Part shown: one piece after another, positions 1-64,000 of the stretch
Position numbering within the stretch: the first letter of the stretch is position 1
How the letters are laid out: every line of letters starts with the position of its first letter
Position numbers and translations under genes: made by a program
Notes under the pieces: generated by a model
The model's input: only the letters and a program-made list of their open reading frames with translations
Database searches by the model: none
What the model was told of the DNA's origin: nothing
Assembly (NCBI RefSeq): GCF_008638345.1
Contig: NZ_VTVA01000001.1
Coordinates: forward strand, 124,001-188,000
Length of the DNA: 64,000 nucleotides
Source of the DNA: Pseudomonas saliphila
GTDB taxonomy: Bacteria; Pseudomonadota; Gammaproteobacteria; Pseudomonadales; Pseudomonadaceae
Reading direction: 5' to 3'

Positions 1-609
1 AGAACACCACCCTTTCCCAGGGGCCTGCGGTACAAAACAGGATGCCGCTCGGGAAGCCATTGATCGCGCACGAAGCCAGGCGTTTCGCCTTCAAATTCAA
101 TATCAAGCAGAACATCAATATCGGCGCACTGGTCGACCAGGTACTGCTCATCCACTACTTCGAAGTCTTCAATCCCCGCTACTAGAGGATCATCCGGCTT
201 GGCCACCCGCACGGTGAACGGGCCAATGGGCGGATGCGAGGCGAACTGGCTCCCCAGGGTTTCCATGAAGTGGCTTGCCCAGTCAGGGGTATCGACCAGG
301 CCGTTGTCCAGGAAGCGTAAGATAGAATTGGTGCCGTGCAGCGCATACCAACGACCGCCTTGCTCAAGCCAATGGCGCAATGCCTGTTGTTGATCAAGAC
401 TGGGAATAACTTCGCATGTATAGGTAACCAGAAAGTCTGCTTTCGTTATCGCTTCAATATTTGAATAATCTTCAAATACCCGGACCCGTATCCTTTCGTT
501 CTCAGCAAGCAACTTCAGCAGTTCCAGGCGCGCAAAGTCTATATCGTGATACTTTCCCGCTGCGACGAAGACACAGTTGATGCTGTCTGGATGATTAGTG
601 TTATTCATA
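1..609 (-). CDS. ThuA-like domain protein (partial, 3' end outside window)
   Basis: An open frame starts at the ATG at 609-607 and runs without a stop off the left edge, giving 203 codons so far. A ribosome site (AGGA) lies about 5 bases before the start. The N-terminal part has the ThuA / glutamine-amidotransferase-like pattern: a Rossmann-type start, then LVTYTCEVIP, then RWYALHGTNS, the Trp-x-x-x-His-Gly stretch typical of the family. ThuA-like proteins are linked to sugar or ring-compound metabolism, but the reaction is often unknown. It lies 75 bases downstream of the RND transporter in the same direction and may be the last gene of that transcript. Family call fairly sure; function unknown. 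Confidence 0.6.
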
Positions 610-637
610 GCGTCCTATCTTCTTTCTGCTGGTGATA

Positions 638-657
638 CCTGCTCCTCACGGAGCAGG
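638..657. other. Perfect hairpin between RND gene and ThuA-like gene
   Basis: Arms CCTGCTCC and GGAGCAGG (8 bp, perfect) with loop TCAC. It lies between the RND stop codon and the ThuA-like start. Neither side has a T-run, so it is more likely an mRNA processing or attenuating hairpin than a full terminator. Confidence 0.45.
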
Positions 658-684
658 ATCTTTCGGTCGCAGATATCTAATGTG

Positions 685-3123
685 TTAAACAGGATTAGCT
701 GCCAGATCACTGTCGTCTGCCGCAGCTTCGTCAACGCGCACGGGGGCCGACGTTGCACCCTGCAACAGGAAGTGTGATAGAGCCGGTACAAGGATCAGCG
801 CACTGATCATGTTCAGCGAGAACATGAAGGTCAGGAGAATCCCCATGTCCGCCTGGAACTTGATCGGAGACCATGCCCAGGTGACAACACCCGCCGCCAG
901 AGTAACTGCGACCAGCGCGACTACCTTGCCCGTCGTAGAGAGAGCTTTGCGGTAAGCGTCGGCCACCGAATACCCCATACGCTGGAAGGCAAGCTGAGTA
1001 CTCAACAAGTAGATTGCATAGTCAACGCCAATCCCCACCCCTAGCGCCACCACTGGCAAGGTCGCCACCTTCACGCCAATACCGAGGAACACCATCAGCG
1101 TTTCGGCCAGCATGGATGTAAGAATCAGCGGCACCAGCGCAACGATCACCGCCCGCCAGCTTCTGAACGTAATCAGGCACAACAGGGCAACGGCGGCATA
1201 CACGTAAAACAGCATCTTGCGGTTGGCTTCTCTGACGACGATGTTAGTTGCTGCGTCAACGCCGGAGTTACCCGCCGCCAGCAGGAACTGATAGTCCTCG
1301 GTACTATTTTCTTCAGCAAACTCACTTGCAGCCGCCACCACCCGATCGAGCGTATCGGCTTTATGGTCAGACAGATAAGCCAGCACTGGAGTCATGTTGC
1401 AACGCGTATTCAGAAACTCTGAATTCCAGGAAACAGCGTTGCCGATCTGGGCGTCGATGAGCCCCTGGTTGTCGCTAACGGTAGCCCACTTGGGATTACC
1501 TTCGAACATGCCCGCCGTGTAATTACGCACGGTATCAGCCAGCGAAGCAGTACGCTGAACGCCTGGAACCTGAGCGAGCCTCCACGACAGACGATCCACT
1601 TCCGTCAGCGTTTCGAAGCTGCGACACCCGTCATCGGGAGTCTTGACCATGACTGCGAACACGTCGCTGGAGATGCCGTAGTGGGACGTAATGTAGGCAT
1701 TGTCCATGTTGTAGCGTGAGTCGGGACGCAATTCAGGAGCGCCGGCATCCAGGTCGCCAACTTCCAGCTTCGATGACATGTACACGCCCCAGGACAGCAG
1801 AACAGCTGCTACGACTACCGCGCCAGTAGCCCAGCTGCGTTGAGTGAACAAAGCCAAGCCGCGCCAGAGCGCGCCGGGGCGGCGCTGCTCAATCGCCAAG
1901 CTGCGCTGCGCCGCCTTCTGGCTTACACCGACATACGACAGCAGCACGGGTATGAGGATAAGGTTGGTGAAAATCAGGACGCCGACACCAATACTGGCGG
2001 TCATCGCCAGGTCGCGGATCACCGGAATGTCGATAATCATCAACACGGCAAAGCCAACCACATCCGCCAGCAAAGCGGTCAGACCTGGTAGAAACAGCCG
2101 GCGGAAAGTAAATCTGGCGGCAACCTGTTTATGGGTGCCTCGCCCGATATCCTGCATGATGCCATTCATCTTCTGCGCGCCATGGCTAACGCCGATGGCT
2201 ACTACCAGAAATGGCACCAACATCGAGAAGGGATCCAGCTCATAACCAAGCAGTGTTACTGCCCCCAGTTGCCAGACAACCGCTACGACGGAGCATGAAA
2301 GTACCAGCAGTGAACTGCGCAGGCAGCGGGTATAGCTGTAGATGATTATCACCGCGATAACTGCAGCGATCAGGAAGAACATCATGACGAGCTTGAGCCC
2401 ATCAATCAGATCACCGGTGAGTTTCGCGAAGCCAATCACATAGATATTGACGTCATGCTCAGGGCTGTTGAGATACTTTTGACGGATGTCCTCGATGGAG
2501 TCGGCCAGCACCTTATAGTCGATCGGATTACCTTCAGAATCCTGCCCCATCAGCGGCACAATGATCATGCTGGAGCGGTAATCATTGGCAACCAGGCTCC
2601 CGACGACATCAGCCCGGCCGATATTGATACGCAGGTTGCGAATACTTTCTGGTCCGCCGTCATAGTCATTTGGCAATACGGGACCGCCGGTGAAGCCTTC
2701 CTCTGTGACCTCCGTCCAGCGAACGACCGGGGTAAAAATAGACTTCATCCACGGCCGATCCACACCCGGGATAATAAATATATCGTCATTGATATTGGCC
2801 AGGGTCTCCAGATAACTGGCATTGAAGATCCCGCCCTCCTTCGCTTCTACCACGACCCTGATCGAGTCGCCGAAACCACGTAATTCCTCGCGGTTTTCGA
2901 GATAGTTCTGAACATACTCATGGCTCTGGGGCAGCGTCTTTTCATAGCTCGCACTAACCTTGAGATCCTTGAGGTGATACCCAAAAAATATTGTGAGAAT
3001 CAAGCAGAACAGCATCAACAAAACGCGATGGTTAAAAACCAGCCGTTCAATTATCCCACCGGAGTTTGGATCGAAATCCTCAACCTGTGTCCCGGCGTCG
3101 GTATTGTTGTTATTGGGTGACAT
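685..3123 (-). CDS. RND/MMPL-family inner-membrane transporter
   Basis: This 812-aa protein has the RND layout of the hydrophobe (HAE3/MMPL) type. There is one membrane helix near residues 34-52, a large periplasmic loop, a helix bundle, a second loop and a second helix bundle. The pattern GIGVDYAIYLLS in the second bundle is the family's conserved acidic helix. Families like this move hydrophobic molecules across the inner membrane by proton exchange. The start overlaps the last 14 bases of the YCF48 gene, with GGAG about 8 bases before it, so the two are translationally coupled. Together with the DUF1329 and DUF1302 genes nearby it forms a recurring envelope module in degraders of steroids, terpenes and aromatics. 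The substrate is unknown. Confidence 0.88.
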   Translation of the reverse strand: MSPNNNNTDAGTQVEDFDPNSGGIIERLVFNHRVLLMLFCLILTIFFGYHLKDLKVSASYEKTLPQSHEYVQNYLENREELRGFGDSIRVVVEAKEGGIFNASYLETLANINDDIFIIPGVDRPWMKSIFTPVVRWTEVTEEGFTGGPVLPNDYDGGPESIRNLRINIGRADVVGSLVANDYRSSMIIVPLMGQDSEGNPIDYKVLADSIEDIRQKYLNSPEHDVNIYVIGFAKLTGDLIDGLKLVMMFFLIAAVIAVIIIYSYTRCLRSSLLVLSCSVVAVVWQLGAVTLLGYELDPFSMLVPFLVVAIGVSHGAQKMNGIMQDIGRGTHKQVAARFTFRRLFLPGLTALLADVVGFAVLMIIDIPVIRDLAMTASIGVGVLIFTNLILIPVLLSYVGVSQKAAQRSLAIEQRRPGALWRGLALFTQRSWATGAVVVAAVLLSWGVYMSSKLEVGDLDAGAPELRPDSRYNMDNAYITSHYGISSDVFAVMVKTPDDGCRSFETLTEVDRLSWRLAQVPGVQRTASLADTVRNYTAGMFEGNPKWATVSDNQGLIDAQIGNAVSWNSEFLNTRCNMTPVLAYLSDHKADTLDRVVAAASEFAEENSTEDYQFLLAAGNSGVDAATNIVVREANRKMLFYVYAAVALLCLITFRSWRAVIVALVPLILTSMLAETLMVFLGIGVKVATLPVVALGVGIGVDYAIYLLSTQLAFQRMGYSVADAYRKALSTTGKVVALVAVTLAAGVVTWAWSPIKFQADMGILLTFMFSLNMISALILVPALSHFLLQGATSAPVRVDEAAADDSDLAANPV

Positions 3124-4351
3124 GGCGAAGCTCCACGTTAATGGCTAAGTCGTCTGATTCAAGCAAAGACACACTGGATTCCCCTGAGGACTTCTCTGGC
3201 GCCATTACTGCGAGGTTCTGCACGCCTTCCGCGCCGACAAGCGTGAGATGGGTGCTGGAAATCTGCGCCAGACCATAGAAAGGCATGCTCTTGATAATGG
3301 CTTGAGGGGTAAAACTGCTTCCTCCATCGCGACTGACCAGCAGCTCTCCGGCTAGATTGACCAGTGCGATCGCGCCATTGGAAAAGATGATCCCATCGGT
3401 GATGCCCGCTTCAGACATAATCTCGAGGCGAGTCCAGTTTTCACCCTGGTCTGTGCTCCTGAACGCGCTGCCCCGCATGCCGAAGACGACCACTTCGTCA
3501 ATGCCAACCGCAGCACCAAAAAGAGTTCCGTCGTAAGGCGTTTGAACCGATGCAAACTGCTGCTGCTCGTCATCCAGACGCCAGGCCATCCCTTGTTCGC
3601 CGGCAATGTAAAGCCCGTCCTTACCCGCGCTCATGGAATAGAGGTGTAACTCGTACGGGTTATCTATCCGGTGCGCCCAAGGCACCCAGGTCTCGCCGCC
3701 GTCTACTGTTTTCAGCAGGCGATTAAAAATGCCCACGACGTAACCCACCTGCTCGCTTTCAAAATACACATCCATCAACGATTGCGTACCGCCGAACTCG
3801 ATCAATAGCTCCTCACGCGCCACAAACATCTCAGCATCAGGATCGGTTTGAGCGAGCCGCGTGTAGTAATCAAGAACGAGTTTCGATGCCTGGTGACCAT
3901 CGAGCTGTAAAGCCCAATTAAGACCGCCGTCTTCCGTTTTCAATATGACGCCGCCGTGCCCTACCGCCCAGCCGCGCTCGGCGCTGGCGAAGGACACGGC
4001 GACAAGATCACTACTGACTGGAACATTGGCCTGGCGCCAGGTATTACCAGAATCGTCAGATAGCAGAATATGTCCACGCTGACCTACCGCTACCAGCCGC
4101 TCATCACCGGCCTTGGTAACGGCGGTTAGCGGACTCTTGGCTGCCTTGACACTTTCAACTGCCGATACCGACAGGGGGCTTTCGAACGCAAAGCTTGTGA
4201 GGCTTATAAGAAAAAGTGTCAGCAACAAGCAGCATCGCAACCAGACAGCCACCCCCACTTTCTGAAGGGAGCGGAGTGAGAGAGTACCGGCTCGGGTGGC
4301 CGGGCATTGCAGACCCGAGGAAAGCGTGGATAGCAGCTCGCGACTCATCAT
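3110..4351 (-). CDS. YCF48/BNR-repeat secreted protein
   Basis: The 413-aa protein begins with a basic stretch and a hydrophobic segment at about residues 31-56, read as a signal peptide or membrane anchor. It then has repeated BNR / photosystem stability factor (YCF48/Hcf136) blades, for example GGVILKTEDGGLNW, followed by further blades with D-x-G-x-x-W turns. A seven-bladed propeller is expected. Proteins of this type often sit directly before an RND/MMPL gene, as here, and probably serve as a periplasmic partner of the transporter; that role is inference. The gene is the first of its transcript and has a perfect 9-bp-arm palindrome 33 bases upstream of the start. The first few codons (MM) leave the exact start open by one residue. 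Confidence 0.8.
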   Translation of the reverse strand: MMSRELLSTLSSGLQCPATRAGTLSLRSLQKVGVAVWLRCCLLLTLFLISLTSFAFESPLSVSAVESVKAAKSPLTAVTKAGDERLVAVGQRGHILLSDDSGNTWRQANVPVSSDLVAVSFASAERGWAVGHGGVILKTEDGGLNWALQLDGHQASKLVLDYYTRLAQTDPDAEMFVAREELLIEFGGTQSLMDVYFESEQVGYVVGIFNRLLKTVDGGETWVPWAHRIDNPYELHLYSMSAGKDGLYIAGEQGMAWRLDDEQQQFASVQTPYDGTLFGAAVGIDEVVVFGMRGSAFRSTDQGENWTRLEIMSEAGITDGIIFSNGAIALVNLAGELLVSRDGGSSFTPQAIIKSMPFYGLAQISSTHLTLVGAEGVQNLAVMAPEKSSGESSVSLLESDDLAINVELRHVTQ

Positions 4352-4383
4352 TAGGGACCCTGTTTATTTTTGTTGTGCGATAA

Positions 4384-4409
4384 TTAAAAACCAACCTGAC
4401 GGTTTTTAA
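4384..4409. promoter_or_regulatory. TetR-type operator candidate, site A (before YCF48 gene)
   Basis: Perfect inverted repeat: TTAAAAACC, 8-base spacer AACCTGAC, GGTTTTTAA. It lies 33-58 bases before the YCF48 ATG. The same pattern with small changes is found before three other genes of the island (8732, 24734 and 25985), always 33-50 bases before the start codon. The length and symmetry fit a TetR-family operator; the regulator is not in the window. Confidence 0.6.
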
Positions 4410-4526
4410 CAAAGTACTAGCTCTTAGGTATCCGTGCAAGCCCTGATCATCGAATCAGGCTAGTCTCGAACTCAATGGAAGCCTCGGAGCAACAATCCCG
4501 CGTCAACCCGCTCCCTGCATCCCTCC

Positions 4527-4778
4527 TCAGGTTTGGTTAAGCCCGCTAAACATAAGCGCATAGGCGCCACACAAGAAGGCCTCTGCCTCCTGATCCCGGT
4601 CTGGCCACGCGGTAAATTCGCCGCGATAATTGAGCCGGCAGCGGTCATCCTCCAGCAGCTCTATCCAGCCATCGGCCTGATAAGAAGCCAGACCCGCGGG
4701 ACCTGGCCAGCAACGCTGTATGTCAGCGAAGTCAGCCAGTAACGCCCAAACCATAGCGGCCGACGCATCCAATTCCAC
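4527..4778 (-). pseudogene. SRPBCC-family remnant with missing middle
   Basis: An 83-codon frame opens with GTG; a TAA lies 14 codons upstream and there is no ATG. The first part (SVELDASAAMVWALLADFAD followed by a Trp-Pro) matches the N-terminus of SRPBCC / polyketide-cyclase-like proteins. The second part, ending in AYALMFSGL, resembles the C-terminal strand and helix of the same fold. Proteins of this family normally have about 140-150 residues, so some 55-60 residues from the middle are absent in frame. It looks like an internally deleted gene, though a very short real protein cannot be excluded. It sits between the YCF48 gene and a CurA-like reductase in the same direction. Confidence 0.4.
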
Positions 4779-4825
4779 GCTGTCGAAGGCATTTTGTTTT
4801 CGATATGTGCTTCGGTGTTACCGCA

Positions 4826-5845
4826 TCAGGACGTCACTCTGACAATCAGCTTTCCTTCGTTTCGCCCTTCGAACAGCAGATTAAAAGCGTCCAGCGTATT
4901 TTCCAGGCCGTCGACGATCTGCTCTTTAAACTGCAGTCGCCCTGCCTCGACCCACTCGCGTATTTGCGCAATACCATCGGGAAACTGTTCCAGATAGTCG
5001 GAAATCAGGAATCCCTCGATGGTCGCGCTGCGAGCCAGGATCTGCCAGAAATTGTACGGGCCGGGCACCGGTTCGGTGCTGTTGTAGCTTGCGATAGCGC
5101 CACAGAAAACAATCCGGGCGTCCTTGTTCAGGTTAAGCAGCGTAGCGTCCAGAATGTCGCCGCCGACGTTGTCAAAGTACACGTCCACGCCCTGGGGACA
5201 GGCCCGACCAATCGAGGCGACCATGTCGGTTCCAGTGCGATAGTTGATCGCTGCATCGAAACCCAGCTCATCGACAATCCAACGGCATTTTTCATCGCTA
5301 CCGGCGATGCCTACCGCGCGGCAACCCTTGATCTTGGCGATCTGCCCCACCAGTGAGCCCACCGCCCCGGCCGCGGCACTCACCAGCACGGTTTCACCCG
5401 GTTGTGGCTTACCCACTTCGATCAAGCCGAAGTATGGCGTGAGCCCAACCGCACCATAGATGCTGAGGTAGAACTGCTCCTGATCACCAGGTTGCAGTTC
5501 GACCGGAGAGAAATAAGCGGCTTCGGCGATTGAGTATTCTTCCCAGCCGCCAAGCCCTACAACAAGTTGTCCTGGCCGCAGGCTGGAGACGCGGCTCGCC
5601 ACCACCTCGCCGATCACAGTGCTTCGTACCGGGTCGCCGATACGGATGGGCGGCAGATAGCTGGGCCGTTCCGACATCCAGTCCCGGATCGCAGGATCGA
5701 CGGAGAAGAAGTGGTTGCGCACCATGATTTGTCCTTCAGCGAGGTCGCCAACCGGCTGTTCGCGAAGGACCACATCTTCATTGGTTGCAATTCCCTGAGG
5801 ACGACGCTCGAGGATCAGTCGCCGCTGGGTAGTGGGTTGAGGCAT
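4826..5845 (-). CDS. NADP-dependent oxidoreductase, CurA / 2-alkenal reductase type (copy 1)
   Basis: This 339-aa medium-chain reductase of the CurA/YncB (prostaglandin reductase-like) family has the diagnostic N-terminal VDPAIRDWM and PSYLPP and the nucleotide-binding AAAGAVGSLVGQ. DNVGG in the middle is also typical. There are no zinc ligands, as is normal for the family. Such enzymes reduce the C=C bond of alpha,beta-unsaturated ketones or aldehydes with NADPH in the cytoplasm. A close tandem paralogue lies directly upstream (5995-7077), and the two clearly align along their whole length. Within this island it is a good candidate for an enone reduction step, but the substrate is not known. 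Confidence 0.85.
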   Translation of the reverse strand: MPQPTTQRRLILERRPQGIATNEDVVLREQPVGDLAEGQIMVRNHFFSVDPAIRDWMSERPSYLPPIRIGDPVRSTVIGEVVASRVSSLRPGQLVVGLGGWEEYSIAEAAYFSPVELQPGDQEQFYLSIYGAVGLTPYFGLIEVGKPQPGETVLVSAAAGAVGSLVGQIAKIKGCRAVGIAGSDEKCRWIVDELGFDAAINYRTGTDMVASIGRACPQGVDVYFDNVGGDILDATLLNLNKDARIVFCGAIASYNSTEPVPGPYNFWQILARSATIEGFLISDYLEQFPDGIAQIREWVEAGRLQFKEQIVDGLENTLDAFNLLFEGRNEGKLIVRVTS

Positions 5846-5994
5846 GGCAAATCTCTCTTGTTCTTATAATGAATGGAACTGCTTCCCCAAATCTTCCCGC
5901 CCTTCAAGTATCTTTACCCGCTATTTCATTGATGTGGCGAGAATGGTCTCTGTGGTGCCCTTACCTCCATGCGGATATGTCAGTGACGGTCTGT

Positions 5995-7077
5995 TCAGAA
6001 ATGCTCAGGCGCTTGCGCGGCGGTACGAATCTCATCCATTGTCGGTGCAGGCTCGGAGGCGTCCCGCACCTTGACCAACAGCTTCCCCTTGTTTGCACCG
6101 GTGAACAGGCGAGAAAAAGCCTCCACGGTGTTTTCCAATCCGTCGACGATATCCTCGGCAAATACCAGACGACCGTCGGCAATCCAATCACTCATTTGCT
6201 CAATGCCTTCGCCAAAACGATCCTTGAACTCAGGAGAAAGAAAGCCCCGCACAGTGAGGCTGCGGGCGAGGACCTGCCAATAGTTGTACGGCCCAGCTAC
6301 GCGGTCCTCGGTGTTGTATTGGGCGATAGCGCCACAGAACACGACCCGACCGAAGTTGTTCATGTTCAGCAACGCCGCATCAAGAATCTCCCCTCCGACG
6401 TTGTCGAAGTAGATATCAACCCCGTCCGGACAGGCCTCGGCAATCGCACTGGTCAGGTCTTCGCAGCGTTTGTAATTGATTGCGCGGTCGTAACCCAGCT
6501 CTTCCACAATCCAGCTGCACTTTTCATCGCTGCCGACCAGACCCACGGTACGGCAACCCTTGATTCGTGCAATCTGGCCAGCGAGAGAGCCCACCGCCCC
6601 TGCGGCGGCACTGATCAACATCGTTGCTCCAGGCTTCGGCTTGCCAATATCCAGCACACCAAAGTACGGCGTCAGACCCACCGCACTGAACACACTCAGA
6701 TAATGACTGAGCGGGAAACGAGGATCGGGCTGAATGCGATCCAGCTGTTCGCCATCGGTCAGACTGAAATCCTCCCACGCATTGGCCGCAAGCCCGACGG
6801 CAATGTCTCCGATCTGGAAGTCCGGGTGACAGCTTTCCACCACCCTACCCAGAGTTGAGCCACGCACTGGTTCCCCCAGAGCGATAGGCGGCATATAGCT
6901 GGGTTTATCACTCATCCAGCCCCGAATCGCCGGATCCATAGATAAATACAGGTTCTGCAGCAGAACCTGGCCCTGGCTTGGCCTGCGCAGACGAGAACTG
7001 CGCATCCGGATATTATTCTCGGTGGGCACTCCTTCTGGGCGAGACTCCAGACAGAGCTGGCGGTTGAGCAACGGCAT
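5995..7077 (-). CDS. NADP-dependent oxidoreductase, CurA / 2-alkenal reductase type (copy 2)
   Basis: This is a 360-aa paralogue of the neighbouring CurA-like reductase, with MDPAIRGWM, PSYMPP, AAAGAVGSLAGQ and DNVGG at matching places. The frame is open up to 7167, but the ATG at 7077 starts at the family's usual first residues (MPLLNRQLCLESRP). It also has GAAGGA about 8 bases before it, so I chose it. The C-terminus runs some 17 residues past copy 1. Two different copies side by side suggest two enone substrates or two stages of one pathway; that is inference. Separated by 149 bases from copy 1. Confidence 0.85.
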   Translation of the reverse strand: MPLLNRQLCLESRPEGVPTENNIRMRSSRLRRPSQGQVLLQNLYLSMDPAIRGWMSDKPSYMPPIALGEPVRGSTLGRVVESCHPDFQIGDIAVGLAANAWEDFSLTDGEQLDRIQPDPRFPLSHYLSVFSAVGLTPYFGVLDIGKPKPGATMLISAAAGAVGSLAGQIARIKGCRTVGLVGSDEKCSWIVEELGYDRAINYKRCEDLTSAIAEACPDGVDIYFDNVGGEILDAALLNMNNFGRVVFCGAIAQYNTEDRVAGPYNYWQVLARSLTVRGFLSPEFKDRFGEGIEQMSDWIADGRLVFAEDIVDGLENTVEAFSRLFTGANKGKLLVKVRDASEPAPTMDEIRTAAQAPEHF

Positions 7078-7283
7078 GATGACTGGTCCTTCTATTCTTT
7101 TTATTTGTGAGCGACTTTGGTTGTGCGCGGTTCTGGCGAACCGAGGAGGGACCGACTTTGCACGCACGTAATAGATTAAGGTTTGTCAGCGGCCGCTCAA
7201 AACGGCTAGCGATGGTGACCCAAGCCGTCTGCCAATCCATCCGGAAAGACCGGGCGGGGAGACCGCATACGACGACACAGCAT

Positions 7284-7318
7284 TGTTCGCGCACTCTGTT
7301 TCCTCGAGCGCGCGAACA
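7284..7318. terminator. Possible terminator hairpin after DUF1329 copy 1
   Basis: Inverted repeat with 9-bp perfect arms TGTTCGCGC and GCGCGAACA and a 17-base loop, just past the stop of the minus-strand DUF1329 gene. There is no T-run, so termination is uncertain. The rest of the gap 7078-7322 shows nothing else I recognise. Confidence 0.35.
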
Positions 7319-7322
7319 GGGG

Positions 7323-8696
7323 CTATCTGACGCCGCCAGCACTCATGGCTTGCGGTGAGAAGAAACTCATTGGTTTGGGTTCTATGTCATGCCACCCGGA
7401 ACGGCCCGTGGAATACGCTTGGCGGGCATAAGCGCCGCTGGCAAGGTCATGGGTGATGAACTGGCCGCTAATGTGCCCATAGCTCTCATATTTGGGAAAG
7501 CTTTCCGAATGCACCACGCGGTAGACAGAGCCGGTACTGTCATACGAAGCGCTCATCCCGACTCCCAGGAAATCTTCATCCCAATAAAATGTGCGCCGCG
7601 GATAAATATGGCGCTTCCCTTCTTTCAATGTCGCTTCGACTACCCACACACGGTGCAGCTCCCAGCGGACGCAGTCAGGGTTGGCGAAATTCTTGGTGAA
7701 TACCTGGTCTCGACCACACTGCTCCGTGTCGTACATCTTGAACATGTTGTATGGCAGGTAGACTTCCTTCTTGCCCATCAATTCGAAATCGTATCGGTCA
7801 AAAGCACCGAAGAACACTGACGAATCATCCACCGTTCCGATACCTGCCCCAGCTGGCGAGGGCGTGTCATACGCCACATCGGGAGAAAGCTTGACCCTGC
7901 GCTGCCCGGGCAAATAACTCCATGCACGGCGCGCATTGGTCAGCATATCCAGGGAATCATGCAGTATCAGCTTCTCACCTGATTTGCGCGCCGGCGAGTC
8001 ATAATCGGCGCGCAGCATCTCATTGATTTCGTCGCCGTCGAGTGGTCCGGTACGGCTGGGTTCCCATAAGGGATACTGGTTCCATTGGGTTTGCCCCGCC
8101 GTATCAATCACCGACCCCGAACCGTCAACGATCGTTGTCTTCAGATCCTGGCTCATGAAGGCATGACCTTCATACTTCATGTAGCGATTCCACATCACCT
8201 CGCTGCCGCTCTTCGGCACAGGAAATGGCGTGCCGGCCCAACAGCCTTCCAGCTGCAGTCCGTCCGCCACAAGCGTGCAGCTGGTGGCGTTCTTCTTGGC
8301 TGCATCCAGGTAATGCTGCGGGTAGCGCGCTGTGCGATGGCTTGGGTAAACATTGATTTTGAATTCAGGGTACTTCTCGAACAGGGCCACCGCAGCCGAT
8401 GTCAACCGCTCCTGATGCTCCTGGTAGTTGCTCGCATCGATGGTAAAAAGGACCTGCTCATCAGCGAAGGGATCGGGGCGTATCCCGGGCCGGCTAGGGT
8501 CATAGCTACTCGGTGGCTGGATCCCCCCGGAGTAGGCTGGAATGGTACCGTCGGCATTGCCCGCCTGCTCCGCCCCCCACGGGGTGAGATTATTTCCCAG
8601 CTGGGCGGCTTCCTCCTCGGAAACCGCGGCCATAGTCGGACCGCACAGCATCACACTCAAAGCTAAGGGTAAATATCTTGTTTTCATAATTATCAT
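7323..8696 (-). CDS. DUF1329 secreted/outer-envelope protein (copy 1)
   Basis: The 457-aa DUF1329 protein has a signal peptide (MIIMKTRYLPLALSVMLCG, cleavage likely after MAA). A mature part follows with the family's conserved blocks: TPWGAEQAGNADGTIPAY near the N-terminus, SYLPGQRRVKLSPDVAYDTP in the middle and the RHIYPRRTFYWDED region near the end. The longer open frame reaches 8900, but AAAGGGAAC just before the ATG at 8696 and the signal peptide settle the start. DUF1329 proteins are lipoprotein-localisation-like (LolB-like) periplasmic or outer-membrane proteins. They travel with DUF1302, YCF48 and RND genes in clusters for hydrophobic substrates. A second copy lies at 21000-22385. Operator-like site B is 36 bases upstream. 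Confidence 0.85.
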   Translation of the reverse strand: MIIMKTRYLPLALSVMLCGPTMAAVSEEEAAQLGNNLTPWGAEQAGNADGTIPAYSGGIQPPSSYDPSRPGIRPDPFADEQVLFTIDASNYQEHQERLTSAAVALFEKYPEFKINVYPSHRTARYPQHYLDAAKKNATSCTLVADGLQLEGCWAGTPFPVPKSGSEVMWNRYMKYEGHAFMSQDLKTTIVDGSGSVIDTAGQTQWNQYPLWEPSRTGPLDGDEINEMLRADYDSPARKSGEKLILHDSLDMLTNARRAWSYLPGQRRVKLSPDVAYDTPSPAGAGIGTVDDSSVFFGAFDRYDFELMGKKEVYLPYNMFKMYDTEQCGRDQVFTKNFANPDCVRWELHRVWVVEATLKEGKRHIYPRRTFYWDEDFLGVGMSASYDSTGSVYRVVHSESFPKYESYGHISGQFITHDLASGAYARQAYSTGRSGWHDIEPKPMSFFSPQAMSAGGVR

Positions 8697-8731
8697 GTTC
8701 CCTTTAGCGGATCTTTTAGCAGACCCTAAAA

Positions 8732-8757
8732 TAAAAAACCAACCAGATCGTTTGTAA
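8732..8757. promoter_or_regulatory. TetR-type operator candidate, site B (before DUF1329 copy 1)
   Basis: Arms TAAAAAACC and CGTTTGTAA around spacer AACCAGAT, 36-61 bases before the DUF1329 ATG. Six of nine arm positions are symmetric, and the left arm and most of the spacer match site A. It lies between divergent genes and could also affect the plus-strand unit. Confidence 0.5.
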
Positions 8758-8884
8758 ATTACTACTGATTCTTCTGATTCACAAGCCCCCCTCCCCAAGA
8801 AAGTTGAGCCAGTTTCCGGGTCAAATAAAACAACCTGGCCGGAAGCTTTCCATCCAATCCCTCCAAAACCGTAACGAGAGAACC

Positions 8885-9028
8885 ATGAGCACAAGCACAC
8901 AGGAAACTCTGGAGCAGGCCGCCATCCAGCGCATTCTCAATCTCTATGCCAACGCCCTCGATGGTCGGTACTCGCCTGACGCCCGACGGCTAGCGGATCG
9001 CGCGTCAGGCGCTGGCGATTCTTCATAA
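8885..9028 (+). pseudogene. Truncated NTF2-like (SnoaL-type) gene
   Basis: A 47-codon frame starts at ATG 8885 after GAGAGAACC. Its first 28 residues, including EQAAIQRILNLYANALDGR, are the N-terminal helix of an NTF2-like / SnoaL_4 protein, a family of about 150 aa. After that the frame runs through unrelated residues to a stop at 9026. The junction lies in an inverted repeat, CCTGACGC (8975-8982) and GCGTCAGG (9002-9009). No continuation of the domain is seen in any frame before the next gene. I read it as a gene broken by deletion or rearrangement. Confidence 0.5.
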
Positions 9029-9111
9029 GGAAGGCCACATTGGGATCAGATAAAGTCCTTGTGGCATCCAGCATGTATGGCTTGCGCCATAAAAAAACAT
9101 TCTGTACTGTT

Positions 9112-9117
9112 TATAAT
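9112..9117 (+). promoter_or_regulatory. Candidate -10 box for the plus-strand NTF2/dioxygenase unit
   Basis: Perfect TATAAT, 120 bases before the ATG at 9237, in an otherwise non-coding 208-base gap (9029-9236). No good -35 box lies at the right distance, so the call is weak. Confidence 0.25.
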
Positions 9118-9236
9118 GATTCCAGAGGATTCGCACGGCCAGGATCCTTCCTGGGATAGGGCAACCACCCGCGTTTCTCAGGGCCATTGCGCTATGAATT
9201 CCACCATTAAATACAATAAAACAAAGGTCAATCGCG

Positions 9237-9689
9237 ATGAAAGTAACGACTGAGTACCTTATCGAGAAAGCAGCACTGGAAGAAGCGGTGCTGCGCTACT
9301 GTGAAGCTGTGGACAAGCTCTCGGATCTCGATTTCATGACCGAAAACTTCACGGAAGATGCCGTTCTGGATTTAACCGGGCTGGGCCTCCCCCGCTTCCA
9401 CGGCCATGAAGAGATCCGAGGGTTCTATGCGAATGTATTCAAGGATATGTCGCATCACATGCATCTACTATCGAACTTTCAGGTCAAAAAGCTCTCGGGA
9501 GATACCGCAGATATATACGCCTATATCGTAGGAATGGGACGCTCCGTTACCGGCATCGACGTGCAGGTCTATGTGTACTATGACCTGAGCCTGCGTAAGG
9601 TGAATGACACCTGGAAAATCGCGCGCTTCTACGAGGCACCCCAACTTCCCATGCCTGATTCAGTAACGGCAGTTCACAAGAAAAATTGA
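9237..9689 (+). CDS. NTF2-like / SnoaL-type protein
   Basis: This 150-aa protein has the SnoaL_4 / NTF2-like form: an N-terminal helix with ALEEAVLRYCEAVDKL, then DAVLDLTGLGLPRFHGHEEI and a C-terminal DTWKIARFYE strand. This cone-shaped fold serves isomerases, dehydratases, epoxide hydrolases and the beta subunits of Rieske oxygenases, so the reaction cannot be read from the fold. DAVLDLTGLGLP nearly matches DAVLDLSGLGLP in the protein at 22452-22904, which makes the two close paralogues. It ends just before the dioxygenase gene start, and the two form a plus-strand pair opposite to the rest of the island. Confidence 0.75.
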   Translation: MKVTTEYLIEKAALEEAVLRYCEAVDKLSDLDFMTENFTEDAVLDLTGLGLPRFHGHEEIRGFYANVFKDMSHHMHLLSNFQVKKLSGDTADIYAYIVGMGRSVTGIDVQVYVYYDLSLRKVNDTWKIARFYEAPQLPMPDSVTAVHKKN

Positions 9690-9709
9690 TTCGCGTGAGG
9701 ACACCTCTG

Positions 9710-10594
9710 ATGGGAAATGTAACTGAAATTCAAACCACCTTGGACCGAATCGACGAGTTCCATGAGCAATTTCGACGAGATGGCGCCATGGTGATACGCG
9801 GCGCTTTTGATGAGCAAGCAATGAAAGTCATCGAGGAAGCCTACACGTGGAATTTTGAAAACCCAGGCCCTTTAGCGCAGGATCTCTATCCTGAGGGCGG
9901 CGGCAGATTCATGCAGTGCGAAGAGGATTCGAGCCAGAAGCCCACCTTCCAGGCCATGTTCCGAGAAACCCCGATTCCAGACATCGCGGCTGGGCTGTTC
10001 GGATCCAAAGACGTCTGGTATTTCGTGGACCAGCTGTTCTATAAGGAGGGCGACAATCGACCGGTCCGCCGCACTCCCTGGCATCAGGACACACCATACT
10101 TGCCAATCGACGGTGAGAAGATCGCCGTGCTTTGGATTCCTATGCAAGACGTCGACGAGGCTCACGCACTGGAAGTCATCCGCGGCTCGCATCGACAACC
10201 TCTATTCAATGGCTCGTCCTTCTCGGCAGACGACGACACCCTTCCTCTTTACGACGAGAAGGATATGCCACGACTGCCTAATATCGAAGCAGAACGGGAA
10301 AAGTGGGACATCATCACCTGCCCGGTAAAAAGGGGTGACGTTTTGATTTTTCACACCAGCACTCTTCACGGCGGCGGCGGTACGGCTCCTGGCTCAACGC
10401 GTCGCAGCTTGTCCTTGAGACTCGTAGGAGACGATGTCGTGCGTGTGAAACGGCCTGACATCGAAGGAGATTCACCAGTAACGAATAATGTCGGCGAGGA
10501 GGGAGCCACTCTTCAGACCCGGTTTAGCAAACTGGCCATTGGTGAGCCGATCTACAAAGCCGGTCTGACCAAGCTGAGCACAAGCAAAAGCTGA
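9710..10594 (+). CDS. Phytanoyl-CoA dioxygenase-family protein
   Basis: A 294-aa Fe(II)/2-oxoglutarate-type dioxygenase. The metal motif His-x-Asp is in TPWHQDTPYL (His125, Asp127), and the distal His is in FHTSTLHGGGG, followed by a basic stretch (RRSLSLR) that fits 2-oxoglutarate binding. The family hydroxylates aliphatic or cyclic substrates, often next to an activated carboxyl. The frame is open from a TTG at 9686, but the ATG at 9710 has GAGG 10 bases before it and gives the normal N-terminus. It is co-transcribed with the NTF2-like gene upstream and followed by a strong hairpin. A role in hydroxylating a pathway intermediate is inference. Confidence 0.82.
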   Translation: MGNVTEIQTTLDRIDEFHEQFRRDGAMVIRGAFDEQAMKVIEEAYTWNFENPGPLAQDLYPEGGGRFMQCEEDSSQKPTFQAMFRETPIPDIAAGLFGSKDVWYFVDQLFYKEGDNRPVRRTPWHQDTPYLPIDGEKIAVLWIPMQDVDEAHALEVIRGSHRQPLFNGSSFSADDDTLPLYDEKDMPRLPNIEAEREKWDIITCPVKRGDVLIFHTSTLHGGGGTAPGSTRRSLSLRLVGDDVVRVKRPDIEGDSPVTNNVGEEGATLQTRFSKLAIGEPIYKAGLTKLSTSKS

Positions 10595-10613
10595 ATCCAA
10601 GGATTTGGCAGAT

Positions 10614-10638
10614 CACACAGGGCCACTGGCCCTGTGTG
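10614..10638 (+). terminator. Terminator hairpin after the dioxygenase gene
   Basis: Arms CACACAGGGCC and GGCCCTGTGTG (11 bp, perfect) with loop ACT, 20 bases past the stop codon. It is followed by a T-rich TGTTTCTCTC. It lies between convergent genes. Confidence 0.65.
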
Positions 10639-10687
10639 TGTTTCTCTCAATAGGTACCTAATTCTGACTGGATGGACACCGCGTTCT

Positions 10688-12307
10688 CTACTGTTCCTCC
10701 ATGATCATATCGGCGGCGCGCCAACCTAGTGCCATGGCCGGTGCGTTGGTATTGCCCGAGATCAGCACAGGAATAACTGAGCAGTCAGCAACTCTGAGCC
10801 CTTCGACACCGCGAACCCGAAGCCTATCATCAACTACGGCGTTGGCGTCAGGTCCCATCCGGCAGGTGCCGGTGGCATGCAATCCTGAGGTAGACAGCCG
10901 GCGAAAAGCATCGAGTACCTGCTCATCAGTTTTGCATTCCGCACCTGGCAACAACTCACTGACGACATGTTCGGCAAGCGGAGATTGTGCTGCGTAGCGC
11001 CTTATGTAACGGACCGTATCAATAGCCATCTGACAATCTTCCGGCGTCGATAGCCAATTGGGCACAAGCTCGGCCGGGGCTGACGGATCATCACTTGTGA
11101 CGCGGATATGACCTTCACTGGTCAGCTGCAACAACTGCCCATAAATAGACAACCCAGGCTGGCGATCAACTCGAGACAAAGGTACTGGATGGTTGTCATC
11201 ACTCAGCGCAAAAGTGTACCCGCCCATATACAGTTGAAGATTTGGGGGCCCCGGTTGCTTCCCTACTCGCACGAAAGCGCCAACCTCAAAGGGGCCGGTC
11301 GCCAAAGGCCCCTGATGTTGAAATTGATAACGCAATAGGCTCTTGAACAGGCCAAGCCCATAAAATGCCCTATGGTTGCCCGCATTACTGTTGATTCTAA
11401 ACGGCATAGCGAATGACAGGTGCTCACGAAGATGGCGTCCCACTGCGGGGCTTTCCTGAATCACCGGTACACCGGCGTCTCTCAATACATCCGGCGGACC
11501 AACACCGGACAACTGCAACAGCCTGGGGCTTTCCAGCGCACCTGCCGACAAAATAATCTCTCTGTCACATTCGAAACGGTGATAGCCGTCAGCCAGACGA
11601 ACATCAACAGCCGTGGCGCGTTTGCCGGTAAACAGGATGCGCTCGACCAGCGCATGAGTCAGTACCTTGAGATTCTTGCGCGCTCTGGCTGGAGATATAA
11701 AAGCATGGGCACTACTGACCCGCTTTCCGTCACGAATATTATGGCTGTAATAGCCCACGCGCTCTGAAGATACGGCATTCAGATCATCCGTGCGCTGCAG
11801 ACCAAGAGCCTCACCGGCTCTGATCATGTCTTCTGTCAGGGGGTAACGATAATTTCCGCCAGGCGTGATGGTTACCGGCCGGCTTTCCCCAGGGTCAGCC
11901 CTCAGAGGACCTTGATGCTCTTCAAGTGCTTTGAACGCGGTTTTCATATCCGCCCAGCCCCAACCCTCGCAGCCCATCTGCTCCCAGCGCTGATAGTCCT
12001 CGGGCTGCCCGCGCGACCAGATCATGCCGTTGATAGCAGAGGATCCACCTAGGCCCTTGCCTCGAATCCAGACCTCCGAAGTGGCACTGTCCTGCGTGCG
12101 TGGCTGGGTAACGCTGTATTGCCAAGTATGGGACGCACTACCAACCAGCTTTGCAATGCCCTTGGGCATATTGACCAGTGCATCATTATTGCTGCCGCCC
12201 GCTTCAAGCAGTAATACGCGAATAGATGGATCAAGGGATAAGCGATTGGCAAGCACACAACCGGCCGAGCCGGCACCGACAATAATATAGTCAAAGGTCG
12301 CGTTCAT
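10688..12307 (-). CDS. GMC-family FAD-dependent alcohol dehydrogenase/oxidase
   Basis: The 539-aa flavoprotein has the FAD dinucleotide motif in YIIVGAGSAGCVLANRLS at residues 8-25 and the GMC signature region around GGSSAINGMIW. The C-terminal active-site pair is His in GLHATGTCRMG and Asn in SGNTNAPAMALG. GMC enzymes of this bacterial type oxidise primary or secondary alcohols; choline dehydrogenase and alkanol dehydrogenase are relatives. The frame is open to 12349, but the ATG at 12307 begins the domain directly and has GAGAG upstream. In this island it may oxidise a hydroxyl made by one of the oxygenases. It is the last gene of the long minus-strand run before the plus-strand pair. Confidence 0.88.
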   Translation of the reverse strand: MNATFDYIIVGAGSAGCVLANRLSLDPSIRVLLLEAGGSNNDALVNMPKGIAKLVGSASHTWQYSVTQPRTQDSATSEVWIRGKGLGGSSAINGMIWSRGQPEDYQRWEQMGCEGWGWADMKTAFKALEEHQGPLRADPGESRPVTITPGGNYRYPLTEDMIRAGEALGLQRTDDLNAVSSERVGYYSHNIRDGKRVSSAHAFISPARARKNLKVLTHALVERILFTGKRATAVDVRLADGYHRFECDREIILSAGALESPRLLQLSGVGPPDVLRDAGVPVIQESPAVGRHLREHLSFAMPFRINSNAGNHRAFYGLGLFKSLLRYQFQHQGPLATGPFEVGAFVRVGKQPGPPNLQLYMGGYTFALSDDNHPVPLSRVDRQPGLSIYGQLLQLTSEGHIRVTSDDPSAPAELVPNWLSTPEDCQMAIDTVRYIRRYAAQSPLAEHVVSELLPGAECKTDEQVLDAFRRLSTSGLHATGTCRMGPDANAVVDDRLRVRGVEGLRVADCSVIPVLISGNTNAPAMALGWRAADMIMEEQ

Positions 12308-12356
12308 TATTATTATGCTCTCAGGTTTATAGCCGGTGGCGGTGGCCATATCGGAA

Positions 12357-13015
12357 TTATTGGAAGTTAATTAGCGGATTCACTATCGTCCTCGATTCAT
12401 ACACGCCAGCGCTCAAGAGCCGCACATCCGGCAGCGCCTTCAAGGTCGCCGCCATGGCAGACAGGTTGTTTTGAGCGTCCAGAACCTCATTCCAAAAACC
12501 GCTGTAGACAATGCATCGGACATTTTCATCCGAAGCAGAGTTAGCGCTGTAAACATCTGCAGACTGTCCTTGTGCACATTGTTCCAGGACACCGACCGAC
12601 CGCTCCCGTTGTGTCGGCGACATCACCTGAAGGAACACTAGGTGTCGTATAGGGTATGAGCGAGAAGTCAGGACCGTCAGTGCACGCTCCGGCCCCCACA
12701 AACGCTTATATAAGATGCAGTTTCACCCGAAGTGAAGTTAGGCTCGTCTTTCGCCGCACCCTGTTGATACACCTCCGAAGCAGCCAAGTCAGTCAACGAT
12801 TGCGGCGATGGTATCCAGATCTCCGGAATACCATCAGCGGCCGGGCATGCCAGTGCTGGCAAGTCGCTTAAAAGATGGTTCTGCACATAGCCGGTGAAGA
12901 AGCCGGCATGCGCCAGATCGAGAGCGTGCTCCTTATGCGTGCTGCTCCAGTAATCGCTGAACCGCGACCGGCTCCAACCCTCTTTGCGCTGCAACAGGGT
13001 AAATACTTTCGCCAT
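12357..13015 (-). pseudogene. EthD-like two-part protein, frameshifted
   Basis: The first frame (ATG 13015 to stop 12677, 112 aa) is an EthD-like ferredoxin-fold domain: VFTLLQRKEGWSRSRFSDYW, then a His-rich turn and YVQNHLL. A second frame (about 12701 down to 12357) carries the natural continuation (GPERALTVLTS, then RHLVFLQVMS and a C-terminal LLSAGVYESR). The frames overlap at a run of five C on the plus strand (12693-12697). Adding one base there would join them as SVCGGPERALTVLTS, so one base seems lost from a six-base run, by mutation or sequencing error. EthD-like proteins accompany oxygenase clusters and their role is poorly known. Upstream neighbour is a Rieske oxygenase. Confidence 0.55.
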
Positions 13016-13054
13016 GGTTATTGCCAGGGCCTTGCAGCCCTGGCCTCCGCCCAG

Positions 13055-14473
13055 TCAGTCCTGCTGGATGTACTTGTCGAGCACATTGTGGAAGTGGCGG
13101 ATTCTTGCCTCCTGGTAATTACCCAGGGTTTCGCCCTTTTTCTTTGCTGCCTTGAAGCCCTGTTGCTGAGCCCGCATATTGGACGTGTCCTGATCATAGA
13201 CATATGCCATGCCTGCATCGATGCCATCGGCGAGCCCGTATGACTCCTCCTCTTTGATATAGGAAACCTCTGGAGCCTCGGGACGCTCTGCACCGGGAGC
13301 CAACGGGCGCAAAAAGAGGATCTCGAACAGACTGCGATCCGGATCGCAGCCCAGCGGCCTGAAGCGGTACACCATGGGCAAGGACAAACCCGGGAAGAGG
13401 ATCATGTTGGGGAACAGATGATATTCGATGGTATCGATCATCTCGGCGTCGGACACGTCTTCCAGATTGACCTTGTACTTCTCGCCCAACGTCTTGCGTA
13501 AGAATCGCGCCATGACGACTCGTGCCGTTTCGCCTTCTTTTACTTCCAGCTCATCCGTGACAAGCGAGCGATCGCCCACCAGCATTGCATCAACCAGCTC
13601 CTGCTCGCTTAGCGGAGTTTCCAGATGCGGGCTACTGACCCCGCTTGCACCATAGAAGCGCGTTACATGATCGCTGTAGATATCATATTGGATATTGGCA
13701 TCCCCGGTGCCAGGAAGCAGTTGAGGGTGGGTTTCCATAACATGGTAAGCCTCAAGGAATGCTTCAGTGGCCGCCTTCCAGTTGCAGGGCAATTCCTTCG
13801 CCACGTGAAACTCGGTGAATCGGTTTTCCATGTCCCAACCACTGAAATGCTCAGGAATTTCCGCCAGGAAGCTCTCCAGATCCTCTGCGTCATCATCCAG
13901 ATTAACGAATATAAAACCGCCCCACTGCCCTACACGCACCTCTGGCAATTTGAGATTTTCCGGCTTGACGTGCGGAAAATCCCAGGCACAGGGAATACTT
14001 TGTATTTCGCCATCAAGGGACCAGGTCCAACCGTGGAACGGGCAGCGTAACTGGTTACTGGAGCCCATGCCCTCCTCTGGTTTGAGCTTGGTGCCGCGGT
14101 GCAGACACGAGTTGTGGTAAGCCTTGATTCCCTTGGGAGTATGGACTACCAGAATTGAATAGGGACCGATTTCATAGACGTAGTAATCACCTACTTGAGG
14201 AATATGCTCCAAGCGGCATGCCCATTGCCACACCTTGGTCCAGACAAGTTCCATCTCCTTAGCAAAGAAATCCGGGGAGGTGTAGCGGGAGAAAGCGATG
14301 TCATCACTCCCGGCGTAACGATAGCGCTCCTCCTTGAGGATAGCGGGAGCCTGGTTCAAATCGCTAGCAATGATCTCTTGCACGGTGCGCCCTGGGCAGC
14401 GCGCCTCGCCGGGCGCAAGCCCCATGTCATCACCAGGCAAACCGTTCAGTATGTTTGTATTATGGGTATTCAT
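13055..14473 (-). CDS. Rieske ring-hydroxylating oxygenase, alpha subunit (1)
   Basis: This 472-aa protein has a Rieske [2Fe-2S] site at Cys123-x-His125 (SCLHRG) and Cys144-x2-His147 (CPFHGWTW), and a catalytic SRPBCC-type domain. The iron ligands are in NWKAATEAFLEAYHVMETH. The residue that usually bridges the two metal centres is Glu here (LEAYH) rather than the Asp of naphthalene dioxygenase. It should hydroxylate a ring or alkyl substrate with O2, taking electrons from a ferredoxin. GAGAG lies about 7 bases before the ATG. The partner ferredoxin is probably the one at 18727-19062. It is followed by the EthD-like gene and preceded by two SDR genes in the same direction. The substrate is unknown. 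Confidence 0.88.
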   Translation of the reverse strand: MNTHNTNILNGLPGDDMGLAPGEARCPGRTVQEIIASDLNQAPAILKEERYRYAGSDDIAFSRYTSPDFFAKEMELVWTKVWQWACRLEHIPQVGDYYVYEIGPYSILVVHTPKGIKAYHNSCLHRGTKLKPEEGMGSSNQLRCPFHGWTWSLDGEIQSIPCAWDFPHVKPENLKLPEVRVGQWGGFIFVNLDDDAEDLESFLAEIPEHFSGWDMENRFTEFHVAKELPCNWKAATEAFLEAYHVMETHPQLLPGTGDANIQYDIYSDHVTRFYGASGVSSPHLETPLSEQELVDAMLVGDRSLVTDELEVKEGETARVVMARFLRKTLGEKYKVNLEDVSDAEMIDTIEYHLFPNMILFPGLSLPMVYRFRPLGCDPDRSLFEILFLRPLAPGAERPEAPEVSYIKEEESYGLADGIDAGMAYVYDQDTSNMRAQQQGFKAAKKKGETLGNYQEARIRHFHNVLDKYIQQD

Positions 14474-14537
14474 AAGTTAGCTCTCACTCTGACTAAGCCG
14501 GTTGGTCGTCGCCCACCAATGCCGGAGGCTTACGCAG

Positions 14538-15284
14538 CTATTTGATGGTTTCGCCGTTATCAATCACCAGCTGCGCACCATTGATCTGTCGAGACTCATC
14601 ACTGGCAAGGAACAGCACCAGATTGGCCACATCTTCAGGCTTACCCTGGCCGACATCATGCAATTGAGTGAGCGCCTCTGTGTCTGCGCCCGCCAGCTCG
14701 GTAAGCGCCTTCACCGTCATGGGCGTGTCGTGCGCGCCCGGCAGAATGGTGTTGCAGCGGATGCGGTAACCCTGGTTCTGACAGTGAATGGCGATACTGC
14801 GCCCCATGGATGCTATCGCTCCCTTGGCAGCGGTGTAGGCAAATACCTCGGCGATTCCCTTAACGGCCGCTACCGAGGAAATATTGATAATCGACCCACC
14901 CGTTTCACGCATTAACGGAATAGCGTGTTTGCAGCCTAGGAAGGTGCCTTCAGTCATGACCTGCAGATGTAGCCTGAACTGCTCGAGCGACTGCTCTTCA
15001 ACCGTCGAGAAGTTGACGAAGCCGGCGTTATTGACCAGTACGTCGAGTTGGCCGAAGCGTTTCTTTACCTCCGCAAGCACGCTGATCCAATGCGCCTCGT
15101 CTGCCACATCATGGGCGAGGTAAAGCGAGCCAGGGATTTCCGCCGCCAGTGCCTCGCCTTGCTGATGATTGATGTCGGTGATGATCACGCGTGCGCCATG
15201 TGCAGCAAGCAACCTGGCATCCGCCGCTCCGAGACCTGATGCGCCACCGGTAATCAGCACGACTTTATTATTCACTCTCTTCAT
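14538..15284 (-). CDS. Short-chain dehydrogenase/reductase (SDR)
   Basis: A 248-aa classical SDR with NAD(P)-binding TGGASGLG at residues 13-20, NNAG in the middle, catalytic Ser in INISSVAAV and YTAAK for the Tyr-x3-Lys pair. The acidic residue in ITDINHQ after the second strand suggests preference for NAD. It probably oxidises a secondary alcohol or dihydrodiol to a ketone or catechol during breakdown of the island's substrate; that is inference. GAGATAAG precedes the ATG. It lies 64 bases before the Rieske gene (1) and 71 bases after another SDR, in the same direction, so a shared transcript is likely. Confidence 0.85.
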   Translation of the reverse strand: MKRVNNKVVLITGGASGLGAADARLLAAHGARVIITDINHQQGEALAAEIPGSLYLAHDVADEAHWISVLAEVKKRFGQLDVLVNNAGFVNFSTVEEQSLEQFRLHLQVMTEGTFLGCKHAIPLMRETGGSIINISSVAAVKGIAEVFAYTAAKGAIASMGRSIAIHCQNQGYRIRCNTILPGAHDTPMTVKALTELAGADTEALTQLHDVGQGKPEDVANLVLFLASDESRQINGAQLVIDNGETIK

Positions 15285-15355
15285 TTTTCTTATCTCTTAT
15301 TCTTGTTGTCAAAAAGTCGGAATACATAAGTAGATGTGGCCAGACCCGTGGAGCA

Positions 15356-16063
15356 TCACCAGGGATGCAGTTCTCCGTTCCACTTGAAAAAGTCGCCACT
15401 ATTTTCCAACGTCAGATTGGCAACCACCGATCTGATGCCGGCAGCGCTCTCCTGTGGAGTGATGTCCGCAGTGGGGCCGCCCATGTCGGTCTGTACGTAA
15501 CCGGGATGGATGGTCGCAACACAAACGCCCTGATCGCGCAGGTCGATAGCCAGACTACGCATCACTCTGTTCACCCCAGCTTTCGTCGCACCGTATGCGT
15601 ACATGCCGCCGTACGGCCAGGTTGAGGCGGCAAGCTGACTGCTTACCGTCATCGCCTTGCCCTTCGCCGCCAACAAGTTAGGCAATAGCGCCTGAATCAG
15701 GCGAAACGGTCCGATAGTCATGACCTCAAATGCGGTATGCCAGTCGGCAAAATCATCCTCGGTAAAGGTTTTACTGGTTAACGGTCCAGTCTCGCCGCCC
15801 AACACCCCCGCCACGTTCAACAACACATGAACCGGCGAATCCTTGACGGCCGCCTGGACATTCTTGGCAACTGAGGCGCCGTCAGTCATATCCATCTGAT
15901 GCACGGTCAGCCGCCCCTCAGACGTCTCTGCAAGTGCGGCGAGATCTGATGCGCTGCCTGGAGACCGACAAAACGCATATACCCGGTCCCCAGCTACTAG
16001 ATAGTCTCTGACCAAGGCAAACCCGATACCTCGGTTGGCACCGGTAATTACGACATTATTCAT
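15356..16063 (-). CDS. Short-chain dehydrogenase/reductase (SDR, C-factor-like)
   Basis: The 235-aa SDR has TGANRGIG at residues 7-14, NVAG in place of NNAG, and YGATK as the catalytic Tyr-x3-Lys. The Arg/Ser-rich stretch after strand two (FCRSPGS) points to NADP. Its overall shape is that of the csgA/C-factor-like SDR subgroup. Strong Shine-Dalgarno AGGAG lies 7 bases before the ATG. It sits 14 bases after the VOC gene in one operon with the oxygenase genes. The substrate cannot be told from sequence. Confidence 0.82.
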   Translation of the reverse strand: MNNVVITGANRGIGFALVRDYLVAGDRVYAFCRSPGSASDLAALAETSEGRLTVHQMDMTDGASVAKNVQAAVKDSPVHVLLNVAGVLGGETGPLTSKTFTEDDFADWHTAFEVMTIGPFRLIQALLPNLLAAKGKAMTVSSQLAASTWPYGGMYAYGATKAGVNRVMRSLAIDLRDQGVCVATIHPGYVQTDMGGPTADITPQESAAGIRSVVANLTLENSGDFFKWNGELHPW

Positions 16064-16077
16064 TCAGATACTCCTCA

Positions 16078-16644
16078 TTAATTATCAACCATGGACAGAG
16101 AGCGGATCACCGCGTTGCCGTCCCAGCCTTCTGAAGCGGATCGGACCAGGGAATAGAAGCCGACAAGTGCTTCGCTTGGTTCATATATTTCGATGAAGTG
16201 GCCCAGAGCCTGCGTGCAATCGATCATCGCGTAGGCCTGCCCTGATACCAGCTCAGCGTAGAGTGCCGTTTCATAGCCCGCGGCCTCATACTCACTGATG
16301 GCCGTCCGCAGATTTTCGACCATGATCGCCACATGATGGATGTCGCCTTTTCCACTGGAGCGATGATCATGGAAAACGGAGGGTCCAGGATTGTTCTGCT
16401 GACAAAACTCGACCATCACGCCCCCCCATTGCCCGTAGGCAGAGGTATGGTCGAGCGTGCTCGGCTGGCCTCGGTGCAGACATACTGCCAGTTCGATATT
16501 CTCGACTACGAAGTAAGGCCCTGAGCCGAACAACAGGTGATGGTCCTGCGCGCTCCCGGCGGCATCGTCGACAAAGTAGGCTATCTGCCTGACCGGGTGA
16601 TGCCTCGGCACCACTGACCTGGTTTGCTCCTTCATCTGCGCCAT
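16078..16644 (-). CDS. VOC-superfamily (glyoxalase/extradiol dioxygenase-like) protein
   Basis: This 188-aa protein has two VOC half-modules. The first has HPVRQIAYFVDD, with the first metal-ligand His, and a Glu region at VMVEFCQ. The second has DIHHVAIMVENL and ends in GHFIEIYEP, whose Glu is the usual last ligand. The fold serves glyoxalases, extradiol ring-cleavage dioxygenases and epimerases, and which of these applies is not clear. The frame is open to 16779, but the upstream NTF2-like gene ends at 16650. The ATG at 16644 is 5 bases after that stop, which fits coupled translation. Ring cleavage after the Rieske step is a tempting but untested reading. Confidence 0.72.
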   Translation of the reverse strand: MAQMKEQTRSVVPRHHPVRQIAYFVDDAAGSAQDHHLLFGSGPYFVVENIELAVCLHRGQPSTLDHTSAYGQWGGVMVEFCQQNNPGPSVFHDHRSSGKGDIHHVAIMVENLRTAISEYEAAGYETALYAELVSGQAYAMIDCTQALGHFIEIYEPSEALVGFYSLVRSASEGWDGNAVIRSLSMVDN

Positions 16645-16649
16645 TGGGA

Positions 16650-17126
16650 TTATTCGATCATGCCGACGTAAGCTTCCAAAAACTGGGGGTCTACAAAGGT
16701 TGTCTTTATCGTCACCGACTGAAACTTCCAGCCTTGCGCCGTTCTCACATACTCGTCCGAGTAAATATTCGACAGCCATATCGGTGACGGATTATCGGTC
16801 GTGGTAAAGGCAAAAAGACCCGAGACTTTCCCGTCCGCCCGGTCCCCCTTCAGGTCGATAACAGGGTTCAACATATAGTGCATGGCACAGGTCCACTGCA
16901 TGGTAGCGGAGGTCATCATTGCGACTATCTCGGCGTGGCCTGTTGCCAATCCCATACCCAGATCCAATGTTCCGGTAGGGGTAAACAAGGCGGCAAACTG
17001 CTCCGCGTCACCGGGGACACTATCAACGATATTGGCGAGATAGGCGTAGCGGTGACGTAACGTGCGGATCTCTTCCAGATCGTTCAAACGGGTCAACTGG
17101 GCCTGCATGGATTGTAGATCAGTCAT
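16650..17126 (-). CDS. NTF2-like / SnoaL-type protein
   Basis: A 158-aa NTF2-like protein: the N-terminal helix includes LEEIRTLRHRYAYLAN, followed by FTPTGTLDLGMGLATGHAEI and a C-terminal GWKFQSVTIKTTF strand. I chose ATG 17126, with AAAGGA 8 bases before it. An open frame to 17165 would overlap the end of the Rieske gene. It follows Rieske gene (2) directly (13 bases), the place where a classical oxygenase beta subunit would be. Such beta subunits share this fold but are usually about 170-180 aa, so it could be a beta subunit or a separate isomerase or dehydratase. Confidence 0.72.
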   Translation of the reverse strand: MTDLQSMQAQLTRLNDLEEIRTLRHRYAYLANIVDSVPGDAEQFAALFTPTGTLDLGMGLATGHAEIVAMMTSATMQWTCAMHYMLNPVIDLKGDRADGKVSGLFAFTTTDNPSPIWLSNIYSDEYVRTAQGWKFQSVTIKTTFVDPQFLEAYVGMIE

Positions 17127-17139
17127 TTCGCGTTCCTTT

Positions 17140-18480
17140 TCAGACTCTGCCTTCGAGATAATCATTCAGGACTTCATGGAAGAAGCGAACGCGCGTCTCC
17201 TGGTTGCACAAAACGGTATCCTTGTACCCCCGCGACCTGATCCCACGCTGCTGACCGTCCGCCAATAACATGTCCTGATAGACAATCTGGTCCACGATCT
17301 CCGGCACACCCGCGCCATTATCGAAGTCACGAACGTGCAGCTCTGCCTCTTCCAGAGGTTGCATGCCAGCCATGATCGATTCGACCTCGGTTTGACCCTC
17401 CACCGGGTAGACCATGCACCACAGGTCGAATGTGCATTTGTTGGGATCATCAGGGTGGGGCTCGGTCCGGAAAAAGATCAATTGATCCGGCAGGAACGAA
17501 ATAGTGACGTTCGGGAATATCACCGTATGTGGACTATCAGTAAGCTCCTCATCATTCATGTGCTCGTAATGCTTGTACCCTTTTTCCTTCCAGAGCCTGC
17601 GCTTGGCCGCCTTGAGGTCTAGCCATCCCTGCATAGCCTTGGTTTCAAAATCGGGGTAGCTATCAGGGTCAATGTCCCATTGCCGTAGCAGGTCATCGAA
17701 AGGCTGAGGGGCACCCTCTGGCAGGCGATCAGTAAGAGACGGCCGCATGGGCTGCACCGTTCGGCCATGTCCACGAGGAAACATCTCATGGCGGGCACTA
17801 TCAACATCCTGATCAATGAACGGAGGCACCTGGGGGTGTGCTGTACGCGTGTGATAGGACTCACTGAAGTTATCAGTGGCAAACTTCCAGTTGGTATCCA
17901 GGTTGATTTTCATCCAGAAAACCCGAACCCCGGTCTCCATCGGGTAGTTCTTGTACAGCTCGGGCATGGGCTCGAGGTATTCCAGGAGGGGTGGTGCATC
18001 ATCGTCCATGGTGTACCAGATGAAGCCGCCCCAGGTGTCACACCTCAGTTCATTCAGTTTCAACTTCCCACATGGATTCCCGCCGGGAAAGTCATCGGGA
18101 TCTTGTGCTGACTTCAAGACCCCGTCTCTACCCCACAGCCAGCCATGATAGGGGCAATGGAAACCCGCACCCGCATGTGAGTTATCCCAGACCAGGCGCT
18201 GACCACGATGACCACAACTGTTATAAAACGCCTTAAAGCTATCGTCTTCCTGCCGAATCACGATGACGGATTCATGCATGAAATCATGGACTAGGTAGTC
18301 GCCCGCCTCCTCCAACTCCGCTACGCGGCCGGCAACGTGCCAAATCTTAGTCCACATATGGTCCCATTCACGCTGAGCAAACTCGCGTGAATAGTACCGG
18401 TCACCGGTCATTGGATCCCCGCGTAGCAGGCTGGCATCACGACCATCCATAGTGAGGGGGTGAACCTTTATCAGCTCCAT
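17140..18480 (-). CDS. Rieske ring-hydroxylating oxygenase, alpha subunit (2)
   Basis: This 446-aa protein has a Rieske site at Cys89-x-His91 (SCGHRG) and Cys109-x2-His112 (CPYHGWLWG). The catalytic domain has its iron ligands in NWKFATDNFSESYHTRTAH. The residue before YH is again of the Glu type (SESYH), as in Rieske protein (1) of this island. The ATG at 18480 has GGAG 6 bases before it; an earlier ATG at 18492 is less well placed. The ferredoxin gene lies 246 bases upstream and a weak operator-like sequence is in that gap. It is clearly a different paralogue from (1), so two oxygenation steps or substrates are likely. Confidence 0.88.
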   Translation of the reverse strand: MELIKVHPLTMDGRDASLLRGDPMTGDRYYSREFAQREWDHMWTKIWHVAGRVAELEEAGDYLVHDFMHESVIVIRQEDDSFKAFYNSCGHRGQRLVWDNSHAGAGFHCPYHGWLWGRDGVLKSAQDPDDFPGGNPCGKLKLNELRCDTWGGFIWYTMDDDAPPLLEYLEPMPELYKNYPMETGVRVFWMKINLDTNWKFATDNFSESYHTRTAHPQVPPFIDQDVDSARHEMFPRGHGRTVQPMRPSLTDRLPEGAPQPFDDLLRQWDIDPDSYPDFETKAMQGWLDLKAAKRRLWKEKGYKHYEHMNDEELTDSPHTVIFPNVTISFLPDQLIFFRTEPHPDDPNKCTFDLWCMVYPVEGQTEVESIMAGMQPLEEAELHVRDFDNGAGVPEIVDQIVYQDMLLADGQQRGIRSRGYKDTVLCNQETRVRFFHEVLNDYLEGRV

Positions 18481-18688
18481 GGTGTACTCCATAGTTTTAT
18501 TTTTGGTATGTAATTCAACTTACACATCGGTATCCGCAAGCCGCGTTTTTTACGACGGAATATGAACAGACATCAGCCGACTTCATTACCCCTGCTACCG
18601 TTCAAATGATCTAATGCAAACACCCAACTGAACTGATGGCCGCTAGTAACAGCCAGCTTGTGCAGTAACACAGATGTAAACGTCCGGA

Positions 18689-18714
18689 TTCAAAGCCGTC
18701 CTGATTGTTTTTTA
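18689..18714. promoter_or_regulatory. Degenerate operator-like sequence, site E
   Basis: Arms TTCAAAGCC and TGTTTTTTA around GTCCTGAT. Only 5 of 9 arm positions are symmetric, but the right arm and spacer resemble sites A-D. It lies 209 bases before the Rieske (2) start, much farther than the other sites. The rest of the gap 18481-18726 shows nothing else I recognise. Confidence 0.25.
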
Positions 18715-18726
18715 ACAAGTAAAAAC

Positions 18727-19062
18727 TCAGCTGTCCGCTTCAGCCGGCTCGTTGAGGCCCACATGCACCTCGTCTCCTACTACCTGTACCACAAAGGTGC
18801 GCAGCGGTACCTTGCCCAGGGGGCCTCGCCCACAGCCGGTGCGCAAGTCGAACATCACCCCGTGCAAAGGACAGGAGATCATGCCGTTACGAATCCTCCC
18901 GCCTTCCAGCTCCGAGGCCTGGTGAGTGCAGCGGTTCTCTACCGCGAGGAACTCACCTTTGACATTGCAAACCAGAACGCTCACGCCTTCCAGCTGTACT
19001 GCCTTGGACTGCCCTGGAGCCAGCTCCTCGGTAGACATAACGCGGTGAAATGCTTTGTCCAT
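18727..19062 (-). CDS. Rieske-type [2Fe-2S] ferredoxin
   Basis: The 111-aa Rieske ferredoxin has cluster ligands Cys45-x-His47 (NRCTHQ) and Cys64-x2-His67 (CPLHGVMF), with the usual DLRTGCGRGP stretch after the second pair. It carries electrons to a Rieske oxygenase alpha subunit in the cytoplasm; either or both of the oxygenases downstream could be its partner. An apparent earlier start at 19080 is a TTG. The ATG at 19062 has GGGAG 8 bases before it and lies 4 bases after the stop of the preceding gene. No ferredoxin reductase gene is found in the window. Confidence 0.9.
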   Translation of the reverse strand: MDKAFHRVMSTEELAPGQSKAVQLEGVSVLVCNVKGEFLAVENRCTHQASELEGGRIRNGMISCPLHGVMFDLRTGCGRGPLGKVPLRTFVVQVVGDEVHVGLNEPAEADS

Positions 19063-19066
19063 AACT

Positions 19067-19615
19067 TTACTCCCGTTCAAAAAAGGTAGCGTCTAGGAAA
19101 CTGTATGAGATGTCGTCTGTCGAGGGCTTGCCATTGGTGGCAACCGCCGCGATTCCCGTCTGGTAGTCTGCGAGACTGACTTGCGCATGGACCCAGTCAA
19201 CAACGAAATGGCGACGGGCAATCACCCAGTTGCCATCTTCGCGTATGTAGGTATCAAGGTAACGACCACCCACCAGTTGATTTTCCTGGGACCCATCTTC
19301 GTGTGGCTTGACCGTGCTGCCAATAACGTAGCTCTGCCCGGTGGCATTATCGCCCTGAAGTTCAAACAGTTCGTTGGACGCAAAATGATGGGCGATGCTG
19401 ACGGTTGGATCGTCCAGAACAATCAATTGACAGAATTCGCTGGCGCTTCCCCTGAATAAACCAAAATCAATGGTCGCAGACTCGGCCCACACTCTGGATA
19501 GCAAAGCATGATCTTTACGATCCACTCCAATGCAATAACGAACATTGAGTTCATGCAGTTTTTGTTTGTCGATAAGCAACGCCAACTCACTCAGCAGGGT
19601 GTCGGACATATCCAT
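19067..19615 (-). CDS. NTF2-like / SnoaL-type protein
   Basis: This 182-aa NTF2-like protein has the helix KLHELNVRYCIGVDRKD, then ESATIDFGLFRGSASEF, and a C-terminal NWVIARRHFVVDWVHAQ. The last part resembles GIWAITKRKEIVDWART of the protein at 20456-20944, so these two are the closest pair among the island's NTF2-like proteins. The ATG is 2 bases after the SDR stop, with GAGGGGG before it, and the stop is 4 bases before the ferredoxin ATG. That places it firmly in an SDR / NTF2 / ferredoxin operon. Possible roles are a Rieske beta-like subunit or a small isomerase or dehydratase. Confidence 0.75.
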   Translation of the reverse strand: MDMSDTLLSELALLIDKQKLHELNVRYCIGVDRKDHALLSRVWAESATIDFGLFRGSASEFCQLIVLDDPTVSIAHHFASNELFELQGDNATGQSYVIGSTVKPHEDGSQENQLVGGRYLDTYIREDGNWVIARRHFVVDWVHAQVSLADYQTGIAAVATNGKPSTDDISYSFLDATFFERE

Positions 19616-19617
19616 GT

Positions 19618-20400
19618 TCAGGCCCCCTCCCCAGCTGGGTAAGGCTTGCTCAAAACCCCACCGTCTACATACATTTGATGGCCTGTCATAAAACTTGCTT
19701 CATCAGAAGCAAGAAACAGTACAGCCGAAGCAATCTCGCTTACTTCAGCAATACGCCCAAGTGGCTGCATGCCGGCGTATATCTTTTCAAGTGCCACTGG
19801 GTCCTCTGCGCCATCCAGATACTGCTGCACCAACGGCGTGCGTGTGGCAGCCGGATGTACCGAGTTAACGCGGATGTTGTAGCCTTTTTCACCACAATGC
19901 AGAGCAACGGTCTTGGTGACCGAATCCATTGCTGCCTTGGCTGCGCCATACGCGACAAAAAGTGGTCCGGGGCGAATGCTTTCCACGCTCGATATATTGA
20001 TAATGGAGCCCTTCCCCGCCTTTTTCATACTCTCAACAATAACCTTGCAACCCAGCATCGTACCCAAACCATGTACGTTCATGTGCTGGTGCCAGGCCTC
20101 TTCATCCACTGTCTCGATATCTGCAGGGAATGAAATTCCAGCACTGTGGACCATGATATCCACCGGACCGAGATTCGATTCTGTCCAGCCCACCACATCC
20201 TGCCAGTCACTCTTCTTTGAAACATCGAGATGATGATAATGACAATCGCCGCCAAGGCTTTGAGCCAAATGCCGCCCAGCCTCGTCGTTGATATCGGTCA
20301 CCACGACTTTGGCTCCCTCTGCGGCGAAGAGCCGAGCGATTCCCTCTCCAATACCAGAGGCGGCGCCGGTGATCAGTGCTACTTTCTCGTTCAGTCTCAT
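19618..20400 (-). CDS. Short-chain dehydrogenase/reductase (SDR)
   Basis: A 260-aa classical SDR with TGAASGIG at residues 11-18, VTDIND after strand two (NAD preference), HSAG in place of NNAG, catalytic Ser in INISSVESI and YGAAK. The C-terminal QMYVDGGVLSKPY is typical of the family's end. It probably oxidises a ring or side-chain hydroxyl to a ketone. It lies 2 bases before the NTF2-like gene at 19615 and 55 bases after the NTF2-like gene that ends at 20456. It differs clearly from the SDRs at 14538 and 24855, so it is not a recent duplicate. Confidence 0.85.
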   Translation of the reverse strand: MRLNEKVALITGAASGIGEGIARLFAAEGAKVVVTDINDEAGRHLAQSLGGDCHYHHLDVSKKSDWQDVVGWTESNLGPVDIMVHSAGISFPADIETVDEEAWHQHMNVHGLGTMLGCKVIVESMKKAGKGSIINISSVESIRPGPLFVAYGAAKAAMDSVTKTVALHCGEKGYNIRVNSVHPAATRTPLVQQYLDGAEDPVALEKIYAGMQPLGRIAEVSEIASAVLFLASDEASFMTGHQMYVDGGVLSKPYPAGEGA

Positions 20401-20455
20401 AGGTCAAGCCTCGTGGGTGGCGAAGTTTTTAAAGGCGCTCAAGGTTATTGCCTTG

Positions 20456-20944
20456 TTATCCTTCAGGGCCGCGGCGGGCTATATTTAAAGCCGGTTGCTG
20501 TGCAAGAAAAGCATCAGCCGCCGGATCAGTTCTCGCCCAGTCGACGATTTCCTTGCGCTTGGTTATCGCCCAGATCCCATCACGACGTTCATATTCGTCC
20601 TGATAACGACCGGCAACGAACAGGTCTTTTTTCTGCCCGTCTTCAGTGATGCGGTGATGCGCAAGAAAATATATTTCTCCGGACGCGCTATCGCCTGTTA
20701 CCTGAATATCTGCCTGACCGATCAAATGCTGCGTGGCATCACAATCGGCTAGAAAGTCTTGTGCAAACTTGACGAACTCGTCGGCTGGCCCAGCAAACAG
20801 ACCGCAATCGACCCAGGCGTCAGAATGAAATGCTGAAAGATGCAATTGCGGCAACAAACGGTCTTGAGCACGCATATAGCTCTTTACTGCTTTCAGAATC
20901 TGATGTTCGGCAACAATCTGTTGAATTACCTCATCCTGACTCAT
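20456..20944 (-). CDS. NTF2-like / SnoaL-type protein
   Basis: The 162-aa NTF2-like protein starts at ATG 20944, with AGGAGG 5 bases before it. The open frame to 21076 would overlap the DUF1329 gene and is rejected. Landmarks are HQILKAVKSYMRAQDRL in the first helix, DAWVDCGLFAGPADEF and GIWAITKRKEIVDWART. It aligns with the protein at 19067-19615 along the whole length. It lies 55 bases after the DUF1329 stop, in the same direction. The function within the fold family is open. Confidence 0.75.
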   Translation of the reverse strand: MSQDEVIQQIVAEHQILKAVKSYMRAQDRLLPQLHLSAFHSDAWVDCGLFAGPADEFVKFAQDFLADCDATQHLIGQADIQVTGDSASGEIYFLAHHRITEDGQKKDLFVAGRYQDEYERRDGIWAITKRKEIVDWARTDPAADAFLAQQPALNIARRGPEG

Positions 20945-20999
20945 CCCGCCCTCCTCTAAGAATCCGGTGGGGTCGGTGACAACCGACCCCACTGCGCCG

Positions 21000-22385
21000 C
21001 TAGCGAACGCCGCCGCGGGAAAGACTGGAGGGCTGATAGAAGCGCGCTGGATGCGCCTTGTCTGCGGGCGTGACAACCATCATGTTGCCATCAGCAGGGG
21101 TGTAAGCCTGACGCACATAGCTGCCGCTGGCGAGATCATGGACGGCAAACTCGTGTGTGTTATGGCCGTCGGTTTCATAGAATGGATAGTAATGTGTACG
21201 GGTGACCCGATAGATATTTCCCGCATCATCATAGTTATCGGCCATACCCACCGCAGGGATATCCTCGTCCCAATAGAAGGTTCGGCGTGGGTAAATATGC
21301 CGTTTACCTTCCTTCAAGGTAGCTTCCACCACCCAAACCCTGTGCAGCTCCCAGCGAACACAATCGGGATTCATGTGGTTCGGGGTGAAGACCTGGCTCG
21401 ACGAGCACTGCTCATTGTCGTGCAACTTGAAGGTGTTATAGGGAATGAACATCTCTTTGCGGCCCATGAGTTCGAAGTTATAACGATCCTGGGAGCCGTA
21501 AAACACCTGTGTTTCATCGACAGTGCCGACACCACCGCCCGCGGGGCTAGGCGTATCGTAAGCAACATCCGGTGAGAGCTTGACCCTGCGCTGGCCAGGC
21601 AAATACGACCAGGCGCGGCGGCCTACGTTAAGCATATCCACGTTATCGTGAATCACCAGTTTTTCACCAGCCTTACGCGCAGGGCCAGTCCAGTCTATCC
21701 TGCCGTATTCCAGCATTTCTTCACTGTCGAGTGGCGTTGTGCGGCCAGGTTCGTAATGAGGGAAGGTTTGCCAGTATTCGAAAGCGCCCGTTTCGATCAC
21801 ACGTCCCTTCGAGTCCACCAGAGTCGAGGTCTGGGCTGGAGATTCGTAGGCATACTGATCGTATTTCAGTGTCCGGTTCCACATTACTTCCGAACCGCTC
21901 TTTGGAATCGGAAAGGGTACGCCCCCATAACATTCGCCCGATAACTGCAGAAGATTGTCAGCCAACTCGCAGGTTTTGGCATTCTTCAACGTGTTTTCCA
22001 GAACGTAGTCCGGATAACTCGCTGTCCGATGGGTGGGATAAACATCCAGGCGAAAGCTGGGGTATTGCCGCAGCATCTCTTGTGTTCCCGCCGATAGCTG
22101 ATCAGCGTATTCATCCATATTGTCAGCACTTATGCTGAACATTGGCTTTTCGTCTGCGAAAGGATCAGGACGCTTACCTGGTTTGGAAGGATCGTAGTTC
22201 GCTGGCGGCTCAACAGGGCCGGTATATGCCGGAATAGTTCCCGCTTCATTACCTGCCTGAATCGCACCCCAGACGGTCAGATCGTCGCCCAACCGGGCAA
22301 TCTCATCGGCATTCAATGCTGCCATCGCGCCCTGACTCAGTCCGATGGCACCCAATACCGCTACGCATGTCATTTTCAATTTCAT
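21000..22385 (-). CDS. DUF1329 secreted/outer-envelope protein (copy 2)
   Basis: The 461-aa protein is a paralogue of the DUF1329 protein at 7323-8696. The signal peptide (MKLKMTCVAVLGAIGLSQG, cleavage likely after AMA) is followed by LTVWGAIQAGNEAGTIPAYT, SYLPGQRRVKLSPDVAYDTP and a RHIYPRRTFYWDED region, all closely like copy 1. Both end in GGVR. It lies between two NTF2-like genes and close to the DUF1302 gene; DUF1302/DUF1329 pairs are common in clusters for hydrophobic substrates. A role in moving or binding substrate at the outer membrane is inference. Confidence 0.86.
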   Translation of the reverse strand: MKLKMTCVAVLGAIGLSQGAMAALNADEIARLGDDLTVWGAIQAGNEAGTIPAYTGPVEPPANYDPSKPGKRPDPFADEKPMFSISADNMDEYADQLSAGTQEMLRQYPSFRLDVYPTHRTASYPDYVLENTLKNAKTCELADNLLQLSGECYGGVPFPIPKSGSEVMWNRTLKYDQYAYESPAQTSTLVDSKGRVIETGAFEYWQTFPHYEPGRTTPLDSEEMLEYGRIDWTGPARKAGEKLVIHDNVDMLNVGRRAWSYLPGQRRVKLSPDVAYDTPSPAGGGVGTVDETQVFYGSQDRYNFELMGRKEMFIPYNTFKLHDNEQCSSSQVFTPNHMNPDCVRWELHRVWVVEATLKEGKRHIYPRRTFYWDEDIPAVGMADNYDDAGNIYRVTRTHYYPFYETDGHNTHEFAVHDLASGSYVRQAYTPADGNMMVVTPADKAHPARFYQPSSLSRGGVR

Positions 22386-22451
22386 AAGTCACTCGCCTGT
22401 AATTGTTTTTGTAGTCTCATGGGTTTCTAGAAAAATCCTGCCAGGCAATAC

Positions 22452-22904
22452 TTACTCGAAGTCGGGAATCACCTTGGTAGGGGGTAACAAATAGGGCTCG
22501 GAAAAATGTTTTATTTTCCAACCCTTGGCAGTTCTGACGCAGCGATACTGGTGCTTGGCATACACCAGAATGTCGCTGCCATCCTTGGCCGTGCCCACCG
22601 CATGCACATAACTCTGGCAGTCCGCCTCGTCCTGCTCCAGCCGATTGATCCGGAAATTGCTGCTGAAATGGGCGTTGCATTCGGTTCCAGCCAACACGCT
22701 GATAAAAAACTCGCGAATGTCCTGATGCCCCGTCACCACCGGCAGACCCAAGCCAGACAAATCCAAAACTGCATCGATTACGAAACAATCAACGATGGCG
22801 TCCACATCTTTTGCTTCATCGATATGAATGCAATACGAATGAATAAGCTCTTGCAGCGCCAAATGGTCTTCAACGCGCTGAATTCTGGCTTCAAGGCTCA
22901 ACAT
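22452..22904 (-). CDS. NTF2-like / SnoaL-type protein
   Basis: A 150-aa NTF2-like protein with the helix ALQELIHSYCIHIDEAKD, then DAVLDLSGLGLPVVTGHQDI and the end strand GWKIKHFSEPYLLPPT. DAVLDLSGLGLP links it to the plus-strand protein at 9237-9689, its nearest relative here. GGAG lies 7 bases before the ATG. It sits between the DUF1302 gene (110 bases upstream, with a large hairpin in the gap) and the DUF1329 gene (66 bases downstream), so it may start or continue the transcript after the hairpin. Confidence 0.75.
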   Translation of the reverse strand: MLSLEARIQRVEDHLALQELIHSYCIHIDEAKDVDAIVDCFVIDAVLDLSGLGLPVVTGHQDIREFFISVLAGTECNAHFSSNFRINRLEQDEADCQSYVHAVGTAKDGSDILVYAKHQYRCVRTAKGWKIKHFSEPYLLPPTKVIPDFE

Positions 22905-22930
22905 ATGAGTGCTCCCGTACTTGACCTCAT

Positions 22931-22972
22931 CGGACTGACAGCGCCAGCTAAACTGTTGGCATTGTCAGTCCG
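22931..22972. other. Large hairpin after the DUF1302 gene
   Basis: Arms CGGACTGACA and TGTCAGTCCG (10 bp, perfect) around a 22-base loop whose ends pair further (GCC/GGC). It lies just past the DUF1302 stop on the minus strand. There is no T-run, so it may protect or partly end the transcript. Confidence 0.45.
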
Positions 22973-23014
22973 AGCGGCGTTTCGCTAATGGTTATGCTGA
23001 TCCAATAAGCTGGA

Positions 23015-24688
23015 TCAGAATGCGGTCTTGAAGGTCAGGGACAACCAGCCGCGGTCGTGCATGATCCCGCTGCCGCTGTTGTTCTCCCAGACCACATCCT
23101 CTACGCCCGGGACACCGGCGAGTGGATTAGCGCCCTTGGTGTAGTCACCAAAGTAATCGTTGTAGGCCAGATCCACTTCATACTTGGCATGAATATCCAG
23201 ACCCACCCCAACGCTCCAGGCGCCGGCGTTTTCCGCAGTCCCCAGCGGGGTCGGCGAATTGCCGGTAATGCCTTGTCCGTAGTTGATCGGCGCGGTCATG
23301 TCTATGCCCGGATATACCTGATACCAGGTTGGGGTAAACGAAACCTGGAAACCCAGCGAATCATCGGTTGCGCAACCGCCCTTCCGACCGGCGTCACATC
23401 CCGCGTACTTGCTGCTCTTATGGTTGAAAAACTGACGAGTCGAGCTGTCGACGCTATCCAACCGGCTATAAGCCAGCTCGGCGACCAAGACGGCGGAATC
23501 GAACACCGGCGTTTGCCCTATGAAAGCCACCATGTTGAGCAAACCATGCCAGGTATCACCTGTGGCGAGACCAATACCATTAGACGTCAGCGATGTGCCT
23601 TCCCGGCGGGATAGCTCGGCGCCTACCGAGATAGCGCCTAACAGCCGCGCATAGCTGATGCCGTACAACTTGACGTCTTCGGCATACGCGTTGTGCATAT
23701 AAGAGAAGTCCGGCGCCATCACCATGGCCGGATTGCGGTCATCGAAGTTCCGATAGTACAAGCCAACAGTTCCATTCAGGAGTTCTGACCGAATATGCGT
23801 ATTGATACCCCAGCTGCCGCGGTCATCGGGTTTTTCTCTCGGGCCACTATCCAGATCACCCACGACAGGCAGGCCGAGATAATTGGTTCCGCCAAGAAAA
23901 CTGAGGTCCGCGCCACCGAGGTAGGTCCCACCTTCGGGATAGCGGTGCGCATCCCACTCGAGATAATAGTTGGCGGACACCGAAACATTATCCGTCAGCT
24001 GCGCCGATGCCGAGAGCTGATTCTGTGGCAGGAACAGCTCCTTTGCTTCGATACCCGGTGTAGAGGTCGCCTTGCGTAGATCAAGTGGACCTTGCCCATA
24101 GGCGATGCTGTTGCCGAAGCTGAACATCGACTCGCCCCAGTACACGTTGTGACGACCCGCACGCACGTTAATCGGGACCGTGCCCACATCAAGCCGAGTA
24201 AAGACGAAGGCATCCAGTAGTTCACCGGAGCGCTTGTAGTAGCGCTCCACGTCACTGGTGAAGCGATTGTTTGGATAGGCCGTGCCCAGACCGGCCGCCT
24301 GGTACGCTGGGTTACCTTCAACGTCATCAAAGGCAAAGTCATTCCAGGCAGCGGCAGAGACCCGGAAGCCATGATTCATCTTATAAACCATGTCGAACTC
24401 ACTGAGAATATCGACCCGGTTGGTCACGACATCGCCCTTGTCCCAACCATGGTTGGTCGCCTGCGAGACCCAGTTATCGCCCAGACGGTCATCCCGCCCT
24501 TCCATACGCCAGCCAATATTGTATTTAACTGTGTTATCCCAGCGCACTCGTAGGTCCGGGTTTTCCGTGTCGATACTGAACGCCATTACCTGCCCGCTGG
24601 TTGATGCGAGTCCGGCGGCAAGCACCCCGGCGGCCAGACGTGACAGGGCAATTTTGTTACAGCGGTTGTTATTCTTGTTTACGCTCAT
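23015..24688 (-). CDS. DUF1302 outer-membrane protein
   Basis: This 557-aa DUF1302 protein has a long signal peptide (CNKIALSRLAAGVLAAGLAS, cleavage near VMA). The mature part begins FSIDTENPDLRVRWDNTVKYNIGWR, typical for the family. Many alternating strands follow, and it ends in LSLTFKTAF with a terminal Phe, as expected for an outer-membrane beta-barrel. Members sit in clusters for degradation of hydrophobic compounds and are thought to form uptake channels. The frame is open to 24733, but ATG 24688 has GGAG 7 bases before it and starts the signal peptide region. Operator-like site C is 46 bases upstream. Confidence 0.85.
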   Translation of the reverse strand: MSVNKNNNRCNKIALSRLAAGVLAAGLASTSGQVMAFSIDTENPDLRVRWDNTVKYNIGWRMEGRDDRLGDNWVSQATNHGWDKGDVVTNRVDILSEFDMVYKMNHGFRVSAAAWNDFAFDDVEGNPAYQAAGLGTAYPNNRFTSDVERYYKRSGELLDAFVFTRLDVGTVPINVRAGRHNVYWGESMFSFGNSIAYGQGPLDLRKATSTPGIEAKELFLPQNQLSASAQLTDNVSVSANYYLEWDAHRYPEGGTYLGGADLSFLGGTNYLGLPVVGDLDSGPREKPDDRGSWGINTHIRSELLNGTVGLYYRNFDDRNPAMVMAPDFSYMHNAYAEDVKLYGISYARLLGAISVGAELSRREGTSLTSNGIGLATGDTWHGLLNMVAFIGQTPVFDSAVLVAELAYSRLDSVDSSTRQFFNHKSSKYAGCDAGRKGGCATDDSLGFQVSFTPTWYQVYPGIDMTAPINYGQGITGNSPTPLGTAENAGAWSVGVGLDIHAKYEVDLAYNDYFGDYTKGANPLAGVPGVEDVVWENNSGSGIMHDRGWLSLTFKTAF

Positions 24689-24733
24689 TTGCATGCTCCA
24701 AGGGTTATCAATGAGTCCTTCCGGGCCCGACAC

Positions 24734-24759
24734 AATAAAACCGAACAGATCGTTTTATT
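24734..24759. promoter_or_regulatory. TetR-type operator candidate, site C (before DUF1302 gene)
   Basis: Arms AATAAAACC and CGTTTTATT around spacer GAACAGAT; 8 of 9 arm positions are symmetric. It lies 46-71 bases before the DUF1302 ATG and fits the pattern of sites A, B and D. Confidence 0.6.
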
Positions 24760-24854
24760 TGTTCGAAATGGAATTCATCCTTCGTTTCAGCATTTGCCAA
24801 CTGTTTGATCAAATCTTCTAGCTGTTGCTTTTTCCTGCGCGTCCTGCGGCAATC

Positions 24855-25661
24855 CTATTGGGGTGGGTTTTGGGCAGCCTGCTCCACCGCAGCATTGATA
24901 TCGGCCTGCATTGGGTTTGCCCGTAACGTTAAACCGCCATTGACCTGAAGATTCTGACCCGTCATGAAACAGGCGTCGCTGGCCAACCAGACAGCTGCGG
25001 CTGCAATATCTTCGGACGTACCTATGCGGCCAAGCGGGTAGCCTTTAACAAAGGCATCAAACAACCCCGGGACAGCTTTTGCCTGCGCCGTCATCGGCGT
25101 ATCGGTCAAGCCCGGCGAAATACTGTTAGCACGAATACCTTGAACACCATACTCATTGGCGACGCAACGCACTACGTGATCGATCCCCGCCTTTGTGCCC
25201 ATATAAGCCGCATGGTTCTCGAACATGATGGATGCGGTCGCAGAGCTCAGCTGTATGATGGACCCGCCCGACGGCATGGATTTAACTGCCTGCTGCAGGA
25301 ACATAAAAGGGCCCTTGAACTGCAGATCCTGCATGCGCTCAAGCTCCTCTTCAGTCGTCTCCAGGAAGGGTTTCAGCAAACCCCAACCGGTGGCGTTGAT
25401 GGCAATATCCACCTTTCCATAATGCCTGATGGTGGTATCGAAGAGCGCGGCCAACTGTTGTCCATCGGTGATGTCACATATGGCCGAAGAGCCCCCGATC
25501 GAGCCGGCGATGCGCTCTAGCTCGTCGGCATGACGGCCAGCCACCACCACCTTAGCGCCCGCATCAGCCATATACCGAGCTATCACCTGCCCCATGTTTT
25601 CTCGCCCTGCGGCCCCCAACACGATGGCGACCTTCCCTTTCAAAACAGCATCTGTACTCAT
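24855..25661 (-). CDS. Short-chain dehydrogenase/reductase (SDR)
   Basis: The 268-aa SDR has a modified glycine motif (GAAGRENMGQ at residues 17-26), VAGRHADE after strand two (NADP preference), NATG in place of NNAG, catalytic Ser in QLSSATASI and YMGTK for Tyr-x3-Lys. The C-terminal ASDACFMTGQNLQVNGG is typical. Its ATG is 5 bases after the stop of a small upstream gene, with GGAG just before, so the two form one operon behind operator-like site D. The unusual glycine motif sets it apart from the other three SDRs of the island. Probable substrate: an alcohol or ketone intermediate; not known. Confidence 0.85.
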   Translation of the reverse strand: MSTDAVLKGKVAIVLGAAGRENMGQVIARYMADAGAKVVVAGRHADELERIAGSIGGSSAICDITDGQQLAALFDTTIRHYGKVDIAINATGWGLLKPFLETTEEELERMQDLQFKGPFMFLQQAVKSMPSGGSIIQLSSATASIMFENHAAYMGTKAGIDHVVRCVANEYGVQGIRANSISPGLTDTPMTAQAKAVPGLFDAFVKGYPLGRIGTSEDIAAAAVWLASDACFMTGQNLQVNGGLTLRANPMQADINAAVEQAAQNPPQ

Positions 25662-25666
25662 GATTA

Positions 25667-25936
25667 TTACTCCAGGGGACTGCCGCTGGCAGACAAGGAT
25701 TCGGGTGCGAAGGGAGTTGGATAAACACCAGCCTGGATAGGGCTATATGCCGTGGAAGGGACTCTGCCCGCAGTATGATTCAGGATGCTGTCATCAACAC
25801 GGGCTACTGGCTCACTCATCCACGGTGCAGGTTTCCCGGTGAAGGTATCAATTGACACCGTTTCACCATGAGCATTGGCCACGGGTGAAGCACAGACAAG
25901 CGCTGAAGCCGGAGGAAGCAGCTGCACAGGAGGCAT
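25667..25936 (-). CDS. Small protein of unknown function, first gene of an SDR operon
   Basis: An 89-aa frame starts at ATG 25936 after a strong ribosome site (GGAGAGGTGA, 5 bases before). A GTG three codons earlier is possible but less well placed. The stop is 5 bases before the SDR start. The protein begins MPPVQLLPPASALVCASPVA, which may be a weak signal-like segment, and the rest is rich in Pro, Ser and Val with no motif I recognise. The ribosome site, operon spacing and operator-like site D at 49 bases upstream support a real gene. I cannot assign a function. Confidence 0.5.
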   Translation of the reverse strand: MPPVQLLPPASALVCASPVANAHGETVSIDTFTGKPAPWMSEPVARVDDSILNHTAGRVPSTAYSPIQAGVYPTPFAPESLSASGSPLE

Positions 25937-25984
25937 ATTGATCACCTCTCCAATTTTGTTTTTGTAAGAAATCGGCCTGTCACT

Positions 25985-26010
25985 TAAAAAACCAACAGAC
26001 TCGTTTTTTA
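25985..26010. promoter_or_regulatory. TetR-type operator candidate, site D (before the small gene/SDR operon)
   Basis: Arms TAAAAAACC and CGTTTTTTA around spacer AACAGACT; 8 of 9 arm positions are symmetric. It lies 49-74 bases before the ATG at 25936. The remaining gap to the LysR gene (26011-26158) shows nothing else I recognise. Confidence 0.6.
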
Positions 26011-26158
26011 TTAAGCTACATGCTGTTTTACGAAATCACAAGCTTTTCAGCGGAGAAAATCACTAGCAGCGAGGAACCTCAATAACTAACGAACCACAAC
26101 CACGGTGCTAGAGCGGCTACGCCCGTTTGTCTTATCTGCTCTGCTTCTAAGGGCAACA

Positions 26159-27058
26159 CTATTTTTGTGAGCCTCCCATCAATCTCCCCCGCTCCCGCTC
26201 CGCCATCTCCCGCAAGAAATCCCAGGTCACCCGCATCCGCGCAATATCCTTCAACTCAATGGGCATCAGCATCCAGAAGGTGCGGATAAAACGGATCTGC
26301 TCGGGCATCACTACCTGCAGGCGTGTGTCCGCATCAGCGGAGAAGGCGGGGAGGATACCCAGCCCCGCGCCAGCCGCGATCGATTCTTGCTGCGCCAACA
26401 GGCTGGTGCTGCGCAGCCCCACGGCGCCTGACCCTGCAATTTCGTCAAGAAACAGCAGTTCCTTGCTGAACACCAGGTCATCTATATAGCTGACGAACCG
26501 ATGCTTGCTCAGGTCGTCGCGGTTGCGGATGGGACCGTGCTTTTGGAGATAGTCTTTACCAACATACAGCCGCAGGACGTAATCGGTCAGCTTGGTAATA
26601 ATGAACGGTCCCCGTTCGGGCCGCTCCAGGGTGATGACGATGTCCGCCTCGTGCCGCGATAAGCGAACCGCGCGGGGTAGCGCCAGCAGATCAAGGTGAA
26701 GATGCGGATGGCGCTGACTCAATTCACTGAGCTGACGGCCTAGAATCAGTGTTCCGTAACCTTCGGTAGCGCCGATACGTACCTGCCCCGACAGGCTCTC
26801 GCCGGGATTCGGCAGGGCTTGCTCTATCTTCACGCTCGCCCCTTCCATCTGCTCAACCTGAGGCAGCAGACTGCGGCCCGCCTCGGTCAGCGAATAACCG
26901 GTGGTGTCCCGGATGAATAGCGCCACACCGAGGCTTTTCTCCAGCGCCTGAACGCGGCGGGACACAGTGGTGTGGTCTACACCGAGACGACGGGCCGCGG
27001 TCGTCAGCCGCCCGGCTCTACTTAATTCGAGAAAAAACCGCAGGTTATCCCAGTCCAT
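26159..27058 (-). CDS. LysR-family transcriptional regulator
   Basis: A 299-aa LysR regulator: the N-terminal winged helix-turn-helix covers about residues 1-60 (RLTTAARRLGVDHTTVSRRV), followed by an effector-binding domain. It is transcribed away from mmsA, with 129 bases between the two starts, the usual arrangement for a LysR protein that controls its neighbour. It is therefore the likely regulator of the valine operon. In P. aeruginosa the mmsAB regulator is of the AraC type instead, so this is a different solution. The effector is not known, and control of the catabolic island on its other side is also possible. Confidence 0.85.
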   Translation of the reverse strand: MDWDNLRFFLELSRAGRLTTAARRLGVDHTTVSRRVQALEKSLGVALFIRDTTGYSLTEAGRSLLPQVEQMEGASVKIEQALPNPGESLSGQVRIGATEGYGTLILGRQLSELSQRHPHLHLDLLALPRAVRLSRHEADIVITLERPERGPFIITKLTDYVLRLYVGKDYLQKHGPIRNRDDLSKHRFVSYIDDLVFSKELLFLDEIAGSGAVGLRSTSLLAQQESIAAGAGLGILPAFSADADTRLQVVMPEQIRFIRTFWMLMPIELKDIARMRVTWDFLREMAERERGRLMGGSQK

Positions 27059-27187
27059 GAGTACTCCTGTGCATATATGCAGACCCGTGTTGCGGATGAG
27101 CCAATTGTTTAATGTAAAAACGCACTGCTACTATCCAGTACGACCTATCAAACGACAAGGGCTGTAACGGCTCGAGGCAGATACACC

Positions 27188-28696
27188 ATGACCACCAAGA
27201 ATATTCCTACCGTAAAGCTGCTGATCAATGGCGAGTTCGTTGAATCGAAAACCGATCAATGGCGCGAAGTGATCAACCCCGCCACCCAGGAAGTCCTGGC
27301 CCGTGTGCCTTTTGCCACCCCCGATGAAATCAACGCAGCCATTGCCAATGCCAAGGAAGCCTTCAAGACCTGGCGCAAGACGCCCATTGGCGCCCGTGCG
27401 CGTATTTTCCTCAAGTATCAGCAGCTGATTCGCGAGAACATGAAAGAGCTGGCCGCGATTCTCACTGCCGAGCAGGGCAAGACTCTGGCCGATGCCGAGG
27501 GCGACGTGTTCCGCGGACTGGAAGTCGTTGAGCACGCCTCTGCCGTGGGCAATCTGCAGCTCGGCGAGCTGGCCAATAACGTGGCGGGCGGTGTGGATAC
27601 CTACACCCTGCTGCAGCCGCTGGGCGTTTGCGCTGGCATCACTCCGTTCAACTTCCCGGCGATGATCCCGCTGTGGATGTTCCCGATGGCCATCGCCACC
27701 GGCAACACCTTTGTGCTCAAGCCTTCAGAGCAGGACCCCATGGTCACCATGCGTCTGGCTGAATTGGCCATGGAGGCCGGCATTCCGGCAGGTGTGCTGA
27801 ACGTGATTCATGGCGGCGTGGATGCGGTAAACGCGGTTTGTGATCACCCCGACATCAAGGCCGTATCCTTTGTCGGCTCGACCCATGTCGGCACCCATGT
27901 CTATAACCGCTCCAGCCAGGCCGGCAAGCGTGTGCAGTGCATGATGGGCGCAAAAAACCACGCCATCGTCATGCCCGACGCCAACAAGGAACAGACCTTG
28001 AACAATCTGGTCGGGGCCGCTTTCGGCGCTGCCGGTCAGCGCTGCATGGCTCTGCCGGTCATCATCCTGGTCGGTGAAGCCCGCAACTGGCTACCGGAAC
28101 TGGCACGCAAGGCCCAGACGCTCAAGGTCAGCGCCGGCGTCGAGCCGGGTACCGATGTGGGTCCGGTCATTTCCACGGCTGCACTGGAGCGGGTTAACGG
28201 TCTGATCCAGAAAGGCGTCGATGAGGGTGCCGAACTGGTACTGGATGGGCGCAATCCCAGTGTTCCCGGTTACGAGGATGGCAACTTCGTAGGGCCGACC
28301 ATTCTGGCGGGCGTCAAGCCAGGCATGAGCGTCTATGATCAGGAAATTTTCGGGCCGGTGCTCAACGTCATGCAGGCCGACAGCCTGGACGAGGCAATCG
28401 AGATCATCAATGCCAATCCCAATGGCAACGGCACCGCCATCTTTACCCGCTCTGGCGGCATCGCACGGCGTTTTCAGGAAGAGATCGACGTCGGTCAGGT
28501 GGGCATCAACGTGCCGATCCCGGTCCCGGTACCACTGTTCTCCTTCAGCGGTTCGCGCGGCTCCAAGCTGGGCGATCTGGGTCCCTATGGCAAGCAGGTC
28601 ATCATGTTCTACACCCAGACCAAGACCGTTACCGCACGCTGGTTCGATGATGACGAGCAGGCAGCTGCCGTTAACACCACCATCACCCTGAAATAA
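27188..28696 (+). CDS. mmsA: Methylmalonate-semialdehyde dehydrogenase (CoA-acylating)
   Basis: The 502-aa aldehyde dehydrogenase is of the MmsA/IolA type, with active-site Cys286 in [25 protein letters not shown] and [13 protein letters not shown] are hallmark stretches of CoA-dependent methylmalonate-semialdehyde dehydrogenases. It turns methylmalonate semialdehyde into propionyl-CoA, the last step of valine breakdown, using NAD and CoA. GAGG lies 10 bases before the ATG. It is the first gene of a five-gene operon whose products act in order from isobutyryl-CoA to propionyl-CoA. The length is normal for the family. Confidence 0.95.
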
Positions 28697-28701
28697 TCTT
28701 T

Positions 28702-28728
28702 ACGGGCCGGCCTCAAAGGCCGGCCCGT
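28702..28728. other. Perfect 12-bp-arm hairpin between mmsA and the hydratase gene
   Basis: Arms ACGGGCCGGCCT and AGGCCGGCCCGT with loop CAA, 5 bases past the mmsA stop and just before the ribosome site of the next gene. There is no T-run. It could reduce read-through or protect the mmsA message. Confidence 0.6.
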
Positions 28729-28745
28729 CTGGTTGGAGTAGTGAT

Positions 28746-29519
28746 ATGAGCTTTGAAACGTTGCTGGTTGAAGTGCGCGACCGGGTCGGCCTGATTACCC
28801 TGAATCGCCCCCAGGCGCTGAATGCGCTGAACACCCAGGTACTGGAGGAGCTGAACCAGGCGCTGGATCAGTTCGAGAAAGATCCGCAGATCGGCTGCAT
28901 GGTGCTGACCGGGTCCAGCAAGGCGTTCGCCGCAGGTGCCGACATCAAGCAAATGGTTGATCTGCAGTATCCCCAGGTGTATCTGGACGACTTTTTCTCG
29001 CCCGCCGATCGCATCGCCAATCGGCGCAAACCCTTGATCGCCGCGGTGGCCGGGTACGCCCTTGGCGGCGGCTGTGAACTGGCAATGATCTGCGACTTCA
29101 TCTACGCCGCAGACAATGCGCGCTTTGGCCAGCCGGAAATCAACCTGGGCGTATTACCCGGCATTGGCGGAACCCAGCGCCTGACCCGCGCCCTGGGCAA
29201 GGCCAAGGCCATGGAAATGTGCATGACCGGGCGCCAGATGGATGCTGCAGAGGCCGAGCGTGCGGGTCTGGTGGCGCGTGTAATTCCGGTGGATCAACTG
29301 CTGGAGGAGACACTCAAGACGGCTCAGGTCATCGCGGCAAAATCCCTGCCCAGCGTGATGATGACCAAGGAATGCGTCAACCGCGTATTCGAAACCAGCC
29401 TCAGTGAAGGCGTGCGCTTCGAGCGCCGGGTATTCCACTCCATTTTCGCCACCGCCGACCAGACCGAAGGCATGCAGGCCTTCGTCGAAAAGCGTACACC
29501 GAACTTCAAGAATAATTGA
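28746..29519 (+). CDS. Enoyl-CoA hydratase (probably methacrylyl-CoA hydratase)
   Basis: The 257-aa crotonase-fold protein has the oxyanion-hole segment [11 protein letters not shown] and the signature [15 protein letters not shown]. The catalytic Glu pair is at about residues 114 and 134 ([15 protein letters not shown] region), and the length is that of a standard hydratase. In this operon it should add water to methacrylyl-CoA to give 3-hydroxyisobutyryl-CoA in valine breakdown; general enoyl-CoA hydratase activity is equally possible from sequence. GGAG lies 7 bases before the ATG. The next gene, mmsB, starts 51 bases on. Confidence 0.88.
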
Positions 29520-29570
29520 GGAAACGCCTGACTCCGCTGGCGTGCCGACAACAACACTGAGGTAGCTCAC

Positions 29571-30467
29571 ATGAAAATCGGATTTCTTGGTCTAGGCAAC
29601 ATGGGTGGGCCGATGGCCCACAATCTCATCAAGGCCGGCCATCAACTGACCGTGTTCGATCTGTCCCAGGCTGCTGTCACCAGTCTGGTCGACGCCGGCG
29701 CCAGCGCCGCGCCCAGCATCGCCGCGTTGGCCCAGGCCGATATTGAACTCATCATCACCATGCTTCCTGCAGCCCAGCACGTTAAGTCCGTCTATCTGGG
29801 TGAAGAAGGCTTGCTGGCCAATGTGGCGCCGACGGTAAAGCTGATCGATAGCTCAACCATCGATCCCATGAGCGCCCGAGAAGTCGCTACTGCTGCCGCC
29901 AAGAACGGCAACCGCATGATCGACGCGCCGGTGTCCGGTGGCACTGGCGGTGCAGCGGCTGGCACCCTGACCTTCATGGTGGGTGGCGAGCAAAGTGATT
30001 TTGATGCAGCCCTGCCGGTCTTGCAGGCCATGGGCAAGAACATCGTCCATTGTGGCCCGGCTGGTAATGGTCAGGTCGCCAAGGTCGCCAATAACATGCT
30101 GCTGGCTATCTCCATGATCGGCACCGCCGAAGCCATGAATCTGGGCGTATCCTTGGGCATGGATCCCAAGGTACTGGCCGGCATCATCAATACATCCAGT
30201 GGCCGCTGCTGGAGTTCGGACACCTACAACCCCTATCCCGGCGTACTGGATACCGCGCCGGCATCGCGCGGCTATACCGGCGGTTTCGGCAGTGATCTGA
30301 TGCTCAAGGATCTTGGCCTGGCTACCGAGGCCGCCAAGCAGGCGCGCCAGCCGGTGATCCTCGGCGGTCTGGCCCAGCAGCTGTACCAGACATTCAGCAG
30401 TCAGGGCAACGGCGGTCTGGATTTCTCCGCCATCATCAAGCTGTATGCCGGAGATACCCATGAATGA
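29571..30467 (+). CDS. mmsB: 3-hydroxyisobutyrate dehydrogenase
   Basis: This 298-aa member of the beta-hydroxyacid dehydrogenase family has the NAD-binding start FLGLGNMGGPMAHNL, the substrate-binding DAPVSGGTGGA and the catalytic Lys in KVANNMLLA. It oxidises 3-hydroxyisobutyrate to methylmalonate semialdehyde, the substrate of MmsA. GAGG lies about 8 bases before the ATG. Its last codons overlap the start of the following gene by 8 bases (ATGAATGA), so translation of the two is coupled. The match to MmsB over the full length, next to mmsA, makes the name secure. Confidence 0.95.
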   Translation: MKIGFLGLGNMGGPMAHNLIKAGHQLTVFDLSQAAVTSLVDAGASAAPSIAALAQADIELIITMLPAAQHVKSVYLGEEGLLANVAPTVKLIDSSTIDPMSAREVATAAAKNGNRMIDAPVSGGTGGAAAGTLTFMVGGEQSDFDAALPVLQAMGKNIVHCGPAGNGQVAKVANNMLLAISMIGTAEAMNLGVSLGMDPKVLAGIINTSSGRCWSSDTYNPYPGVLDTAPASRGYTGGFGSDLMLKDLGLATEAAKQARQPVILGGLAQQLYQTFSSQGNGGLDFSAIIKLYAGDTHE

Positions 30468-31548
30468 AGAACAGGCTGCAGTACTGGTCGAGGTACGCAA
30501 CCAGATCGGCCATCTGATTCTCAACCGTCCTGCGGGACTGAATGCACTGACGCTTGAGATGATCCGGTTGTTGCAGCAGCAATTGGATCAATGGCGTCAG
30601 GATCCTGAGATTCGCGCGGTGGTGCTACGCGCCAATGGCGAGAAAGCCTTTTGCGCTGGCGGCGACATCCGCGCTCTGTATGACAGCTTCAAGGCGGGTG
30701 ACGATCTGCATACTATCTTCTTTGAAGAAGAGTACGCGCTTGATCAAGCCATCCATGCTTACCCCAAGCCGATTCTCGCGCTGATGGATGGTTTTGTTCT
30801 GGGTGGCGGCATGGGCCTGGTACAAGGCGCATCCCACCGGGTGATCACCGAGCGCACCCGTATGGGCATGCCGGAAACCGGCATCGGTTATTTTCCGGAC
30901 GTGGGCGGCAGTTATTTCCTGTCCCGTTTGCGCGGCGAGACGGGTGCCTATCTGGGCGTGACCGGCACTCAGGTGCGCGCCGCCGATGCGCTCTACACAG
31001 GTCTGGCAGATTTCTGCCTGGGGACAGAGCTGCTATCAGAGCTGGACCGGATGCTGAATACCCAAACCTGGTCCGATGCGCCTGGCGATGATCTCACTGC
31101 CGTGCTGAAGCAATTTGCCTCCACTTCACTGCCAGGCTCAGAAATCAAGGCCATCCAGCCAGCTATCAACCGCCACTTCGCTCACGATTCCCTGCTGGAT
31201 ATCCAGGGATCCCTGGCAGCTGAGGAGTGCGACGCCTATATGGACTGGGCGCAGAAAACCCTGTCCGTGATTGAAAGCCGCTCCCCCTTGGCCATGAGCG
31301 TCACTCTGGAAATGATTCGACGCGGCCGTGAGCTCACTCTGGAACAGTGCTTCGAGCTGGAGCTGCATCTGGACCGCCAATGGTTTGCCAAGGGCGACAT
31401 TGTCGAAGGCGTGCGTGCACTGATCATCGATAAGGACAAGTCCCCCCGTTGGAACCCGCCTACGCTGGCCGAGCTAAACAGCGATCGGGTCGCCAGCTTC
31501 TTTGAAGGATTTGAGCCAAGCTCCGCCAGCCTGCGTCGGCAAGCCTGA
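30460..31548 (+). CDS. 3-hydroxyisobutyryl-CoA hydrolase-like enoyl-CoA hydratase/isomerase
   Basis: The 362-aa crotonase-superfamily protein is of the long HIBCH type, about 100 residues longer than a hydratase. It has AFCAGGDIRALYD, ALMDGFVLGGGMG and MPETGIGYFPDVGGSYFLSR, all typical of 3-hydroxyisobutyryl-CoA hydrolases. It should release CoA from 3-hydroxyisobutyryl-CoA to give the MmsB substrate. The ATG at 30460 overlaps the mmsB stop and has GGAG upstream; an in-frame start at 30445 lies inside mmsB and is less likely. With its operon mates this completes the valine branch. Confidence 0.88.
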   Translation: MNEEQAAVLVEVRNQIGHLILNRPAGLNALTLEMIRLLQQQLDQWRQDPEIRAVVLRANGEKAFCAGGDIRALYDSFKAGDDLHTIFFEEEYALDQAIHAYPKPILALMDGFVLGGGMGLVQGASHRVITERTRMGMPETGIGYFPDVGGSYFLSRLRGETGAYLGVTGTQVRAADALYTGLADFCLGTELLSELDRMLNTQTWSDAPGDDLTAVLKQFASTSLPGSEIKAIQPAINRHFAHDSLLDIQGSLAAEECDAYMDWAQKTLSVIESRSPLAMSVTLEMIRRGRELTLEQCFELELHLDRQWFAKGDIVEGVRALIIDKDKSPRWNPPTLAELNSDRVASFFEGFEPSSASLRRQA

Positions 31549-31572
31549 GACGGCAGAACAAAGGAATCGAAT

Positions 31573-32724
31573 ATGCATGATATTGAATTGAACGAAGACC
31601 AGCGCATGGTCCGTGACATGGCGCGGCAATTCTCCCAGAGCGAGTTGGCACCGCGTGCCGCCGAATGGGACAAGGCCGGCTGGATCGACGACGCTGTGGT
31701 GCGTCAGATGGGTGAACTGGGGCTGCTGGGCATGGTGGTGCCAGAGGAATGGGGCGGTAGCTACACCGATTACGTCGCCTATGCCCTGGCTGTGGAAGAG
31801 ATTTCAGCCGGCTGCGGCGCGACCGGGGCACTGATGAGTGTGCACAACTCGGTCGGGTGCGGGCCCTTGCTGAAGTTTGGCACCGATGAACAGCGTCAGG
31901 CCTGGCTGCCGTCATTGGCTGCAGGACAGACCATCGGCTGTTTTTGCCTGACCGAACCCCATGCTGGCTCTGAAGCGCACAACCTGCGTACCAGAGCGGT
32001 ACTGGACAATGGCGAATGGGTTATCAACGGCGCCAAACAGTTCGTCACCAACGCCAAGCGTGCCGGGATGGCAGTTGTGTTCGCGGTGACTGACCCTGAA
32101 CTCGGCAAGAAAGGCCTGTCGGCGTTTCTGGTGCCCACAGACAACCCGGGCTTCAAGATCGAACGCATGGAACACAAGCTGGGCATCCGCGGTTCGGATA
32201 CCTGCGCCGTGAGCCTGGATAACTGCCGTATTCCCGAAGCCAACCTGCTCGGCCTGCGCGGCAAGGGGCTGGCCATTGCCTTGTCCAACCTGGAGGGTGG
32301 CCGCATAGGTATTGCGGCACAAGCCCTGGGTATCGCACGTGCGGCTTTTGAAGCGGCACTGGTGTACGCGCGTGATCGCACCCAGTTCGGCGTAGCGCTG
32401 ACCGAACATCAAAGCATCGCCAATATGCTCGCAGACATGCACATGAAGCTGAATGCGGCGCGGTTGATGATCCTGCATGCCGCGCGGCTGCGCACCGCCG
32501 GTGAGCCCTGCCTGTCCGAAGCCTCCCAGGCCAAGTTGTTTGCCAGCGAAATGGCTGAGGAAGTGTGTTCCAAGGCGATCCAGATTCATGGTGGGTACGG
32601 CTATCTGGAAGATTACCCGGTCGAACGGCTGTATCGCGATGCTCGTATTACGCAGATTTATGAAGGGACCAGCGAGATTCAGCGCCTGCTGATCGCGCGG
32701 GAACTGCGGCACTACAGTCTTTGA
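31573..32724 (+). CDS. Acyl-CoA dehydrogenase (probably isobutyryl-CoA dehydrogenase)
   Basis: This 383-aa acyl-CoA dehydrogenase has the FAD-binding [16 protein letters not shown] region in the middle domain and the C-terminal signature [28 protein letters not shown] follows, and its Glu is in the place of the catalytic base of short-chain enzymes. It should oxidise isobutyryl-CoA to methacrylyl-CoA, passing electrons to electron-transfer flavoprotein. AAGGA lies 7 bases before the ATG and the gene starts 24 bases after the hydrolase. Operon position supports the substrate; branched-chain or other short acyl-CoAs remain possible. It is the last gene, followed by a strong palindrome. Confidence 0.9.
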
Positions 32725-32731
32725 ACTCGGC

Positions 32732-32753
32732 GCTGCCCGGACGTCCGGGCAGC
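32732..32753 (+). terminator. Palindrome at the end of the valine operon
   Basis: Perfect 22-base palindrome with arms GCTGCCCGGAC and GTCCGGGCAGC, 8 bases after the acyl-CoA dehydrogenase stop. No T-run follows directly, so it is a probable rather than classic terminator. The rest of the gap to 32904 is AT-rich with no feature I recognise. Confidence 0.5.
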
Positions 32754-32904
32754 TGGAATAGCGAAGCAGCATAAAAAAAAGACAAAATTGTTTGATTCGA
32801 GCATGGATTTATTACGCTAGCTGTACTAATGTCTTCACATATCAATATGCCTCGCACCTGATACGCGAAAGGCAAATACAAAAACAACAATGTAGGGCCC
32901 GCTC

Positions 32905-33072
32905 ATGAAATCTGATCTGATGAGTTCGTTTTCAATTGTCATCATCCCGCTGGTTCTTCTGGTTGCGCTGAGCGTCGGCGCGATGCATCGCAGTGAAACG
33001 ATCAATCCCCATAGCGCGAAGGCATTTACATGCAGCGTCTCCTGTACATTGAACCCAGGAAACTGGTTCTAG
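32905..33072 (+). CDS. Possible small membrane protein (55 aa)
   Basis: A frame of 55 codons starts at ATG 32905, with AGGG 7 bases before it. After a short polar start (MKSDLMSSFS) come about 17 hydrophobic residues (IVIIPLVLLVALSVGAM), enough for one membrane helix. A polar tail follows with two Cys (FTCSVSCTLN). It is too short to show family features, and I recognise none. It converges with dnaE2 and ends 16 bases before that gene's stop. Real small protein or chance frame: about even. Confidence 0.35.
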   Translation: MKSDLMSSFSIVIIPLVLLVALSVGAMHRSETINPHSAKAFTCSVSCTLNPGNWF

Positions 33073-33087
33073 AATTCAGGACTGAGG

Positions 33088-36000
33088 TTAGTGAAAATCC
33101 CGGCTGCGCACATCCAGGCCATCGAGCATTGGAGTGAGATCCGACAGGTGATGAGCAATGACATGAATCACCCCCTTCTCGGTTTCCAGCCGGCCTTTTA
33201 CCTGCATCAACCGTGAACCAACCAGCTCCCTGCGTTGGCGTTCGCCCAGATCGTGCCAGACCACCACATTGATCATGCCGTACTCGTCTTCCAGGGTAAC
33301 GAAGATCACGCCGCTGGCCGTACCGGGCTTCTGCCTGCCGGTTACCAGGCCTGCCACCACTACCGGTCGTCCATGCTCAAGCTGTTTCAACTCCTTTGAA
33401 CTACGGCAGCGCCTGGCTTTCAGTTGCCTGCGCAGCAGACTCAACGGATGCGGCCCCAGGGTTGTGCCGGTGGTAGCGTAATCAGCATGAATGTCTTCGC
33501 CTACCTGCGGCAACGGCAGCGCAACGCCAGCCTCTTCCGTAGCGGGCTGTCCAGCAAACAGCGGTAATTGCGGCTCCACGCCGGCTACTGCCCAGCGCGC
33601 CTTATGCCTGTGACCAGCCAGCCCGCGCAGTGCACCCGCATCGGCCAGCAATTCCCGGGCGCGATTATCCAGACGGCAGCGTTGGATCAGATCAGTCGTA
33701 TCCGAGAAGGCTCTATCAGCGCGAACGCACATGATGCGCTGAGCATCCTCTTCGCGAAAACCGCGCACCATGCGCAGCCCCAGCCGTATGGCTAGTTCGC
33801 CTCCGCGCCCCGGCTCCAGCGTGCAATCCCACTCGCTGTTTCGGGCATCCACGGGAAAGGTCTCGATGCTATGTCGCCGCGCATCCTGCAGCAGTTGATC
33901 CGGGCTATAAAAACCCATGGGCCAGCTGTTGATCAGTGCGCAGATAAAGGCCGCCGGTGCATGACATTTCAGCCAGCAGCTGGCATAGGTCAACAGGGCA
34001 AAACTGGCCGCATGGGATTCAGGGAAGCCGTAGCTGCCGAACCCCTTGATCTGCTCAAAAATGCGCGAGGCGAACTCCTGTGTATAGCCGCGTGCAAGCA
34101 TGCCTTCAGTCAGGCGTTTCTGATGCGGTTCTAGACCACCCAGGCGTTTCCAGGCGGCCATGGAACGGCGCAGCTGATCTGCCTCGCCAGGCGTATACCC
34201 CGCCGCCACGATGGCCAGCTCCATCACCTGTTCCTGAAATAACGGCACGCCCAGGGTGCGTTCGAATACCTGACACAACGCCTCGGATGGATAGGTCACC
34301 GGCTCTTCACCGTTTCGCCGGCGCAGATAGGGATGCACCATATCGCCGACGATCGGGCCAGGGCGGACAATCGCCACTTCGATGACCAGATCGTAAAAGG
34401 TCCTGGGTTTGAGTCGCGGCAGCATGGCCATCTGGGCCCGCGATTCGATCTGGAATACCCCGACGGTATCGGCCCGACTAATCATCTCGTAGGTAGCTGT
34501 ATCCTCAGCAGGAATAGTCGCCAGCGTCAGATCCCGTCCGCGATGCAAACGCAGCAGATCAAAGGTCCGGCGCAGTGCGCTGAGCATGCCCAAGGCCAGG
34601 ATATCCACCTTGAGCAGGCCGACCGCATCCAGATCATCCTTGTCCCATTGAATGATGGTGCGGTCATCCATGGCCGCGTTCTCAACCGGCACCAGGGTTT
34701 CCAGAGGCTGTTCGGAAATTACGAAACCGCCAGGGTGCTGGGAAAGATGCCGCGGAAAGCCGACAAGCTCGGCCGCCAGTGTCAATACCCGGTGCAACAC
34801 GGGATTAGCCGGATCGAAGCCCGCCTCACGGAGCCGCTCTTCGGAGGGCACCTTACTGCTCCACTTGCCGCAACACTCAGCCAGGGCGCTTATCTGATCG
34901 GGCGGTAAGCCCAGCGCCTTGGCCACATCCCGGATTGCCCCCGCGCCGCGATAACTGGAAGCTACCGCAGTGAGCGCAGCGCGGCGTCGCCCATAACGGT
35001 TGAATACATACTGGATGACTTCTTCGCGCCGATCGTGCTCGAAATCCACGTCGATATCCGGCGGCTCGTTGCGTTCCTTCGATATGAACCGCTCAAACAG
35101 CATATTCATGCGAGCTGGATCGATTTCGGTGATACCCAGCGCGAAACAGACGGCCGAATTGGCCGCCGAGCCGCGGCCCTGACAGAGAATATGGCGACTG
35201 CGGGCGAAACGGACGATGTCGTGCACCGTCAGGAAATAACTCTCGTAGTGCATGTCCGTGATCAGGGCGAGCTCCGCCTCGATTTGTTGAAGCACTTTAT
35301 CGGCCGCACCCTTGGGCCAACGCCAGCGCATGCCCTCCTCTGTCAGTTTGCGTAACCAGGAGGCGGCGGTCTGGCCCTCCGGGACCAGCTCACGGGGGTA
35401 TTGATAACGCAACTGGCCGAGGTCGAAGGTGCAGCGCTCGGCAATAAGCAGGGTTTCGGCTAACAATGACGCTGGATAAAGCTCCGGCAGCAGCAAGGTC
35501 GATCGCAAATGCCGCTCGCCATTGGCAAACAGATGCTGCCCGGCTTCGGCTACCGTGCAGTGATGCCGGATGGCGGTCATGGTGTCCTGCAGAGCGCGAC
35601 GCCCGCGGGCGTGCATATGCACATCGCCGGCCGCCACCGGGGGAATCTCCAGAGACTGCGCAAGAGCCAGCAATTGATTCAGCCGCTGCGTATCATCCGG
35701 GCCGCGATGCAATTCAACCGCTAGCCACAAACGATCGGCAAAGCGCTGTTTGAGCCAGTGCCCCGTTTCAAGGTCAGGTTGCTGCCCGGGAATCCATAGC
35801 GCCAGCAGGCCGGTAAGTGACTCATCGAAATCCTCCCGCTGCACCTTGTATTCACCTTTTGGCGCACGCCGGCGGGCAAGGGTAATGAGTCGGCACAGGT
35901 TCTGATAACCCTGAATATCCTCCACCAGCAGCACCAGTTTTAGTCCTGCATCGACGCGCATTTCACTGCCGATTATCAGGGGTACGCCGGTTTGCCGGGA

Positions 36001-36162
36001 GGCCTGCCAGGCGCGAACAATGCCCGCCAGGGTGCATTCATCAGTAATCGCCAATCCGCGATAGCCGTGCACCTTCGCCCGTTCAAACAATTCCAGCGCG
36101 CTGGAAGCGCCGCGCTGAAAACTGAAATTGGACAGGCAATGCAACTCGGCATAGTCGCTCAT
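33088..36162 (-). CDS. dnaE2: Error-prone DNA polymerase III alpha subunit
   Basis: The 1024-aa C-family polymerase is shorter than DnaE (1174 aa) and has an N-terminal PHP domain ([15 protein letters not shown]). The catalytic Asp pair is in [13 protein letters not shown], an oligonucleotide-binding fold lies near the C-terminus and the end is DnaE2-like. It carries out lesion bypass and damage-induced mutagenesis with ImuB and ImuA. The ATG at 36162 overlaps the imuB stop (ATGA); the frame stays open to 36285 within imuB but that part is not used. It is the last gene of the imuA-imuB-dnaE2 operon behind the LexA box. Confidence 0.93.
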
Positions 36163-37574
36163 GCGAACCACCCATGCAGCACTAATGGCCCGGTGTCCCC
36201 CACCCGTCGATAGCCCCAGGCCAGCTGACCGGATTGGGTTTCCAGCAGGTAATAATCCCGGCGGACATCGCCGCCATCCCACCAACCCGACTCGATGCGT
36301 TCAGGGCCTGCCAGGATCTGGAACCCGGAAAATTGCATTGCAACCGGCTCATTCAATAACCAGCCGGGACGCAGCCCTTGAATCCGGGTAGCAGCAGCCT
36401 GCCCGGCCTGGTTGCCGGTCTGCCATGCCCGCTCTGGCCGATGATCGGCTTGCTGCTGCAGCCCCGTAACCGCGTTATCCCCAAGCCGGGCCCGCAGGCG
36501 TTCGCGCAGCTGTTCCCAGGGCAGCGATTGCTGCGGGCGCTCGGTAAAGAGCTCGCGATACTCCGGTACAAAAACAGGTAAATCCCGGGCAATCAGCCGC
36601 AGCGCCAGCACCGGTTCAGGCAACTGCAGCTGTTCAAGCCGGCCGCGGGTCAGTTCAAACAGCATGGACGGCTCACGCTCGATACTCAGCAGACCGATGG
36701 GCAGCAGCGTGTCATTCCGGCCCCGATGCTCCATGTGCAGGGTAAATCGCTGCACCCCACTGTCTCGACCCGCCAGATAGGCGGCTAGGTCAGCAATCAG
36801 GCGGCGCAGGGGAAACAGCAGTGCCTGATGGGACTCGACTTCGAAATTCAATTCGATACGGCTGTCGAAGAAATCTGGCGGGGCATAACAATCCAGTGCC
36901 AGATGCCGAGCACCCAGCAGGGTATCGACATGCATGAGCACTTCCTTGCTGAAACGCCGCGCAATGCTGTCGCGGGGCAATGTCAGGATGTGCCCGAAGA
37001 GCCTGATACCCATTCGCGAAAACGCGGTGGCAGCGCTGCGCTCCAACCCCAGACGATCGACCGGCATCTGGGCAAGAACCTTTTGCAGCTGCTCATCATT
37101 AACGGCTAATCCATCATGACTATTCACCAGGGCTCGCGCCGCCGCGGCATTGGGCGCCACCACGATCCGGTGCTGAAAGCCCAGCGCGGTCAGCTCCTGG
37201 CGCAGCAGCGCCTCAAAGCGCGGCCAGGGGCCAAACAGGCTGTAACTGGATTGCACTTCAACCAGCAAGGCACGCGGATAATGCACGCTGACATGCGAAC
37301 TGAAGCGATACGCCCAGGCAGCCAGAAATTGATGCCAGCGTTCGATGTCGGCCGAATCGTATTCCGCCGTGGCGAAGGCGTGGGTTATAGCGTGGGCGGC
37401 GGTCAGGGATTGGCCAGACCGCAAGCCAAGCTCGCGGGCCGCGGAATTCATAGTCTGCAACACGCGACGCTGGGCCGAGCCACTCAGCAATACCAGTGGC
37501 GCATCCGCATCAGCGCGGGCCCGGAGGACAGCGTCCAATGCCAATTGCGGAAAGAGAATACAAGCCCAGCGCAT
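36159..37574 (-). CDS. imuB: ImuB, Y-family polymerase-like mutagenesis protein
   Basis: This 471-aa Y-family polymerase-like protein starts [17 protein letters not shown], where active polymerases have the metal-binding Asp in an F-x-D pattern. As in known ImuB proteins those acidic residues are missing, so it is thought to be a non-catalytic hub binding DnaE2, ImuA and the beta clamp. A likely clamp-binding segment is expected in the central part; I did not pin it down. It begins 9 bases after the imuA stop and ends in a 4-base overlap with dnaE2. Identity is secure from the operon and the degenerate active site. Confidence 0.9.
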
Positions 37575-37583
37575 AATGAATTC

Positions 37584-38201
37584 TCAATGCCACGCGGCGA
37601 AAGGAACCGGCGTAACGGGCGCGATACCGCCCCGGCATTTGAGCACGCGCAACTGGTTGGTCGCCGACTCGACTAACAGGCGCAGCGCGGCGGGGGAAGG
37701 ATTCACTGCCTCCTCGGCCGGGCGATAGGCAAAGGCCAGGGTTTGGCCGGATTCGGCGGCCACCTGTAACCGTCGCATGGCGCGATCGTTCGCCCGCTGC
37801 GGCCAACACAGCACGGCACCACAGCATCCAGAACGCAGGCACTGCTCGGCCGCCCAAAGCGCTTCTGTTCCCTGGGTGTTAACGATTATCAGGTGGCGCA
37901 AATCGATCCCTGCTGCGTGCCAGGCCGGCGCAAAGGGCACATGGGGCGGCGCTACAAGTACCACCTTTTCTCCCGCCTGGGTCAGACGCGCCAGCATCGG
38001 CCATAACAGTCGCAGCTCACCTGTGCCCTCCGCCTGAATCAGAATTTCACTCAGCGCAGCCAGGGGCCAGCCGCCAGAGGGCAACATTGCATCCAGCTGC
38101 GCATTCCCGGTGGGATGACCGCTACGGAGGGTGCTGATGTGCCGGCCTTTCCAGATCCGGCGTTGATCCAGCAGAGCATCCAGCGCTACGATAGCACCCA
38201 T
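37584..38201 (-). CDS. imuA: ImuA, SOS mutagenesis accessory protein
   Basis: The 205-aa protein is of the ImuA/SulA-like type related to the RecA fold, with LDAMLPSGGWPLAALSEILIQ near residues 33-53, which takes the place of the RecA Walker A region. It works with ImuB and DnaE2 in damage-induced mutagenesis. The start ATG overlaps the stop of a 22-codon leader ORF by one base (TGATG), with GGGGCG upstream. A LexA box lies 85 bases before the start. In many pseudomonads lexA2 precedes imuA; here it does not. Confidence 0.88.
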   Translation of the reverse strand: MGAIVALDALLDQRRIWKGRHISTLRSGHPTGNAQLDAMLPSGGWPLAALSEILIQAEGTGELRLLWPMLARLTQAGEKVVLVAPPHVPFAPAWHAAGIDLRHLIIVNTQGTEALWAAEQCLRSGCCGAVLCWPQRANDRAMRRLQVAAESGQTLAFAYRPAEEAVNPSPAALRLLVESATNQLRVLKCRGGIAPVTPVPFAAWH

Positions 38202-38269
38202 CAGTACGCCCCACGCATGGCATCAGCGCGCAGCAGATCAAGAGTGAAATGAGGAATCAAGCGAAGCAT
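38201..38269 (-). CDS. Leader ORF (22 aa) coupled to imuA
   Basis: A frame of 22 codons (starting MLRLIPHFTLDLLRADAM) has AAGGTGG 5 bases before its ATG, a better ribosome site than that of imuA. Its TGA stop shares one base with the imuA ATG. It lies directly behind the LexA box. It may serve to load ribosomes for imuA or be a remnant of a longer upstream gene. No known family is visible. Confidence 0.45.
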   Translation of the reverse strand: MLRLIPHFTLDLLRADAMRGAY

Positions 38270-38285
38270 ACAGACCACCTTTTTA

Positions 38286-38301
38286 CTGTATATGCATACA
38301 G
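38286..38301 (-). promoter_or_regulatory. LexA (SOS) box of the imu operon
   Basis: CTGTATATGCATACAG matches the gammaproteobacterial LexA consensus CTG-N10-CAG with an AT-rich core. It lies 17-32 bases before the leader ORF and 85 bases before imuA, as expected for an SOS-induced promoter. Confidence 0.88.
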
Positions 38302-38464
38302 CATATTCAGGGGGAGTCTACGGGTCAATCTGAATTCGGGCAAGTGGATGAGCGGCCCAGAATCTATTCACTATGGCTCACGCTGAACGCGGCCACCTGG
38401 GGGTGTCGTGCGCCTGCGCGACGTTTCTGGTTCTCAAATATGCACATTGTAGAGCTCGAACGCA

Positions 38465-38490
38465 GCCCGGGGCGCTAGAGGCCCCCGGGC
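38465..38490 (-). terminator. Hairpin after ispD, possible terminator
   Basis: Arms GCCCGGGG and CCCCGGGC with a 10-base loop, 17 bases past the ispD stop on the minus strand. There is no T-run. The gap 38302-38464 between it and the LexA box shows nothing else. Confidence 0.4.
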
Positions 38491-38506
38491 AAACTGAAGG
38501 CAGGAG

Positions 38507-39211
38507 TCAATCGTTATCAGATAGCTTAGTGGCGGCAAGCCAATCCAGATCTTCGGGGCGGGTGACCTTGATGTTGTCAGCACGCCCCTCGACCAGCAGC
38601 GGCGCCTGACCGGCCCACTCCATTGCAGAGGCCTCATCGGTGATAGTCGCCCCAGCAGCCAGCGCACCGGACAAGGCGGTGCGCAGTGCATCCAGGCGAA
38701 ACATCTGTGGCGTATAGGCTTGCCAGAACAGCGAGCGATCCGGCGTGGCCGTCACCCGGCGATCGGCGCCAGCCTGCTTGAGGGTATCGCGCACTGGCAC
38801 AGCCAACAGACCGCCTACCGGATCGTCCGCCAGCGTTGCCAATAGTCTGTGCAAATCGGTCACGGCCAGATTGGGACGGGCCGCATCATGTACCAGTACC
38901 CAATCATCAGGCTTTGCGCCCAGAGCAGCCAACACGTCCAGGCCATTCAAGACCGAATCGGCGCGCTCTCGCCCGCCTGGGGCGATACGAATCCGCATGT
39001 CTTGTGCACAGGGTAGTTCAGGCCAGTAGGGATCATCTTCAGCCAGGCTGACGACCAGCCCCTGCAGACCGGGCTGGTTCAGAAAGCAATCAAGGGTATG
39101 CTCTATGAGGCTGCGACCAGCCAGGGGGAGGTATTGCTTGGGACGGTCCGCCTGCATGCGCGAGCCGATACCGGCGGCGGGGATGACGACCCAGAACGGC
39201 AGATCACTCAT
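38507..39211 (-). CDS. ispD: 2-C-methyl-D-erythritol 4-phosphate cytidylyltransferase
   Basis: The 234-aa nucleotidyltransferase has the N-terminal CTP-binding signature PAAGIGSRMQADRPKQY, and VLVHDAARPNL in the middle, both diagnostic of IspD. It makes CDP-methylerythritol, the third step of the MEP isoprenoid pathway; Dxr of the same pathway is encoded at 59 kb. It starts 3 bases after the ftsB stop and is the last gene of the eno-ftsB-ispD group. In Pseudomonas it is usually followed by other genes, ispF among them; here the imu cassette comes next. Confidence 0.95.
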   Translation of the reverse strand: MSDLPFWVVIPAAGIGSRMQADRPKQYLPLAGRSLIEHTLDCFLNQPGLQGLVVSLAEDDPYWPELPCAQDMRIRIAPGGRERADSVLNGLDVLAALGAKPDDWVLVHDAARPNLAVTDLHRLLATLADDPVGGLLAVPVRDTLKQAGADRRVTATPDRSLFWQAYTPQMFRLDALRTALSGALAAGATITDEASAMEWAGQAPLLVEGRADNIKVTRPEDLDWLAATKLSDND

Positions 39212-39214
39212 TCG

Positions 39215-39487
39215 TCACTCGGAACTCAATTGATACAGCGTCTCGCCATCGCGGATCATGCCGAGTTCTTTCCTGGCGCGTTCCTCGATGGTTTCCAGAC
39301 CCTGCTTGAGCTCGATCACCTCGGCAGTCAGTACGCGATTACGCTCCAGCAACTGCTCGTTCTCACGTTTCTGCTCGGCGATCTGCTGGCTGAGCTGGGT
39401 GACATGCGCCAGGCTACCCTCGCCTACCCACAAACGATATTGCAGGCCAGCCAGCATTACCAGTGCAATTACCCAGAGCCACTTCAC
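39215..39487 (-). CDS. ftsB: Cell division protein FtsB
   Basis: The 90-aa protein has a single N-terminal membrane helix (WLWVIALVMLAGLQYRLWVG), then a coiled coil (LSQQIAEQKRENEQLLERNR) and a short C-terminal part. That is exactly the FtsB/DivIC layout and length. It forms the FtsQLB complex that activates septal peptidoglycan synthesis. Position between eno and ispD is the standard one in Pseudomonas. It lies 136 bases after eno and is followed at once by ispD. Confidence 0.93.
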   Translation of the reverse strand: MKWLWVIALVMLAGLQYRLWVGEGSLAHVTQLSQQIAEQKRENEQLLERNRVLTAEVIELKQGLETIEERARKELGMIRDGETLYQLSSE

Positions 39488-39623
39488 GTATTGTCGCCTC
39501 CCATGGCGTTACTTATTCTGCGCCCGTTGCCAGCCTACCAGTCTCTGAACCAGGAACACGAGCCAGAAACGACGAGGCGCTGAACAATGCCAGCGCCCGT
39601 CAGGTGTCGTCAAGGATCAGCAA

Positions 39624-40931
<1,308 letters not shown>

Positions 40932-40970
40932 TTAATCGTCCGAGAATAGATCAGCTACTGCGCGACAAGT

Positions 40971-43544
<2,574 letters not shown>

Positions 43545-43624
43545 TCAGGATACCAGACGCCCCCGGTTTGCTCAATCCGAAAGCACCGACTCTGGCAGGC
43601 CCCACAGCTTCGCCACGCGGGACC

Positions 43625-44965
43625 TCAGGGTAGCGACACCTGCGCGGCTGGCTGCCATTCGAGTCGCCAGCCAGATTGATCGTCGTTGACGCTGAACGCC
43701 TCGGCATTCCAGCGCCCGGCCACCGACACCAGCTCACCGTCACAAAACAATAACGGCACCGCAGGACGCAACCACGCAGGGATACCCGCTTCCTGAAACA
43801 GTTGCTTGAGCGACCGATGGGGTCGCCCGGTCAGCTTGAGACGTTCACCACCCTGGCGGTAACCAATATGCCAGTTACCCGGACGATAGCTGATGCCGCC
43901 CTGGGCCTGCCGCATGCACAACACACCGTTACCACCGGCCAGCAGCGTATCGCCGAACGCCGCCAACGGCTGCGACACGCCGGCAGCAACACCGGTGATC
44001 GGTTGCTGCCACAGGTGTCCGGCGGAGCGACGCAGCTGATAATCGTCAATCTGCACCACGGGCTGGCTGTCGTCTGCCGCGCCGAGCTGATCGAGCACCG
44101 CGGCAGACTGCCGATGGTCGGGCGTGCGCTTGCCATGCAGCTGCAACCAGTAGCGCAGCAGGTTGTTCTGCCGGGCTGGAGACAGCGATAGCAGTACATC
44201 AAGCTGTAACGCCGACCAGGGCTGTAACCAGGGATCTGCAGCGCATAGCTGCGCGCGCTCAAGGTCCTCGGCCGCCCGCTCATCGAGCAGACTGTTGGCC
44301 TCGGCCACATGCTCAACCAGGCGCATCAGACTGGCATCCACCATCGGCCAATGCTGACGCAATACCGGCAATATTTGATGTCGCAGAGTAGTACGAGCGA
44401 ACCGTGCGTCGGTATTTGCCGGATCGTCAATCCAGCGCAGTGCCTGCTGCTGAGCCCAGACCTCGAGCTCGCTGCGGGGCCAGCCAAGCAGCGGCCGGAA
44501 TAACTGACCGCTTCCCAGCTGGCGGCGGGGCGGCATGCCGGTCAACCCGCGCAAGCCAGTGCCTCGCACGAGACGAAACAAGAGTGTCTCCAGCTGATCA
44601 TCCAGATGATGCGCCAGCAACAACACATCCTCCGGCCCGATGAGCGAGGCGAAAGCCTCATAGCGCGCGTTGCGCGCAGCGGCTTCGATGCTGGCACCCG
44701 GCTCGAGCTGGACGTGTTTGATGTGCAGTGAAATATTGCGCAGGGCGCATTGCTGCTCGCAATGCTCAACCCATTTATCGGCAAGCGGATGTAGGCCGTG
44801 GTGCACATGAATGGCGACCACGGGGGGTAGAGAGTGAATCTTGCCCAGCTGCGTCAGCGCCTCGAGCAACACCATCGAGTCCAGACCGCCAGACAGCCCC
44901 AGCCACCAGACCGGAGCTTGCGCGCAGTGCGCCAATTGCTCATGCAGCGCCTGCGGGGTGAACAT
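43625..44965 (-). CDS. tilS: tRNA(Ile)-lysidine synthase
   Basis: The 446-aa enzyme has the PP-loop GLSGGLDSMVLLEAL at about residues 22-36, followed by AIHVHHGLHP. TilS-specific central and C-terminal substrate-binding domains follow (RPHRSLKQLFQEAGIPAWLR near the end). It attaches lysine to C34 of the AUA-reading tRNA(Ile), changing its codon and amino acid identity. It begins 2 bases after the accA stop, as usual in Pseudomonas. Length is normal. Confidence 0.94.
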   Translation of the reverse strand: MFTPQALHEQLAHCAQAPVWWLGLSGGLDSMVLLEALTQLGKIHSLPPVVAIHVHHGLHPLADKWVEHCEQQCALRNISLHIKHVQLEPGASIEAAARNARYEAFASLIGPEDVLLLAHHLDDQLETLLFRLVRGTGLRGLTGMPPRRQLGSGQLFRPLLGWPRSELEVWAQQQALRWIDDPANTDARFARTTLRHQILPVLRQHWPMVDASLMRLVEHVAEANSLLDERAAEDLERAQLCAADPWLQPWSALQLDVLLSLSPARQNNLLRYWLQLHGKRTPDHRQSAAVLDQLGAADDSQPVVQIDDYQLRRSAGHLWQQPITGVAAGVSQPLAAFGDTLLAGGNGVLCMRQAQGGISYRPGNWHIGYRQGGERLKLTGRPHRSLKQLFQEAGIPAWLRPAVPLLFCDGELVSVAGRWNAEAFSVNDDQSGWRLEWQPAAQVSLP

Positions 44966-44967
44966 GA

Positions 44968-45924
44968 TTACTTGATGCCGAAAGCCATCAGGCGATCATA
45001 ACGGCTGTCGAGTAACGCCTCGGGCGAATAATTATCCAGCGCCGCCAGCTCAGCGAGCAACTGCGCCTTGATCCGCGCTGCCATTTCCTCCGGCTGGCGA
45101 TGTGCCCCACCCAACGGCTCAGGGATCAGATTATCCACCAGACCCAGCTCCTTCAGGCGCGCAGCGGTGATGCCCATGGCTTCGGCGGCTTCAGCAGCCT
45201 TCTCGGACTTCTTCCACAGAATCGACGCACAACCCTCGGGCGAAATCACCGAATACGTCGAATACTGCAGCATCATCAACCGGTCACAGACGCCAATTGC
45301 CAGCGCCCCACCCGATCCGCCTTCGCCAATCACCGTCGATATGATAGGCGTCTTCAGGCGCGACATGATCTGCAGGTTCCAGGCGATCGCCTCACTTTGG
45401 CCGCGCTCTTCAGCATCGATGCCCGGATAGGCGCCGGGGGTGTCGATGAACGTCAGAATGGGCATCTTGAAGCGTTCTGCCAACTGCATCAGGCGGCAGG
45501 CCTTGCGATAGCCCTCTGGCTTGGGCATACCGAAGTTGCGGCGGACCTTCTCTTTTACCGCGCGGCCTTTCTGGTGACCGATAACCATAACCGGGCGGTC
45601 ATCCAGACGTGCCATACCGCCGACAATCGCCGCGTCATCCGCGAAATGCCGGTCGCCGTGCATTTCTTCGAAATCGGTAAAGATGTGCTGAATATAATCC
45701 AGCGTGTAGGGACGCTGCGGATGCCGCGCCATTTGCGCGACCTGCCAGCTGGACAGATTGGAGAAGATGCTCTCGGTGAGCGACTTGCTCTTGTCCTGAA
45801 GCCGGGTGATCTCATCGGTGATATTCAGCGAATTATCAGTACCGACCAATCTCAGCTCTTCAATCTTGGCCTGCAGATCGGCAATGGGGTGTTCAAATTC
45901 AAGGTAATTCTGACTTTTGCTCAT
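44968..45924 (-). CDS. accA: Acetyl-CoA carboxylase carboxyltransferase subunit alpha
   Basis: The 318-aa AccA has the start [18 protein letters not shown], the coenzyme A binding [20 protein letters not shown] and [16 protein letters not shown], which forms the oxyanion hole. With AccD it forms the carboxyltransferase that makes malonyl-CoA for fatty acid synthesis. It follows dnaE by 103 bases in the conserved dnaE-accA-tilS order. Length and motifs are those of the family. Confidence 0.97.
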
Positions 45925-46027
45925 AGGCGTACATCATCCGCGTGGCCCATGCTGGGCATTCAATTTTTTGCGTTACCTTACGGGAATGCCTGACCTGCGT
46001 CGAGCAGGCCGGCGGCCGAGGTCGCGG

Positions 46028-49000
46028 TTATCTGTAGTGCAAAGAGACGCTGTCTTTTCCCAACTGGTCACGCAGACTCTGGACCAGCTCGTCTGCGGGT
46101 TCAACTTTCCAGTTATCTCCCAATTTGAGCAGCGCAGTAGCGTCGCAACGCTGAAAATCGATGGTGACCGCACAACCCCCTTTGTGTTTCTGTAGCAGTC
46201 CGGCCAGATGTGACAGGCAATCGGGGCCGTGCCGCTGCGTATCCATCCTGATACGGACGCTGTCTAGCAGGTTGGTGCGCGCATCCTCCAGACTCATGAC
46301 GCGCTTGGCACGCATGCGCAGTCCACCGGAGAAATCATCCTGGGCGACCTCGCCTTCCACCACCAGCAAGGCATCCTTCTGCAACAGTGACTGGGCGGCC
46401 TGGAACGCCTCCGCAAATAGCGAAACCTCAATGCGGGCGGAACGGTCATCCAGCGTCACAAAACCGACCTTGTCACCGCGCTTGCTCTTCATCACCCGCA
46501 GATCAAATACCAGGCCTGCAATAGTCTGACTCTCGCGAGAGGGTTTAAGGTCAATAATTCGCTGGCGGGCAAACCGCCGCACTTCTTTCTCGTACTCGTC
46601 GATCGGGTGACCCGTCAGATACAGGCCGAGGGTTTCCTTTTCCCCGCGCAGACGCTCCTTGAAGCTCCACTCGCGCACTTTGCGATAATGCTCGAACACA
46701 TCACGATCGGCGGAAGGTCCGAGTAACTCGCCAAACAGGTCGTCGTGTCCACTGCTTGCGCTCTTTGCAGTCTGTTCGGCTGCCGCCATCGCCTCTTCCA
46801 TGGCTTCGGCCAACGCCGCACGGTTACGATCCACCTGCTTGAGATAGACCGCCTGTTCGGTATCAAAGAATGGACCCATCGAATCCAGTGCGCCGCTACG
46901 GACCAGTGCGTCCATCACCCGCTTGTTGATCCGCTTGAGATCCACCCGTGCACAGAAATCAAACAGATCGGTGAAGGGCCCACCGGCGCGGCGAGTCTGC
47001 ACGATGGTTTCCACCGGCCCTTCGCCCACGCCCTTGATAGCGCCGAGACCATAAACCACCGCGCCCGATTCATCTACCGTGAACTTGTACTCCGACAGGT
47101 TGACGTCCGGCGACTTCATCCGCAGCTTCATGCTGCGACACTCTTCGATCAGCGTGACGACCTTGTCGGTATTGTGCATATCTGCCGACAACACCGCGGC
47201 CATGAAGGCAGCCGGATGGTGCGCCTTGAGCCAGGCGGTCTGATAGGAGACCAGACCATAGGCCGCCGAGTGCGATTTGTTGAAACCGTAGCCGGCAAAC
47301 TTTTCCACCAGGTCAAATATATTACCCGCCAGATCGGCGCTGATGCCGTTGTTCGTACAACCCTCAAGGAAGATCGTCCGCTGCTTGTCCATCTCCTCGG
47401 GCTTTTTCTTGCCCATTGCCCGGCGCAGCATGTCCGCACCGCCGAGGGTGTAGCCGGCCATCACCTGCGCAATCTGCATCACCTGTTCCTGATACAGGAT
47501 GATGCCGTAAGTGGGCTTCAGTACCGGCTCGAGGCCCGCATACTGATAATTCGGGTGTGGGTAGGAGACGATCTCGCGTCCATGCTTACGGTTGATGAAG
47601 TCATCGACCATGCCCGATTGCAGCGGACCCGGACGAAACAATGCCACCAGGGCGATCAGGTCCTCCAGACAGTCGGGTTTGAGCTTCTTGATCAGCTCCT
47701 TCATGCCGCGGGATTCAAGCTGGAAGACCGCGGTGGTCTCGGCCTTTTGCAGCATGCGGTAGGTCGGCGCATCATCCAGCGGGATGAAGTCAATATTGAG
47801 CGGCTCCAGGCCGTTCTTGGCCTGCTCGCGGTTGATGGTGTCCATCGCCCAATCGATAATCGTCAGCGTACGCAGCCCCAGGAAGTCGAACTTCACCAGA
47901 CCGGCCGCCTCCACATCATCCTTGTCGAACTGGGTCACCAGGCCGGCACCGGCTTCGTCGCAGTACAGCGGCGCGAAATCGGTCAGCTTGGTCGGCGCGA
48001 TCACCACGCCCCCAGCGTGCTTGCCGACGTTCCGGGTGATGCCCTCCAACTTGCGCGCCATGTCCCAGATTTCCTGGGCTTCCTCGTCCGCAGCCAGAAA
48101 TTCGCGCAGGATTTCTTCCTGCTCGAAGGCCTTGGCCAGCGTCATGCCGACTTCGAAGGGGATCATCTTCGACAGCTTATCGGCCAGGCCGTAGGACTTG
48201 CCCTGCACACGCGCCACGTCCCGCACTACCGCCTTGGCGGCCATGGTGCCGAAGGTAATGATCTGGGATACCGCATCGCGACCATAGGTTTCAGCTACAT
48301 AATCGATGACGCGGTCGCGCCCTTCCATGCAGAAGTCGATATCGAAGTCGGGCATGGAAACCCGCTCGGGGTTCAGGAAGCGTTCGAACAGCAGGTCATA
48401 GGCGAGCGGGTCAAGGTCGGTGATCAGCAACGCGTAAGCCACCAGCGAGCCTGCCCCCGACCCCCGGCCAGGCCCAACCGGCACGCCATTGCCCTTGGCC
48501 CACTTGATGAAGTCCATCACGATCAGGAAGTAACCGGGAAAGCCCATCTGGTTGATGATGTCGAGCTCGAAGTTCAGTCGGTCCACATAGACCTGACGGC
48601 GCGCATCGTAGTCATCGCTATCCGGCGGCAGTATCAGTTTGAACCGCTCTTCCAGACCTTCGAAGGACACCTGACGGAAGTACTCCTCGATGGTCAAGCC
48701 TGCCGGAATGGGGAATTCCGGCAGAAAGTAGGTGCCTAGCTGTACATCGATGTTGCAGCGCGTGGCGATCTCGACGCTGTTTTCGAGTGCTTCAGGAATG
48801 TCCGAGAACAACTCGGCCATTTCTGCCGGCGTCTTCAGATACTGCTCTTCGCTGTACTGGCGGACCCGGCGTGGATCGTCCAGCGCTCGCCCTTCACCGA
48901 TACAGACGCGTGTTTCGTGAGCTTCATAATCCTCGCGCTTGAGGAACCGCACGTCATTGGTGGCAACAACCGGGCAATCCAGTCGCGTCGCCAGCGCAAC

Positions 49001-49552
49001 GGCTGCATGCACATGTTCTTCATCGTTGCGACGACTAGTGCGCTGCAACTCAAGGTAGAAGCGCCCGGGGAACACCCCCATCCAGAAGCTGAGCAATTCA
49101 TCGGCTTCATGCGGATTGTTGGACAGCAGCGCCTGGCCGATCTCACCTTCCTTCGCGCCGGACAGCGCAATGACGCCTTCGCTGGCTTCAGCGATCCACT
49201 CGCGGCGAATGGTAACCAGGCCATTCTTCTGCCCTTCGGTATACCCACGCGAGATCAGTTCGGTGAGGTTGCGGTAACCCGGCCGATCCATAGACAGCAG
49301 GGTCATGCGGGTCAGACTGCTCTCGTCATCGCGGCCCACCAGCCAGATATCCACGCCCGAAATCGGCTTGATGCCTGCACCCATGGAGGCCTTGTAAAAT
49401 TTCACCAGGCTGCACATGTTGTTCTGATCGGTGACTGCCACAGCCGGCATCCCACCCTCGCCCACCGCTTTGATCAACGGTTTGATTCTGACCAGACCAT
49501 CCACGAGGGAATATTCACTGTGGACGCGCAGATGGACGAAGGAGAAGCTCAT
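46028..49552 (-). CDS. dnaE: DNA polymerase III alpha subunit
   Basis: The 1174-aa replicative polymerase has an N-terminal PHP domain (FVHLRVHSEYSLVDGLV), the catalytic Asp pair in MPDFDIDFCMEGRD, and helix-hairpin-helix and oligonucleotide-binding folds near the C-terminus. It synthesises both chromosome strands as part of the holoenzyme. The frame is open to 49582, but ATG 49552 with AGGA 6 bases before it is the normal start. It differs clearly from the shorter DnaE2 at 33 kb. Upstream is the long repeat-bearing gap. Confidence 0.97.
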   Translation of the reverse strand: MSFSFVHLRVHSEYSLVDGLVRIKPLIKAVGEGGMPAVAVTDQNNMCSLVKFYKASMGAGIKPISGVDIWLVGRDDESSLTRMTLLSMDRPGYRNLTELISRGYTEGQKNGLVTIRREWIAEASEGVIALSGAKEGEIGQALLSNNPHEADELLSFWMGVFPGRFYLELQRTSRRNDEEHVHAAVALATRLDCPVVATNDVRFLKREDYEAHETRVCIGEGRALDDPRRVRQYSEEQYLKTPAEMAELFSDIPEALENSVEIATRCNIDVQLGTYFLPEFPIPAGLTIEEYFRQVSFEGLEERFKLILPPDSDDYDARRQVYVDRLNFELDIINQMGFPGYFLIVMDFIKWAKGNGVPVGPGRGSGAGSLVAYALLITDLDPLAYDLLFERFLNPERVSMPDFDIDFCMEGRDRVIDYVAETYGRDAVSQIITFGTMAAKAVVRDVARVQGKSYGLADKLSKMIPFEVGMTLAKAFEQEEILREFLAADEEAQEIWDMARKLEGITRNVGKHAGGVVIAPTKLTDFAPLYCDEAGAGLVTQFDKDDVEAAGLVKFDFLGLRTLTIIDWAMDTINREQAKNGLEPLNIDFIPLDDAPTYRMLQKAETTAVFQLESRGMKELIKKLKPDCLEDLIALVALFRPGPLQSGMVDDFINRKHGREIVSYPHPNYQYAGLEPVLKPTYGIILYQEQVMQIAQVMAGYTLGGADMLRRAMGKKKPEEMDKQRTIFLEGCTNNGISADLAGNIFDLVEKFAGYGFNKSHSAAYGLVSYQTAWLKAHHPAAFMAAVLSADMHNTDKVVTLIEECRSMKLRMKSPDVNLSEYKFTVDESGAVVYGLGAIKGVGEGPVETIVQTRRAGGPFTDLFDFCARVDLKRINKRVMDALVRSGALDSMGPFFDTEQAVYLKQVDRNRAALAEAMEEAMAAAEQTAKSASSGHDDLFGELLGPSADRDVFEHYRKVREWSFKERLRGEKETLGLYLTGHPIDEYEKEVRRFARQRIIDLKPSRESQTIAGLVFDLRVMKSKRGDKVGFVTLDDRSARIEVSLFAEAFQAAQSLLQKDALLVVEGEVAQDDFSGGLRMRAKRVMSLEDARTNLLDSVRIRMDTQRHGPDCLSHLAGLLQKHKGGCAVTIDFQRCDATALLKLGDNWKVEPADELVQSLRDQLGKDSVSLHYR

Positions 49553-49739
49553 TGGTAATCCTGTTTCAGAAGCGGACGGCAAGAGAGCGATTGTAACGGT
49601 GGGGGGCGAATCGAGCCAGCGACCTTGGGTCTGGTTTGTCTATCGATGTTCTGCCTCTTATTTCCGCATTCAAGATCGCCGGAGACTTGAAGGTGTGTTT
49701 GGGGAGCCAGTCGCTCGCTCCACATCCGCGCCGGATTCC

Positions 49740-49808
49740 GCAAGACGCCGTGAACCCGTCCCTGGGGGCTTGACGAAAACTTCCCTGTTTTCAACACTTG
49801 CTCCATCC
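49740..49808. repeat. 69-base direct repeat, copy 1
   Basis: It begins GCAAGACGCCGTGAACCC and ends TTCAACACTTGCTCCATCC. Copy 2 (50115-50183) differs at only 6 of 69 positions. The inner palindrome of copy 2 (GAAAAC/GTTTTC) is also present here. It is probably a dispersed element of the REP or MITE kind. Confidence 0.75.
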
Positions 49809-49881
49809 GGCACGGATGCGGGCTCGATCAAGCATCGGTGTGGCTAGAAGCATCAAAACCATCAGCCGCACGAAACCAATT

Positions 49882-49902
49882 CCCCCCTTGGTCAAAGGGG
49901 GG
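49882..49902. repeat. C-run/G-run hairpin element
   Basis: Arms CCCCCCTT and AAGGGGGG with loop GGTCA, followed by a further CTAGGGGGG. This resembles short palindromic elements scattered in many proteobacterial genomes; that comparison is from memory. Confidence 0.5.
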
Positions 49903-50114
49903 CTAGGGGGGATTTAAGCCCTGCGGCAGACGCATCGACCAGGCATCAAGCGCTCGAAACAGCCGTCCTGAAGCCAAGCGCCCGCAAGTTAATCAAATCT
50001 TCCTCGCGGCAGCTAACCCCGGATTTACGCCGGAACCAGACTCATCTGTTTCGCGGTCGCGTGAAGATGTGATTTGATATCTGGAGCGGGTCGCCCACCA
50101 GCTGCCAGGGTTGC

Positions 50115-50183
50115 GCAAGACGCCGTGAACCCATCCATGGGGGCTTGGTGAAAACATCCCTGTTTTCAACACTTGCTCCACCC
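50115..50183. repeat. 69-base direct repeat, copy 2
   Basis: Same length and orientation as copy 1, 63 of 69 bases identical. It contains two small palindromes: CCCAT-CC-ATGGG, and GAAAAC-ATCCCT-GTTTTC. The flanks on both sides also show weaker likeness to those of copy 1, so the full unit may be about 150-180 bases. Confidence 0.75.
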
Positions 50184-50395
50184 TGACAGCCGGCAGGCTC
50201 GGTCGAGCATCCGCGTGATGCGGAGAATAAACCTGGTTTGGGGTGTGCCATCCGGCAACTCAAATATTGATGCGAAGCGAGGCGGCGGGGTTGCGCTGAC
50301 CGTTTGATGACATGGATGTCATCAGCGAGCTTACAGGGACGTACCTGCAGCGTGTCGGCGCGGCCCTGTCGCCTCGCGCAAGCTCACTCGGTGAA

Positions 50396-51073
50396 TCAGC
50401 CAACCAAATCGGTAGCTTCAGATTCCACAGTCAACAACTCGGCGCAAGCATTCTGCAATGAAGACGGCACCACTAGGTCGAGTGCCTCACGCACTGGCGC
50501 AAACGATCGTCGATGTATCTCGGTGGCACCCAGCTCTTTCAAGGCAGCCAGATGCTGCACAGTGGGGTAGCCCTTGTTCTGGGCGAGGCCGTAGCCGGGA
50601 TAGAGCAGGTCCATTTCGACCAGTTCTCGATCGCGCGCGACTTTCGCCAGGATAGACGCGGCGGCGATCGCCGGCACCCGGCTGTCACCCTTGATCACCG
50701 GCTCGCTGGGCATGGGCAGGATCGGACAGCGATTGCCGTCGACCAGCACGCGGTCCGGGCGGACCGACAAGCCTGCTACGGCGCGCTGCATGGCGAGCAT
50801 GGTGGCGTGGAGGATGTTGAGCTCGTCGATTTCCTCGACTTCCGCGCGAGCAATGCACCAGGCCACTGCACGCTCCTGGATCAACGGGAAGAGTGCTTCG
50901 CGGCGGGCTTCGGTAAGCTTTTTGGAATCGTTCAGGCCTTCGATCGGGTTCAGCGGATCGAGTATGACTGCCGCGGTGACAACTGCACCACAGAGCGGTC
51001 CGCGTCCGACCTCGTCGACGCCAGCGGTGATTTCGCCCTCTGAAATAATCCAGTCCATCACGATCTGATTCAT
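50396..51073 (-). CDS. rnhB: Ribonuclease HII
   Basis: The 225-aa RNase HII has the active-site start [16 protein letters not shown] (Asp and Glu), GLNDSKKL, and further acidic residues at [10 protein letters not shown] and VLVDGN. It cuts RNA of RNA-DNA hybrids and single ribonucleotides in DNA. The ATG at 51073 overlaps the lpxB stop (ATGA), so translation is coupled; a second ATG (MDWI) five codons on is also possible. It ends at the 843-base repeat-bearing gap before dnaE. Confidence 0.95.
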
Positions 51074-52251
51074 GCCAACTTGCCCTTTTGTTTCAACAGC
51101 TCTATCACTGCCTCGGCCGCGGAATGATCTGCATCGCGGCGCAGCATCTGGTGCAGCTTCATGAACTCCGCCTGGGTCTCCTCACGCTCAAGCGTCGGCC
51201 CCAGCCGTTCCAGTAATGCAGCGCCCATAGCCTCGGGGCTTGCGTCGTCCTGTAGAAATTCCGGGACCACTTCCCTTTTCGCCAACAGGTTGGGAAGCGA
51301 CACATGCCCAACCCGAACCAGGCGTTTGAGTATCCGAAAGGTTAACCCAGCCATGCGGTAGGCGACCACCATGGGCCGTTTGAACAGCATGGCTTCAAGT
51401 GTTGCCGTTCCTGAGGCGATCAACACCGCGTCGCAGGCAGCGAGTACCTCATGGGCCTGACCGTCGAGCAAGGTGAGCGGCAGATTCAGGCCGCTTTCGG
51501 CGATGATATTCTGCATCTGACTTTTACGCTCAGGACTCGCGCAGGGCATGATAAAACGCAACTGGGGTTGGCGCTCAAGGCACCAGGCGGCGGTCTGCAG
51601 GAACAACAGGCCGAGCTTGCGCAACTCCCCGTTACGACTACCCGGCATCAGCGCAACGACTCGCATCTCCTCGTCCAGACCCAGCGTGCTGCGCGCGGCG
51701 GCTCTATCCGGCTGCAACGGGATCTGATCGGCCAGCGTGTGGCCTATGCAACGTACCGCGACGCCGTGACGCTGATAAACCTCTTCCTCGAACGGAAACA
51801 GGGTGAGCATCAGGTCAGTGGATTTGCGGATACCCAGTACGCGTTTCTCGCGCCAGGCCCATACCGAGGGGCTGACGTAATGCACGGTGGGAATGCCCGC
51901 CTCTCGCAGCCGCAGCTCTACGCCCAGGGCAAAGTCGGGCGCGTCGATACCAATGAACACATCCGGCTGCTGCTCTTTTAGCCACTCGACGAGATCCTTG
52001 CGGATGCGCAGCAACTCTCGCAATCTGCCCAGCACCTCAACCAGCCCCATGACCGACAGCCGCTCCATCGGCACCCGGCTGTGCATGCCTTCGGCAATCA
52101 TGCGTGGCCCACCGATGCCAATGAACTGCGCATCCGGGTAGTGCTGTTTGAGCGCCCGCATCACCCCCGCTCCGAGGGTGTCGCCGGAGGCTTCACCGGC
52201 AACCAGGGCAATACGTAAGGGGGCTTTTCCGGGAGAGGCTGAGCCGACCAT
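51070..52251 (-). CDS. lpxB: Lipid-A-disaccharide synthase
   Basis: The 393-aa glycosyltransferase has the start [20 protein letters not shown], typical of Lpx[16 protein letters not shown] in the middle and [20 protein letters not shown] near the C-terminus. It joins UDP-diacylglucosamine and lipid X into the lipid A disaccharide at the inner membrane. It starts 2 bases after the lpxA stop and overlaps rnhB. Motifs and length are normal. Confidence 0.96.
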
Positions 52252-52253
52252 GA

Positions 52254-53030
52254 TCAGCGGGTAATGCCGCGGGTCGCCGCCAGAATGGAATCGCGATAGA
52301 GCGCGACCTCAGGAAAGGTGTTCGCGCTTTCTTCGATATTCTTCAACGCTTCCTGCAAGGTCAGGCCCTGGCGGTATACCTGCTTGTAGGCGCGGCGCAA
52401 GGCAGTCACCACCTCCGGCTGATAGCCGCGACGACGCATACCTTCGAAATTCATGCCGTGTGCGCTGGCCGGATTGCCACCCACCATGACGAAAGCGGGA
52501 ATATCCTTGAACACGGCGCTGTTGGCCGCACTCATTGACCAGGCACCGATCTGGCAGAACTGGTGGACGGTCGTGTAACCGCCCAGTATGACCCCATCAC
52601 CGACGTGCACATGGCCAGCGATGGTCGCATTGTTGGCCATGATGATGTTGTTGCCGACCACACAATCATGCGCCACGTGAACATAGGCCATCAGCAGATT
52701 ATGGCTGCCAATGCTGGTGACGCCGCGATCCTGGACGGTGCCGCGATGGAGCGTACAACCCTCACGGATGACGTTGTGGTCGCCGATTTCCAGACGGGTT
52801 GCTTCGCCCTTGTACTTCATGTCCTGACAGTCTTCACCCACAGAGGCGAACTGGAATATCCGGTTCGCCTTGCCGATTGTCGTTGGACCCTTGATCACTA
52901 CGTGCGGACCAATGACCGTGCCGGCGCCAATTTCGACGTCGGGACCAATAAAGGTCCAGGGGCCAACCTCAACGTCATCGGCGAGCCTGGCAGCAGGATC
53001 GACAATGGCCTGGGGGTGAATACCAGTCAT
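52254..53030 (-). CDS. lpxA: UDP-N-acetylglucosamine acyltransferase
   Basis: The 258-aa acyltransferase has left-handed beta-helix hexapeptide repeats from residue 3 on ([20 protein letters not shown]), the catalytic His in [13 protein letters not shown], and a helical C-terminus. It adds the first 3-hydroxyacyl chain in lipid A synthesis. The ATG overlaps the fabZ stop (ATGA). The conserved lpxD-fabZ-lpxA-lpxB order places it beyond doubt. Confidence 0.96.
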
Positions 53031-53464
53031 ACCTTATGTTCCGCGCAAATGATTTCCCCTGAGCAGGCTTCCTTGCCGTCCACCGTCGCACGGCAGGCAA
53101 ACTTCCAGATCCCGCGGCGATTACTCAGATGCTGTGCTTCGAGCATCAGCTGGTCGCCTGGTACCACTGGCTGACGGAAGCGTAGCTTGTCGGTGCCAAC
53201 GAAGTAATAGAGGGTTCCTTCATCGCTTTTCACGTTCATCATCTTGAACCCAAGCAGTCCAGCAGCCTGGGCCATGGCCTCAATAATCAACACGCCGGGC
53301 ATGATCGGGTGCTGTGGAAAATGACCATTGAAGAAAGGTTCATTGACCGAGACATTCTTGTACGCACGGATTTTTCTCGCCTCGAGATCCAGCTCCACCA
53401 CCCGATCTACCAGCAAAAACGGGTAGCGGTGGGGCAGGTATTCTCGTATTTCATTGATATCCAT
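53027..53464 (-). CDS. fabZ: 3-hydroxyacyl-ACP dehydratase FabZ
   Basis: The 145-aa hotdog-fold dehydratase has the catalytic His in [20 protein letters not shown] and the Glu in the same stretch, which is the FabZ signature. It removes water from 3-hydroxyacyl-ACP in fatty acid synthesis and shares its substrate pool with LpxA and LpxD. It lies 44 bases after lpxD and overlaps lpxA by 4 bases. Normal length. Confidence 0.96.
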
Positions 53465-53508
53465 TAATTTGCATGCCTTGCAGTAATAATTGAGCGCATC
53501 CGCGCTGA

Positions 53509-54561
53509 TCAGGATTCAGATGAACCCGAAGTCCCTGGGGTCACCGCAATCAGCTCTTTTTCAAGCTGTTGCACACGCTTGAACATGGAATCCAGCTGCC
53601 GGAAGCGTGCGGCGCACTTTCTCCATTCAGCTGCTGGCTGGATTGCGGTACCGGAGGAATAGGCGCCCGGCTCGGTAACCGAACGGGTCACCATTGTCAT
53701 GCCACTGATGAAAACGTTGTCACATATCTCGATGTGCCCCACCATCCCGACGCCACCGGCAATGGTGCAATACTTGCCGATCCGCGTGCTTCCGGAAATC
53801 CCGACACAGGCCGCAATAGCCGTGTGATCGCCGATCTGCACGTTGTGCGCGATCTGAATCTGGTTATCGAGCTTTACGCCGTTTCCGATAGAGGTACTGG
53901 ACAGGGCACCCCGGTCGATCGTGGTATTGGCCCCGACTTCAACATCATCGCCGATGACCACGCCGCCAATCTGCGCAATTTTTTGCCACTGACCCTGATG
54001 ATTGGCAAACCCGAACCCCTCAGAGCCAATGACTGCGCCGCCCTGGATCGACACGCGCTCACCGATAATCACGTCGTGATACAGCGTTACCCGCGGGCCC
54101 AGCCAACCGCCCTTGCCTATCTTGCTGCGGGCACCCACATAGCAGAGTGCTTCGACTGTCACCCCGGCACCAATCACAGCACCGGCATCGATCACCGCCC
54201 CCGGACCAATCGACGCGCCCGGATCCACCTGCGCATCTTCGGCGACAAAGGCCGAAGGATGGACGCCAGGTGCCCGGCGTGGCTTGGGATCGAAGTGATG
54301 GGATATACGGGCGTACGCCAGGTAGGGATCGTCGACAACCAATGCATTGCCGCTGAAATCCGTAGCGTCAGCCTCTTTGAGCAATACAGCCTCTGCCTGG
54401 GTCGTCCCGAGCATCTTGCGGTAACGGCTGTTAGCGAGAAAGCTTAACTGACCGGGACCGGCATCCTGCAGCGTCGCCAGTCCGTGAATAATGCGTTCGC
54501 CATTTCCCACCAAGCGCGCGCCAAGCGTTTCGGCGAGGCGCGCGAGAGTGACTTCAGTCAT
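53509..54561 (-). CDS. lpxD: UDP-3-O-acylglucosamine N-acyltransferase
   Basis: The 350-aa acyltransferase has an N-terminal uridine-binding domain (residues 1-100), a long left-handed beta-helix of hexapeptide repeats with the catalytic His in [14 protein letters not shown], and a short C-terminal helix. It adds the second 3-hydroxyacyl chain in lipid A synthesis. The start is 7 bases after the skp stop, with GAGG before it. Neighbours bamA, skp and fabZ are in the standard order. Confidence 0.96.
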
Positions 54562-54568
54562 GACTGCC

Positions 54569-55069
54569 TCAACGGTTCAGGCGTTCGATCACCTGACGGG
54601 TGATGTCAAATTCAGGCTTGACGTCAACCACGGCGCTGCGGTCGATGACCAGATCGTAGTTACCCGAGTTGAGAACTTCTTCAACAGCCTTATCCAGCTT
54701 GGGCTTGAGCGAATCAAGCATTTCGCGGTCCGCCGACGCCTTGGACTCGTTCAATTCCTTGGACTGGGTCTGGAACTCACGGGCCTTCTGACGAAATTCA
54801 AGCTCAAGCTTTTCAAGCTCGGTCTGATTCAGCTTCTCGCCATCGCGCTTCATGCGCTCCTGCAAACGCTTGGCTTCCGCCTCGAGGTTACGCAGACGTT
54901 GGAGCTGGGTGCCGAACTTCTTCTCGGCATCGGCGGAATACTTCTTGGCATCATCCGACTCGAGCAACGCCATCTGATAATCCAGTACCGCTATTTTCAT
55001 TTCTGCCATGGCCGGAAAAGAGGCCATGGCCATGACTGATATTACGACAACACTGAGAAACTTACGCAC
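54569..55069 (-). CDS. skp: Periplasmic chaperone Skp/OmpH
   Basis: The 166-aa protein has a signal peptide ([20 protein letters not shown], cleavage after AMA). Long charged helices follow ([20 protein letters not shown]) that form the coiled arms of the Skp trimer. It holds unfolded outer-membrane proteins in the periplasm and passes them to BamA, encoded just upstream. The gap to bamA is 36 bases. Assignment is secure from position, length and shape. Confidence 0.93.
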
Positions 55070-55105
55070 TTGACCTACTCCTGGTTATGCTTGGTTTGAG
55101 CCGAC

Positions 55106-57463
55106 TTAGAATGTCTGGCCCAGAGTGAATTGGAAGAACTGGGTATCATCTTCGGATTCGTCATTGATTGCCCTACCGAGACTGAAGCCGAGCGGACCGA
55201 GCGCGGTCAGCCAGGAAAGGCCGACACCGGCACTGTAGCGAATCTCGCCTGCATCGATATCGCCGCAGCCAGGATTCTCTGCTCCGCCTTCGAACTCCAG
55301 ATTCGTGGTCGAACAGTTGGTATCGAATACGTTACCGGCATCGAGAAACAGCACGGTGCGTAGCGAGCGTTGATCTTCAACGAAGGGCACCGGGAAGATA
55401 AGCTCGGCGCCACCGGTGATTTTCACATTACCACCAAACGGCAGGTGGTCCTTGTCTGGATCGTTGACGTTTGGCGTGCTTCGCGGACCGAGCGAGTTAT
55501 CGCGGAAGCCGCGTACAGAGCCGATGCCCCCGGCATAGTAATGCTCATAGAAAGGCACCAGCGTCGTTGAGCCATAGCTCTCCGCATAGCCAAGGTTGGT
55601 ATGCAGTCGCAGCGTCAGGCTGTCAGACATCGGGAAGAACTTCTGTCCACGGTAATCAATCTTGTAGAACGACAGGTCACTACCAGGAATGGTCGTCTCA
55701 AGACCCAGCGACTGGGATGAACCACGGTCCGGGAAGACGCCACGGTTCAAGGTCGATTGCGACCAGGAGGCATTGAACTTGAAGTTGGTGAACGAAGTGC
55801 CTTCGGTGTTCAGGAAGTTCTGAATCTCGTTAACCGTATAGATACCTTCCTTGATATCGTCCTTCTGCGCGCTCAGGCCGAAGGACAGGCGCGAGGTATC
55901 GCTGATCGGATAGCCGATGTTGAAGCCGCCACCGTAGGAGTCCACCGCGTAGCTGGTGAACTCATAGTTCAGCTCGTCATAGTCAGTAGTCCGATAGAAA
56001 GCGTTATAGCCGAGACTCACGCCGTCAGCGGTGAAGTACGGGTTCATGAAGCCGAACGACAGAGCGGACTGATATTCAGAACGGTTCGCGCTGAAGCTGA
56101 CGCGGTTACCCGAACCGAAGAAGTTGTTCTGACTGATCGAGCCACCCAGGATCAGACCCGTGCCCTGGGCAAAACCGACGCTGGCGGTGATCGAGCCGGA
56201 GGGCTGTTCTTCCACCGAGTAATTCACGTCAATCAGATCTTCTGAGCCGGGTACCGGAACAGTTTCGACGTCGACCGTCTTGAAGAATCCGAGCCGCTCG
56301 AGGCGCACCTTGGAGTCATCAATCAGGTGGGTAGACGCCCAACCGCCTTCCATCTGGCGCATTTCACGACGCAAGACCTCATCGTCAGTCTTGGTATTGC
56401 CGCGGAAGTTGATGCGATTGACGTAGGCACGGCTACCCGGGTCGACGACAAAGGTCACCGATACGGTCTGGTCGTCCTCGTTGATCTCGGGAATGCCGTT
56501 GACGTTGGCAAAGGTGTACCCCTCATTGCCCAGACGCCGGCTGATCAAGTCAGAACTCGCGGTCATGACCTGACGCGAAAACACCTGGCCAGGCTCGACC
56601 AGCAACAGTTTGTTAATTTCTTCCTCGTCGACCACCAGATCACCTGACAGCTTGACCTCATCGACCGTGAAGCGCTCGCCTTCATCGATGTTAACGGTGA
56701 TGTAGACGTTCTGCTTGTCCGGGGTAATGGATACCTGGGTCGAGGCCACATTCATATTGATGTAGCCACGATCCAGATAGTACGACCGCAGGCGTTCCAG
56801 ATCGCCGGACAGTTTTTCCCGAGAATACTTGTCGTCGTTGCGGAAGAACGACAACCAGCCGGTCGAGCTCAGCTCGAACAGGTTAACCAGGTCATCGGTT
56901 GGATATACGCTGTTACCCACGATGTTCACGTGTTTGATCGAGGCAACCGAGCCTTCATCCACGATGATCTTCAGCGAGACACGGTTGCGCGGCTCGGCGA
57001 CGACCTCGGTCTCGATATCGGCAGAATAACGGCCCTGCGCGACGTACTGGCGCAACAACTCGTTGCGTACGCCCTCGAGCGTCGCCTGCTGGAATATCTC
57101 GCCTTCGGCAAGACCAGCCATGGTCAGGCCGTTGAGCAGATCTTCACTCTTGATCGCCTTGTTACCTTCGAGTTCGATGGACGAGATCGATGGCCGCTCG
57201 ACGAGCGTGATAACCAGTACGTCATCATCGCGGCCAAGCCGGATATCTTCAAAGAAACCGGTACGGAATAGGGAGCGTGAAGCCTCGACCAGCTCTGGGT
57301 CATCGACCTCATCACCAATGTTGAGGGGCAGCGCGGCAAATACGCTGCCAGCTGACACACGCTGCAACCCATTGACGCGAATATCGGAGATCCGGAAAGC
57401 ATCGGCAAAAACTTCCGGCGCCAGGAGTGTCATCAGTAGCGCGGGCAATAGGTAACGTTTCAT
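55106..57463 (-). CDS. bamA: Outer-membrane protein assembly factor BamA
   Basis: The 785-aa protein has a signal peptide (MKRYLLPALLMTLLAPEVFA), five POTRA domains over roughly residues 20-420 and a 16-strand barrel. The barrel has the lid-loop motif VRGFRDNSLGPRS and a terminal Phe (FFQFTLGQTF). It inserts beta-barrel proteins into the outer membrane. The frame is open to 57541, but the signal peptide sets the start at 57463. It lies between rseP and skp as in Pseudomonas. Confidence 0.96.
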   Translation of the reverse strand: MKRYLLPALLMTLLAPEVFADAFRISDIRVNGLQRVSAGSVFAALPLNIGDEVDDPELVEASRSLFRTGFFEDIRLGRDDDVLVITLVERPSISSIELEGNKAIKSEDLLNGLTMAGLAEGEIFQQATLEGVRNELLRQYVAQGRYSADIETEVVAEPRNRVSLKIIVDEGSVASIKHVNIVGNSVYPTDDLVNLFELSSTGWLSFFRNDDKYSREKLSGDLERLRSYYLDRGYINMNVASTQVSITPDKQNVYITVNIDEGERFTVDEVKLSGDLVVDEEEINKLLLVEPGQVFSRQVMTASSDLISRRLGNEGYTFANVNGIPEINEDDQTVSVTFVVDPGSRAYVNRINFRGNTKTDDEVLRREMRQMEGGWASTHLIDDSKVRLERLGFFKTVDVETVPVPGSEDLIDVNYSVEEQPSGSITASVGFAQGTGLILGGSISQNNFFGSGNRVSFSANRSEYQSALSFGFMNPYFTADGVSLGYNAFYRTTDYDELNYEFTSYAVDSYGGGFNIGYPISDTSRLSFGLSAQKDDIKEGIYTVNEIQNFLNTEGTSFTNFKFNASWSQSTLNRGVFPDRGSSQSLGLETTIPGSDLSFYKIDYRGQKFFPMSDSLTLRLHTNLGYAESYGSTTLVPFYEHYYAGGIGSVRGFRDNSLGPRSTPNVNDPDKDHLPFGGNVKITGGAELIFPVPFVEDQRSLRTVLFLDAGNVFDTNCSTTNLEFEGGAENPGCGDIDAGEIRYSAGVGLSWLTALGPLGFSLGRAINDESEDDTQFFQFTLGQTF

Positions 57464-57610
57464 GAAATCCGTTCTGACTAACTGTTTATAAATTATCTGC
57501 CGCGTACGACAGCTCGAGTAGCTGTACTTAGAACCTGACATCCCCGCCTATGCTGCGGCAAACCTCACCGCGCACGGCTTTCTATTCCAGATTCTTCGCG
57601 GGATTCCTGA

Positions 57611-58972
57611 TCATCCGCCCAGCCGGCTGATGTCGTTATAGATGGCAAACACCATCACGCCCACAATCAACGTCAAGCCGATCTGCAACCCCCAGGCCTG
57701 AATTCGTTCGGACAGCGGCTTGCCCCTGACCCATTCGGCTGTGTAGTAAACCAGATGCCCACCATCGAGCACAGGGATAGGCAGCAGATTCAACACTCCC
57801 AGACTGATACTCAGATAAGCGATGAAATTCAGAAAGCTTTCCGGACCGGACTTGGCTGAAGCGCCCGCCACTTTAGCAATGGTTATCGGGCCACTCAAGT
57901 TTTTTGCCGAGACCAGCCCGGTAACCATTTTCTTCAAGGAATCGAGGGTCAGTACCGTCATGTCCCAGGTCTTGTTGACCGCGACGGGGATTGCCACCAA
58001 TGGATTGTATTCGATGGTACGGATCATGCGATCCGGCCACTCAAAGGCAGCCACACCCGCACCGATGAAACCGATTTGCCGGTCCTCCACCTCGCGCACC
58101 GCCGGCGTGACCTCGAGCGATAGTCGTTCGCCGTCACGCTGTACTTCGACCGTCAGAGGCTCGCCCGCGCTGGCTTGAATGGCCGGCACTACCTGGCGCA
58201 CCCAGTCGTTAACCGGCTGACCATTGATCGTCAGGATCAGATCGCCGTTGCGTAAGCCCGCCGCGTAGGCTGCGCCATCGGCGCTCACCTCGCCCAGCAG
58301 CGGTGTGATTTCAGGTTGCCAGCTGGTCAGTCCCAGTGCGCTGATCGGATCTGGCTGGTCGGCGCCACGCAACCAATCCTGTAGCTCAAGCGTATAACGC
58401 TGCGTAACACTGCTGCCCTCTTCCTTGCCGAGCAACTGCAACTGCCCACTTTCACCTAGCCGCCGAATCAGCTGCAGATTGACATCGTGCCAGCTTTGCG
58501 TTTTCGCGCCATCAATTTCTATGACTTCCAGACCTTCACTCAAGCCTGCCCGCGCGGCAACGCTGTCCGGGGTGACCGGCCCCAGAACCGGCGCGACCGT
58601 CGTCACGCCCAACACAGCGATGAGCCAGAAGGCTACGATTGCCAGCAGAAAATTGGCGATAGGACCGGCCGCGACCACCGCGATGCGCTGCTTTACGTCC
58701 TTGCGGTTAAACGCCTGATCCAGCTCGGCGGGGTCAACGGGGCCTTCACGCTCATCCAGCATCTTGACGTAACCGCCAAGGGGGATGGCGGCGATAACGT
58801 ACTCAGTGCCGCGCTTATCGTGCCAGCGGAACAGTGCGCTGCCGAAGCCCACGGAAAACCGCAACACTTTGACGCCACAGCGCCGGGCGACCCAGAAGTG
58901 ACCATATTCATGAATGGTAACCAGGAGACCAAGGGCTACGATGGTAGCAAGCAGGGTGAAAAGCAGATCCAT
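57611..58972 (-). CDS. rseP: Site-2 zinc metalloprotease RseP
   Basis: The 453-aa inner-membrane protease has the zinc motif HEYGH in TIHEYGHFWVARRCGVKV near residue 20, two periplasmic PDZ domains in the middle and the second catalytic motif NLLPIPVLDGGHLVYY near the C-terminus. It cuts the anti-sigma factor RseA-type proteins within the membrane during envelope stress. It lies 44 bases after dxr and 147 bases before the bamA start codon. Length and motifs normal. Confidence 0.96.
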   Translation of the reverse strand: MDLLFTLLATIVALGLLVTIHEYGHFWVARRCGVKVLRFSVGFGSALFRWHDKRGTEYVIAAIPLGGYVKMLDEREGPVDPAELDQAFNRKDVKQRIAVVAAGPIANFLLAIVAFWLIAVLGVTTVAPVLGPVTPDSVAARAGLSEGLEVIEIDGAKTQSWHDVNLQLIRRLGESGQLQLLGKEEGSSVTQRYTLELQDWLRGADQPDPISALGLTSWQPEITPLLGEVSADGAAYAAGLRNGDLILTINGQPVNDWVRQVVPAIQASAGEPLTVEVQRDGERLSLEVTPAVREVEDRQIGFIGAGVAAFEWPDRMIRTIEYNPLVAIPVAVNKTWDMTVLTLDSLKKMVTGLVSAKNLSGPITIAKVAGASAKSGPESFLNFIAYLSISLGVLNLLPIPVLDGGHLVYYTAEWVRGKPLSERIQAWGLQIGLTLIVGVMVFAIYNDISRLGG

Positions 58973-59016
58973 TTAACGCCTCTTTCGGAGGTTCCGCTTG
59001 CGCGGACGGCTCCGGT

Positions 59017-60201
59017 TCAATCTTTGAGGGCCAACCAGTTAGCTGCGTGTTGCCGCGCCAGACGGTCGGCCTGCAGAACATGCTCCAGATCCCGCACCGG
59101 CTCGCAAGCCTGGCGACTCAGGGTGTGCTCGATAATAACAGGGATCGAGGTAAAGCCAATGCGTCGTGCCAGAAAGGCTTCGACAGCAACCTCGTTGGCC
59201 GCGTTGAGGATAGCGCAGGCGGTGCCGCCCTCTTCAGCCGCCTGTCGGGCCAGGCGCAGGCAGGGAAAGCGCTCTGGATCGGGCGCTTCGAAGTCAAGCC
59301 GAGCGACGCTCAACAGGTCCAGCGGGCTCACGCCCGAGTCGATGCGCTCGGGCCAGGCCAGAGCATGGGCGATAGGCGTGCGCATATCGGGATTACCCAT
59401 CTGAGCAAGCACCGAGCCGTCGGCGTAATCCACCAACGAATGCACCACACTTTGCGGGTGGACCACAATTTCCACCTGGGAGGGTCGCGCATCAAACAAC
59501 CAGCAGGCCTCGATCAGCTCAAGGCCCTTATTCATCATGCTGGCGGAATCCACCGAAATCTTCTGACCCATCGACCAGTTCGGATGAGCGCAGGCTTGCT
59601 CGGGGCTCACCCCTTCGAGTTCCTTACGACTGAATTCACGGAACGGGCCGCCGGAAGCGGTGAGCAGAATCCGCCGCACACCGACTTGCTGTAGCCCATC
59701 GGGGTACCGGCCGGGCATGCATTGAAAAATTGCATTGTGCTCGCTATCGATTGGCAGCAGCCGCGCGCCGGAGGTTTTCACGGCATCCATCAACAAGGCG
59801 CCGGCCATGACCAGCGCTTCCTTGTTGGCCAATAGCACCTTTTTGCCGGCGTGCGCCGCAGCCATTGTCGGCTGCAAACCTGCTGCTCCGACAATCGCCG
59901 CCATGACGGCATCAACCTGCTCATGTGCAGCCACCCAGGCCAGCGACTCGGCGCCGTGCAGCACATCGGTCAGCGAGCCTGCAGCCGACAGCCTGGCCTG
60001 CAAGGCCTGCGCCTGCGCCTGGTCAGCCACCACTGCGTATCGTGGCTGATGCGCCAGACACTGCTCGGCGAGCTCGCGCATGCGGCTGTGGCCGGTCAGT
60101 GCAAACACCTTATAGCGCTCTGAATGCCGGGCAATGACATCAAGGGTGCTGACACCGATTGAGCCGGTGGCACCCAGGACGCTGATCCAGGTCGGTTTCA
60201 C
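59017..60201 (-). CDS. dxr: 1-deoxy-D-xylulose 5-phosphate reductoisomerase
   Basis: The 394-aa reductoisomerase has the NADPH-binding [18 protein letters not shown] at the N-terminus, [10 protein letters not shown] and [11 protein letters not shown] in the middle, and the metal-site [12 protein letters not shown]. It makes methylerythritol phosphate, the second step of isoprenoid synthesis. The start codon is GTG at 60201 and overlaps the cdsA stop (GTGA), so it depends on coupled translation. Length normal. Confidence 0.96.
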
Positions 60202-61013
60202 CCGAGCGTGCTCCCAACAAACAGCCAGTACAGGGCAAAGATCGGAATAGCGGCAGTGAGACTGTCGACTCTGTCCATCACGCCGCCGTGGCCAGGCAAC
60301 AGGTTACTGCTGTCCTTGAGTCCCTGCTCACGCTTGAACAGGCTTTCCGTGAGATCACCCACCACGGAGAATAATACGACCAGCAGCGCGCCGAGCAACC
60401 CCAGCAGCACCGAACGCAAATCCCATCCTAGGTAAATCAGGGCAACCAGGGTCAACAGCTGAGTCAGGGCTACACCACCGAGCAACCCTTCAACGGTTTT
60501 GCCTGGGCTCACGGCCGGACGCAGTTTGCGGCGACCCCAGGTCTTACCCGCGAAATAGGCTCCGATATCGGCAGCCCAGACCAGTATCATGGTCGCCACA
60601 ATCAGCCATAACCCGTTGTCCTGAGCCTTCAGCCACACCAGGCCATACCAGGCAGGAAGCAACACCAGCAAGCCGAACAGTTGACCGATCATGGATCCGG
60701 CCCAGAGCCCACGGCCTCTGGGATAGCGCATCACCAGGATCGTAGCGATTAGCCACCAGCCTAGTGCGGGCAATAAGACGTACTGCGCAGGCCATTCGTC
60801 GCGATATAGCCCGGAGAGCAATAACGCCACGGCAATGGCATAGATAATTCGGCCGCTTTTGGAGGATTCGCCGCCAAGGCGGGCCCACTCCCAGGCGGCG
60901 AGCGTGACGATCCCACCGACGAACAGGGCAAACCAGCCACCGTCCAATAAAACAAACCCAGCAATGGCCAGCGGCGCAAGAATCACCGCGGTTATCACAC
61001 GTTGCATCAGCAT
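60198..61013 (-). CDS. cdsA: Phosphatidate cytidylyltransferase
   Basis: The 271-aa membrane enzyme has about eight helices and the family signature near the C-terminus ([20 protein letters not shown], then GVMDRVDS). It makes CDP-diacylglycerol, the precursor of all phospholipids. Its ATG shares one base with the uppS stop (TGATG), and its end overlaps the dxr GTG. A second Met three codons in could also be the start. Confidence 0.95.
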
Positions 61014-61768
61014 CAGGATTCCGCCGCGACTTGTTCGCTCGTTTTGCCGAAACGGCGCTGACGACTGGCGAAATCCGCCAATGCCCCGCGCATCGCTTCA
61101 TGCTTGAAGTCCGGCCAGTACAGGTCGGAAAAATACAACTCGGCGTAAGCCAGCTGCCACAACAGGAAATTGCTGATACGCCGCTCACCGCCGGTGCGGA
61201 TGCACAGGTCAGGCAGCGGCCACTCCGCCGTACTCAAGCGGGCCTGGAAATCATCTTCGGAAATTGCCGAGGGGTCCAACAGACCAGCAGCTGCATCGAT
61301 AGCCAGCCCCCTGGCAGCCTGAGCCATGTCCCACTTGCCGCCATAATTGGCCGCGACCACCAATGTCATGCGCTGACCATCAGCGGTCAGCGCCTCGGCA
61401 TCCGCCATGGCCCGCTGAAGTTCAGCCGAGAACCTGGAACGATCACCAATAAGGCGCAATCGAATACCGTTTTCGCTCAGTTTGCGCACTTCCCGCCGCA
61501 ATGCCCGGAGGAAAAGCTCCATTAATGCGCCTACTTCGGCCTCAGGACGACTCCAGTTTTCACTGGAGAAAGCGAACAGAGTGAGTACCTCGACGCCTTC
61601 CTCTGCGCACACCTCAATCACGGCGCGGACAGCATCGACGCCCGCCTTGTGACCGGCCACGCCGGGCATGAAGCGTTTGCGGGCCCAGCGATTATTGCCA
61701 TCCATGATAATGGCGACATGCCGCGGATTGTCAGGTGATGAGGGGCTGATAACGTTCTGCTGTTTCAT
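61013..61768 (-). CDS. uppS: Undecaprenyl diphosphate synthase
   Basis: The 251-aa cis-prenyltransferase has the catalytic start HVAIIMDGNNRWARKR at residue 18, LTLFAFSSENWSRP and the C-terminal DLCIRTGGERRISNFLLWQ. It builds the C55 lipid carrier for peptidoglycan and lipopolysaccharide. It lies 22 bases after frr. Motifs and length are those of the family. Confidence 0.96.
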   Translation of the reverse strand: MKQQNVISPSSPDNPRHVAIIMDGNNRWARKRFMPGVAGHKAGVDAVRAVIEVCAEEGVEVLTLFAFSSENWSRPEAEVGALMELFLRALRREVRKLSENGIRLRLIGDRSRFSAELQRAMADAEALTADGQRMTLVVAANYGGKWDMAQAARGLAIDAAAGLLDPSAISEDDFQARLSTAEWPLPDLCIRTGGERRISNFLLWQLAYAELYFSDLYWPDFKHEAMRGALADFASRQRRFGKTSEQVAAES

Positions 61769-61790
61769 GTGATGACTTGGGAGGAGGACC

Positions 61791-62348
61791 TTAAATGGCC
61801 ATCAAATCCACTTCCTTGGATTCCAGTGCCTTGTCGATCTCGGCAATGAATTTGTCAGTCAGTTTCTGCACATCATCAGCGGCGCGACGCTCTTCGTCCT
61901 CGCTGATTTCCTTCTCCTTCTGCAGATCCTTCAGCTGGCTCAGCGCGTCGCGACGGATGTTGCGCACGGCAACCCGGGCATTCTCCGCTTCAGAGCGAGC
62001 CTGCTTGGTGAAACCCTTGCGGGTCTCTTCGGTCAGGGCCGGCATCGGCACGCGAATGGTCGTGCCGGCAGTGGCCGGATTCAGACCCAGATCAGAGGTC
62101 ATGATGGCTTTTTCAACAGCCTGAATCATGCTGCGATCGAACACGGTCAGTGCCAGCGTCCGGGAGTCTTCAACGTTCACGTTGGCGACCTGGCGCAATG
62201 GCGTATCAGCCCCGTAATAGGAAACGACTACTGTGTCGAGAATGCTCGGATGAGCGCGCCCTGTGCGGATCTTGGCAAAGGCGTGGTCCAACGATTCGAC
62301 CGACTTCTTCATCCGCTCCTGCGCGTCTTTCTTGATTTCATTGATCAT
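61791..62348 (-). CDS. frr: Ribosome recycling factor
   Basis: The 185-aa factor begins [20 protein letters not shown] and has the conserved [13 protein letters not shown] and [14 protein letters not shown]. It splits ribosomes from mRNA after termination together with EF-G. It is 2 bases after the pyrH stop in the usual tsf-pyrH-frr group. Length normal. Confidence 0.97.
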
Positions 62349-62350
62349 TA

Positions 62351-63085
62351 CTAGTCCTCGATCAGAGTGCCTTCGGCGCTTCCAACGACTGCGTTCAACA
62401 GCGCTCCGGGCTTGTTCATATTAAACACGCGTAACGGCATCTTGTGATCGCGGATCAGGCAGATGGCGGTAAGATCCATCACACCCAGCTTAAGATCCAG
62501 GACCTGGTCATAGGTCAGCTTGTCGAAACGTTCGGCATTCGGGTCTTTCATCGGATCGGCGTTGTACACCCCGTCGACCTTGGTCGCCTTGAGCACAACA
62601 TCGGCGTCCACTTCGATGCCGCGTAGGCAGGCGGCGGTGTCAGTGGTGAAGAAGGGGTTGCCGGTACCAGCCGAAAATATTACCACGTCGCCGCCAGCAA
62701 GATAGCGCATCGCTTTGCGTCGGTCGTAGTGCTCGGTGACGCCTTCCATGGTAATGGCTGACATCACCCGGGTCTGGATATTGGAGCGTTCGAGCGCGTC
62801 ACGCATGGCCAGGCCGTTCATGACCGTCGCCAGCATGCCCATGTGGTCGCCTGTTACCCGATCCATGCCAACGGCATGCAAGGCTGCGCCGCGGAACAGG
62901 TTGCCACCGCCGATCACCAGGCCAACCTGCACGCCGATACCGACCAGCTGCCCCACTTCAAGGGCCATACGATCCAGAACCTTCGGATCAATCCCGATCT
63001 CCTCAGTGCCCATCAGCGCTTCGCCGCTGAGCTTGAGAAGGATCCTTTTATATTTGGGCTGGCGACTGCTAGGTACCTGGGCCAT
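62351..63085 (-). CDS. pyrH: UMP kinase
   Basis: The 244-aa UMP kinase has [13 protein letters not shown] at the N-terminus, [30 protein letters not shown] and a closing GTLIED. It phosphorylates UMP to UDP and is a hexameric enzyme regulated by GTP and UTP. The frame is open to 63124, but ATG 63085 with GGAG 8 bases before it gives the usual start. A terminator separates it from tsf. Confidence 0.97.
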
Positions 63086-63193
63086 GCTTGACTCTCCTGC
63101 TGTGGGTGGAGAAAAACTCAACAAGTCTCACCATGGGAGCGCTGTTTAGCGCTTCCCTAGACACTCGGGATGATTACTTGTTCAGTGTTTCCT

Positions 63194-63228
63194 AAAAAAG
63201 AGGCCTCCCGCTTACGCGGGAAGCCTCT
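63194..63228 (-). terminator. Rho-independent terminator after tsf
   Basis: On the minus strand a 13-bp stem (AGAGGCTTCCCGC pairing with GCGGGAGGCCTCT, one mismatch) with loop GTAA is followed by six T. It lies 65 bases past the tsf stop and before pyrH, so pyrH probably has its own promoter in the remaining 108 bases. Confidence 0.9.
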
Positions 63229-63292
63229 GATCAACCATATTACAGTTGCCCTGCTCGAGCGACTGCTGCGCGCTGGTTAAACGGCACGGATC

Positions 63293-64000
63293 TTACTTCT
63301 TGGACGCTTCGAGCTGGGCCGCAACCTCTGACGCGAAGTCGACTTCGGCGCGCTCAATACCTTCACCCACTTCGAAACGTACGAAGGAGATGACTTCAGC
63401 ACCGGCCTTCTTGGCCAGGTCGCCGACCTTGATTTCAGGGTCCTTGACGAAGGGCTGCTCAACCAGGCTGGCTTCGGACAGGAACTTGTTGATCCGGCCC
63501 TTCACCATGTTCTCGACGATATTTTCCGGCTTGCCAGCGATCTTCTCGGCGTTCAAGGCCATGAAAATTTCCTTTTCCTTTGCCACAGCTTCTTCAGAAA
63601 CTTCAGAAGGAGCAAGGAACTGCGGGTTGCTGGCCGCTACGTGCATAGCGATATCGCGCGCCAGTTCAACGGTGCCGCCTTTGAGGGTAACCACAACACC
63701 GATGCGGTGACCGTGCAGGTAAGCGCCGATGACGTCACCCTCGACGCGGGCCAGACGACGGATATTGACATTCTCGCCGCACTTGGCGACCAGCGCTTCA
63801 CGGGCGGATTCCTGATCGGCAATCAACGGCGCTGCATCGGTGTAACCGGCTGCGAAAGCCTTTTCCAGGCTGTCGCTGACGAAGCCTTTGAAGTCGTCCT
63901 GCAGAGCCAGGAAGTCGGTCTGGGAATTCACTTCAACAATCACTGCCGCTTTGTTGTCATCAGCAACCTTGACCGCGATTGCACCCTCGGCAGCAATATT
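63293..64000 (-). CDS. tsf: Elongation factor Ts (partial, 5' end outside window)
   Basis: The frame runs from the right edge to a TAA at 63293, giving 235 codons of the C-terminal part. Landmarks are NIAAEGAIAVKVADDNKAAV followed by VEVNSQTDFLALQDDFKGFV, the dimerisation region with PQFLAPSEV, and an end in EASKK. EF-Ts reloads EF-Tu with GTP. About 50 N-terminal residues are missing at the edge. It is followed by a strong terminator. Confidence 0.96.
   Translation of the reverse strand, partial: NIAAEGAIAVKVADDNKAAVIVEVNSQTDFLALQDDFKGFVSDSLEKAFAAGYTDAAPLIADQESAREALVAKCGENVNIRRLARVEGDVIGAYLHGHRIGVVVTLKGGTVELARDIAMHVAASNPQFLAPSEVSEEAVAKEKEIFMALNAEKIAGKPENIVENMVKGRINKFLSEASLVEQPFVKDPEIKVGDLAKKAGAEVISFVRFEVGEGIERAEVDFASEVAAQLEASKK

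Follow-up and report, generated by a model that had tools for sequence, protein, structure and literature searches.

The two direct repeats that lie between a pair of Pseudomonas saliphila genes, which we take to be rnhB and dnaE, are members of a family of structured, interspersed elements that extends across the class and has the core of the Yersinia repeat YPAL, a conclusion to which we assign a probability of about 0.9. (These gene names, and hemE, gltD and tuf below, presumably apply; they come from a first-pass annotation of the same DNA or were recognised in translations.) The arms and stems of the elements drift and yet remain complementary, and mismatches in them are tolerated on one particular strand.

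The repeat pair and its copies in the genome

Comparison of the two repeats in the window (the whole 64,000-nt stretch of DNA that was analysed) reproduced the 63 of 69 identical bases reported in the first-pass annotation, with 49740-49808 and 50115-50183 in the same orientation at a start-to-start offset of 375. The weaker similarity described outside these blocks was also present, and extends the alignment to 110 nt at 82% (49733-49842 and 50108-50217). Chance resemblance is excluded, as a 141-nt query on copy 1 found copy 2 at E = 9.5e-25 in a search of the genome. Folding showed that the two small palindromes noted inside each copy are true hairpins, and that they are enclosed by a larger clamp stem. 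The peptides KTG-x-FS-x-SP and VHGVLRNP were likewise found in real open frames on the minus strand (49549-49806 and 49993-50181), which we read as the repeat translated and not as genes. A partner repeat, B, which was absent from the annotation, lies at 50277-50377 on the opposite strand and has the same architecture. The rnhB-dnaE gap showed no sigma-70-like promoter. The features are:

49717-49823, minus strand (the strand with the GGA loops): A element copy 1, a clamp stem and two hairpins, from the fold, model R1 and the genome-wide family; no adjoining B partner
49728-49813, plus strand: match of copy 1 to model R1, E 2.3e-11
49757-49764, minus strand: hairpin-1 loop of copy 1, CAGGGACG, from sequence and fold
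49780-49787, minus strand: hairpin-2 loop of copy 1, CAGGGAAG, from sequence and fold
50100-50191, minus strand: A element copy 2, from the fold; model match at 50103-50188 on the plus strand, E 3.9e-15
50132-50139, minus strand: hairpin-1 loop of copy 2, CATGGATG, from sequence and fold
50155-50162, minus strand: hairpin-2 loop of copy 2, CAGGGATG, the GGA triplets of the two loops being separated by 20 nt, from sequence and fold
50277-50377, plus strand: B element, the inverted partner of copy 2, from the fold; 22 matches in the genome; model match at 50284-50370 on the minus strand, E 6.2e-18
50311-50318 and 50334-50341, plus strand: loops of B, CATGGATG and CAGGGACG respectively, from the fold
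50081-50391, no strand: A-spacer-B doublet, the dispersed unit, with approximate ends (left CTGGAGC, right CTCACTCGG), from the homology shared by 25 doublets in three genomes

The place where a B partner of copy 1 would be expected, 49878-49923, is occupied by another kind of repeat, CCCCCCTTGGTCAAAGGGGGGCTAGGGGGGATTT, that has a hairpin resembling a terminator. A block resembling this repeat also follows A copies in two other loci (L002 and L025).

Far from being confined to two copies without a match elsewhere, A (copy 1 as query) has 26 matches in this genome (4.37 Mb, 59 contigs), 24 of at least 64 nt and two short (32 and 26 nt), and matches occur in 27 of the 58 genomes searched, this one included, some of them short. 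B has 22 matches in the genome, some partial (four are 47-81 nt). The proposal that the repeat is a folded, dispersed unit is thus supported by the 26 matches, which are often clustered; the part of it that invoked a REP element linked to a transposase of the RAYT type is not, as no RAYT gene was found near the elements in the loci scanned. Neighbouring A and B on the contigs of this genome have a fixed polarity and are spaced by 47-99 bp, once by 192, and sometimes alternate in runs (e.g., three A and three B in 1.1 kb of contig C12). They are often head to head, and in three genomes that make up the window's own group (G000, G020 and G023) the pair has spread as a unit of ~310 bp. Among 25 distinct doublets from these genomes, homology drops from 0.8-0.9 to 0.25-0.27 some 40-60 bp beyond both cores, which gives the unit sharp ends that resemble CCGGAGC...GCTGACTCCGG and fall at approximately 50081 and 50391 in the window. 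By eye, no clear target duplication was seen at the doublet ends. The arms are largely common to copies within this group.

Our search pattern recognised at least 157 elements in 100 of 120 named loci, among the matches listed. In the same matches, 39 of 50 neighbouring pairs less than 400 bp apart were plus then minus (head to head), spaced by 30-241 bp, and a lone element was recognised at 84 of the 124 sites of the gene-orientation test described below. We rejected the idea that a gene is carried between elements: by eye, three head-to-head pairs 577-1466 bp apart hold ordinary genes and no transposase, their contents being a short-chain dehydrogenase with a DsbA-like protein, ribosomal L28, and no clear gene.

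Fold, arm divergence and the strand that matters

The minus-strand RNA of copy 1 folds at -57.6 kcal/mol (z -4.2), that of copy 2 at -48.6 kcal/mol (z -2.6), and the B element at -71.4 kcal/mol (z -9.1); the fold signal of copy 1 as plus-strand DNA was weaker (z -1.65). Single elements in the window measure about 92-107 nt, with a clamp stem of ~25-30 bp around a conserved core of ~52 nt that runs ACGC(C/T)G(T/C)RAA, hairpin 1, GGCTYG, hairpin 2. The linker bases of the junction (ACGC..GTRAA) are also conserved. As A on the plus strand and B on the minus strand match one model, the two share a fold on opposite strands.

Covariation was scored in 20 elements of one length class, using a structure that we had read from those very sequences. 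In this set 94% of cells were paired, 24 of 35 pairs had changed on both sides, and the covariation score was 0.614, versus 0.170 for shuffled and 0.05-0.10 for slid alignments. One-sided changes occupied 2 of 340 outer-helix cells, versus 35 that were unpaired. In a further 20 elements, drawn from 19 other genomes in the class, 30 of 35 pairs were doubly changed, the score was 0.854 versus 0.200, and pairing reached 98.8%, the last figure being flattered because these were the best model matches and were aligned to the model.

Arms without relation between copies were seen outside the window's own group. The ~30 bp arms of 21 elements in a genome of the same order but another family (G039) had an identity between copies of 0.31, where chance is about 0.25-0.3, yet they were 0.94 complementary to their own partners and 0.32 to the partners of other copies. 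The corresponding values for the eight elements of G041 were 0.33, 0.88 and 0.32. Because own arms had been picked for complementarity, mixed left and right flanks were given equal freedom as a control. The median pairing score in G039 was 24.6 (minimum 17.2) for own arms versus 3.6 (maximum 11.4) for mixed ones; in the named loci it was 21.4 versus 4.0, with the top 1% of mixed pairs reaching 21, where relatives share arms. Derivation of the arms from the target site was not supported at the one site tested, as another genome of the same genus, G058, has neither element nor arms in the gap beside tuf, where G039 has two elements.

Resident copies were compared in orthologous gaps. The start of dnaE was found in 26 of the 37 genomes of the genus that were searched, the window's own included. 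The rnhB-dnaE gap contained elements in 10 of the 26 (G000, G020, G023, G019, G026, G001, G014, G012, G030 and G036, the last truncated; several were called by eye), was only 100-176 bp long without a recognised core in 11, and was not called either way in five. With diverged arms and this distribution, the earlier suggestion that the insert is recent is doubtful. Filled and empty sites, a trait of YPAL, both occur in this gap and in that beside tuf; exact insertion junctions are not fixed, as gap lengths vary widely. Individual gaps had their own peculiarities. The rnhB stop codon region of G026 (locus L174) lies inside a B-type element, so that the element forms the 3' end of the gene. The A element of G012 (L153) seemingly has an extra hairpin inserted in its hairpin-1 region, and G030 (L152) has the doublet with the order and orientation of A and B reversed relative to the genes.

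Elements were present in nine of the 18 hemE-gltD gaps found (one truncated), and none was recognised by eye in the other nine. Orthologous elements at this site differ by paired changes, e.g., TTGCC/GGCAA to TTGTC/GACAA and TAC/GTA to CCC/GGG. In all six pairwise comparisons of four species, the elements were 83-96% identical, the coding ends 86-96%, and the remaining intergenic sequence 38-63% when alignment gaps count as differences, at the one site tested. As these elements are as conserved as the coding ends beside decayed gap DNA, the hemE-gltD copies are under constraint in place. Loci L230 (G004) and L228 (G007) have flanks that are 99% identical over 137 nt at this site, and G004 lacks one element and has the second truncated; another hairpin repeat occupies the place of the missing element.

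Without a strand preference, a transition in a paired stem gives G.T or A.C equally often. On the ACGCC strand of 348 distinct elements, arm mismatches were A.C in 556 cases versus G.T in 99. When elements were grouped by genome or single locus, 91 groups favoured A.C, 13 favoured G.T and 44 were tied (91 of 104 untied, p 1.4e-15), some groups being relatives and not all independent. This excess indicates that the fold that matters is that of the complementary (GGA) strand, on which the same mismatches are G.T/G.U. G.A and G.G were also favoured on the GGA strand (298 and 103, versus 34 and 12), and a preference for all G-containing mismatches (G.T, G.A and G.G) fits either RNA or single-stranded DNA. 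We infer that the folded strand with the GGA loops is the active form. Strand-specific mismatch tolerance offers a simple handle on the active strand of palindromic repeats.

On the GGA strand, hairpin 1 has the loop CANGGANG in 343 of 348 elements, a sequence that the search pattern favours. A pairing rule found a second hairpin with a 4-nt loop in 290 elements and none in the other 58, the rule being one that misses looser loops. The second loop is CANGGANG in 250 of these 290 and differs in 40; many second loops in G039 are GGGA without the CA..G frame.

Spread, known relatives and the transposase search

In a class-wide sample of 274 genomes, the structure model matched 48 (the window's own included), equivalent to 43 of 222 genera, and the per-genome counts are lower bounds as at most 16 candidates were scored in each. 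Among those listed, named records with matches include Stenotrophomonas, Xanthomonas, Marinobacter, Microbulbifer, Rheinheimera and Haliea. A single A copy, used as BLAST query, had no match at E 1e-5 in plasmid or phage records. Rfam had nothing at gathering level in the window, and its sole gathering-level match in 18 named element loci was an RNase P gene.

The closest relative is YPAL/RU-2. The reverse complement of the Y. pestis RU-2 sequence printed in Table 1b of PMC2759123 has the same core, AAGACGCCGT-AA, and, compared by eye, two hairpins with CATCC loops and CTTT closing; this repeat, too, is dispersed, intergenic and structured. The available text of PMC2229807 describes YPAL as ~168 bp long, known from Yersinia and Erwinia, and as duplicating 3-26 bp of its target, at or close to dyads, and PMC2847712 gives, in its accessible portion, counts by Yersinia species. 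The elements described here differ in several respects. Instead of a single ~168 bp unit they form elements of about 92-107 nt and a dispersed unit of ~310 bp; they have A and B subtypes, head-to-head doublets in three genomes and a class-wide range; in some genomes the arms of different copies show no relation to each other. Target duplications like those of YPAL were not clearly visible by eye. The portions of these sources that could be read place the repeat in Yersinia and close enterobacteria only, compared with 43 of 222 genera in our one class sample. Rfam family RF02770, Ysr224, has the same core and weakly matches 50069-50175 of the window (26.1 bits, E 0.0007), but this is far under its gathering score of 70, and Rfam models the strand with the TCC loops, whereas our mismatch test favours the opposite one. 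Ysr224 is an RNA detected in Yersinia, according to the accessible text of PMC9029176 and PMC12112432.

REP and REPIN sequences resemble the elements in being palindromic, intergenic and multicopy, with inverted doublets. However, REPs are 20-40 bp (PMC3733652, available text), while the elements are about 92-107 nt, have two inner hairpins and show no link to a RAYT. Like ERIC and other bacterial MITEs they are small, non-coding, folded, dispersed and mostly in transcribed gaps, but no sequence relation to ERIC (RU-1), as printed in PMC2759123, was apparent by eye. In open-licence literature, the element core as letters retrieved only papers that were unrelated by title and abstract start, and neither variable-stem repeats of this kind nor a connection of CsrA with YPAL was found.

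We searched 11 genomes for the Y1 transposase family and obtained matches in 10, including five in the window's own genome, and examined 30 Y1 loci (four of the own five). Within about 1.5 kb of these 30 loci from 10 genomes, no sequence reached 60% identity to an A or B core; the flanks of 24 were also inspected by eye. Over the 30 loci and the 10 Stenotrophomonas and Xanthomonas loci described below, the structure model gave only four weak matches (15.5-24.7 bits), of which the two best were plain palindromes without the core; the better match at the 30 loci was such a palindrome pair. A RAYT profile built by us found nothing in the 12,390 ORFs of the remaining loci; it recovered all 30 Y1 loci as a control, which are largely its own training set. 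The RAYT gene that the first-pass annotation led us to look for was therefore not linked to the element in the loci scanned, and we reject a RAYT origin, as there was no element near the Y1 loci and no RAYT in the element loci. S. maltophilia and other species have long, partly self-complementary terminal inverted repeat families beside Y1 genes (TIRYT; Di Nocera 2013, PMC3733652, available text). These repeats, shown there in figures, may conceivably be the same as the elements, but nine Y1 loci of two S. maltophilia genomes lack our core, as did the set of 10 that adds one from Xanthomonas hortorum. Several Y1/RAYT genes of the genus (loci L079-L108) have other palindromes adjoining them by eye, and REP-like systems thus seem to coexist with the element family.

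Candidate roles of the elements

Our preferred candidate mechanism, which is a guess from the sequences that we hold tentatively, is that the elements are RNAs on which the regulator CsrA/RsmA docks. The GGA strand would act as RNA, its two CANGGAYG hairpins 20 nt apart would dock one CsrA/RsmA dimer, and the docked element would titrate the regulator or anchor it on transcripts, with mobility supplied in trans by some enzyme. Inverted pairs would mean that transcription from either side exposes one GGA element. We consider possible, but rather unlikely, a broader version in which a mobile, class-wide folded family seeds candidate paired docking hairpins across gammaproteobacterial genomes. 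The result would be a distributed sponge, often of inverted doublets that expose a GGA element on either transcribed strand, whose arms would be free to diverge while the loops and the 20-nt spacing stay nearly constant. Diverging arms would lower recombination between the copies of such a sponge. If the CsrA reading is true, the amount of a global regulator that can be bound would be set in part by mobile DNA; otherwise these observations point to a system for single-strand transposition.

The accessible text of PMC7652899 gives the CsrA SELEX consensus as RUACARGGAUGU with an ANGGAN hexaloop, and states that CsrA can bridge a pair of sites separated by 10-63 nt, with the best distances above 18, and that very stable stems may disfavour binding. 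The usual reading of both loops on the GGA strand, CANGGAYG, is the CsrA/RsmA consensus, a likeness that we noticed after the fact, and hairpin 2 of copy 2 (ACAGGGATGT) agrees with the SELEX consensus exactly from ACA to GU. A loop pair at CsrA bridging distance is usual: among the 290 elements whose second hairpin could be scored, 249 have ANGGA in both loops, and 20 nt separate the two GGA triplets in 246. RNAs of the CsrB/RsmY/RsmZ type also have ANGGA hairpin loops, with repeated CAGGA(U/A/C)G in CsrB (same source and portion); they differ from the elements, which have two putative sites each, many dispersed copies and a long clamp stem. A csrA gene was detected in 48 of the 52 genomes that have elements and in 18 of the 20 that lack them, which is compatible with CsrA docking but uninformative as a test of it. 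Of the four element-bearing genomes that showed no csrA, three are 67-88% complete; the fourth, G254, is 98% complete, has nine matches, and keeps both GGA loops in its listed element (L263). The conserved junction linker (ACGC..GTRAA) counts against CsrA docking, as binding of this protein leaves it unexplained.

The genes around the elements bear on the active form of the GGA strand. Of 124 element sites, 44 were between convergent, 71 between co-directional and nine between divergent genes, versus a background of 117, 320 and 117 of 554 gaps. Divergent (promoter) gaps are therefore avoided (9 of 124 versus 117 of 554, p 0.0002) and convergent gaps are enriched. This test used our own crude ORF caller, excluded 45 further sites inside long ORFs, and dropped sites less than 450 bp from the end of a locus and those not flanked by genes within 500 bp on both sides. 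Singletons with co-directional neighbours had the GGA strand sense in 23 cases and antisense in 24, and the mismatch bias was alike in both (94:15 sense, 96:14 antisense). The 11 elements in divergent gaps were the only class without a mismatch bias (6:6). Simple mRNA control was not supported, as orientation and mismatch bias are neutral to the direction of the neighbouring genes. This neutrality argues against selection via the read-through mRNA of neighbours, and leaves a transcript of the element's own or a role as single-stranded DNA.

It is possible, although we think it somewhat unlikely, that the GGA strand folds as single-stranded DNA and is recognised in trans by a recombinase, such as an HUH/Y1-like transposase, in the way that RAYTs recognise REP hairpins. 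The mobile unit would then be the head-to-head doublet, much like a REPIN, and the loop and junction bases might be recognition sites of the enzyme, a proposal that we hold just as loosely. A strand-specific fold that is independent of gene direction is what this explanation expects, and it accommodates the conserved junction bases, the inverted doublets (plus then minus in 39 of 50 close pairs among the matches listed), the sharp ends of the dispersed unit and the tolerance of every G mismatch. However, the loci scanned have no Y1 gene beside an element, and arms unrelated between copies mean that whole-unit copying is not recent in some genomes. In addition, orthologous residents are constrained and compensate in place, and mobility alone selects for neither.

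The avoidance of divergent gaps and enrichment between convergent genes (9 and 44 of 124) would also be consistent with a transcript structure that acts without CsrA, in 3'-end protection, termination or RNase III/E processing, roles that have been suggested for YPAL, ERIC and REPs. YPAL is reported to be co-transcribed or co-translated and possibly to affect upstream RNA stability (PMC2229807, available text). We regard this as unlikely, since such a structure would require neither a strand preference nor the recurrence of the same two loops in copy after copy. Improbable, finally, are selfish or neutral palindromes in which template switching in hairpins copies mutations from arm to arm: complementarity would then arise without selection, in keeping with nearly perfect arms that are unrelated between copies (in G039, 0.94 to own partners and 0.31 between copies; scores 24.6 versus 3.6) and with the very few one-sided changes (2 of 340 outer-helix cells versus 35 unpaired), but the mismatch asymmetry is strand-specific, the core and loops stay fixed while the stems drift, and at one site, hemE-gltD, the elements match coding DNA in conservation although the intergenic DNA around them has decayed.
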